A stretch of DNA of 35,420 bases from a virus: positions 1 through 35,420 of IMG/VR virus record IMGVR_UViG_3300025168_000282; one strand, written 5' to 3'. Position numbers and translations under genes: made by a program. Below are positions 1 through 35,420 of this stretch, one piece after another. Below the pieces are notes generated by a model. That model saw nothing but the letters and a program-made list of their open reading frames with translations, ran no database searches and was not told where the DNA came from. Position 1 is the stretch's first letter. Every line of letters starts with the position of its first letter.

Positions 1-430
1 TAATGTCCCCGTACTCGGGGTCAAGAACTACATCAAGCAGTGCTTGGTAGGTGGTGCGGGAAAAGCCCCACCAGCGAACGCCTTTGTCCTCTTCGCCACG
101 GACGACGATGGGAGCGAACACTCGCATCTTAGGCCAGAAGCGTTTTGCTGCTTCCTTCGAGCCGTCAGTGCCTTCGTTCCAAAGACTGGTTCCCCACTCT
201 GCAATTGGATCAGGATCGCCATTAGTTCGTGGACTGAGGACGGTAGTCTTACCTTCGGCACCCATGCCGTAATGGTAATACGCCTCAAAGAATGGATCGC
301 CGTTTGGCGGGCATACTAGTCGCAACTGGTGCGTGCCCTCGTCTGGCTTCCAAAAGTTTTCTGAGGAGTCTCCTCCTCTGGTCGTAAGAGCAGCGTGCTT
401 TGCTCTCATCTTGCTCAAGTCAATACCCAT
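1..430 (-). CDS. gp32: gp32-like single-stranded DNA-binding protein, 3' end cut by window
   Basis: I translated this frame by hand from the ATG at 430-428, which follows a GGAGAAATACA ribosome site. It is open to the window edge for 143 codons. The product begins MGIDLSKMRAKHAAL and contains FWKPDEG, a PFFEAYYHYG stretch and LVRGEE-like and DPEYGDI segments (here VVRGEEDKG and LDPEYGDI). These fit the N-terminal and OB-fold core of gp32-type ssDNA-binding proteins of T4-like phages, which coat unwound DNA during replication and recombination. T4 gp32 and many relatives bind zinc through cysteine and histidine residues. Here the corresponding region (about residues 64-80, SPRTNGDPDPIAEW) has no cysteine, so the zinc site appears lost. 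The gene has its own candidate promoter and sits behind the hsp20 terminator. The acidic C-terminal tail is outside the window. The assignment rests on remembered family patterns. Confidence 0.75.
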   Translation of the reverse strand, partial: MGIDLSKMRAKHAALTTRGGDSSENFWKPDEGTHQLRLVCPPNGDPFFEAYYHYGMGAEGKTTVLSPRTNGDPDPIAEWGTSLWNEGTDGSKEAAKRFWPKMRVFAPIVVRGEEDKGVRWWGFSRTTYQALLDVVLDPEYGDI

Positions 431-467
431 TGTATTTCTCCTTTACTGGTTAGTTGACCGTAAACAC

Positions 468-476
468 ATCATACCA
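468..476 (-). promoter_or_regulatory. Candidate extended -10 promoter for the ssDNA-binding gene
   Basis: On the minus strand TGGTATGAT gives a TG-N extended -10 element. It lies about 38 bases before the ATG at 430 and just after the hsp20 terminator. No good -35 hexamer is visible, which is tolerated by extended -10 promoters. Position and terminator context are the main support. Confidence 0.45.
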
Positions 477-524
477 CACAAAGGGCCTGTGTATAGTGTT
501 TTCTTTTTTTAATTTGTTTCCTAA

Positions 525-554
525 GAAAAAGGAGGGGCTTAGACCCCTCCTTTT
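525..554 (-). terminator. Rho-independent terminator after hsp20
   Basis: A perfect 11-base inverted repeat (AAAAGGAGGGG / CCCCTCCTTTT, arms 527-537 and 544-554) encloses a 6-base loop. In the minus-strand transcript the stem is followed by a run of U. It lies about 30 bases past the hsp20 stop and separates hsp20 from the ssDNA-binding gene. Confidence 0.85.
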
Positions 555-585
555 AATGGCTGTGCATTATGATGTATGAAATTAA

Positions 586-1002
586 CTAATTAATTTCAAT
601 TACCAGTGGCTGGACTTGGTCCTTCCTAGGTATAGTAACAGATAGTAGACCATTGTGAAAATCTGCTGTGCAACCCTTTAAGTCAAGGTTGCTATCATAA
701 TTTACAAAAGTCTTCTGAAAGCTTCTCCGGGCAATACGGCGGTTGGTATCACCTTCGGCGGCAGCCTCCGCCCTTACAGTCAAGCTGCTCTTCTCTGGTT
801 GGACTTCAATTGTTAAATCTTCTTTACTGAAGCCTGCAAGGGCGAATTCGATGGTTGTACTACCATCTTCATTAGAGAAAATATCTGCGACAGGATATCC
901 CTGCGTTGATTTTCTTGCTAGTGAATTAAAGTCTTCGAAAATTTCATCGAAGATGTTTCTCCCAAGTAGACTTGGGGTGTTATATCTTGCTAAATTACTC
1001 AT
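586..1002 (-). CDS. hsp20: Hsp20 / alpha-crystallin small heat-shock protein
   Basis: 138 residues, a usual length for a small heat-shock protein. An N-terminal arm (about 1-36) leads into an alpha-crystallin domain (about 37-128). The domain holds VADIFSNEDG, the A-G-F-x-K-E-D-L stretch (56-63) and the signature FHNGLLSVTIPR (115-126). The C-terminal tail carries an I-x-I motif (IEI, 135-137) used for oligomer contacts. These ATP-independent holdases keep unfolding proteins soluble; Hsp20 genes are common in T4-like cyanophages, where a role in scaffolding or stress has been proposed. The ATG follows AAGGAGG at good spacing. A sigma70-like promoter lies directly upstream and a strong terminator downstream, so this is probably a single-gene unit. 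It ends in TAG. Confidence 0.93.
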   Translation of the reverse strand: MSNLARYNTPSLLGRNIFDEIFEDFNSLARKSTQGYPVADIFSNEDGSTTIEFALAGFSKEDLTIEVQPEKSSLTVRAEAAAEGDTNRRIARRSFQKTFVNYDSNLDLKGCTADFHNGLLSVTIPRKDQVQPLVIEIN

Positions 1003-1031
1003 GTTGTTTCCTCCTTTGGATAAGCAAGGTT

Positions 1032-1059
1032 ATTATGTATGACTCCCGAAGGCAGTCAA
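1032..1059 (-). promoter_or_regulatory. Sigma70-like promoter of hsp20
   Basis: Minus strand: -35 TTGACT (1059-1054), 16-base spacer, -10 CATAAT (1037-1032), each matching five of six consensus bases. Predicted transcription starts about 22 bases before the hsp20 ATG. The spacer forms an imperfect hairpin (GACTGCC / GGAGTC around TTCG) that could act in the DNA as an operator or in a longer transcript as an RNA structure. Confidence 0.65.
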
Positions 1060-1090
1060 GATCGCAAGCACTGCACAGCCACTTGCTATC

Positions 1091-1106
1091 TGTATATAAA
1101 TATACA
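1091..1106. promoter_or_regulatory. Perfect inverted repeat upstream of hsp20 promoter
   Basis: TGTATAT-AA-ATATACA is a perfect 7-base inverted repeat with a 2-base centre. It lies about 30 bases upstream of the hsp20 -35 box, in the gap after the 153-residue gene. The shape suits a dimeric regulator. The AT-rich composition makes a chance palindrome possible. Confidence 0.3.
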
Positions 1107-1131
1107 CTAAAAATGCTATTAGTAAAGTTTT

Positions 1132-1593
1132 TTATTCTTCAGCGGGAGGTTCTTCAATTTGAAAAATCTTAGCTACCTTTATTTTGTGTACCTGTAGTTC
1201 GTCTTTTGAGGTCAACAGGATACTCTCTCTATACTTCTCCCAGTCTAATTTTAGATGCTTTCCCGTCTCGCCGTTGTTATCATTGGCAACAGCCTTGTTC
1301 AGAGCGTTTATGGTGTAAAGAGTGTTTGTGAGCTTTTTCCTGTGAATCCTCATAGTGAATAACCGAGGATTCAAAGAGGACGAATTGCCTTTAATAATGG
1401 CGTTATATGTTAGTATTTTTTTAGAACTATCTTCTTCGTATTCGAATAGGAAAATATACTTGTTACTTAAATCCATCGTATCTACAATACGATGCACTTC
1501 TTCTGTGATTTGCTGATCTGCGTCTTCTGATTCTGCTGTAATAAATGAGGCTAATAAAAAGCCTCTGGATTGCTGTTTCATAATGTATCCCAT
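1132..1593 (-). CDS. Hypothetical protein, 153 residues
   Basis: I do not recognise this family. The product is soluble-looking, mixed alpha/beta, charged, with no signal peptide, membrane segment or cysteine motif. It contains IFLFEYEED (47-55), a basic stretch around MRIHRKKL (81-88) and an acidic-proline C-terminus (EEPPAEE). The start is uncertain. The first ATG (1593) lies one base after GGAGG, which is too close. The second ATG (1581, giving MKQQSRGF) lies 13 bases after it, which is a little far. A candidate promoter precedes it and hsp20, with its own promoter, follows. Its position among left-end genes with sigma70-like promoters suggests an accessory or replication-related role rather than a virion role; that is inference only. 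Confidence 0.75.
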   Translation of the reverse strand: MGYIMKQQSRGFLLASFITAESEDADQQITEEVHRIVDTMDLSNKYIFLFEYEEDSSKKILTYNAIIKGNSSSLNPRLFTMRIHRKKLTNTLYTINALNKAVANDNNGETGKHLKLDWEKYRESILLTSKDELQVHKIKVAKIFQIEEPPAEE

Positions 1594-1623
1594 ACCTCCG
1601 AGGCAGCGTGTTCTCTAACTCTT

Positions 1624-1655
1624 ATTATATAGTTACGAACGTACCATTTCTTCAA
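1624..1655 (-). promoter_or_regulatory. Candidate promoter of the 153-residue gene
   Basis: Minus strand: a perfect TATAAT (1629-1624), with TTGAAG (1655-1650) upstream. Spacing is 20 bases to TATAAT, or 18 if the overlapping TATATA is used. It lies about 30 bases before the first ATG. The -10 is good; the -35 is weak. Confidence 0.4.
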
Positions 1656-1678
1656 TAGAGGTAGGCTTGTCTAATATT

Positions 1679-2524
1679 TTAAAATTTCTGTATTTCTTTC
1701 GTATAGGCCACGCATAGAACCATTGGCTCCTCAAACGTCGTGGAATAAACAGAAAAGCTAGTATTAACTTCGGGCTCCGACAATGACTTTGTTTGGGTTT
1801 TTATGTCCCTCATCAGCGCTCCATCCTCCTCCAGATAAGAAGAAGGTATACCATAATAATAATGAATATCTTGCGCACCGTTTAGGGCAGATAAGTATTT
1901 TACGTCTGCATCAACCTTTAATGCGGAGACACCAAAAGTAGCAATTCGGCATATTTTATCTGGTTCAATGCTGTTGCTAATAACTGGCTCTGTATGATTG
2001 AAATAATTAACCATTGCCACAGTTGAGGCTATCAAATTACTAACACTTCTCTCAAAATCCTTAATGGATACATCGCCGACCATATCCTCCACCGCCGAGC
2101 GATCAATAAAATAAATTCTCTCGAAAAGTCCACTGCGAGCATATTGTTGTAAAATATTGTGCACTATCCTATCATCACGAAGCTGAGTTTTAGAGCACAT
2201 ACTTCTGTCTGGGGATATGTAAAGGATACTAACCTTTGATCCCTTTAGCTGCTCCAGAACTGTCAAGGCCATACCTGTCATTGGTTCGCCGCCTCCTAGA
2301 ACAAGCACAACATCATCTCCCTCTCTGACACTCCGAAGATATATTGCTAGATCTTCGCCGTCGGCAGCCTCTTCATAGGACTGTATATCCGCCCGTGCCT
2401 CAACAACATAATTACCCTTCGTTGGCAACCCTGAACCTATTTTATATACCCTGTACTCAGGGTATTCTGAAAACTCTTCGGCAACACTACAGCCGGTAGC
2501 TCCAAGACCTATAACTTTTTCCAT
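1679..2524 (-). CDS. Divergent tubulin/FtsZ-superfamily protein (second copy)
   Basis: 281 residues. It opens with a Rossmann-type glycine loop, VIGLGATGCSVAEEF (4-18), in the place of the tubulin/FtsZ T1 loop. A hydrophobic strand then leads into LGGGEPMTGMAL (76-87), which matches the tubulin signature loop (GGGTGSG in classical members) followed by its helix. The next strand KVSILYISPD (97-106) also fits the GTPase core. The product is much shorter than FtsZ (about 380), and the C-terminal half (about 190-281) is divergent. I recall proteins of this type in marine myophages. The ATG comes one base after the polymerase stop; the AGGAGG site lies inside the end of the polymerase gene, so translation is coupled. 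It differs strongly from the FtsZ-like product at 32165-33328. A nucleotide-binding Rossmann protein of another kind is the alternative. Confidence 0.6.
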   Translation of the reverse strand: MEKVIGLGATGCSVAEEFSEYPEYRVYKIGSGLPTKGNYVVEARADIQSYEEAADGEDLAIYLRSVREGDDVVLVLGGGEPMTGMALTVLEQLKGSKVSILYISPDRSMCSKTQLRDDRIVHNILQQYARSGLFERIYFIDRSAVEDMVGDVSIKDFERSVSNLIASTVAMVNYFNHTEPVISNSIEPDKICRIATFGVSALKVDADVKYLSALNGAQDIHYYYGIPSSYLEEDGALMRDIKTQTKSLSEPEVNTSFSVYSTTFEEPMVLCVAYTKEIQKF

Positions 2525-2525
2525 A

Positions 2526-3761
2526 TTATATCGATACCTCCTTTAGCATAGCTAAATTATGTCCCTTACAGATATTTATCTTGAACTCACCAAATTTTGT
2601 TGATGACATTAGTTTTTTTATGTCACCCAAAAGGTGTTCATCCTCGATCGAAAAATCAAGAACAATAGCGTCATGAATAATACAAGATATTTTTGATTTT
2701 GCTCCGAGGGCTCCCAAAAGGTGGTTTATCTTTAGGGCTTGAAGGAGTGTCAGTTCCGCAGTGGTTGACTGTATAATATAATTCAAAGCATGATGCTCAT
2801 CAACATCCTTAATTTCCTTGCGGTAACAAGTATAGACACTTTTACCGTCCCAGTACTTATCCAAGATAGCTTCTTTGTTGTAGAACCCCCTTAAGATCTT
2901 ACCCTCGTCACTGCGTGCTGACGCAGCAGAACCATAAAGCCAAGCAAAAAAAGCGGTCTTCACTCTGTCCCTATCTTGCGTTCCACCGAAAACCTCAGTC
3001 TGGTGGAACAGGTGAATATCTTGTTCCGGCTGGGGCTTGTTAAGTAAACCCATCATCACCCGAGCCTCGGCTCCGTTAAAATCTAGTTCTAAAAAATAAT
3101 CATTATGTGGCACTACCACATCACGCATTTCTTTTCTGAGGGTTAAGACCGGAAAAGAACTTGGTCTCGTCGTAAGTCGGCCTGTCTTTGTACCAAATTG
3201 ATTATATTTAATACAACCTGAAGATCTGGCTATGCTCTCCGCAAATTGTTTTGTTTTATTCCCAGACATATAAACATTCAGGCGTTGATGATCGAGCTTT
3301 AATGGACTGTTGGAGATGTCTTCCAACATCTGACAGACTTTAAGTAGAAAGTCATACCGCTCTGGTCTTTTATAATTCTTAATCACATAATCTGTAATTC
3401 GGTTCTTTACCTCGCAGAGTTCAACAAGGAACCTTTTAGGGGTCAAGTCATAGATGCAGTGTTCGTCACAGTTAACGTTGGCAATCTTAAGCGAGCGGGT
3501 AAAAGCAGACAAACGATCAGAGACATCATTCCAATCATCGAGCAAATATTCTGGGACTACTTGCTCGATTGTTTTATCTTGGATATATAAATTTGCATAC
3601 TCTATGGACTCACGCCCCCGAAGATAAGACGAATATTTCCAAGTCTTTGATAGGTTATCAGGAAAGCTTTCATCATCAAAGATAAGCTTTCCATCACAAT
3701 AAATACCAACACACTCAGATTTGTCATCAAGACCTTGGAATAACAATATGTACTTCTTTCT
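2526..3761 (-). CDS. Family A DNA polymerase, polymerase domain only; unusual start
   Basis: The three catalytic motifs of family A are visible, numbering from the TTG at 3746. Motif A is DFNGAEARV (222-230; metal-binding D222, E227, R229). Motif B is R259-x3-K263-x3-F267-x3-YG (271-272), as in E. coli Pol I. Motif C is HDA (358-360), where HDE is usual. A TGR-L template-binding segment (188-191) and QSTTAE (326-331) also fit. There are about 406 residues and no 3'-5' exonuclease motifs, so proofreading must come from another protein or be absent. No ATG occurs near the start. The frame runs back through R-K-K-Y-I to the TAG that ends the upstream gene, in the same frame. TTG at 3746 with a weak AGAAAGAAG site is the likely start; amber readthrough is the alternative. 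The following tubulin-like gene is coupled to it. Confidence 0.85.
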   Translation of the reverse strand, partial: RKKYILLFQGLDDKSECVGIYCDGKLIFDDESFPDNLSKTWKYSSYLRGRESIEYANLYIQDKTIEQVVPEYLLDDWNDVSDRLSAFTRSLKIANVNCDEHCIYDLTPKRFLVELCEVKNRITDYVIKNYKRPERYDFLLKVCQMLEDISNSPLKLDHQRLNVYMSGNKTKQFAESIARSSGCIKYNQFGTKTGRLTTRPSSFPVLTLRKEMRDVVVPHNDYFLELDFNGAEARVMMGLLNKPQPEQDIHLFHQTEVFGGTQDRDRVKTAFFAWLYGSAASARSDEGKILRGFYNKEAILDKYWDGKSVYTCYRKEIKDVDEHHALNYIIQSTTAELTLLQALKINHLLGALGAKSKISCIIHDAIVLDFSIEDEHLLGDIKKLMSSTKFGEFKINICKGHNLAMLKEVSI

Positions 3762-5252
3762 CTAGTAACTATCTACAATAATATCAGATACTGACTCTAC
3801 CGTCAAGCCAGATAAACTGTACGGACCAATATATTTTTCTTGTGCATATCTTAGAGCCTGATTATACTTCGCCGCTTCAGAGCCAGAAGATGCATCATAC
3901 ACAGCCAGTATAAATTTTATATCTTTTTTGGCATCTTTTATAGTTTTTTCGTTATTTCTTTCGGCTCTTCTTGAATTGTAAAATGACTTAAGAGCCCACT
4001 TAGCTCTATACTGTCCGTTTACTTGAGAAAAAACATCTTCAGGAGCAGGCTGTCGTCGGAATAAGATTCTTCTCGCAGTGTCACAATTAGGCACATTTCC
4101 AATCGAGCGGGCATGTGTGGACAAGACTGGGAAATTCTGTGCATACGTGTTGTAAAAAGCTAACATATAAGAAGCTATAATCTCCATATCTCGTGTCCAA
4201 GTTTCTTGGTAGGATACCTTAAACATGATTTCAAAAACTTTTTCATTATTTGCTTGGTTTTTTATCTCTTGGTATTCTTCGTATCCCGGCCTATACGATA
4301 AGCCGTTTCCAGATGGATAGACATTCAGATGTCTCTTAACCCTACTGAATCCTTCTATTAAAGAAAAGCCATAGTAATCCGGTAAATTAGTATCTTTTGG
4401 TATGACTTCGTCACAATCATCTAGATCATTTTTATTATCAAATGAAGCATTTGCGATTGGTATACCATGCATATATTCTTGCATCGCAGGGTTTGAAACA
4501 TTGGCGACAAGACGCCAAGGTATATTCCTATCAATAGAAAATCCATATTGAGATGCAACTTTTGCAGCTAATTCAAAATTTGCATCTTTAAATTTCTCAG
4601 CCTTGTTAGCATCATCATCATAATCATCACCACTAATTTCTATGGCAAGCCCTGTATTTAAGACCGAAGAATATATACCCTCGATGAAGCCAGAAAAAGT
4701 CAAAGAACCATTTGGATATAAAACAGCCTCTGAAAACTCTGTAAACGCATTCATGAAAGATCCAATACTTCTCACCCTGTTGGAGTTTCTAACATCAGAT
4801 AAATAATTTTCTACGAAAGAAACATAAACGCTATCTAGCATGTAGCCATGATAAGCTGATTGACAACTTTCGTAAGCCTTGTGGATTTGTGGTGCTGCCC
4901 AAGGACTGTCCCTGTGTACTATGTTATTATTGGCCAACTCTCTCATTTTTTCTGCAAAATCTCTCCACGCATCAGCGACGAATCCCATAGCATAGAAAGC
5001 CTCACTCGATTTCGAATATCTAAGTGGCTTTAGTCTTTCTTGGAGAGGATAAACAGCATTTCCAAAAGTGTTGATTTTTCCATAAAATTGGTCAGCGCCC
5101 CAAGTATCGAAAAAGTTCTCTACGAGACCGTCATAAAAAACAGCCTCTCTATAAAAAACTCTCTCTTGGTGGACATCCTTAGATGTGGAACTATTAGAAG
5201 CGTTTGGGAAATATCCCGGAAAATCCTGAGGATTTGTTCTTGCCTGTGTCAT
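3762..5252 (-). CDS. Probable virion/baseplate structural protein, 496 residues
   Basis: I do not recognise a named T4 counterpart, although I recall similar proteins beside baseplate genes in marine T4-like contigs. The N-terminus (about 30-75) is rich in aromatic residues (EAVFYDGLVENFFDTWG), followed by helical segments rich in Tyr, Phe and Asn. There is an acidic patch (DDYDDDANK, about 207-215) and a basic, helical region near the C-terminus. No signal peptide or membrane segment is seen. The ATG follows GAGGG at nine bases, and that site lies in the last codons of the 1031-residue gene, so the two are coupled. Position at the end of the baseplate block suggests a baseplate wedge or periphery role. 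It ends in TAG, directly in frame with the polymerase. Confidence 0.8.
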   Translation of the reverse strand: MTQARTNPQDFPGYFPNASNSSTSKDVHQERVFYREAVFYDGLVENFFDTWGADQFYGKINTFGNAVYPLQERLKPLRYSKSSEAFYAMGFVADAWRDFAEKMRELANNNIVHRDSPWAAPQIHKAYESCQSAYHGYMLDSVYVSFVENYLSDVRNSNRVRSIGSFMNAFTEFSEAVLYPNGSLTFSGFIEGIYSSVLNTGLAIEISGDDYDDDANKAEKFKDANFELAAKVASQYGFSIDRNIPWRLVANVSNPAMQEYMHGIPIANASFDNKNDLDDCDEVIPKDTNLPDYYGFSLIEGFSRVKRHLNVYPSGNGLSYRPGYEEYQEIKNQANNEKVFEIMFKVSYQETWTRDMEIIASYMLAFYNTYAQNFPVLSTHARSIGNVPNCDTARRILFRRQPAPEDVFSQVNGQYRAKWALKSFYNSRRAERNNEKTIKDAKKDIKFILAVYDASSGSEAAKYNQALRYAQEKYIGPYSLSGLTVESVSDIIVDSY

Positions 5253-5254
5253 AG

Positions 5255-8200
5255 TTATCTGCCCTCATTAGGGTTAAATACACGAGAATGCTGAAAATAA
5301 CAATTAAGCGTAGTCTGGAATCGACCCGGAGCTATATCGTTTGATACACGATAAACCCTGTAATAACCACCTAGTTGTAGCATATCTGCTGCGGCTGTAC
5401 CGATCGCCATTTCCGCATTAACATAAATAAGTGAACCATTTCTAAAAAGTGTGTTACCAACCATGGTTATATCTACGTCTTGTGGTAAAATTAATACATT
5501 TGCTTGTCGGGAAGTAGAGGCTGCCCTTTCGATGTTCATCTCTCGCATCATACTTAGATTTTTTGTGGCAAAATTGAACTGTTTTGCTATTCCTGCGTCT
5601 GCGCCGACAAACAGATGATAGATGCCATCTTTTGAATCCTCAACAACATCACCCTTCCTCTCCTTAGACATGTTCTTTGCAAAAAAGATAAGGAAATTGT
5701 CTAATGGTGCGTCTTTCAGGACCGACCTTCTGTTGGATCCGTTAAACATACGCTTCATCTGTTGTTGGCTAAAAAATTGTTTAGGCGCAAAACCCTCTGG
5801 GCGTCCAGAAGCCTCAACCTCTTCAGCGTCACCAAAATACATTCCCTCAGAACCAGCCCGAGAAACGCCTCGTGCTTGCTTTTTAGTCAGCGTTGAAGAG
5901 TCTGTCTTTTGCTGTAATCTATCTTTCTCTCTAACATTTGTAGTATGGGTTGTGAACTGAACATTGAGTCTTACTCTGTTGTCCTCGTCGCAAAGATTAC
6001 TAAGAAGAGGATTCACAAGACCCCAGCACAACAATTCCATAAACTTTCTAAATTTTAAACTTTTGGTTTCTGTTGCGATTACATTTTCAAAAAACCATTG
6101 CCCAAAATAATCCAACGAAATAGGAATCTCTCCAAGAGGAACATTTCTTTTAACTGATCCGGGGAAAGCAGCCGATGCTGTATTAAAACTACCCAATATC
6201 ATTCTAAAGTCATCCCGACGTTGGACGTTTCCATTTCTCATAGCAATTTCTATGATATCGCCAAGTCTCATGTAATATATTGGAACAGTAACAATCCGTT
6301 CATTTCCAACTCGTCTTGTATTTTTCTCATAAGTAACATCACTAGCAGGATCCAGAGCACCAATACGATTAACATAGTCATCGATGGATTCTTTATCTTT
6401 TTTGTTTTTGTAAGACTTGGCGGCTTTACTAAGTCGGTCTGCGAGGGCACCGACATCAGTTGGCGGACCAGAAGTTACCACGACTCTGAACTGTGGTGTA
6501 GTAGAGGTGTTATTGATGGAAACTATATTTGACGTTACAGAAAAAACCTTTTTTGAATAAATCAATGAATCCATAAAGGAGGTATACTTATCAGCTAAAA
6601 TAGAATCTTGTAACTGATCATATATCTCATTGGCAGCGTTCGCATACTTTGTGAGATTGTCAATATCTGGTGGATTCTCTGAGTTTTGTAATCTAGCTAG
6701 TTCTACTTGTCTTTCCAGTAAGTCAAGTTCTATTAAGACACCGTCTGGGGCACATGTAAACCTTTCTGGTTTTCCTTGGGAAGCCTTAAACCTCTTAGCA
6801 ATGTAGCCGGCGGGGTCTATTGTATCCTCAAACTTTGATGATTCTAGCAAGCCTAGGGCTTCTGCGGCTCTTTGGGCAAAACTTGACCCGTCATCATTGA
6901 GGACCACTTTTGTTGGCTTCCTATTCGGGTTGTCTTTGATTCCGGCACGACCGGCCAAAACATCGCTTGTCTCACGAACAGCCATATTATCAATACTGGC
7001 AATGTATTCTAGACTTAAGTCCACTTGACCCTGTTCTTTAAACTCTAAGTTATAACTGACTAAGTTCAGTAAGAGTGTTTTTTGTGATTCCTCTATTGCC
7101 CTTAAAAAGTTTTTACTTAACATCGAGTTGCCAAGATTTGATGTCTCGGGTTTATGCCAACCGCACACAACTTTTAGCTGTTTAAAATTTGCACTGGCAG
7201 TTGTCTTGTCAACCTCGGGGAAGGTGCCTGCTGCGGCAGCGGCAAGACTTTTTTTAAGGTCTTTGATTTCTTTTTTTACTCTAACTAATTTTTTTGCCTT
7301 AGCGTTCCCAGCACTGTTTCGATCTATGGTATCATTACCATGACGCAGTCCGCTAGTGAACACAAACTCCAAATAGGATTCATTTACCAACTCGGTTAGA
7401 GATCCAAAATGTAGTTGAAGGCTTGCACCCACGACATAGTCGCCCCAGTCTTTATTTTCATATTTCCACTCAAAACTTCGTATGCCAACATTTGTCCCCT
7501 GCATGCCCGATGCTTTAAGAATAGAAGCCATATTATTCTGGTCTCGAAGGTTGCTTAGTTCAACCATTCTCTCGGAATCTACATAATCAGCGAACAACAC
7601 ACGATTATCTTTTCCGTTCTCATCACGTATAAAAAAATCTAATTTCGGAGACAACATGGATAACTGATCTGTACCAGCACTAACAAAATCTTTAGCGTTA
7701 AAAGGATTTGTAATCAGAGTGGGTAAATCATCAGGTGGACCAGTATAGTGCATTATCAAATTAGTGGTCGGTCTCTCTTTTTGCATACCGTTAGCAGCCA
7801 CAAGAGTATCAAAGTTATTTATGAGTGTGCATTGTGCATTTTTCTGCCTAAGTTTAATACTCTCGTCCAAAGAGAGTGGTCCGCTATCGCCAATTGCCAA
7901 ACGGCTCGGAGCTTTGCCTCTTGCCAATCGGCGTAGGTTGTCAAAATAATTAGCATCCCTTAGAGTTGCCTCCATGGACTTTATGCGGTCTCTGATGTAC
8001 CCATTGCGAAAAGCAGCAGTTATTTTTCTCTGTGTTATTTTTCTCTGTGCTTCGCTTTGAACCACTCGCCTGACCCCAGCGTCTTTTGTCGCAAATACTA
8101 TAATCTCCGCTCTGGCTTGGCTCAATTCTTTGGGGTTAATCTCTTCGGCGGTAGGTTCAACAACGGGTAAGCCGAAGACGGCGGACGTTCTCTCGTTAAG

Positions 8201-8350
8201 AGTAGAATGATTTTCTTTGACATATTTTTCCCACTCAGTAAACTTAAACCCGTACTTCGCAGCAATTCTATTAATTTCTGTTTCGCCGGGTCGTCCGCCG
8301 CCGCCGCCGCCGCCGGCACCTTCGGTCGGTACTGCTATTGGGATGCTCAT
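5255..8350 (-). CDS. Large baseplate-hub-like structural protein, 1031 residues
   Basis: The product begins with a short leader, then a run of glycines (about 11-19) encoded by a GGC repeat, then a LysM-like segment (EINRIAAKYGFKFTEWEKYV, about 25-44). The long middle part is mixed alpha/beta with one lysine-rich helix (about 350-370). The last 100 residues (LILPQDVDITMVGNTLFRNG through GGYYRVYRVSNDI) resemble the C-terminal beta-rich part of hub proteins that I recall from marine myophages. I infer a central baseplate component because it follows the tape measure, tube-junction-like and gp53-like genes. The ATG at 8350 follows AGGAGG at nine bases. No lysozyme motif or spike repeat is evident. 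T4 gp5, gp27 or gp6/gp7 equivalence cannot be decided by eye. Confidence 0.65.
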   Translation of the reverse strand: MSIPIAVPTEGAGGGGGGGRPGETEINRIAAKYGFKFTEWEKYVKENHSTLNERTSAVFGLPVVEPTAEEINPKELSQARAEIIVFATKDAGVRRVVQSEAQRKITQRKITAAFRNGYIRDRIKSMEATLRDANYFDNLRRLARGKAPSRLAIGDSGPLSLDESIKLRQKNAQCTLINNFDTLVAANGMQKERPTTNLIMHYTGPPDDLPTLITNPFNAKDFVSAGTDQLSMLSPKLDFFIRDENGKDNRVLFADYVDSERMVELSNLRDQNNMASILKASGMQGTNVGIRSFEWKYENKDWGDYVVGASLQLHFGSLTELVNESYLEFVFTSGLRHGNDTIDRNSAGNAKAKKLVRVKKEIKDLKKSLAAAAAGTFPEVDKTTASANFKQLKVVCGWHKPETSNLGNSMLSKNFLRAIEESQKTLLLNLVSYNLEFKEQGQVDLSLEYIASIDNMAVRETSDVLAGRAGIKDNPNRKPTKVVLNDDGSSFAQRAAEALGLLESSKFEDTIDPAGYIAKRFKASQGKPERFTCAPDGVLIELDLLERQVELARLQNSENPPDIDNLTKYANAANEIYDQLQDSILADKYTSFMDSLIYSKKVFSVTSNIVSINNTSTTPQFRVVVTSGPPTDVGALADRLSKAAKSYKNKKDKESIDDYVNRIGALDPASDVTYEKNTRRVGNERIVTVPIYYMRLGDIIEIAMRNGNVQRRDDFRMILGSFNTASAAFPGSVKRNVPLGEIPISLDYFGQWFFENVIATETKSLKFRKFMELLCWGLVNPLLSNLCDEDNRVRLNVQFTTHTTNVREKDRLQQKTDSSTLTKKQARGVSRAGSEGMYFGDAEEVEASGRPEGFAPKQFFSQQQMKRMFNGSNRRSVLKDAPLDNFLIFFAKNMSKERKGDVVEDSKDGIYHLFVGADAGIAKQFNFATKNLSMMREMNIERAASTSRQANVLILPQDVDITMVGNTLFRNGSLIYVNAEMAIGTAAADMLQLGGYYRVYRVSNDIAPGRFQTTLNCYFQHSRVFNPNEGR
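8295..8315. repeat. CCG/GGC trinucleotide repeat, seven units
   Basis: Seven uninterrupted CCG units (GGC glycine codons on the coding strand) lie within codons about 12-19 of the large baseplate gene. The surrounding DNA is AT-rich, so this pure triplet run stands out. Length change would alter a glycine linker without shifting the frame. Confidence 0.9.
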
Positions 8351-8381
8351 TAAAAACGCCTCCTAGTCACTTTTCAATCTC

Positions 8382-8720
8382 CTAAAAGATAGCCAGAACG
8401 TCAGACAGGGGTTGCGGGACATAATATATGTCACCCACTTTAAAGTGAGCCTCTGTAGGTTTTTGGTTGAACCAAGAAATGACCCACCAATATTCTGGCG
8501 AGCCGTAGTATTCATCGGCAATATTATACAACTTGTCAGTAGACCCCCACCGAAGCGGAACGGATTCTAATTCTTGGAATTGCTCATCTGTAGGATAACC
8601 TATGATTGCAGTCTTAAATTGATAGGTCTGAGCCAGATCACGATCTTTAAAGAATACTTTTTTGTACTCTCTGTCATCATTGAAAAACAACTCTCTTTTG
8701 TCGTATCTAGAAAATGGCAT
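8382..8720 (-). CDS. gp53: Baseplate wedge protein gp53-like (LysM-like)
   Basis: 112 residues. The C-terminal two thirds form a LysM-like unit. LYNIADEYYGSPEYWWVISW (about 65-84) is followed by a hydrophobic strand ending GDIYYVPQPL (about 96-105). This spacing (structured repeat, YG-x-P-x-x-WW, then I-x-x-P) is the pattern of gp53-family baseplate proteins in T4-like phages. T4 gp53 is longer (196 residues) and joins adjacent baseplate wedges. The N-terminal part (R-Y-D-K-R...) is charged and aromatic. The ATG is two bases past the stop of the previous gene, with AGAGG upstream, and the gene sits in the baseplate block. It ends in TAG. A generic phage LysM protein is the alternative. Confidence 0.6.
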   Translation of the reverse strand: MPFSRYDKRELFFNDDREYKKVFFKDRDLAQTYQFKTAIIGYPTDEQFQELESVPLRWGSTDKLYNIADEYYGSPEYWWVISWFNQKPTEAHFKVGDIYYVPQPLSDVLAIF

Positions 8721-8722
8721 TA

Positions 8723-9577
8723 CTATTTTGTCCTCTGTTCGCTTAGCGCTTCTCTGGTCGCAGCGTTCGTCTGGGCACTATTAGCATCATTGCTGGGACG
8801 GGTTGCCGGCGGTGATATAACCGAGTCGCTAGGGGTAAAGTTTTCCACCGTCACAGTACTGTCGGTTGGAGGGGTTGTGCGGTATGGGAAGTCGGAGCCA
8901 GCATTGTTCTTATCGGATCGAAAGCTAAACTTTGTCTTCTTAGATTTTCCTTGGCCGTCTCTATACTCAGTTATGTTTTGTTCCTTGCCCTTGATAAAAC
9001 CCAATGGATGTTCGTGAAGAACAGTAAGTTCAAAATTTAGTCTAATTGTCTTAGGGATAACCACTGCGATGCCAGCCTCCGTAGTGCCATAAAAAGTTCC
9101 CTCTTCTGTCAGGGGATCCATTGTAAACCCATTTACATATCCCAAAAGAGGTCCACCGAGTTCAGAGTTCTGTATTAAATTAAGATAACCAACCTTCATT
9201 AGTGGCCCCATATTCATAGTTGTAGCACCAGATCTTTTTGTATACAAAGGATACAACATTTGCATAAGAGTATTAACTTTTTGTAGGTTTTGAGAGCCTC
9301 GTTCCATTGATTCTGCGGGGATTATCCAAGACACAGAAATTGCTCGTCTTGTGCCGGCAAAAGTTGCAATAGGGTCCATTCTACCAAAGACTTGTTCGGC
9401 GCTCCACTCGGAAGTGTATGCATCACTGAAGTTTTCTAAAAACGCTGGGAACTCAACATAGCGACCTGTTGGGACATGCTCTAAGCTTAAGACATAACCC
9501 TCTTGTTCAAGTTGAGAGATGCCGAGTGTTCCGACATTCCCCTGTTTCCAAAGCGGAACTGGTGTTCTGGTAGCCAT
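8723..9577 (-). CDS. Baseplate/tail-tube junction protein, gp48/gp54 or Dit-like role
   Basis: 284 residues. The N-terminus (VPLWKQGNVG) leads into a beta-rich segment with EFPAFLENFSD and the striking stretch WSAEQVFGRMDPIATF (about 58-73). I associate that stretch with baseplate or tube-initiation proteins of marine T4-like phages. The last 70 residues (about 215-284) are polar and probably disordered (STVTVENFTPSD and a Thr/Asn-rich end). The gene follows the tape measure directly. In T4-like and other tailed phages that position holds proteins joining the tube to the baseplate (gp48, gp54, or distal tail proteins). The ATG follows GGGAGGG at about ten bases. The exact equivalent is uncertain. 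Confidence 0.5.
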   Translation of the reverse strand: MATRTPVPLWKQGNVGTLGISQLEQEGYVLSLEHVPTGRYVEFPAFLENFSDAYTSEWSAEQVFGRMDPIATFAGTRRAISVSWIIPAESMERGSQNLQKVNTLMQMLYPLYTKRSGATTMNMGPLMKVGYLNLIQNSELGGPLLGYVNGFTMDPLTEEGTFYGTTEAGIAVVIPKTIRLNFELTVLHEHPLGFIKGKEQNITEYRDGQGKSKKTKFSFRSDKNNAGSDFPYRTTPPTDSTVTVENFTPSDSVISPPATRPSNDANSAQTNAATREALSEQRTK

Positions 9578-9603
9578 GTTTTTAACCCTCCCGAGATTCT
9601 AAC

Positions 9604-11781
9604 TTAAGGTCTTGAAACGCCATAACCACCACCCAGTGCTGTAGAGTCAGCAGTCTTTACACTATACGATCTACTGGCTCTACCAATCTCTTTTGAGTTA
9701 AGCTGGATAGATGAGTTCAACTCTATAGCGCTGGGTGTCATTGCCTGTCCTGCGCCAATAACTGCCCGCACCACCTTCTCCATCAAAGAGTTATCTTGAG
9801 CAGATTTAGTTGCTGCCGCAGCGAGCGTAATCTGCTGGACTACTTCCTTCAGGTGTCCTACATCCTCTGCTTTAATCTTTGTCGTTAGTTCGATTACCTT
9901 GCCCATATTTGCAAGACCCTCGGAAGCCTCTGAGATGTCTCCCGCCAAAGAGTCGCCGATTGTTGCAATGGCAAGAGTCAAAGCAGTCAAACCTATCAAG
10001 GCAAGAGGGTTGCCGAGAACACTGCTAGCAGCAGCCAAGGCAACCATTGCTGAAGCAAGTGCCAAAACCCCCACAGAAACAGCATATATTTTTTCTGGTG
10101 CCAGTTCAGCCAACTGAGATATGAAAGTACTAAATCCGGAGAGGACCATAGTTATACCCTCACCCAGCATCTTAAATCCGAAGCCTGCGGCTGCGATCCC
10201 CACGCCAACGAGGGCAAGGGATGCGGCGATTGGTAAAAGTGCCACACCCAACTTACCGAAGCCGGGAGCGGCGACACTAGCAGAGGCTCCGGCACGAGCC
10301 ACTCCGGCCCCAGCGGATCCGGCGGCTTTATCCGTGGCAGCAAACAACCCAGCTATCAAAGTAAATGGCACCGCCAATAGTTTCACGGCACCAACAAAAG
10401 CTGCAATCGATTTAACTACTGCAAAAAAAGCAACGCCCATTGCAATCACTTTTATAACCCCGCTCTCAGCTATGATCCTAATAAAGTCTGTTGTATTCTC
10501 TATTAGAGGTCCCAAGCCGATGACAACATTTTCTATTGCTACCTTAAATTTTTGCATCGCAGTTGTCATTGACTCTGCTCTTTCGTCAATACCTTTTTGT
10601 TCTCGTTGGTATTTTCTTAGCGCTACTGGGTCTCCAAACATTCTTCGGGCCATATCAACATCAACACCCATCGCTCGTGCAATTGCTTGTTTCTCACGAC
10701 GGTCCATATCATCAAAGTTTTTGCCTCGCATCTGGAACTCATTCCTGAGGATCTTAATTCTGTCTGCCTCTGAAGCAGCCATAAGTTCTACAGAGTTTAA
10801 TCTAAGTCCGATCTGGGCATTTAGGCGACCCGCAATATCAGCCGCACCTTCGAAAGTATCGAAAAGATCTGCCATGGCAAACGCCTCTTGGACCCCCATA
10901 CCCATTTTACGAGCTTCTTTGGCAAGTTCTTTAAATTGTTTTGTGCCTAGTTTGCCGTACTTCGCCAGAGAGCCACTCAAAGCATTGAAGTCCCCTATCA
11001 ACTGACTAGCAGGAAGACCCAGACTCTGCCCAAGTCTGTCAAACTCAATAGCCGCATTACTAGCCGACGAAGTACTTAATCCCATTCCTCGTGTTAAAGC
11101 GTCTAACGCTTGCCCAGTAGTAGCAGCGTCAACTCCCATAGCAGACAGCAACGCTGTCGTCTGAGCAAGTTCCGCACGAGCATAACCAGAAGAAGCAGCG
11201 AACAAAGTCATATTAGAAGCTAAAGAACCAACTATTTCCGACGACTCGGCTATGCCTATACCAAGACTGTCGTTATTCATCGCTAGGGTTTTCATATCCC
11301 CAGATAGTGCTCTGGTATATCCTGATGTCTTAGCTAACGATACTTGAGCCGCATCAAAAGATTGAGCGATACCAACTACTGTAGACGCAAGTCCTTTTAG
11401 ACTTGTTAGGTCTTGGAAGTTAACTCCAGTTATATCTTGTACAAGCCCATATATGTCACCATATATTTCTTTTATTTTCTCGACTCGTTTTTCTTGCTCA
11501 GCTAATGACTTGTTTTGATCTTCTATAGCAGTAGACTTATCTTCTTCTGCTTGAACTGATGCCTGTAAAGCTTCTATCGTTTTTTGGTCAAGTTTAGATC
11601 CTGCCAGCTTCTTTTGGACAATCTCGTCCTCAAGTTCAGCACCAGCCCTAAGCAGATCGACAATCTGCTGGGCATCTTTGGCTCTTCCTTTGCTGAGTTT
11701 TTTATCTTGTAAAAGTTGCTCAGTGACTTGCTTCTGAAGCGCTAACTGTCTTTCTAATACTTTTGTTGGATCATCAGCCAT
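9604..11781 (-). CDS. gp29: Tail tape measure protein
   Basis: 725 residues. Residues 1-105 are a charged coiled coil (VLERQLALQKQVTEQLLQ and later heptads). An Ala/Ser/Gly-rich helical middle follows, then three hydrophobic blocks typical of tape measures (about 441-481, 511-545 and 568-615), then a polar tail. Tape measures set tail length and may insert in the membrane at DNA ejection. At about 0.15 nm per residue this one would specify a tail near 109 nm (inference); T4 gp29 has 590 residues. Order agrees: sheath, tube, gp26-like chaperone and extension, one small gene, tape measure, baseplate. The start follows an AAGGAT site. Confidence 0.85.
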   Translation of the reverse strand: MADDPTKVLERQLALQKQVTEQLLQDKKLSKGRAKDAQQIVDLLRAGAELEDEIVQKKLAGSKLDQKTIEALQASVQAEEDKSTAIEDQNKSLAEQEKRVEKIKEIYGDIYGLVQDITGVNFQDLTSLKGLASTVVGIAQSFDAAQVSLAKTSGYTRALSGDMKTLAMNNDSLGIGIAESSEIVGSLASNMTLFAASSGYARAELAQTTALLSAMGVDAATTGQALDALTRGMGLSTSSASNAAIEFDRLGQSLGLPASQLIGDFNALSGSLAKYGKLGTKQFKELAKEARKMGMGVQEAFAMADLFDTFEGAADIAGRLNAQIGLRLNSVELMAASEADRIKILRNEFQMRGKNFDDMDRREKQAIARAMGVDVDMARRMFGDPVALRKYQREQKGIDERAESMTTAMQKFKVAIENVVIGLGPLIENTTDFIRIIAESGVIKVIAMGVAFFAVVKSIAAFVGAVKLLAVPFTLIAGLFAATDKAAGSAGAGVARAGASASVAAPGFGKLGVALLPIAASLALVGVGIAAAGFGFKMLGEGITMVLSGFSTFISQLAELAPEKIYAVSVGVLALASAMVALAAASSVLGNPLALIGLTALTLAIATIGDSLAGDISEASEGLANMGKVIELTTKIKAEDVGHLKEVVQQITLAAAATKSAQDNSLMEKVVRAVIGAGQAMTPSAIELNSSIQLNSKEIGRASRSYSVKTADSTALGGGYGVSRP

Positions 11782-11799
11782 TTACATCTTATCCTTAGA

Positions 11800-12135
11800 T
11801 CAGTTGCGAATTGGCCAATTAATCTTAGCTTCCCGCTCAAAACGTTTAATAGCAACATCAAGCTTGGATTTCTGCTTATAAGTCATGGGATCATCAAGAC
11901 CATACTTCTTGATGTATTCCATATATCTTTTTTCGTTCACTAAAGCATCAGTGAATCTTTCAATCTCAATTTTATTTCCACGCACACGAACAGGAATCCG
12001 GCGACCCTTAAACATCTTAGATAAAAGGTACTGTATCCAAGCCGCAAAAACATAAAGAATATTTTCGTTCAATTCACCACGCCTTGCAGCGCCGAGATCA
12101 AACACCATCTCCTTTAATTCGTCTTCTGAGAGCAT
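11800..12135 (-). CDS. Small protein between tail chaperone and tape measure, 111 residues
   Basis: Not recognised. It is helical and highly charged, with a basic centre (KMFKGRRIPVRVRGNK, about 40-55) and a Lys/Arg-rich C-terminus ending KINWPIRN. No signal peptide or confident membrane span; LYVFAAWIQYLL (27-38) is a short hydrophobic helix. The ATG is well placed after GGAGG (seven bases). Because it lies between the chaperone extension and the tape measure, a tail-assembly or tape-measure-binding role is likely but inferred only from position. Confidence 0.75.
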   Translation of the reverse strand: MLSEDELKEMVFDLGAARRGELNENILYVFAAWIQYLLSKMFKGRRIPVRVRGNKIEIERFTDALVNEKRYMEYIKKYGLDDPMTYKQKSKLDVAIKRFEREAKINWPIRN

Positions 12136-12198
12136 TTCTGTTCCTCCAAAAAAATACGTGTGCTCAATAAGTAGTTAATTGGATAGAATAATGAAGTT

Positions 12199-12462
12199 TT
12201 ATCTGCTACCTGATTTACTACGAGAAAGAGCCGACTCATGCTGCTTCACTTCTTCTTCTTTTTGTTTTGATAACCTTCTCAAGAACCAGCGGCGAAGAAC
12301 AACAGGTAAATTATAAACTTCGAAAAAGCTCCAGCTTCCATAATATTTTAATTGAAAAAATTCTTCGTGTATCGCTTCTTTATATTCGTCACTTAGGCCA
12401 AAAAAAGTCCGCAGTGAGCGGCACCTCCATGTCAGCAGAATAGCCGCAAGAGTTGCACTCAA
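12199..12462 (-). CDS. Tail-chaperone extension (GT-like), probably made by recoding from gp26
   Basis: This frame overlaps the end of the gp26 gene and continues 66 residues beyond its T7 run. It has no ATG; the only conventional start is a TTG at 12462 with no ribosome site. A GGAGG at 12428-12424 is followed nine bases later only by CTG. From G22 onward (GLSDEYKEAIHEEFF) it looks like genuine protein: helical, with YGSWSFFEVYNLPVVLRRWF (about 41-60) and a charged tail. A W-S-F-x-E, N-L-P-V, L-R-R-W-F pattern is what I recall from tail-assembly proteins near gp26 in marine T4-like phages. The simplest reading is that ribosomes leaving gp26 at the T7 run by +1 or -2 make a fusion of about 348 residues. 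If instead initiated separately, the product is at most 87 residues. Confidence 0.6.
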   Translation of the reverse strand: MSATLAAILLTWRCRSLRTFFGLSDEYKEAIHEEFFQLKYYGSWSFFEVYNLPVVLRRWFLRRLSKQKEEEVKQHESALSRSKSGSR

Positions 12463-13246
12463 AAGTTTGCGATAAATCGATGTTTGGAACTATTTTTCCA
12501 TAAAAGGTTCTCAAGAATCGAGAATCTCTAGCTGGCATAGTTTGTATAAAGGACTTAAGATTGAAGACATCCTGACTTCCATTAACAGAAACGATAAAAG
12601 CCTGAAATTGATCCGTCAGGGTAGTGTCCCCGATCTTTCTTCTCGCCTTTCTCTCTGCCTCTTTGTAAAGCTTCATCTCGTCAGCGCCGTTCAAGAGACG
12701 GCACTCAACCACCGCCTTACTTAGGGGCAATGTCACAGAAAATGTGTTATACCCCGTCTGCTCTCCGTCATATAATTCTAGAGCAGACTGTGTCTCTGAA
12801 ACTTTGACATCTTCAAGACTAAAGGAGAAGTCCTCCGCTGTATCACAGGACGGACAAGTAACCTTTGTCTCATACTCAGGCCCATATCCAGTAATGCGGG
12901 CTGCTACGATCAGGGCGTTCTTGTCGCCAACAAGAAAAGTATCTAGATTGAGGTCCTTATCAACAAGAAGGTTCTTGAGAAGACGGTCGATAACGACACC
13001 TTCTTTTATAAGAGATCTAGAAGTAAGTATGTCTTCTTCTTTCGCTGTCATATAGCGAATTTCTACTGACTCCTTGTTATGGAGAGGATGACTCTCAGCA
13101 TAAAACTTACCCCGGCTTGGTAAGCTGACAAACTCAGTAGGAACCGACCAGTTAAAGGTGGCTCCTTCTGAGTTGTTTGTTGTCGCAATTGGGGCGGGAG
13201 TCTCGTCCACCACAGGGGCGGATGCCCGGTCTTCATTTCTGCTCAT
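12389..13246 (-). CDS. gp26: Baseplate hub assembly / tail chaperone gp26-like, zinc ribbon
   Basis: 285 residues. After a disordered N-terminus (1-30) comes the typical pattern of T4 gp26-family (T4_baseplate) proteins. SLPSRGKFY (41-49) and VEIRYMTAKEEDILTS (61-76) are followed by RLL and a GD-x-N segment (107-110), and by ITGYG (118-122). Four cysteines in two pairs (C131/C134 and C264/C267) form a probable zinc ribbon. The family is needed for baseplate hub assembly. By position (after the tube gene, before the tape measure) it parallels the lambda gpG-type tape-measure chaperone. The gene ends with F-F-W-P-K encoded around a T7 run that may feed into the downstream extension. The ATG is preceded by an AAGAAGGGTTACAAA leader with a modest ribosome site. 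Confidence 0.85.
   Translation of the reverse strand: MSRNEDRASAPVVDETPAPIATTNNSEGATFNWSVPTEFVSLPSRGKFYAESHPLHNKESVEIRYMTAKEEDILTSRSLIKEGVVIDRLLKNLLVDKDLNLDTFLVGDKNALIVAARITGYGPEYETKVTCPSCDTAEDFSFSLEDVKVSETQSALELYDGEQTGYNTFSVTLPLSKAVVECRLLNGADEMKLYKEAERKARRKIGDTTLTDQFQAFIVSVNGSQDVFNLKSFIQTMPARDSRFLRTFYGKIVPNIDLSQTFECNSCGYSADMEVPLTADFFWPK
12400..12406 (-). other. Candidate ribosomal frameshift site (T7 homopolymer)
   Basis: In the gp26 frame the codons read GAC TTT TTT TGG CCT AAG, then TGA. Seven consecutive T end eight bases before the gp26 stop codon's first base. The extension frame is +1 (equivalently -2) relative to gp26. Homopolymeric TTT-TTT codons permit either shift. An internal GGAGG lies 17 bases upstream, further than usual for stimulation. 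Confidence 0.5.
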
Positions 13247-13311
13247 TTTGTAACCCTTCTTTTAAAGAAACTAACACACAAAGAAAATTTTGTTAATTTA
13301 ACTTATTTCCC

Positions 13312-13866
13312 TTATCTGATTGCAGGTGGACCAGCAGTTCGGCCCTTAGTCCTAAGCTCTGCCCAGTCGAATGCTAGTTCTAAACTTATTTCATTCATTT
13401 CGTCAGAGGTATAATCAAGCTGACCACCAAAATCGATGCTAACCATAAATGGATTTATTAGGGTCCAAGTCTCAATTGGATCCCCCTCATCATCAAGTTG
13501 TTGAATCTGAATTCTGCCGATGGCCTCTGAGGCTTTTTTCTTACTGAGGCTTGATTTAGCACCCTGTTGGGTAGTGGGATACCTATAGCCCGAAACGCCC
13601 AAACGTTGCAAAAACTCATAAGCCAGATCTGGATCAACCGGATCGATTAATGTTAGGGTGATATTGTCCCAAGTAACACGACCGGGATACTTAAAAGTAT
13701 GATCCAAGTAAGAGTGCTCTACCACACTAACATTTGCCTTTGGCTTTGTAGCGGTCTTAACGGTCCAGATAGGGATAGCCTCCCCTTGACCGTTTAGTTG
13801 TACCGCAAAACGATAACGTCGTTTAGGGTCGGTATTAACGTTTGACCAGAAAAGATCAGCAGCCAT
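13312..13866 (-). CDS. gp19: Tail tube protein gp19-like
   Basis: 184 residues, close to T4 gp19 (163). The product is beta-rich without signal or membrane segment. ADLFWSNVNTDPKRRYRF (3-20) leads into VKTATKPKANVSVVEHSYL (36-54) and the tube-fold strand FKYPGRVTWDNITLTLIDP (about 58-76), followed by a variable loop and SIDFGGQLDYTSDEMNEISL (about 144-163). 'Lys/Pro exit to V-x-W-x-x-I-T-L-T-L' is the common tube/Hcp-like signature of T4-like phages. It lies immediately downstream of the sheath gene, as gp19 does after gp18 in T4. The ATG has an AAGGAG site at nine bases. It would stack as hexameric rings inside the sheath. Confidence 0.9.
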   Translation of the reverse strand: MAADLFWSNVNTDPKRRYRFAVQLNGQGEAIPIWTVKTATKPKANVSVVEHSYLDHTFKYPGRVTWDNITLTLIDPVDPDLAYEFLQRLGVSGYRYPTTQQGAKSSLSKKKASEAIGRIQIQQLDDEGDPIETWTLINPFMVSIDFGGQLDYTSDEMNEISLELAFDWAELRTKGRTAGPPAIR

Positions 13867-13911
13867 TATATGTTTCTCCTTGATATATTATATAGTGCAT
13901 TATAACTTTTC

Positions 13912-16900
13912 TTAGTCCTCAAAAGAAGCCCCGCTGTTTGTAACAACGAAGTCAATAGCGAAGAACTCTGCCGTGCGGGTAGGCTTGACCAAGAGCTTAG
14001 CATAAATAATGTTACGATCTACAAGATCAGGCGTTGTAGTGGTTTCATCTAAGATTAGACGGAAATCGTCAACACCGAACTGAGACTTGACAGAGTCCAA
14101 CACCGGAGTAGCCTGAGCTAAAAATGCATTCCAAGTCTCTTGTGTATTCGCTCGGAAGAGAAGACGAGAGGCTATGAAGGAAATTTCACGCTTCAAGAAG
14201 ATCATCAATCGACGAACGTTAATTCTATCAAGTGCTGAACTCGTTTGTTGCAAGGTTTTCTGCCCAAAGATCACAATGCCTTCGGCTGGGAACTTAGCGA
14301 TGGGGTTAATGCCCACATCATACAAAGAGTCTCTTTCTGAAGAGGTCAGGCGGCGGCTAACATCAAGAACCGGAATTCCTGCTGCGCCTTCGCTTAGTCC
14401 ACCTCGGGCAAAGCCTGCGGGGGCGTACCAAGGTGCAGCATTGCGATCCGTGGTAGAAAGGGCACCCAAGGCTGCAACAGAAGGTGGGCAGTAAACAAGA
14501 CGGTTAGAAACCGGATCTTGCACCAGAACCCAAGGATAGTATGTTGCAGCATAGCTGCTGTCAATGTTTCTATCTTTCAGTCCGTCAACTACCTGTTGCA
14601 CAGTGAAGTTGTTTCTCACAGCAGCACTTGCTGTACTCTCCGTATCAGGTGTGTAAACGTTTTGCAAATCGATGATTGCTAAAGCATCGCCACGCTCTTC
14701 TACAGTATCTACTAGGAAGTCTGTCACTGCGTTTTGGGTTACACCGGGGACAGAGATCAAGTTGTATTGGTTCTGTTCTGAGTCTGATACAATATTTATT
14801 GCTCTCTTCAGAGTTTCTAACTGATAACTTTCTGTTTCTTTTGTGACACCTTCGAAAGTAGAGTTAGAGAGACGGAAAGGGTCTCGCTCGGTTACATCAA
14901 AGCCATCAAAACCACCGTGTAACAATGTGGTAAAGCGGTCGTATCCGGCATCTAGAGTACCCGTATAACTTGCTCTATGCATTGAGATACTTTGTCCGTT
15001 TGCCCGGTTTCCATAAGAATATGTTCCGCTCTGAGCAATATTGCTATTTGCTACAAATGAGCCAGAAACATCATCTAGTGAGAATACCCACGAGATGGCC
15101 AATGGTGAAGTAGTAGCACTTCCAGACTCGCCCTGTGGCATATTGAGAAGACCATCACGATAACTTCCACTAGAAGCGACATCGAAATCGGTCGAAGCGG
15201 GGTTAGTATGAACCGAAGTAAATGCAGCATTTCGCACTCTCAGCCAATCCGATGTGTCAGTATTATAGGTTGTGTCAGTTGAGCTTAGACCAGTCCAAGC
15301 ACCCCAGTAAACATTTTCATTAGTCTTAGGTGAACCCCAAGCGCTCTGTTTTCTGAGTGGTACAGATGGGAAAACAATTGACCCAGTATAGTGAAGACCG
15401 ACAGCATTTGCAAGTGCAGCCTGTCCGGGACCAGCAGTACCACTCAAGCTGATAACTTGTTGGGTAGCAGCCGAATTGCCACCCATTTTACCATACTCAG
15501 AAGGATTACCACCAGCCACCATAGAGTTGTTGGTACCCATTGAGGCGGACCTATATCTTTCGTGAGCCTTTAGTCCGGGTCTGGCGTTTGGCAATAAGCC
15601 ACTTCCGCTAATGAATGTTACGTTTCTGTACTGAAGAGGTCCGAAGACGCCGAAAGGTAACAGTCTTGCGTCAAGACCGCCTCGGTCGAGGTCGGCGTCC
15701 ATCTCTACACGAACATATTTTGATCTATTTTCAAATCGACCATACTGACGATTCGCTTGGTCAACTTCGCTGTAAGCCTCATATTTATCTCCGATTCGGA
15801 TGGCGATATAATTTGGCGAGGCAGGATTTAGACTTAAATTGTCAAATCGTTCCAGAACGACCTGTCGATTATCTTTATCTGTTATCTTTCTTACGACAAC
15901 ACTAAAGCTTCCGTATGCCTTGACATTGCCTCGTGGGGCTTTTATCTTTTCAACAGATATTTTAATTTCTTTCTGTACGCTTTCGCCGGCAGTAAGTGCC
16001 TCAAGGCGGAAAAGCTTTTGTTGGTTCTTAGCTTCATATGTGCCAAAGTTTGTTGACAAATCCTGACCGATATAAAACCCAGTAGAGGCACGAGTTGCAC
16101 CAAACTGGAAGCTGTGCTGGTCTTGTGTTGTGTCTTTCTGATTAACCATTGGCAAAATGACTGCGTGCAGCCCATTGCTTGGAGAAAATGCAGAATGCGA
16201 AACATTCACCATAACACCGATAGATGTTTCTTCTCTTTTGACAATCTGGTTAGCAAAAGATTCGCCAACCCAGAACTTACCACCCAAACTTGAAGTTCTA
16301 GATGCATCTGTAGAAATTGATGCATTTGTTAAAGTTGGGTTTGTATTTAATACGTTTCTAATGTAATTATCTTTATTGCGGTCTAAACTAACTGTTGTAG
16401 TTTCTAAATTTGCCGCTGTACCATCTTTAGAGAAGCCGATACCAATATTTCCGTCCGGGAATACATAAAGGTCGCCGGCAGAACCTGTGCTCGTACCGAA
16501 CGTTCCATTGTTTCTGGCTCCAGACAAGACAACACGTCCAGACTCTAGATAGAATGTAGCCGCCAACGCTCCCGTAACAGCACTCTTGCTCTGAAGACTA
16601 GCTGATGGAAAGACAACAAGTCCCCAAGCGCCGCCATCATTGACTGTTGTGCTCTTAGTCTTTACACCAGCTTTATACCCAGCTTTACCAGTGGATGTGG
16701 CGCTAGAGTTCTGCACCCCAACAAGACGAACAAAGGTCAGGGGAGCATTGTTCGCAAGATAAGCCTGCGCAGCTAATGCACCATAGGTTGGAGAAGTCAG
16801 GTTGCCTTCTCTGGCAATATCTACTGCCTCAGGTCCAGCAACAGGCTCACCAAAAGTTTGAACAAAGTCAGAGAAAGATCTGATAGTAACTGGCTTCATG

Positions 16901-17037
16901 GCCGGTCCTTTTCTAGATCTACCAATTATAACTGGTCCTATTTCGCCTATTTCCTCAGGTAATTGTGAGTTGTCTACCTCGTTAATAAAAACGCCGGGTG
17001 AAATGAACTTAAACTTTCTAGCAGAATCATCTGACAT
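13912..17037 (-). CDS. gp18: Tail sheath protein gp18-like, unusually large
   Basis: 1041 residues, against 659 in T4 gp18. The N-terminus has the classical sheath entry SPGVFINEVDNS (13-24) followed by GPVIIGRSRKGPAMKPVTI (33-51). The C-terminal 300 residues hold the conserved sheath core. Visible parts are the TLLHGGFDGFDVTERDPF region (about 706-723), an L-x-x-R-R-L-M-I-F-L-K-R-E-I helix (about 945-960) and a final domain ending VKPTRTAEFFAIDFVVTNSG. The middle (about 130-650) is long, Ser/Thr/Asn/Gly-rich and beta-like, and probably forms surface-exposed insertion domains. The sheath contracts to drive the tube through the cell envelope. An AGGAG site precedes the ATG. The 118-base leader contains a hairpin, noted separately. 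Confidence 0.93.
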   Translation of the reverse strand: MSDDSARKFKFISPGVFINEVDNSQLPEEIGEIGPVIIGRSRKGPAMKPVTIRSFSDFVQTFGEPVAGPEAVDIAREGNLTSPTYGALAAQAYLANNAPLTFVRLVGVQNSSATSTGKAGYKAGVKTKSTTVNDGGAWGLVVFPSASLQSKSAVTGALAATFYLESGRVVLSGARNNGTFGTSTGSAGDLYVFPDGNIGIGFSKDGTAANLETTTVSLDRNKDNYIRNVLNTNPTLTNASISTDASRTSSLGGKFWVGESFANQIVKREETSIGVMVNVSHSAFSPSNGLHAVILPMVNQKDTTQDQHSFQFGATRASTGFYIGQDLSTNFGTYEAKNQQKLFRLEALTAGESVQKEIKISVEKIKAPRGNVKAYGSFSVVVRKITDKDNRQVVLERFDNLSLNPASPNYIAIRIGDKYEAYSEVDQANRQYGRFENRSKYVRVEMDADLDRGGLDARLLPFGVFGPLQYRNVTFISGSGLLPNARPGLKAHERYRSASMGTNNSMVAGGNPSEYGKMGGNSAATQQVISLSGTAGPGQAALANAVGLHYTGSIVFPSVPLRKQSAWGSPKTNENVYWGAWTGLSSTDTTYNTDTSDWLRVRNAAFTSVHTNPASTDFDVASSGSYRDGLLNMPQGESGSATTSPLAISWVFSLDDVSGSFVANSNIAQSGTYSYGNRANGQSISMHRASYTGTLDAGYDRFTTLLHGGFDGFDVTERDPFRLSNSTFEGVTKETESYQLETLKRAINIVSDSEQNQYNLISVPGVTQNAVTDFLVDTVEERGDALAIIDLQNVYTPDTESTASAAVRNNFTVQQVVDGLKDRNIDSSYAATYYPWVLVQDPVSNRLVYCPPSVAALGALSTTDRNAAPWYAPAGFARGGLSEGAAGIPVLDVSRRLTSSERDSLYDVGINPIAKFPAEGIVIFGQKTLQQTSSALDRINVRRLMIFLKREISFIASRLLFRANTQETWNAFLAQATPVLDSVKSQFGVDDFRLILDETTTTPDLVDRNIIYAKLLVKPTRTAEFFAIDFVVTNSGASFED

Positions 17038-17097
17038 TTAGCTGTATTCTCCTCATTCTTTTTGAAATCTTAAAAGTGTACATAATGTGGGGATACA

Positions 17098-17114
17098 CTA
17101 CTAATAAATAGTAG
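17098..17114. repeat. Hairpin in the sheath gene leader
   Basis: CTACTA-ATAAA-TAGTAG is a perfect 6-base inverted repeat with a 5-base loop, 60-75 bases before the sheath ATG, in the 118-base gap after the gp15-like gene. No U-run follows on the minus strand, so it is not a clear terminator. It may be an RNA processing or stability element. Nothing else in this gap is convincing as a promoter. Confidence 0.4.
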
Positions 17115-17155
17115 CTGTATTGCCGAAACTCCCATTGAAAAAGTAATGGTCTATT

Positions 17156-18037
17156 TTATCGTCTATAATGGAATTTTTCATCTAAATGATATTCTATTTC
17201 ATCTCCAAGCATCACACGCTCTCTTTGCAAAATTATTTTTGCGGCAGATTGGCGAACAACAACATTTGGAGTACTCTGGTTTTTATCTGCACCAACCAAA
17301 TATCCTAAAACTTTAATTTGGATATTTGTTTTAAAGATTCTTTCGTTTGTATCAAGTCCAGAAGAATTATTATCTAAGGTAAAATCTTGATTTAAGAAAG
17401 CTTCGTAACGATTCCCCTCATGTTTTATAGTAAAAACACTTGGAGTCCCAGACAGGTTCAAGAAAGGAGCCAATATTTCATTCATTTGCTGTTGATAGTC
17501 AGTGACTATTGAAATTTCATAGGTAACTTCTACAAAACTTGGCATCGGAATGGAGTATGACTCGTAAACAATATTTTTACTTTTGCCCGGAAAAGTTTGA
17601 TAATTTTTATCCTTCTTAGTTGAGGACTTTCTTATGGAATTGGCATTCGCAAAGTCCTTTGTCTTGTTTTGATTAACAACTCTAGCTATTTCGATTGAGC
17701 CGCCCTTTTTATAGTAGTCAAAATATGGAGGAACGTGAACACCGTAACGACCTTTGTTGGATGGGTTCTGCGTCACGTCTGATCTTCTAACGGACATTAT
17801 AGGATAAACTAAAGTTCTACCATTTGGCCTTAAATCTGGATTGTTTTTTATCTGATATGCTCTTTCTGGAAGAGAGTAGATAATTGGCACCTTCTGAAAG
17901 CCTTGATTTGTGTCCGTGAAGATATTTAGATCATCATTTATATAATTATAAATAGCGTAATCTATATCTTCAAGCCGGGATGGGGCTAAGGGGTATGAAG
18001 AGGATAATTTGGTCTTAAGTGGTGTGCTAATTGGCAT
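17156..18037 (-). CDS. gp15: Tail terminator / proximal sheath stabiliser gp15-like
   Basis: 293 residues, against 272 in T4 gp15. The segment QKVPIIYSLPERAYQIKNN (47-65) followed by RTLVYPIMSVRRSDV (74-88) is the pattern I recall for gp15-family proteins (V-P-x-x-x-x-x-x-E-R-x-x-x-x-K then P-x-x-x-V-x-R). The remainder is beta-rich, with VEVTYEISIVTDYQQQMNEI (about 159-178) and a C-terminal strand LGDEIEYHLDEKFHYR. gp15 hexamers close the top of tube and sheath and make the head-tail joining surface. Its start overlaps the end of the gp14-like gene by 11 bases, and the sheath gene follows. Order neck, gp15, sheath, tube is as expected. Confidence 0.75.
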   Translation of the reverse strand: MPISTPLKTKLSSSYPLAPSRLEDIDYAIYNYINDDLNIFTDTNQGFQKVPIIYSLPERAYQIKNNPDLRPNGRTLVYPIMSVRRSDVTQNPSNKGRYGVHVPPYFDYYKKGGSIEIARVVNQNKTKDFANANSIRKSSTKKDKNYQTFPGKSKNIVYESYSIPMPSFVEVTYEISIVTDYQQQMNEILAPFLNLSGTPSVFTIKHEGNRYEAFLNQDFTLDNNSSGLDTNERIFKTNIQIKVLGYLVGADKNQSTPNVVVRQSAAKIILQRERVMLGDEIEYHLDEKFHYRR

Positions 18038-18533
18038 CGAATAATCCTCTTCGAGCCTGCTTGGCTACGACAGTCACTTCTAGTGAGGTTTCATCATTTG
18101 TAAAAGAACTGTCTTGACCGAACAAGTATCGTGGCTCAAAAACATCTACAATCTCAAAATACATCTCGTCATACTGAACAAAGTCTCCAAGGCGAACAAA
18201 AAGATCTTGGTCCTCTGTTAGCCTTCTCTTATGCATGTGTATGTTGAGATTGTAGATATTATCAAACCCATATTGTTCTTGAACTCGATCGGTGCCAACG
18301 TACTCAACTAAAGAATAAATTCTAACTGGTGGTAAGAAAGTTTTATTAATTGCTTCTCCGTAAAGACTATGATAATTTGTACGCTCCACATCTATTGGAA
18401 AATATAAAATCTGTTCCCCGACGATCTTCTCTATTATTTCGTCGTTTATTTGTTTTACAAAGTTTCTTTCTGCCTTACCAACAAAAAGAGGTGGCGGAGG
18501 AGAGGTGGGTTGTGTCCATTTATTGTTTGCCAT
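18027..18533 (-). CDS. gp14: Neck protein gp14-like
   Basis: 168 residues, shorter than T4 gp14 (256). LYFPIDVERTNYHSLYGEAI (43-62) resembles the T4 segment in which a tyrosine-proline strand is followed by a loop and 'FGED'. The later part FVRLGDFVQYDEMYFEIVDV (about 112-131) with E-P-R-Y-L-F-G-Q (133-140) matches the gp14 pattern of G-D-x-x-Y then F-E-I-x-x-x-x-P-x-x-x-x-G-Q. gp13 and gp14 form the neck collar onto which whiskers and tail attach. The ATG is four bases after the gp13-like stop. Its 3' end overlaps the gp15-like gene. The missing C-terminal portion relative to T4 is probably a T4-specific extension. Confidence 0.75.
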   Translation of the reverse strand: MANNKWTQPTSPPPPLFVGKAERNFVKQINDEIIEKIVGEQILYFPIDVERTNYHSLYGEAINKTFLPPVRIYSLVEYVGTDRVQEQYGFDNIYNLNIHMHKRRLTEDQDLFVRLGDFVQYDEMYFEIVDVFEPRYLFGQDSSFTNDETSLEVTVVAKQARRGLFDAN

Positions 18534-18537
18534 TTAT

Positions 18538-19794
18538 TTATCCCACGTATATGCCGTGAGGGATTTTACCCAAAGTTTCATTTACACTAGCCTGAAGAGC
18601 GGCATCGCCTTCGGCTAGCTTGCCATACACAAGCTCGTCCAAGACTGACTTAAGCTCATCCCTTAAAGAACTCTGCTCCTCTTTTGCCTCTGATATTAAC
18701 GCTGAGCCATTCAAAGTCACGTCATTCCCCGGTATGGGTATTGATCCGAGTTTTGATCTTACTTGTCCTAGAGTTTCTTTGGATAGTGATAGAGCAAATC
18801 TTCTTATCCACTGTTTACCGATGCTATTAATTTTATTATACGGGACATTAGGGAACGGAAGCGTATTCATATTATTGACACCGTCAGCGCCATATTTACG
18901 ATCAGAGTCCTCATCATAGGCGTCTTCTGATACTCTAAACTTCACCCAAAATTTGCTAGGCTGATCCCCGTCAGGTAATGGAAATATTCTCAGCTTATTA
19001 TTATTTATTTCAAAGGAATAATGGGAAGCACGAACATTCATGTCCTCTTCGTAAGCATATGCTTGCAAAACATTTTGCCAAGCTGGGACCAACTGAAACG
19101 TGCTATCATCTGCATACATTCCATAGGTTGATAGATTCCCAACTGCACCAACTTGTCGTCCGCCAAAAAATCTCCAGCTTGCTCTTGGGGTCTTGTAAAA
19201 TACTTTCTGTATAGTTATAGCATTCTTCCCGACTTTATTGTAAAATGGGACATCTGCTTCCAAGGATGCACTATAAATTATTCCCTGAAGATCATAGTCC
19301 TGCACGTCTCTCTCTGAAGTAAATGATGCAGAATATATTGTTTGTGATGCCCCAACATTGGCGTGCAAAGAAGCACCACGAGCTATATGGGTAGCATATC
19401 CTAACTGAAATCTTGGAAATTTTAAATTTGGGTTTGAGTCAATTCCGCCAGATCCTGAGTATTCGGAAAATTCCCCATCCTCATCGAAAGACCCAGTAGT
19501 GTTACCCATCAAGTCAGATAATACATTTTTTGCTTGATGGGTATTAATGAGATATGAATACTCTAAGCAAGCCTCTTCGTATGCATTATAAACATTTTTA
19601 GGAGTAATCTCTAGATCAAGAATGTTTCCGCCTAATTTATTATAAACATATGCAACTTGATCAACGGCACCACTAACGAAAGAGGAATTGTTATAAATAC
19701 CATATGCCAAATCAGATGCAACATCAGAATGGGTCCCTGTTGCTGGTAAAACAACTGCGCTTAAAGTGCTTGCTGGGCGTAAATTGGTCGGCAT
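18538..19794 (-). CDS. gp13: Neck protein gp13-like
   Basis: 418 residues, against 309 in T4 gp13. The C-terminal third carries IGKQWIRRFALSLSKETLGQ (about 326-345) and IPIPGNDVTLNG (about 353-364). I recognise this conserved pair from neck proteins of marine T4-like phages. The N-terminal part includes ITPKNVYNAYEEACLEYSYL (about 63-82), a helical segment of adaptor-like character, then a Ser/Gly/Asp-rich insertion (about 95-120). Homologues join the portal to the tail as gp13/gp14. It is the first gene after the capsid-gene terminator and begins the neck-tail block. The ATG follows GAGGAAGAAAATTA. Confidence 0.75.
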   Translation of the reverse strand: MPTNLRPASTLSAVVLPATGTHSDVASDLAYGIYNNSSFVSGAVDQVAYVYNKLGGNILDLEITPKNVYNAYEEACLEYSYLINTHQAKNVLSDLMGNTTGSFDEDGEFSEYSGSGGIDSNPNLKFPRFQLGYATHIARGASLHANVGASQTIYSASFTSERDVQDYDLQGIIYSASLEADVPFYNKVGKNAITIQKVFYKTPRASWRFFGGRQVGAVGNLSTYGMYADDSTFQLVPAWQNVLQAYAYEEDMNVRASHYSFEINNNKLRIFPLPDGDQPSKFWVKFRVSEDAYDEDSDRKYGADGVNNMNTLPFPNVPYNKINSIGKQWIRRFALSLSKETLGQVRSKLGSIPIPGNDVTLNGSALISEAKEEQSSLRDELKSVLDELVYGKLAEGDAALQASVNETLGKIPHGIYVG

Positions 19795-19867
19795 TAATTT
19801 TCTTCCTCAATATTATGAGTTACAAGGAACCTTACTAAATAGTTTTCTTTTCTTATCTTCTCCAAAT

Positions 19868-19904
19868 AAAAACAGAAAACCCCGCCACAAGGACGAGGTT
19901 CTCT
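19868..19904 (-). terminator. Rho-independent terminator after the major capsid gene
   Basis: On the minus strand a stem of about 13 pairs (including G-U pairs) forms between AGAGAACCTCGTCC and GGCGGGGTTTTCT around a TTGT loop. It is followed by GTTTTTATTT. It lies about 30 bases past the major capsid stop and 75 bases before the gp13-like ATG. Confidence 0.8.
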
Positions 19905-19931
19905 GCGTTATTATTCAACCTTATTTAAATT

Positions 19932-21638
19932 TTAAACAAGATCAGCGACAATAACAAGACCGTACATGTCAGGACGTACCATCTTCTTAGCGTAGCGAGT
20001 CATCACGCCCTTGCGAGGCACGAAGTCTTCGACACCAAAGATGGTGGGCGTGACTTGCAGCGGTACATAAGGAGCATAAACATACCCGGACTCAAGGAAG
20101 CTAGTTCCCTTACGACCGACTAGGATCACGTTTCTCATGAAGTAAGGATCGACATAAATGTCCATCTTACGGCTCAGAGAACCAACTTGGTTGGCACCCC
20201 AACTACCCTTGTCTCCATCAACTTCAACCGATGCACGGAATCCGGAGGTGAATTCAAGTAGCGAAGAAACTTCTGGAGAGCAAACAATAAAGTTTGCGCC
20301 GCCACGAAGCGTCTTGCGATGCAAGCGAGCACTGACATCATTAATGGTCTCAAGAAGTGTCTCGTACCATTCCGACACAGTGCCGGCGAAATCTGGATGC
20401 AAGCTGTTGGTAATATCTGCACCCGTTTCACGGTTGACAAACTTACCGGGGCGACGGCTCCAGAACAATGTTCCAGCAGTGGCCTCGTTAACTAGATCAT
20501 TTAGAATCTCTTGATCTATTTCGAGAGCAATTTGCTCAGAAAGGATGCTCGTAAGCTCAACTTCAGCGTCGAGGTTATGATAAGCATTCAAATCTTGAGC
20601 AAGCTCGGGGCTCCACTTAGCCTTGAGCTTTTTGGTGATCGCTGTGACAGCGGTGCTGTCTACCTTGATATCGATCTCTGGGATATTTGCCTGAGTTTCA
20701 AGTCCCCAACCCTGAGAAGCGTTAGAACCAGCGATGGCACCAAAGGGATCACCCGCTGCGACGAACTGATCGACGATTGGGAAACTAAGACCTGTGGTCA
20801 AGCCAATAGATGCACTAAGGTCAACAGCAGTTGCAATACCTGTTCTAGAGATACCCACAATATGGATGTCATTTTGGGCGCTACCAGAGTACGAAGTCAA
20901 GCGGCGAGCCTGATACGAATTTGGCGACAATGTACCCGTTCCATGAACAATCGCTGTAAGATCGCTAAAGTTAGCACCAGACAACGCCGAGGTACGAACT
21001 CTATAAATGGCATACGTTGAGGTACCCGAAATAAGATCAGGATCTGCTTTAAGTACGTCAAAGAATGCTCCACCGGGAAGCGTACCAGAATCACCGAAAG
21101 TGTTAGCAGCGACGAAAGTCAATGCAGACGGGTGATTAGTCGATGAACCCGTTGGGCTAGAGTAACCATTGTTCAAGCTATAAAAACTTTGTTCTTGGTT
21201 TGCGTCAGCAAGGTTGACACCATTTTGCAGGTCCTTACCGACTACGCCACCACCATACAATGAGGTGTCAGCGATGTTACCTAGACGAGGATTAGTGTTA
21301 TCAGCACTAAACACAAAATCTAGGAAGAAAATGAGTCCACTTGGGAGGCTCATTGGTTGTACGGACACGAGGTCCTGAGCCAATAGACCGCCGAATACAC
21401 GACGAACGATTGGGAAAGCAACTGAGGCAAAGCCTTCAACGTCACCTGCTTGCATTGTGGTGGTTTCTTTAAGAAGCTGAGCAGCTTGGTTTTCTAGAAG
21501 ACGAGACATGCTCGAACGAGCGGTGTCGTTAAGTCCTTCTAGGAGACCAGTCTTTTCCCACTTCTCAAGAAGGGCTTCACCTTCATTAGCAAGAGAACGT
21601 TGACGGATACCTTCTGTCAATGTTGAAATTACAGACAT
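19932..21638 (-). CDS. gp23: Major capsid protein gp23-like
   Basis: 568 residues, against 521 in T4 gp23. The stretch around residues 71-100 (VAFPIVRRVFGGLLAQDLV, then QPMSLPSG and FFLDFVF) is the conserved entry to the HK97-type shell domain of gp23. The first 58 residues are a helical, charged propeptide. L-K-E at 56-58 fits the L/I-x-E cleavage rule of the T4 prohead protease, so mature protein would start at T59 (inference). Other L-x-E sites lie at 23-25, 32-34 and 47-49. The C-terminus (VPLQVTPTIFGVEDFVPRKG, then MTRYAKKMVRPDMYG) is also typical. An AAGGAG site precedes the ATG. A strong terminator follows, consistent with a high-output gene. Confidence 0.95.
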   Translation of the reverse strand: MSVISTLTEGIRQRSLANEGEALLEKWEKTGLLEGLNDTARSSMSRLLENQAAQLLKETTTMQAGDVEGFASVAFPIVRRVFGGLLAQDLVSVQPMSLPSGLIFFLDFVFSADNTNPRLGNIADTSLYGGGVVGKDLQNGVNLADANQEQSFYSLNNGYSSPTGSSTNHPSALTFVAANTFGDSGTLPGGAFFDVLKADPDLISGTSTYAIYRVRTSALSGANFSDLTAIVHGTGTLSPNSYQARRLTSYSGSAQNDIHIVGISRTGIATAVDLSASIGLTTGLSFPIVDQFVAAGDPFGAIAGSNASQGWGLETQANIPEIDIKVDSTAVTAITKKLKAKWSPELAQDLNAYHNLDAEVELTSILSEQIALEIDQEILNDLVNEATAGTLFWSRRPGKFVNRETGADITNSLHPDFAGTVSEWYETLLETINDVSARLHRKTLRGGANFIVCSPEVSSLLEFTSGFRASVEVDGDKGSWGANQVGSLSRKMDIYVDPYFMRNVILVGRKGTSFLESGYVYAPYVPLQVTPTIFGVEDFVPRKGVMTRYAKKMVRPDMYGLVIVADLV

Positions 21639-21660
21639 TATTTTTTTCTCCTTGTTAAAA

Positions 21661-22662
21661 TTAGTCTTTGTTTGATAGACCAGCGAGAGTAGCCCAGCGA
21701 TTTAATACCGGATTACCATCATCTGTTGTTTCTGTCTTACGACGTCCACTTAGAATTACCGAAGAACTTCTTGTTACTACCTCAGACAATGATTTCTGGG
21801 GTCTGGTTACAGATGGCCCCGCCAATGTCTTTTGAAGTGTTTCAAAAACTAGCTTCGCTTCTTCTACTGATCGTGCATTCGAGACCATCTCAGCAATCTT
21901 ATTTTTTTGCTGCTCATTCAAGGAGGTGTCTTGCAAAACACGGTTTGTGTATAACAATCTAGCGTTTGACAGGTTAATTTCTTCTAACCTATCTTTCACT
22001 TTTACTAGAATATTTTTTAATTGTTTGTTTTCATTTGTTAAAGATTCCATCTCAAGGCGAGCGGTAGATCTTTCATGGGCTTCAATATCTTTCTTATCCA
22101 TGCCGTCATCGGCAGAAGAAGATACAACTACAGTTTCCTCTTCTTCCTTTTCATCTTCGGCCATCTCTTCCGAGATTTCGATAGCCGCCTCTGGGAGATC
22201 CACAACGAGCATCTCTTTAAAAACATCGACAAGTGCTTCCTCGTCTAGTTCTATTTCTTCATCTTTACGATTAGCGGGCATATCATCAGTCATCTCAATG
22301 CCAATATCATCAGCGATTTCGTCAGCACCGAGAGAGATGTCTTCATCTTCACCAGCTTCTTCTTCTTCCTCGTGGGCAGTAATGAGTTGGTCGAGATCAA
22401 GGACTACAACCTCTTCATCTTCTAAAGATGGGTCCTGAGCAGAGGGGATACCGCCCATAACATCACTCTCCACGCCTTGCTCATCGCCGTCCAAAGATGT
22501 GTCCATAGACAGATCGTCCAAGGGATCCTGTTCCAAAAGCTTATTCACTGCTGTTTTAACTTCATCAGAATATTTTTCAATTACTAACATTTCGGCATTT
22601 TTGAGCGCAACTTCTCTGAGAGCTTGTGCGTCTATGATTGCCTGCTCTAACATATTAGACAT
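21661..22662 (-). CDS. gp22: Prohead core scaffold protein gp22-like
   Basis: 333 residues. A helical N-terminus (1-45) is followed by a very acidic stretch (about 50-185) rich in Glu, Asp and Met. Then comes a coiled coil (about 195-245; LTNENKQLKNILVKVKDRLE) and the segment ARLLYTNRVLQDTSLNEQQ (about 234-252), with a Ser/Thr-rich tail. This is the layout of T4 gp22-type scaffolds, which form the prohead core and are degraded by the gp21 protease. Several L-x-E and I-x-E cleavage candidates are present. It sits directly before the major capsid gene, as in T4. The AGGGG ribosome site lies in GGGGAACCCC, a palindrome just before the ATG, which might weaken initiation. Confidence 0.9.
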   Translation of the reverse strand: MSNMLEQAIIDAQALREVALKNAEMLVIEKYSDEVKTAVNKLLEQDPLDDLSMDTSLDGDEQGVESDVMGGIPSAQDPSLEDEEVVVLDLDQLITAHEEEEEAGEDEDISLGADEIADDIGIEMTDDMPANRKDEEIELDEEALVDVFKEMLVVDLPEAAIEISEEMAEDEKEEEETVVVSSSADDGMDKKDIEAHERSTARLEMESLTNENKQLKNILVKVKDRLEEINLSNARLLYTNRVLQDTSLNEQQKNKIAEMVSNARSVEEAKLVFETLQKTLAGPSVTRPQKSLSEVVTRSSSVILSGRRKTETTDDGNPVLNRWATLAGLSNKD

Positions 22663-22709
22663 GTGGGGTTCCCCTAGGATTTATATGATAATATATCAAA
22701 TTAAATAGT

Positions 22710-22717
22710 TATTTATT
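22710..22717 (-). promoter_or_regulatory. Candidate T4-type late promoter before scaffold and capsid genes
   Basis: Minus-strand AATAAATA fits the late-promoter core of T4 and its relatives (TATAAATA, or N-ATAAATA). It lies 48 bases before the scaffold ATG, in the 124-base gap after the 157-residue gene. A perfect TATAAT occurs 20 bases further upstream (22743-22738) without a good -35. The region is AT-rich, so chance matches are possible. Confidence 0.35.
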
Positions 22718-22786
22718 TCTCTAATCGACTTAGAATTATTATATGAGGGGGTAGTCAAAAGAAAATTTCACGTCACTAGTGATTTA

Positions 22787-23260
22787 TCAGATGCCGCCGA
22801 CACCGCTATTAGTGATGCCAGAACCCGTAAGTTCATACATCTCATTTGCATCGATTCCTGTTAATTCTGCAAATAATTCAAACTTCCCAACATTCGCACT
22901 CTTGTTAGAGATAAAAATTCTGCGGCATTTAACTTGCATATCTAATTGTGCCAAGTGGGCAGTCGCATCGGCTTGGGGCTGAAGTGTTATAAAGTGTGAT
23001 CCACTAACGACGTTTTCATGACCGAGTAAACTGCCGGTGGGTGCAAAAGTCACAAGAAGAGGTGCGTTTGTGGTTGTGTTGCGAAGAACTATTCGATTAG
23101 TAACACGAGGGAAATTAATCTCTGTCATCTTATTTGTTGCTAGGTTCTGCGATCCTGTGAGATATGGATGTCCAGCTACTTGATAAGATGCGACATTTGC
23201 AATTCCCGGACCTTGGAAGCCACTAAAATAAGTTGAATTGTCTGGTTTTCTGCTTCCCAT
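22787..23260 (-). CDS. Possible head decoration protein, 157 residues
   Basis: The family is not recognised with certainty. The product is beta-rich, with few charged residues and alternating hydrophobic strands (INFPRVTNRIVLRNTTTNAP, about 48-67; FITLQPQA, 89-96; CRRIFISNKS, 111-120). It starts with a Gly/Asn/Ser-rich arm (FSGFQGPGIANVASYQVAGH) and ends in a Gly/Ile tail. There is no signal peptide or membrane span. It lies between bS21 and the scaffold gene, within the head genes, and ends just before the gap upstream of the scaffold. A small beta-sandwich that decorates the capsid would fit all this, but is inference. The AACAGGAGAAAG ribosome site is formed by the last codons of the bS21 gene. 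Confidence 0.65.
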   Translation of the reverse strand: MGSRKPDNSTYFSGFQGPGIANVASYQVAGHPYLTGSQNLATNKMTEINFPRVTNRIVLRNTTTNAPLLVTFAPTGSLLGHENVVSGSHFITLQPQADATAHLAQLDMQVKCRRIFISNKSANVGKFELFAELTGIDANEMYELTGSGITNSGVGGI

Positions 23261-23262
23261 TC

Positions 23263-23565
23263 TTACTTTCTCCTGTTAGAGCGCTTTGAAAAGGCGTCCC
23301 TAGGTCTAAATAGTTCTTCTCTTTGCTTATTTACCTTTTGAATTGTTCTTTGTACATTTCGGCGTTCTTCTCTTCGCACGTCAGAGGGTTTAGTAAAATG
23401 TGTTCGGGATCGATACTCCTCTATGATCCCATCATTTTTAACCTTTTTGATAAACTTTCTAATCATTTTATCAACATTACCTTGACACTCTTGTTGAGTC
23501 ACTGTGATGCAGCCATTTATGTTTTTTTGTTCTCTGTGTGTTCTATTATTTCCAAGCTTTCTCAT
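23263..23565 (-). CDS. rpsU: Ribosomal protein bS21 homologue
   Basis: 100 residues. The core at 29-75 follows the bacterial bS21 pattern. NVDKMIRKFIKKVKNDGIIE (30-49) corresponds to the E. coli N-E-x-x-D-x-A-L-R-R-F-K-R-x-x-x-x-A-G-x-x-x-E helix. YRSRTHFTKPSDVRREERR (51-69) corresponds to R-R-R-x-x-Y-x-K-P-x-x-x-R-K-R. A lysine/arginine-rich helix follows, to the end. It is longer than E. coli bS21 (71) because of an N-terminal extension (1-28, with two cysteines) and a basic tail. bS21 binds the small subunit near the mRNA platform and the anti-Shine-Dalgarno helix. Phage copies are known in pelagiphage and other viral genomes and are thought to replace the host protein. Here it sits inside the late head operon. 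The ribosome site (AAAAAG) is weak. Confidence 0.85.
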   Translation of the reverse strand: MRKLGNNRTHREQKNINGCITVTQQECQGNVDKMIRKFIKKVKNDGIIEEYRSRTHFTKPSDVRREERRNVQRTIQKVNKQREELFRPRDAFSKRSNRRK

Positions 23566-23571
23566 CTTTTT

Positions 23572-23964
23572 CTACTTTCTTTGTTTAGAGGCTACCGCAG
23601 CCCAAGATCCCATTCCGGGAATGTTTGAAATATCTACTCCTGCATCACCGGGGGCGACCCCGGACAATGCACTACTGCCATTCCCTTCGGGAATTGGACT
23701 TGTTCCTTCAAAAAGTCCGGGATTTTTAAACTTTTTCTTAAGATCATCATACCCGGTGTCTCCAATAGCAGACAGGACTCTCTTTTTTGAATCGCTAACT
23801 GAGTTTCGATTTGAAGAATTTGTCTTAGTTTTAGATTCTTGTACCAGAGGCGCTGATGTTAGCCCTTGGGCCACTTCAGTGATTATCCCAGACAGAACCC
23901 CATCCTCAAATATAACCTCCTTGACACATTCTTTAATAATATTTTTAAGTTCCGATTTTTTCAT
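23572..23964 (-). CDS. Small head-module protein, 130 residues
   Basis: Not recognised as a named family. The first 30 residues form an amphipathic helix (KKSELKNIIKECVKEVIFED). I have seen helices of this type at the ends of prohead or head-associated proteins of marine T4-like phages. The rest is Ser/Gly/Asn-rich and probably flexible, with GDTGYDDLKKKFKNPGLFEG in the centre (about 68-87). It may be a minor head or prohead-core component; that rests on position between the fibre-like gene and bS21. The ATG follows AAGAAAGAAGACT. It ends in TAG, seven bases before the bS21 ATG. Confidence 0.7.
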   Translation of the reverse strand: MKKSELKNIIKECVKEVIFEDGVLSGIITEVAQGLTSAPLVQESKTKTNSSNRNSVSDSKKRVLSAIGDTGYDDLKKKFKNPGLFEGTSPIPEGNGSSALSGVAPGDAGVDISNIPGMGSWAAVASKQRK

Positions 23965-23982
23965 AGTCTTCTTTCTTAAATC

Positions 23983-25029
23983 CTAGCCCACAGAGGCTAA
24001 AGTGTTGTTTCCTATAAGTACCCATTTGCTTCCTGTCCATATAAAATCAAAAGCGGCACCTTGCTTATTGTTCTCTATAGCAATTACGCCATAAGAACCA
24101 AGAATATTTGCTGGAGATATCATAATAGGTTGATTGTTTGTAGTTGTGTTCATTATTACTTTTAGTATTTGCCCTGCGGTCGTGCCGTCCGCTAGGGTCA
24201 TTACATGTGCACCGACAGCAGCGTTTGCTGTAATAGAAGTAGCGTCGAGAAGATGAACAGAACTAGCAGGTGTCAGAGTACTTGTTTGACCATTTCCCAG
24301 ATCGGTCGAGGTGGTACCAAAAATAACCTCTTCTGTTGCCTTAAAATCTCCGCTTACTTCAAGTGAGTGGGTTGGTGTTGCCGTATGAATGCCGACATAA
24401 CCATTTGTTCCCTCTAGTGTGATGCGGGCTTTGTGTCCATTATTAACTGAAGCATTAGCGATCTGCAATGGTCGGTTGCTATGACCAATCAGGGGGTAAA
24501 ACGCATCCATAAAGAAAGCATCTGCCAGAGACCCTGTAAATGTTGTTCCGGCTACATCCTCTAGAGCCAGCGAGCCTTTTCTATTATTTCTACCGGAGGT
24601 GTCTGAGTTTCCATCTGCATAAAAATCTATAAAAGGATTATCGGACTCGTCAGAATTATCAGTGTCGGCAACCAGTTTAATGCCCACAGACTTTTTACTA
24701 ACGAGTCTTAATACCGCATCTTTTTCGTGACCTGCTATATCATTAAAAGGGTCTATAATGTCAAGTAGGTTCTGGGGGGAGTTGTTCCCAACGCCAATAC
24801 GGTTGTTTCCGCCATCAATATAAAACATATGAGTGGCGTGATTGCTTTCTACACGAAAATCAGCATCTATAGAGCCCTCGTTAAACACAGCGGGACCATC
24901 AACAAAAACCGAGCCCGTGATTCGGACGATATCAGATGCCTCGTCTCCTATATAAGTGTTCCCGTCAGGGTCTACCTTAAAAGCCCAGCCGCCGCTGTTA
25001 TTAGGTACCCCAAATCCAGCACTGGCCAT
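23983..25029 (-). CDS. Fibre-like structural protein in the head operon
   Basis: 348 residues. Short beta repeats typical of phage fibres are visible: GGNNRIGVGNNSPQNLLDI (about 74-92) and GYVGIHTATPTHSLEVSGDF (about 210-229). Both follow the 'V-G-I-x-T-x-x-P-x-x-x-L-x-V-x-G' fibre pattern. Gly/Ser/Asp-rich strands lie between them and a hydrophobic, beta-rich C-terminal domain (about 265-348) ends WTGSKWVLIGNN. The N-terminus (SAGFGVPNNSGGWAFKVDPD) may be the attachment part. It starts inside the last codons of the protease gene (TAATG overlap). Its place between protease and scaffold genes is unusual for a tail fibre and suggests a head fibre, or a whisker-like collar fibre. No chaperone is visible nearby. 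Confidence 0.75.
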   Translation of the reverse strand: MASAGFGVPNNSGGWAFKVDPDGNTYIGDEASDIVRITGSVFVDGPAVFNEGSIDADFRVESNHATHMFYIDGGNNRIGVGNNSPQNLLDIIDPFNDIAGHEKDAVLRLVSKKSVGIKLVADTDNSDESDNPFIDFYADGNSDTSGRNNRKGSLALEDVAGTTFTGSLADAFFMDAFYPLIGHSNRPLQIANASVNNGHKARITLEGTNGYVGIHTATPTHSLEVSGDFKATEEVIFGTTSTDLGNGQTSTLTPASSVHLLDATSITANAAVGAHVMTLADGTTAGQILKVIMNTTTNNQPIMISPANILGSYGVIAIENNKQGAAFDFIWTGSKWVLIGNNTLASVG

Positions 25030-25625
25030 TAATCATCTCCCAAAATATCATTAATTGCTCGATTGATTCTGTCAGCTTTTGTCAGGTGAGTTTTAACGCT
25101 ACCCTCTGAGACCAAATAAGCACCTGTAGTGCTTGGCTCAGAAACTAGGTCAAAACAAAGAAGCTGAAAGTCGTCTTCTACCATAGTTGTATCACCCTGT
25201 TGACGTGTGGACCCGAGCCCACGACTAGAAATGCCCAATTGGACTCCGCCCTCGACAAGTTGTTTAGCTATTTGTCCAGCAGGTGTATTAAGAATTTTCA
25301 TTTTACCCATAACATCGTCGCCTTTCCACCACACCTCAGTAATAAGATGACTTGCGTTTTTAAGCTCCACAACAGAAGTATCAGGATGATCTAACTCACC
25401 AATCGCTCGTCCCTCTTTTACTAATTTTTGATAGTTTTTCATTTCCCGCTCAAGTATTGGTCGTGGATAAATGCGTCCATTACCATTCTTTTTTCCAGCG
25501 GCTTGAATCTTTCCTGCTACGATAAGATGAGTTCCGTCACGATTTCCAGTACGCTCCTCTTCAGTGAGAAGATCGTCACTGTAATCGAGGTTCATAAATT
25601 CTTGTAGTACATATTTCTTATTCAT
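25029..25625 (-). CDS. gp21: Prohead core protease gp21-like
   Basis: 198 residues, close to T4 gp21 (212). The Ser-His-Asp layout of the family is visible: GELDHP with H80, GISSRG (131-136) with the nucleophile serine at 133 or 134, and CFDLVSEP (157-164) with D159. N-terminal AGKIQAAGKKNGNGRIYP (37-54) is the conserved substrate-channel segment. The enzyme degrades the scaffold and trims the capsid and other head proteins after L/I-x-E, matching sites seen in the scaffold and major capsid products here. A strong AAAGGAGACAAAA leader precedes the ATG. The stop overlaps the next ATG by one base. Confidence 0.95.
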   Translation of the reverse strand: MNKKYVLQEFMNLDYSDDLLTEEERTGNRDGTHLIVAGKIQAAGKKNGNGRIYPRPILEREMKNYQKLVKEGRAIGELDHPDTSVVELKNASHLITEVWWKGDDVMGKMKILNTPAGQIAKQLVEGGVQLGISSRGLGSTRQQGDTTMVEDDFQLLCFDLVSEPSTTGAYLVSEGSVKTHLTKADRINRAINDILGDD

Positions 25626-25666
25626 TTTTGTCTCCTTTAGAAGCGGGGTTAACCCGCTAAATACAG

Positions 25667-26011
25667 CTACCCCTGCAACAATTGGTTACTGGTCTTAGCA
25701 TCCACTTTCGTGTCCACGTTCCCTCTAATTCGGTGTTCATATTGAAATCCTCCGTCTGATATCAGCATACACAACGCATAAGATGTCCCGGAAGATAAAC
25801 AGCCTAGTAGAAAAGCGTTTATCAAAGAAACATCAAATATAAATAGTTCTGTAAATGGGTTTAGGAGTAGAAGAAACGCCCCAACCCAGAACCCTATGCA
25901 CATAGGACAGTGAAAAAAATAATGTTTTGGCCTTATGGGGTCAAATATTTTAGAAAAAACTAAAATTTGTGTCAACCCATAAGAACACAAGATATAATAA
26001 ATCAAACTCAT
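25667..26011 (-). CDS. Small membrane protein with CPMC motif, DUF1360-like
   Basis: 114 residues. There are three likely membrane helices: about 3-21, 36-58 and 61-84. Between the first two is HCPMCIGFWVGA (34-45), a cysteine pair at the membrane edge. The pattern 'D-P-I-R-P-K, then C-P-x-C-x-G-F-W-V-G' resembles DUF1360-type small membrane proteins, whose function is unknown to me. The C-terminal 30 residues are polar (VDTKVDAKTSNQLLQG). It lies among head genes upstream of the protease, where a membrane protein is unexpected. Possible roles, all speculative: membrane-anchored prohead assembly, superinfection exclusion or lysis. No strong ribosome site is visible before the ATG. Confidence 0.75.
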   Translation of the reverse strand: MSLIYYILCSYGLTQILVFSKIFDPIRPKHYFFHCPMCIGFWVGAFLLLLNPFTELFIFDVSLINAFLLGCLSSGTSYALCMLISDGGFQYEHRIRGNVDTKVDAKTSNQLLQG

Positions 26012-26022
26012 ATTAATTTCTG

Positions 26023-26583
26023 CTAGTATAAGTATCCATACCCAGCATACGCATATGAATTGCTTCCGCCAAGGGACTTTCTATAAGGCTCATCTTCTTC
26101 AGGTTTAACTTCTCCTAATTCCGTTGAGTCTTCATCAGAAGGGTCAGTGAACCTATCTTCAATATTCTTGTCATAAGTTTCAGCCCGAAGATCGTCGTTA
26201 GAAGTTCTTTTTATAAACCTTTCGATTTCATACAAGACAACCTGTATTGGATCTACATCCGAATCTGCGGGCTCGGCAGCAAAAGCTGCCTCCAGAACAC
26301 CAAAGTTAGCAGAAGACTGGACAGAATCATAAATAACTGCGCCGCCCTCAAATAAAGACTGCATTAGTTCCCGCTGGTGTTCGTAAACGTTATCCCCAGC
26401 GTGGGGCTTTGGAATAGCAACAACTGCGGCAGAGGATGGCACAATCATTATATCCATCTTTGGATGATCAGCAATAAGAATATTGCCATCAAGAGTTTTC
26501 CGCATCTTAAGCTCAATTGTAGCTTGGATTTCCCTAGGCGGGGTTCCTATTTTAATTGTTAATGGCATCAGATTTATACTCAT
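26023..26583 (-). CDS. Head-module protein of unknown function, 186 residues
   Basis: Not recognised. The N-terminal half is beta-rich (LMPLTIKIGTPPREIQATIE, 5-24, then DGNILIADHPKMDIMIVP, about 32-49). Helical and acidic segments follow (about 125-165), and the end is rich in Tyr, Gly and Ser (YAYAGYGYLY). There is no signal peptide or membrane span. Its ATG lies within the last codons of the 277-residue gene, a 32-base overlap, so the two are co-translated. It lies between the portal and protease genes where T4 has its small core proteins gp67 and gp68. An equivalent minor core or vertex function is possible, but no sequence similarity is visible by eye. Confidence 0.7.
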   Translation of the reverse strand: MSINLMPLTIKIGTPPREIQATIELKMRKTLDGNILIADHPKMDIMIVPSSAAVVAIPKPHAGDNVYEHQRELMQSLFEGGAVIYDSVQSSANFGVLEAAFAAEPADSDVDPIQVVLYEIERFIKRTSNDDLRAETYDKNIEDRFTDPSDEDSTELGEVKPEEDEPYRKSLGGSNSYAYAGYGYLY

Positions 26584-27385
26584 TAACTAAATTTTGAAGC
26601 TTTAAGACCGTTTTCAATTCTTTGTCTCCAATATTCGAGACATTAATACTTTCTATCTGTTCTATAATTTTTCTACTATTCGACACCATTGTTTCATCAG
26701 AGGAAACCTCTTCAGATTTTAAAGAATCCAATACGGCTGTTTTGATCCTTTTTAATTCTTCAAACATCGTTACTTTAAAATCAGCGTCATCGTTATTGAA
26801 AGAAAAAATATACTTATTTAATAAGTTCTTTTGTTCGGACAAGAGTGTATCATATTGGTCATTGAACTTTTCAATAAAGTTAACGACAACCAAGTTATCA
26901 GTTGGAACTAGCTGGTCACCCTTAGGGTCACTGGAAGAAGTTAAAACCTCTAACACTCGCTGCTCCATAATAACTTTCTGTTTAACTGGTGTTGTACTAC
27001 TAAAAATTTGTGCTATGGTAGCGAAGGATCGATAGTTTGGAACAAAGTTTGAAAAAACGGAAGAGCTTATATCTTTGTTTATTTTTCCAATAACAACCGA
27101 TTGCTCCTCAAAGATCTTTTGCTTGTCTAAACTATTATAGGCATCCTTGGCACGATGAATAGTTTTTTCGGCAGTATAATTATCAAACCCACTCTTCTCG
27201 GTCAATGCCCTGTAGCACTGAAGTTCTCTTTCCAAGACCGCACCTTGGCGAAAATGCTCCCGAAGAAGGGTAACAATTTTATTCTTTGTTGAACTATCTT
27301 TATCGATAATTGCCTTAGACATTTCTCTAATAAGCGCCTCAAAGATAAACGCAGTATTTCTTTTCTTATTATGTTTTGTCTTCAT
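26552..27385 (-). CDS. Probable prohead core protein, 277 residues
   Basis: Not a family I can name. The product is strongly helical and charged. It begins MKTKHNKKRNTAFIFEALIR (1-20), a basic start I remember from proteins next to the portal gene in marine T4-like contigs. Heptad-like stretches occur in the C-terminal third (FKVTMFEELKRIKTAVLDSL, about 206-225; DKELKTVLKLQNLVNEYKS). The gene overlaps the portal stop by 17 bases and the next gene by 32 bases, so the three are tightly coupled. A scaffold-like or core function fits location and composition, but this is inference. Confidence 0.75.
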   Translation of the reverse strand: MKTKHNKKRNTAFIFEALIREMSKAIIDKDSSTKNKIVTLLREHFRQGAVLERELQCYRALTEKSGFDNYTAEKTIHRAKDAYNSLDKQKIFEEQSVVIGKINKDISSSVFSNFVPNYRSFATIAQIFSSTTPVKQKVIMEQRVLEVLTSSSDPKGDQLVPTDNLVVVNFIEKFNDQYDTLLSEQKNLLNKYIFSFNNDDADFKVTMFEELKRIKTAVLDSLKSEEVSSDETMVSNSRKIIEQIESINVSNIGDKELKTVLKLQNLVNEYKSDAINN

Positions 27386-29231
27386 GTTTTTTATCCAACT
27401 GAGTTATTAAGGTTTTGATGTCTTTGTTTGTCTCTGTTATTAAATCTTCTTCTCTTTTAACAAGACCAGCACTGACAATCCCTCTGCCCAAAGGACCCAG
27501 TTCTCCTGCTACACCCTTAAATAGTCTTGATTGTCCCGGATATGCCGCTTTTTCTCCAGCAGAGGCAAGGGCGCTTCTCTTTCTTGGTCCGCTGCCCGAC
27601 CTTCTGTCCAGTTTGACAGGGATATATCCATCATCTCTTTGTCCCGGCTCAGCAAGCAATGGCCCAGCGTCTTCTTCTTCGCCGCCGCCAAGATCATCGC
27701 CGCCCAAATCGTCACCACCGAGATCATCTCCGCCTAGGTCATCGCCTGAGTCAGTCATGGCTGACTCCGTCGCTGTACCTGTGCCATCAATCAAAGCTGT
27801 ATGCTTAGCGTCGCCATACTGTTCACGCATAATTCGAATAACTTCATCGTCATCCAACTTAAAGATGTTCTTGTAAATCCATCGTTTAGAGAATAGTCCA
27901 TCAGTTGCTGCGCCGGCAATGTCAAATCTTGTCCGGAGATGTTCTAGTTCTTGCAACTCTGCAATTTTAGATGGATTATTGAGTGTTAAATTAAACCCAG
28001 TCAGATCTTCATTTCGATAACCTAAAGTATATAAGTGGATTACACATATCTTTTGGATTTCAGCTATCGCTACTCGCTGCAACCTCTGGATTGTTCTCGC
28101 AAACCTAATATCTTTTTGAGCTAGAGTTGCTTTATCCTCGACGGCATCAGCTTGGGCGAGGTAAGCCTTTGGTATTTTAATTGCTGAAAACAGTTTGTCT
28201 CTTAGGTAGTTAACATCCTCTATATCACCTGTAAAAGCACCACCTGCCAAAGTTTCAATCCTAGAAGAATTACCGGCTCGGACGGGGATATAATAATCCT
28301 CATCAATGCTCATAGCGTTATATCGAAGATCTACCCTTCCAGTATCTGGATCGACTATTTGATTCCTCTTCATCTGAGTTCTGACTTGCTCTATGTATTG
28401 CTCCACATCCTCAACGGGGATATTCCCAACATCAATGTAGAATACACGGCGCTCAGGAGACCGGACAATACGATATGCCATCATCGCATCTTCCAAGAGA
28501 ATCAACTGTCTCCAAATACGACGAGCAGACTCTAAGACCGATGTGCCATAGGGAACATACTTATCATTTCCCAAAACACGGAAATGCGCTATCTGCCAAT
28601 TTTCAAATGTTACGCCGGGATCATCAGCGCCGTTCCAGAAATACTGTATATAATTGGGATTAGTTTCGTCTTTCCCTTCTATTCTCTCTATTTCCCTGAC
28701 AGGTAGCGGAATAACATTTGTGATCCCCATATCGTCGTCAATGTCCAAGTAAAGGAAATAGTCTCCGTACTTGCACATGCTCCTAGCCCAACCAAACAAG
28801 TTAGATTCGATATTTAACACACTATAAAGCAGAGTGTGTAGAATTTCTTTTATTTCTCTATTTTGACAATCAATATGAACAAGTGGCGTGATCTCTGATG
28901 AGGTAGTTATCTCATCCGCATAAACATCAAGTGCCGAGGCTAGTTCGGGTGTGTATTCCATCTGTTCAAAGTCAGTATACCGTAAAGCTTTATCACGGTC
29001 CATAAGAGTTTTATTTTGTAAGCCCGAGAAAGGATTATAATACTCACGTTTTTTAAACTCTTTACCAGTATTTGTCTTAAATTTGTACTTTTTAACAGTT
29101 CTTGCTGTTGATCTAACAACAGAAGGTTGATTGTAATCTACTATTGGCCCACTAAAGAGACGGGTCAGACGCTTAAAAAGAGTTGACTGAACATTTCTTG
29201 GGTTTTTATTGTCTTGGTTGTTATCTGCCAT
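27369..29231 (-). CDS. gp20: Portal protein gp20-like
   Basis: 620 residues, against 524 in T4 gp20. RDKALRYTDFEQMEYTPELA (79-98) with SALDVYADEITTSSE (99-113) is the typical gp20 N-terminal region. Later come VREIERIEGKDE, VLGNDKYVPYGTSVLESARR (about 220-239) and RRIWRQLILLEDAMMAYRI. The segment IKIPKAYLAQ, then EDKATLAQKDIRFARTIQ (about 368-385), is also characteristic. The dodecameric portal nucleates the prohead and passes DNA. The C-terminal part (about 485-620) is longer than usual and holds a Gly-Asp repeat (GGDDL units) and a basic, disordered region. The gene starts three bases after the TerL stop, so TerL and portal are adjacent as in T4. Confidence 0.95.
   Translation of the reverse strand: MADNNQDNKNPRNVQSTLFKRLTRLFSGPIVDYNQPSVVRSTARTVKKYKFKTNTGKEFKKREYYNPFSGLQNKTLMDRDKALRYTDFEQMEYTPELASALDVYADEITTSSEITPLVHIDCQNREIKEILHTLLYSVLNIESNLFGWARSMCKYGDYFLYLDIDDDMGITNVIPLPVREIERIEGKDETNPNYIQYFWNGADDPGVTFENWQIAHFRVLGNDKYVPYGTSVLESARRIWRQLILLEDAMMAYRIVRSPERRVFYIDVGNIPVEDVEQYIEQVRTQMKRNQIVDPDTGRVDLRYNAMSIDEDYYIPVRAGNSSRIETLAGGAFTGDIEDVNYLRDKLFSAIKIPKAYLAQADAVEDKATLAQKDIRFARTIQRLQRVAIAEIQKICVIHLYTLGYRNEDLTGFNLTLNNPSKIAELQELEHLRTRFDIAGAATDGLFSKRWIYKNIFKLDDDEVIRIMREQYGDAKHTALIDGTGTATESAMTDSGDDLGGDDLGGDDLGGDDLGGGEEEDAGPLLAEPGQRDDGYIPVKLDRRSGSGPRKRSALASAGEKAAYPGQSRLFKGVAGELGPLGRGIVSAGLVKREEDLITETNKDIKTLITQLDKKHEDKT
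27690..27746. repeat. Four-unit 15-base repeat in portal gene, GGDDL units
   Basis: Consecutive 15-base units encode GGDDL four times near portal residue 500 (last unit partial at DNA level). The codons vary synonymously between units (CTA, CTC, TTG and CTT for Leu), so the unit is maintained at protein level rather than being a recent copy expansion. Confidence 0.8.
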
Positions 29232-29234
29232 TTT

Positions 29235-30815
29235 TTATCCCTTTATAATCCATGATAAATCGTAATTCTTTCCATCAGTCCCTGTAAAAGTATTTTGATG
29301 TTTTGATGGGCTTCTATACCCTTGTTGTCCTTCAATTTTAGTATGGAAGTTTTTTGTATCTTTCATAATTCCTGCTATCATTGCTTTTTTGTATTCTACT
29401 TCTCTTTTGTTAACAGTTAAAGCTGTGTCCCGTACCCAGCACCCTATAGAACAGGCAATAACAAGATCATCATTATAGCCTCTCATTCCCTGCGGCCTGC
29501 CATTGTGCCATACAAACGTCTTGATTTCATTAGCTAGGCGCATAGAATTAATAGTAATTAGTTTATTCCTAACGAATTCCTCAAACTTCGATATAACAAG
29601 TGGTCGTGTTTTCATAGACATAGTAAATCCAGCAACACCCCCTATAGCCTCCGCAGTGGCTTGATCAACATACTCGTGAGTAGATCTCACACTGTAATAT
29701 ATGTTATTATATTGCAAATCTTCTAATCTGTTCAGCACACCAATGCCTAAAGAGTTATTTTCTATAACTAAAAGAGCCGTATTATATTCTTTTCCTATTT
29801 CTGAGAGCAGAGGAGCAAACATATCAGGTGTTATTTTTCCTTGATATTCCGCTACTTGCTCCATAGTTTGCAAATCAAAAACCTGACACACACTGAAATC
29901 TGACCCATCACCACGAGCAACATCAGCAACAGCTAAATATTCCTTATCAGGCTCTGGCCCTTTCCATATCCAATAATTCCTATCAAAACCTGTTCTATGC
30001 CGAGGGTCGTTACAAGCCTCTAGGATTCTTTTTAAATCATCTCCGTGAACCACTGTCTCGCCAGAGGCATTAAAGTTACATTCAAGCTCTTGAGCTATCT
30101 CCCTTTTCGACATATTTCGAGTTTCTTTCTTAAACCACTCGTCATTTCTCTCTGGGTGTACTGACCAAGGTAACTTCATTGGAAAAAAATCATTCTTTTT
30201 CTCCTCAGCCTCAACATAGCTCTTGTGGAACCAATTACCAACACCATATGGAGTGCTCAAAGCTATACAACCACCACCAGTTGAGAGAGTTGGATATAGT
30301 CCCGCCCACATCTCATCCAGACCTTCAACAATCGCTGCCTCATCAACAACAAGTAAAGAAAGAGCTTCGGAACGTCCAGCATCTCCAGAGGTAGAAGATG
30401 CCTTAACTTGTGATCCGTTAGATAGCTCGAAAGAATTTCTATTATCAATCTCTATGGAAGCGATCTTTAGCCACTCAGGGAGATGCTTGTAGATAGCTTT
30501 TGCTTTTTTGACAAGGTTGGCTGCTGTTCCTAATTTGGTTGCCACTACTAGAACATTTTTATCTCGATGAAACAACAGGAGCCAACATACATAAGCTGCG
30601 ACTGTTGTAGATATTCCAAGCTGTCGGGCTTTCAGAATTATCGTAAATCGATTGTCTTTAAAGTTATCTAAGACTTCCTCCTGAAACTTGTACATTTCAA
30701 AAGGGATTAATCCATGAAGTGGGTGTGATATTTTTGCGTAATTATTAGCAAAATAAACTGGGTCTTTGCCCGAACGGACAACCTCAGCCATTAATTCTTT
30801 TTTTGTTAGAGTCAT
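29235..30815 (-). CDS. gp17: Large terminase subunit (TerL) gp17-like
   Basis: 526 residues, with an ATPase domain then a nuclease domain. The P-loop is K62-ARQLGIS-T70: the usual lysine before the final S/T is Ile, and a lysine stands at the first position (deviant Walker A, as known for lambda gpA). Walker B is LSLLVVDEAA (152-161) with D158 and E159. Motif III is ALSTP (185-189). The nuclease core has D298 (VADVARGDGSDFSV, 295-308), E352 (VIENNSLG) and D449/D450 (GYNDDLV). TerL packages DNA into the prohead through the portal and cuts concatemers. The ATG abuts the stop of the previous gene (TAA then ATG). The portal follows. Confidence 0.96.
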   Translation of the reverse strand: MTLTKKELMAEVVRSGKDPVYFANNYAKISHPLHGLIPFEMYKFQEEVLDNFKDNRFTIILKARQLGISTTVAAYVCWLLLFHRDKNVLVVATKLGTAANLVKKAKAIYKHLPEWLKIASIEIDNRNSFELSNGSQVKASSTSGDAGRSEALSLLVVDEAAIVEGLDEMWAGLYPTLSTGGGCIALSTPYGVGNWFHKSYVEAEEKKNDFFPMKLPWSVHPERNDEWFKKETRNMSKREIAQELECNFNASGETVVHGDDLKRILEACNDPRHRTGFDRNYWIWKGPEPDKEYLAVADVARGDGSDFSVCQVFDLQTMEQVAEYQGKITPDMFAPLLSEIGKEYNTALLVIENNSLGIGVLNRLEDLQYNNIYYSVRSTHEYVDQATAEAIGGVAGFTMSMKTRPLVISKFEEFVRNKLITINSMRLANEIKTFVWHNGRPQGMRGYNDDLVIACSIGCWVRDTALTVNKREVEYKKAMIAGIMKDTKNFHTKIEGQQGYRSPSKHQNTFTGTDGKNYDLSWIIKG

Positions 30816-31364
30816 TTACGCCTCAGGCGTATCTGGGTTCTTAGGTGCTTTGTTGGCTTTTTTTGTACTATGGAGTTCTGTAAACTTTTTAATAGCTGCA
30901 TCAACGTTATCTTTAGAGGCTTGCCCGTTTGGTGCTACGTCTTCATCCAAATTTCCAATCTTATATTGCTTAGTTGCCTGAACCCAGTTTCTAACCCGAG
31001 AGGTACTCTGGACCATGACATCTGCTGCGGATACCTCGGATAAAGATACAGAAGATTTTGTTACTTTTTTATATTCCTTTTTCAAGAAAGATACAATGTC
31101 TGTAAACTTACGCTCAATCTCATTCTCGAACTGATTGCGAGGATGAAGTTCGTTTAACATCACTTCACTTTGATATGAAACGATTAACTTGTCTGCGGAA
31201 AATTTAACTCCAAAGCCATCCATAATGCGACTGTCCAAGATAGGGTGCCCTTCTTCCCTCTTTAAACCAGCAGAGATCGGCTCGCCATTGTTATCTAGCG
31301 CTCCATCGTAAGCGTTTGCTGCGGCTTGCGAAAGCCCTTGTACTATGTCTGAAATGCTAGCCAT
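30816..31364 (-). CDS. Conserved protein upstream of TerL, 182 residues
   Basis: Not assigned. It starts ASISDIVQGLSQAAANAYDG (2-21), which I recall from conserved proteins of marine T4-like phages at this place. A mixed alpha/beta core follows (GFGVKFSADKLIVSYQSEVM, about 50-69; DIVSFLKKEYKKVTKSSVSL, about 88-107), and then a polar Lys/Asn/Pro-rich C-terminus. T4 encodes the small terminase gp16 just before gp17, so this is the positional candidate for TerS. However, I see no helix-turn-helix or gp16-like coiled coil that would prove it. The ATG follows CGAGGAG at nine bases, and the stop abuts the TerL ATG, so the pair is translationally linked. Confidence 0.75.
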   Translation of the reverse strand: MASISDIVQGLSQAAANAYDGALDNNGEPISAGLKREEGHPILDSRIMDGFGVKFSADKLIVSYQSEVMLNELHPRNQFENEIERKFTDIVSFLKKEYKKVTKSSVSLSEVSAADVMVQSTSRVRNWVQATKQYKIGNLDEDVAPNGQASKDNVDAAIKKFTELHSTKKANKAPKNPDTPEA

Positions 31365-31366
31365 TA

Positions 31367-31786
31367 TTATTTTCTCCTCGATAATGCTATTTTAAGATTC
31401 TCATCAGTGGGCCGCCAACCATCTTTCCATCGCTGTTCTTCGTGTTCCACAAAATCAACATAACATCGATAGCAGCATTGGAACCTATTCATATATAGGT
31501 CGTCTTTTGATGAAAATGAGTATGTTTTACATATCGGGCAGGTCCTTGATGGTTTTTTGGCACCGGACCTCTTTTTAATGATTGCTTCACCGGCTTCAAT
31601 TATCTCTTTTGTTTTTTTTATGCCAGTTTTCTTGTGGTTACGGCTTTTAAGTTGGGAAAGATATATTTCCTCTTTCTCTTGCCCCCAGTCAGAGCGAAAG
31701 TCTTGAACTGTTTGTTTTCCATATTTTTCTGTTATTGCCTTCTCTACAGATGCAATATAATTATAATCCTTTTTCTTGTCACTCAA
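31367..31786 (-). CDS. Zinc-ribbon protein, 139 residues
   Basis: A charged helical N-terminus (1-80; lysine-rich around HKKTGIKKTKEIIEAGEAII) leads to a four-cysteine cluster. CPIC (83-86) and CCYRC (104-108) are separated by 17 residues, fitting a zinc ribbon or HNH-like zinc knuckle without an obvious catalytic His pair. A conserved-looking end EEQRWKDGWRP (116-126) follows. The start is TTG at 31786, overlapping the previous stop as TTGA, typical of coupled genes; no independent ribosome site is visible. It is the second gene before TerL. Candidate roles are a DNA-binding partner in packaging or late transcription. Neither can be shown from sequence. Confidence 0.7.
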   Translation of the reverse strand: MSDKKKDYNYIASVEKAITEKYGKQTVQDFRSDWGQEKEEIYLSQLKSRNHKKTGIKKTKEIIEAGEAIIKKRSGAKKPSRTCPICKTYSFSSKDDLYMNRFQCCYRCYVDFVEHEEQRWKDGWRPTDENLKIALSRRK

Positions 31787-32163
31787 CGCTGGTACACTGC
31801 GTGAACGATGCCAATAGACATCCCCGCTCCAATAACTAAGCCAGTAACAATTCCGACTGTTCCACGATTCCTGTCAAACCAAGAGTTGTTTTTATTAAGT
31901 TGTTCTTCTAGTTTGGTGATGGAACGAATGTACGTCACCTGCATCTGAGTGCAGACCTTTTGGTCCACCGAGCACTCGGCTATTTTAGCATTGGTATCAA
32001 TTTTCTTTTGAAGCATTTTTCGGAAATCCTCTTCACTAAGAAGTATTCCAACATAAGTGCTGCCTTCTTGCTCAACAACCGCTGGGCGAGGGTCAAACTT
32101 GACTACCTCAGCCGCAGTGGTGTTGAGCGAAAAGAGCAGCATAAGTGCAACTAGTTTCTTCAT
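31783..32163 (-). CDS. Secreted/anchored protein with signal peptide and C-terminal membrane helix
   Basis: 126 residues. Residues 1-18 (KKLVALMLLFSLNTTAA) form a clear signal peptide, with a likely cleavage A-A/E near 18-19 and no lipobox cysteine. The exported part is charged and helical (about 43-95), with C64 and C71. A C-terminal hydrophobic segment (VGIVTGLVIGAGMSIGIVHAV, starting 103) can span the inner membrane. This topology (exported N-terminal region, membrane anchor at the end) is reminiscent of unimolecular spanins, although those have an N-terminal lipoprotein signal, which is missing here. It lies one base after the stop of the FtsZ-like gene, so the two are coupled. Spanin or periplasmic partner is a guess. 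Confidence 0.7.
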   Translation of the reverse strand: MKKLVALMLLFSLNTTAAEVVKFDPRPAVVEQEGSTYVGILLSEEDFRKMLQKKIDTNAKIAECSVDQKVCTQMQVTYIRSITKLEEQLNKNNSWFDRNRGTVGIVTGLVIGAGMSIGIVHAVYQR

Positions 32164-32164
32164 A

Positions 32165-33328
32165 CTACTTCTTACGAGAACGAGCCTTTGGCTCCTCAGG
32201 TAGGAATTTTTTCAAACCTTCGATTCTCTTAGTAGGCCTGCTCAAGCCACTAACTAGAGTATATGTCACAAGCTTGTCCCTGTTTTCATCTTCATAGATT
32301 CCACGATGGATAATAGCGCCGCCAGTCAAAGCTGCCAAGGTATCAAAACCAAACTCTATGCTATCCATTAACCCAACAGTCTCCTCGAACAAGACTTCGC
32401 CGCCAACAACAATACAAGCAGCACCTGTAGCAGTTGTTAAGTCAAAGCCTTCAGCAAGAAGAGTTTTTTCTAAGTTCTTCTTAAGGGCGTTTGAAATTGC
32501 CGTCTCACTCTCAACATTCTTTACACTGGTTACACCCATAATCATACAACCCGGCTGGCGCATAATACTGTCGTAGTCTGTAGCATCAAAGGTTGTGTAT
32601 TCTGAGTCCTTGTTTGCTAGGACGTTAAAAACGTGAAACAGCCCAGCAACCGTGTTGTTGATAGTTGTCCAGAACTTCTTGACCGTGAGCTTCGGGTAAA
32701 GCTTTTTAATCTTTTCATTGTCCACCATAATAAGCGGAGCAATTTTTCCGTCCTCTGCAAGGTCACATAATTGAGTAATACGAGCATGAGCGTTCTTAGC
32801 AACAGTTGGCGAAGCTGATTCACCAGCAGTAGGTAAAGAGGCAACAACACCGACTCGTTTGTCAACATCTTCGACACCAATATATGTGAAGTATTTCTTG
32901 GCGACCTTAATAAGGGTATTTACTGTGCCACCGCCAGAGCCGCCAGAAACGCCCAGACATATAATAATCCGGTCAACATTGCTACCAAAAACTTCACGGA
33001 ACTTATTAAATACTTCTTGTTCTTTGCGCTCGATGGCTGCTTCCGCTTTTGCTTGATCCTTGCCAGCACCTTGCTCGCCATGCTCGTCTACAAGAAACTT
33101 TTGCTCTTCTGGAATATCTAAACCGTTAAGATCTGATCTTGCTGTGTTGACAGCGACAGTCTTAGTATAGCCCATATCATAAAACGCTTTAGCCATACGT
33201 CCGCCGCCTTGACCAGCGCCAACAATAGCATAAGTAAGAGCACCGCCGGACTTATCCTCAACAGTCTCTTCTTCTTCGTTTAGGTCGGGATCGTAATCCT
33301 CAATTTCTAGTGTAGGAATGTCTACCAT
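32165..33328 (-). CDS. FtsZ/tubulin-like GTPase
   Basis: 387 residues, the length of bacterial FtsZ. An acidic leader (1-28) precedes the GTPase core. T1-like loop: AIVGAGQGGGRM (34-45). AVNTARSDLNGL (59-70) corresponds to FtsZ 'INTD-x-x-x-L'. GEQGAGKDQAKA fits the T3 region. The signature loop is SGGSGGGTVNTL (128-139) against GGGTGTG. RVGVVASLP (158-166) fits the next strand, and MVDNEKI (201-207) the Asn-Asp site. FDATDYDSIM (247-256) fits the catalytic T7 loop (N-x-D-x-x-D). A C-terminal domain and basic tail (KARSRKK) follow. Phage tubulins (PhuZ, TubZ) form filaments that position DNA; polymerisation here is inferred. GGAG precedes the ATG. It lies between the spanin-like and signal-peptide genes, and ends in TAG. 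Confidence 0.85.
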   Translation of the reverse strand: MVDIPTLEIEDYDPDLNEEEETVEDKSGGALTYAIVGAGQGGGRMAKAFYDMGYTKTVAVNTARSDLNGLDIPEEQKFLVDEHGEQGAGKDQAKAEAAIERKEQEVFNKFREVFGSNVDRIIICLGVSGGSGGGTVNTLIKVAKKYFTYIGVEDVDKRVGVVASLPTAGESASPTVAKNAHARITQLCDLAEDGKIAPLIMVDNEKIKKLYPKLTVKKFWTTINNTVAGLFHVFNVLANKDSEYTTFDATDYDSIMRQPGCMIMGVTSVKNVESETAISNALKKNLEKTLLAEGFDLTTATGAACIVVGGEVLFEETVGLMDSIEFGFDTLAALTGGAIIHRGIYEDENRDKLVTYTLVSGLSRPTKRIEGLKKFLPEEPKARSRKK

Positions 33329-33340
33329 TTTTTAATCTCC

Positions 33341-33655
33341 TTAAATGTCCAATTCCTTGTGAAGTCTGATTAATGCTTTTAATCGTTCTTCTCTGTCGTG
33401 TATTTTCTTTGTATCCTTAAGACGGCTTTCAAAAACTTGTTTGACCGCACCAATCTTATCTTTCTCTAGTCTACCACGTAATTCATTTTCCCTTAAGGCT
33501 GTCGTGGCTTCTGTTTTTATAACTTCTAAATATTTCATCTTATCTTCCGTTGGCCTGAGCAAACGGTAAAAGTAAATTAAGAGGGCTGCCACTACAACAA
33601 CCCCCAATATAATTTTCCACCAAATCTCTTTGGCTTTAAACCATAGTCTCTTCAT
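33341..33655 (-). CDS. Membrane-anchored coiled-coil protein, spanin-like
   Basis: 104 residues from the ATG at 33655, which overlaps the holin stop as TGATG. An upstream GTG at 33670 is possible but less likely. Residues about 12-31 (WWKIILGVVVVAALLIYFY) form a single N-terminal membrane helix; the rest (about 38-104) is a highly charged coiled coil (LRENELRGRLEKDKIGAVKQ). This N-in topology with a periplasmic coiled coil is that of Rz-type inner-membrane spanins, which connect inner and outer membranes in the last step of lysis of Gram-negative hosts. Adjacency to a holin-like gene supports this. No nested Rz1-like lipoprotein with a lipobox was found. Other coiled-coil membrane proteins are possible. 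Confidence 0.55.
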   Translation of the reverse strand: MKRLWFKAKEIWWKIILGVVVVAALLIYFYRLLRPTEDKMKYLEVIKTEATTALRENELRGRLEKDKIGAVKQVFESRLKDTKKIHDREERLKALIRLHKELDI

Positions 33656-33837
33656 CAGCCGTGTTTCCACTTAGCAGCAATATCTGCTGCACCCTGAAGT
33701 CCTATGTAAGCAAGGGACACAGCCACCCAGTCGCTGCTTGTAACTGATCCAGCCGCCAAGAAAGCGGTGGAGGTTCCCCATACTATTAGTTTTCGTGAGG
33801 CCCATTTTCCGAGCCATTGGTCTATTTTCTGTTGCAT
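33655..33837 (-). CDS. Holin-like small membrane protein
   Basis: 60 residues. There is a charged amphipathic N-terminus (QQKIDQWLGKWASRK). Two hydrophobic segments follow, about 17-29 (LIVWGTSTAFLAA) and 37-53 (WVAVSLAYIGLQGAADI), joined by a polar turn, with a basic end (KWKHG). The size, topology and position next to a spanin-like gene fit holins, which permeabilise the inner membrane at lysis. I recall proteins of this form ('ASRKLIVWGTSTAF') in marine phages annotated as holin-like. A strong GAGGAGG site lies ten bases before the ATG. The stop overlaps the next ATG as TGATG. No endolysin gene is visible in the window, so the assignment is positional. Confidence 0.6.
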   Translation of the reverse strand: MQQKIDQWLGKWASRKLIVWGTSTAFLAAGSVTSSDWVAVSLAYIGLQGAADIAAKWKHG

Positions 33838-33865
33838 TGTGATTATACCTCCTCAATATACATAA

Positions 33866-34069
33866 TTAGTTCTTTTGTTTTCTTTTGGCTTGTTGATGTA
33901 GTTCAGCGTCACTCCCATGTACTGATATAACGTTGCCCTTGTAGCTTATTTTCGCTATTTTATACCAACTGCTATACTCCAACAACAAACCGACTTTCCA
34001 ATCAGTATATTGCTTAGGGTCTCCGTGAAACGTACACTGCCTAAACCTTACCAGATCGCCGGCTCTCAT
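33866..34069 (-). CDS. Small conserved protein, SH3-like, 67 residues
   Basis: A short beta-rich protein. GDLVRFRQCTFHGDPKQYTD (4-23) leads to WKVGLLLEYSSWYKIAKISY (24-43), GNVISVHGSDAEL and a basic end (KRKQKN). The pattern G-D-L-V-R-F, then W-x-x-G-L-L, then a third strand, is a small SH3-like barrel that I have met in marine phage contigs near holin genes. Function unknown to me; a regulatory or nucleic-acid-binding role is conceivable for such barrels. The ATG lies ten bases past the previous stop with only a poor AAAAAG site, so translation is probably coupled to the upstream gene. Confidence 0.65.
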   Translation of the reverse strand: MRAGDLVRFRQCTFHGDPKQYTDWKVGLLLEYSSWYKIAKISYKGNVISVHGSDAELHQQAKRKQKN

Positions 34070-34079
34070 ACTTTTTGTC

Positions 34080-35420
34080 TTATTCTTCTATTTGGCACTG
34101 GAAGCGCAGGTCAACCCCTCGTAAAATTGGTGTGGCTTCTCGGTCAGTAGAAACTAAAAAGATTTCTATTTCCGCAAAGCGGTGTGGGGGTAGGGCATTT
34201 AGGTCTGCTGGTAATTCGTTTTGGCCATCAGCCGAACTTATCCAAGGACCAAAGACAGCGAGTGCTGGGTCAGCCAGTTCATCTCTCGTCTCTGCTACCT
34301 TGATCCTGAACTCTATTCTTGTGTCCGGTGGTAAAGTAGAGGAAGCGTCTAGAGTCATCCAGTCGGTATCTAGTTTTTCGCAACCTTCAACAATCATCTT
34401 GTAGCCGCCACGGGGAGCCGTGAAGTTTCTTAGTCCAAAACCTGTGAAGTCTGAGTAAGTATAGGGTCCTGAACCCACAGTTACTCTTCTTACGTCGTTC
34501 GGATTATTTGGGTCTATTCTTCCCGTGTATCCGCCGGAAGCAACGCCCCAAATGAAGCCATTGAAGTCAACGCCAGCACCTGTTGTGCCTCCACCGATAC
34601 TGAACTGACCGATGAGTTGCATCGTGTCTACTCGGTAGCCAATCATACCTGTCGTGTTATCAGCAAACCAGATGCGTCCTTCTGCGTCAGCACCTGCTCC
34701 TCGCATATAGCAGCGGTTGCCGCCACATGAGGAATGACGCCAAGCACCACCGCCAGCAAGTGGATCTTGGATCGGGTTGCCGTTTGCATCACGATAAGGG
34801 TCATAGCGATTTACGCCATCTGATTGCGCACCTACCCACAAGCGGTTCTCACCATCCATCGTGAAGCCATAAGAACGAGCAGGAACACCTTGAGGGCGAA
34901 TAATACCCGAGGCTCTCCCTGTTCGAGATTCAAAGCCGACGATAGTTCCTCCGCTTAAAGTTCCTGACCAAACATAACTGTTGGAATCCACGACTGCACC
35001 ATAAGGAGAGTGCCCAACACTGACCGGGTTTTGTAAACCGGGTCGCTGGATAAGATCTCCGCTGGAACCTTGGATACCATAAAACTCTCTGTGAGTATAC
35101 ATCCCGACCCATACATTTCCGTAGGGGTTTTGGGCATCGCCTGAATCAATTGCTAACGCTCTCGCTGTGCCGCCAGTTCTTCCTACGGCATTTGTCCACG
35201 CATAGCATTCATCGTTCTGTCCGAAGAACTCGTTGGGGTCGTTACGATCAATCACATTGTTGCCGTTGACATCTTGCGAGGTCTCTATACGACCGTTACC
35301 GTTTCTGTCCGCACAGTCTCTATTATATATTTTTGTTACCGACGGTTGCCGACCGAATGCACGGTTGGCTACGAACATGTCGCCATTCAAGTCAATACCT
35401 GTTCGGCTTGGACTGTTTTG
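34080..35420 (-). CDS. Beta-propeller protein with Ca-binding-like loops, 5' end cut by window
   Basis: The frame is open to the window edge (446 residues visible, so no true start). At least six related blades are recognisable by D/G-rich turns followed by W or F: GIDLNGDMFVANR, YGNVWVGMY, VVDSNSYVWSGT, TMDGENRLWVGAQ, ADAEGRIWFADN, DFNGFIWGVA. This is the style of virginiamycin-lyase or SMP-30-type propellers. Residues 38-61 hold two consecutive D-x-N-G-N-x-x-x-D loops resembling dockerin or EF-hand calcium sites, flanked by C36 and C72. The last 100 residues are a beta-sandwich-like domain (DTRIEFRIKVAETRDEL onward). I have seen such propeller-sandwich proteins among secreted bacterial proteins. 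In a phage an adhesin or tail-tip role is likely. It ends in TAA. Confidence 0.75.
   Translation of the reverse strand, partial: QNSPSRTGIDLNGDMFVANRAFGRQPSVTKIYNRDCADRNGNGRIETSQDVNGNNVIDRNDPNEFFGQNDECYAWTNAVGRTGGTARALAIDSGDAQNPYGNVWVGMYTHREFYGIQGSSGDLIQRPGLQNPVSVGHSPYGAVVDSNSYVWSGTLSGGTIVGFESRTGRASGIIRPQGVPARSYGFTMDGENRLWVGAQSDGVNRYDPYRDANGNPIQDPLAGGGAWRHSSCGGNRCYMRGAGADAEGRIWFADNTTGMIGYRVDTMQLIGQFSIGGGTTGAGVDFNGFIWGVASGGYTGRIDPNNPNDVRRVTVGSGPYTYSDFTGFGLRNFTAPRGGYKMIVEGCEKLDTDWMTLDASSTLPPDTRIEFRIKVAETRDELADPALAVFGPWISSADGQNELPADLNALPPHRFAEIEIFLVSTDREATPILRGVDLRFQCQIEE

Follow-up and report, generated by a model that had tools for sequence, protein, structure and literature searches.

Genes around the polymerase junction

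The window, which is the whole stretch of DNA analysed here, is an IMG/VR virus record of 35,420 bases. The genes and features that meet at the polymerase junction are all located on the minus strand:

1679..2524, minus strand: next gene after the polymerase, 281 aa, FtsZ/tubulin-fold protein with an ATG start (AlphaFold and Foldseek)
2526..3746, minus strand: gene for a family A DNA polymerase of 406 aa (Pfam, PHROG and structure matches)
3744..3746, minus strand: TTG assigned as the start codon of the polymerase (start-type codon conserved in homologues)
3747..3761, minus strand: non-coding intergenic spacer of 15 bases, AGAAAGAAGTACATA, which includes a purine-rich stretch for ribosome binding
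3762..5252, minus strand: upstream gene, 496 aa (its homologues close with TAA, TAG or TGA at the equivalent position)

The polymerase matches the Pfam profile DNA_pol_A (PF00476) with an E-value of 2.1e-15 and a score of 57 bits (cut-off 34.3), and phrog_17 with an E-value of 4e-18. Residues 146-382 show a profile match to the structures of the Taq and Klenow polymerases, and the AlphaFold model (pLDDT 93, pTM 0.90) matches Klenow-type polymerases (Klenow/KlenTaq). The catalytic residues are invariant in 57 homologues, namely D222 in motif A, R259, K263, F267 and Y271 in the O-helix, and H358-D359 in motif C. With a profile score above the cut-off and motifs A, B and C in place, the protein is a member of family A, and it shares the polymerase domain motifs and the Klenow-like fold with other phage family A polymerases (PF00476, phrog_17). 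It differs from full-length Pol I in that it is only 406 aa long and lacks the 3'-5' exonuclease domain. The polymerase of Flavobacterium phage immuto has an ATG start, an identity of about 26% and no N terminus in common with it; this phage was rejected for the comparison of junctions as too distant, with an unaligned N terminus and a record that begins at the polymerase ATG. A literature search returned no paper with a title or abstract on this polymerase or its start.

The 281-aa protein encoded after the polymerase has no Pfam match. Its AlphaFold model (pLDDT 95) has FtsZ and TubZ as top Foldseek matches, with a best E-value of 3e-13 at roughly 16% identity, while the GGGTGTG loop has diverged to LGGGEPMTG. 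Some 50 contigs of related phages carry the tubulin-like gene just 3' of the polymerase, and this gene may represent an undescribed phage tubulin-like family. In 22 dereplicated relatives it starts with a TTG placed within the last polymerase codons, TTGGATAA, which yields an overlap of eight bases (e.g. L036:6223-6230). This overlap suggests translational coupling, and the frequent TTG of the tubulin-like gene may therefore be explained by coding constraint and coupling. Five relatives (L073, L076, L077, L081 and L084) have an extra 280-310 bases, approximately, between the two genes. Further along, a small heat-shock-like gene (Hsp20-like, by eye) is located at 586-1002 on the minus strand of the window, between a gene for a 153-aa protein (1132-1593) and an ssb-like gene. 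A gene of this kind is present in the same slot in L005 (3388-3804), and L004 has an unrelated 115-aa gene instead. On the other side of the polymerase, the 496-aa product has no match in Pfam or PHROG and is, from the position of its gene, probably a virion or baseplate-region protein.

The upstream gene of 496 codons has its stop codon, TAG, at 3764-3762, and the polymerase frame continues in the same frame with AGA AAG AAG TAC ATA TTG TTA TTC CAA (R-K-K-Y-I-L-L-F-Q). Both sequence and coordinates agree with the original prediction, which also placed the first ATG of the polymerase about 140 codons in; counting from the TTG at 3746-3744, residue 140 is the first ATG in frame. This TTG is the sole NTG near the N terminus of the polymerase frame.

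The start position among relatives

A first scan provided four junctions (L002-L005) from relatives that are 60% identical, and the tblastn homology to these begins at the TTG, which is residue 6 of the frame. A profile scan then yielded 80 loci, and the counterpart of TTG 3746 was determined in each of them. The relatives come from metagenomic contigs; after dereplication, 64 of them from IMG/VR remain, or 65 sequences with the window. The codon at the start position is TTG in 30, ATG in 25, GTG in eight and ACT in one of the relatives. With the window included, TTG is found in 31 sequences and an NTG in 64 of 65. In the single ACT case (L045), an ATG stands directly 5' of the ACT. The 25 relatives in which this very codon is a normal ATG, for example L008, L017, L034 and L053, provide the observation that the original prediction had named as speaking against an unusual junction.

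The residues after the start codon are near-invariant, (L/I)FQTLDDK, in which F, Q, L, D, D and K do not vary and the window carries a G in place of the T. Since the relatives were found with patterns taken from this N terminus (FQ[TG]LDDK and ECVGIYC), selection of the sequences accounts for part of this conservation; the start codon was not included in the patterns. At the start position, the dinucleotide TG is fixed while the first base varies, so that leucine, methionine and valine alternate. Leucine at this codon is encoded by TTG in 31 of 31 cases, as opposed to the invariant leucine at codon +5, which is encoded by TTA, CTA, CTT, TTG and CTG. A leucine that is always TTG, next to an internal leucine with five codons, marks an initiation codon. 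In a tree of the polymerase from which the N terminus had been left out, the start codon switches between ATG, GTG and TTG at least 12 times, with at least eight switches between ATG and non-ATG codons. Thus, the first conserved codon is an NTG that exchanges with ATG and GTG, as expected for a non-ATG start.

The amino acids 5' of the start codon are not conserved among the relatives, and in seven of them (L008, L047, L053 and L066-L069) the codon that directly precedes it is a stop. The five codons between TAG and TTG in the window (R-K-K-Y-I) belong to a stretch that had been taken to look like coding sequence. They do not behave as such among the relatives, where the corresponding segment changes in length, frame and sequence and contains in-frame stops, and the spacer at 3747..3761 is for these reasons called non-coding. 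The same comparison bears on initiation at a rare codon 5' of the TTG, such as the ATA at 3749-3747. Initiation at AUA and AUU exists in rare cases, and this ATA directly precedes the TTG. However, several relatives have a stop as codon -1, and the others vary at this codon, while the conserved position is that of the TTG, and we consider a start at the ATA highly improbable.

The spacer contains a purine-rich stretch, AGAAAGAAG, which ends six bases before the TTG at normal spacing. No run of at least four bases matching the SD sequence TAAGGAGGTGA was found between positions -18 and -4 in the window, and the earlier description of a weak ribosome site is fair in this respect. Across the family, purines account for 78-95% of the bases at positions -6 to -9 from the start, with 95% at -9, and SD-like words of at least four bases are present in 43 of 65 sequences, as compared with 28 expected by shuffling. 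The family as a whole thus has a purine-rich, SD-like stretch at normal spacing. UUG and GUG starts of bacteria and phages likewise consist of an NTG behind a purine-rich site and are swapped with AUG or GUG between relatives. One such case is the adenylate cyclase of E. coli, which starts with UUG (Reddy et al. 1985, as cited in a passage of PMC5622118).

Termination and initiation at the junction

The identical frames on both sides of the TAG, with no further stop between them, would allow some ribosomes to read through the codon at 3764-3762 and produce a fusion of about 908 residues (496+1+411) that joins the 496-residue protein to the polymerase. A fusion of this kind presupposes that the polymerase frame is in phase with the upstream gene, but the frame relation varies: of 84 junctions, 40 have frame 1, 30 frame 2 and only 14 frame 0. 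The upstream stop also varies in type (TAA, TAG or TGA), and several upstream genes run past the polymerase start, with a stop codon as far as 56 bases into the polymerase gene. In L002-L005, the order is in every case TAG, 14 bases and TTG, which places the upstream gene in another frame, and a TAA in the polymerase frame, two codons ahead of the TTG, closes that frame. An ARAGORN search of the window for tRNAs found none, and hence no suppressor tRNA. These sequence comparisons rule out read-through as the general mechanism and make its occurrence at the junction in the window extremely unlikely. The shared frame is instead attributed to coincidence, which has a chance of one in three and is seen at 14 of the 84 junctions. 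General reassignment of TAG had already been judged unlikely, a view borne out by several other genes in the window that end in TAG, which still serves as a gene end, and by the lack of a suppressor tRNA.

A sequencing or assembly error that placed a TAG inside a single long gene would also leave the same frame on both sides. However, the homologs of the upstream gene have stop codons of their own at the equivalent position, and the homologs of the polymerase begin with an initiation codon just past that stop. An error is thus not needed to explain the TAG, and we attach almost no weight to it.

These results suggest, with a probability of about 0.97, that the polymerase is a separate protein that starts at the TTG at 3746-3744, after a normal TAG and a spacer of 15 bases, and that the shared frame is a coincidence. 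The upstream gene would terminate normally at 3764-3762, and the purine-rich ribosome-binding site in the spacer would direct ribosomes to start with fMet at the TTG. Translation would yield a family A DNA polymerase of 406 residues, M-LFQGLDDKSECVG..., as a separate protein. The AlphaFold model begun at the TTG is confident throughout, with a pLDDT of 82 for the first ten residues. From the sequence comparisons we infer that initiation in vivo takes place at this codon. Of the two mechanisms proposed in the original prediction, initiation at TTG is strongly supported by the relatives, while read-through of the TAG is contradicted by differing frames and by overlaps. The junction is ordinary and the missing start is only apparent.

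Start-codon bias and polymerase dosage

The start codons of the polymerase were compared with those of other genes at the same dereplicated loci. Non-ATG starts were found in 38 of 63 polymerases (the ACT relative is left out), none of 57 ssb genes, none of 40 recA genes and two of 39 upstream genes, in a count that preferred an ATG within 12 codons and was thereby biased towards ATG in every gene, including the comparison genes. Compared with the UUG and GUG starts of bacteria and phages, non-ATG starts are unusually common in this polymerase family. Fisher tests of the enrichment gave p-values of 1e-14 against ssb, 2e-11 against recA and 6e-9 against the upstream gene, which are descriptive, as the tests ignore relatedness and the counts are non-independent.

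A weak start would be expected to hold the synthesis of the polymerase low. According to passages of PMC5622118, switches from AUG to UUG are rare and selected against across prokaryotes, and AUG starts accompany higher abundance among the abundant proteins of E. coli. In light of these passages, the weak polymerase start is consistent with selection for low dosage. We tentatively consider it possible, although rather unlikely, that this group of marine phages keeps and repeatedly retunes a weak start (TTG or GTG) so as to limit the synthesis of the polymerase as compared with that of ssb and recA in the same gene cluster. Drift with compensation, instead of selection for low dosage, may also lie behind the weak start.

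The comparison closes a false lead, as there is neither recoding nor a missing start at the polymerase junction. The start of the gene should be annotated at 3746 rather than at the first ATG; a gene caller that prefers ATG would shorten the polymerase by 139 residues. The conserved start provides a clean comparative marker of the true N terminus in an under-annotated family of phage polymerases. The contrast in start codons between the polymerase and ssb or recA leads to a small, testable hypothesis on dosage control, and if this were true, the choice of start codon would be an evolvable dosage dial for replication.
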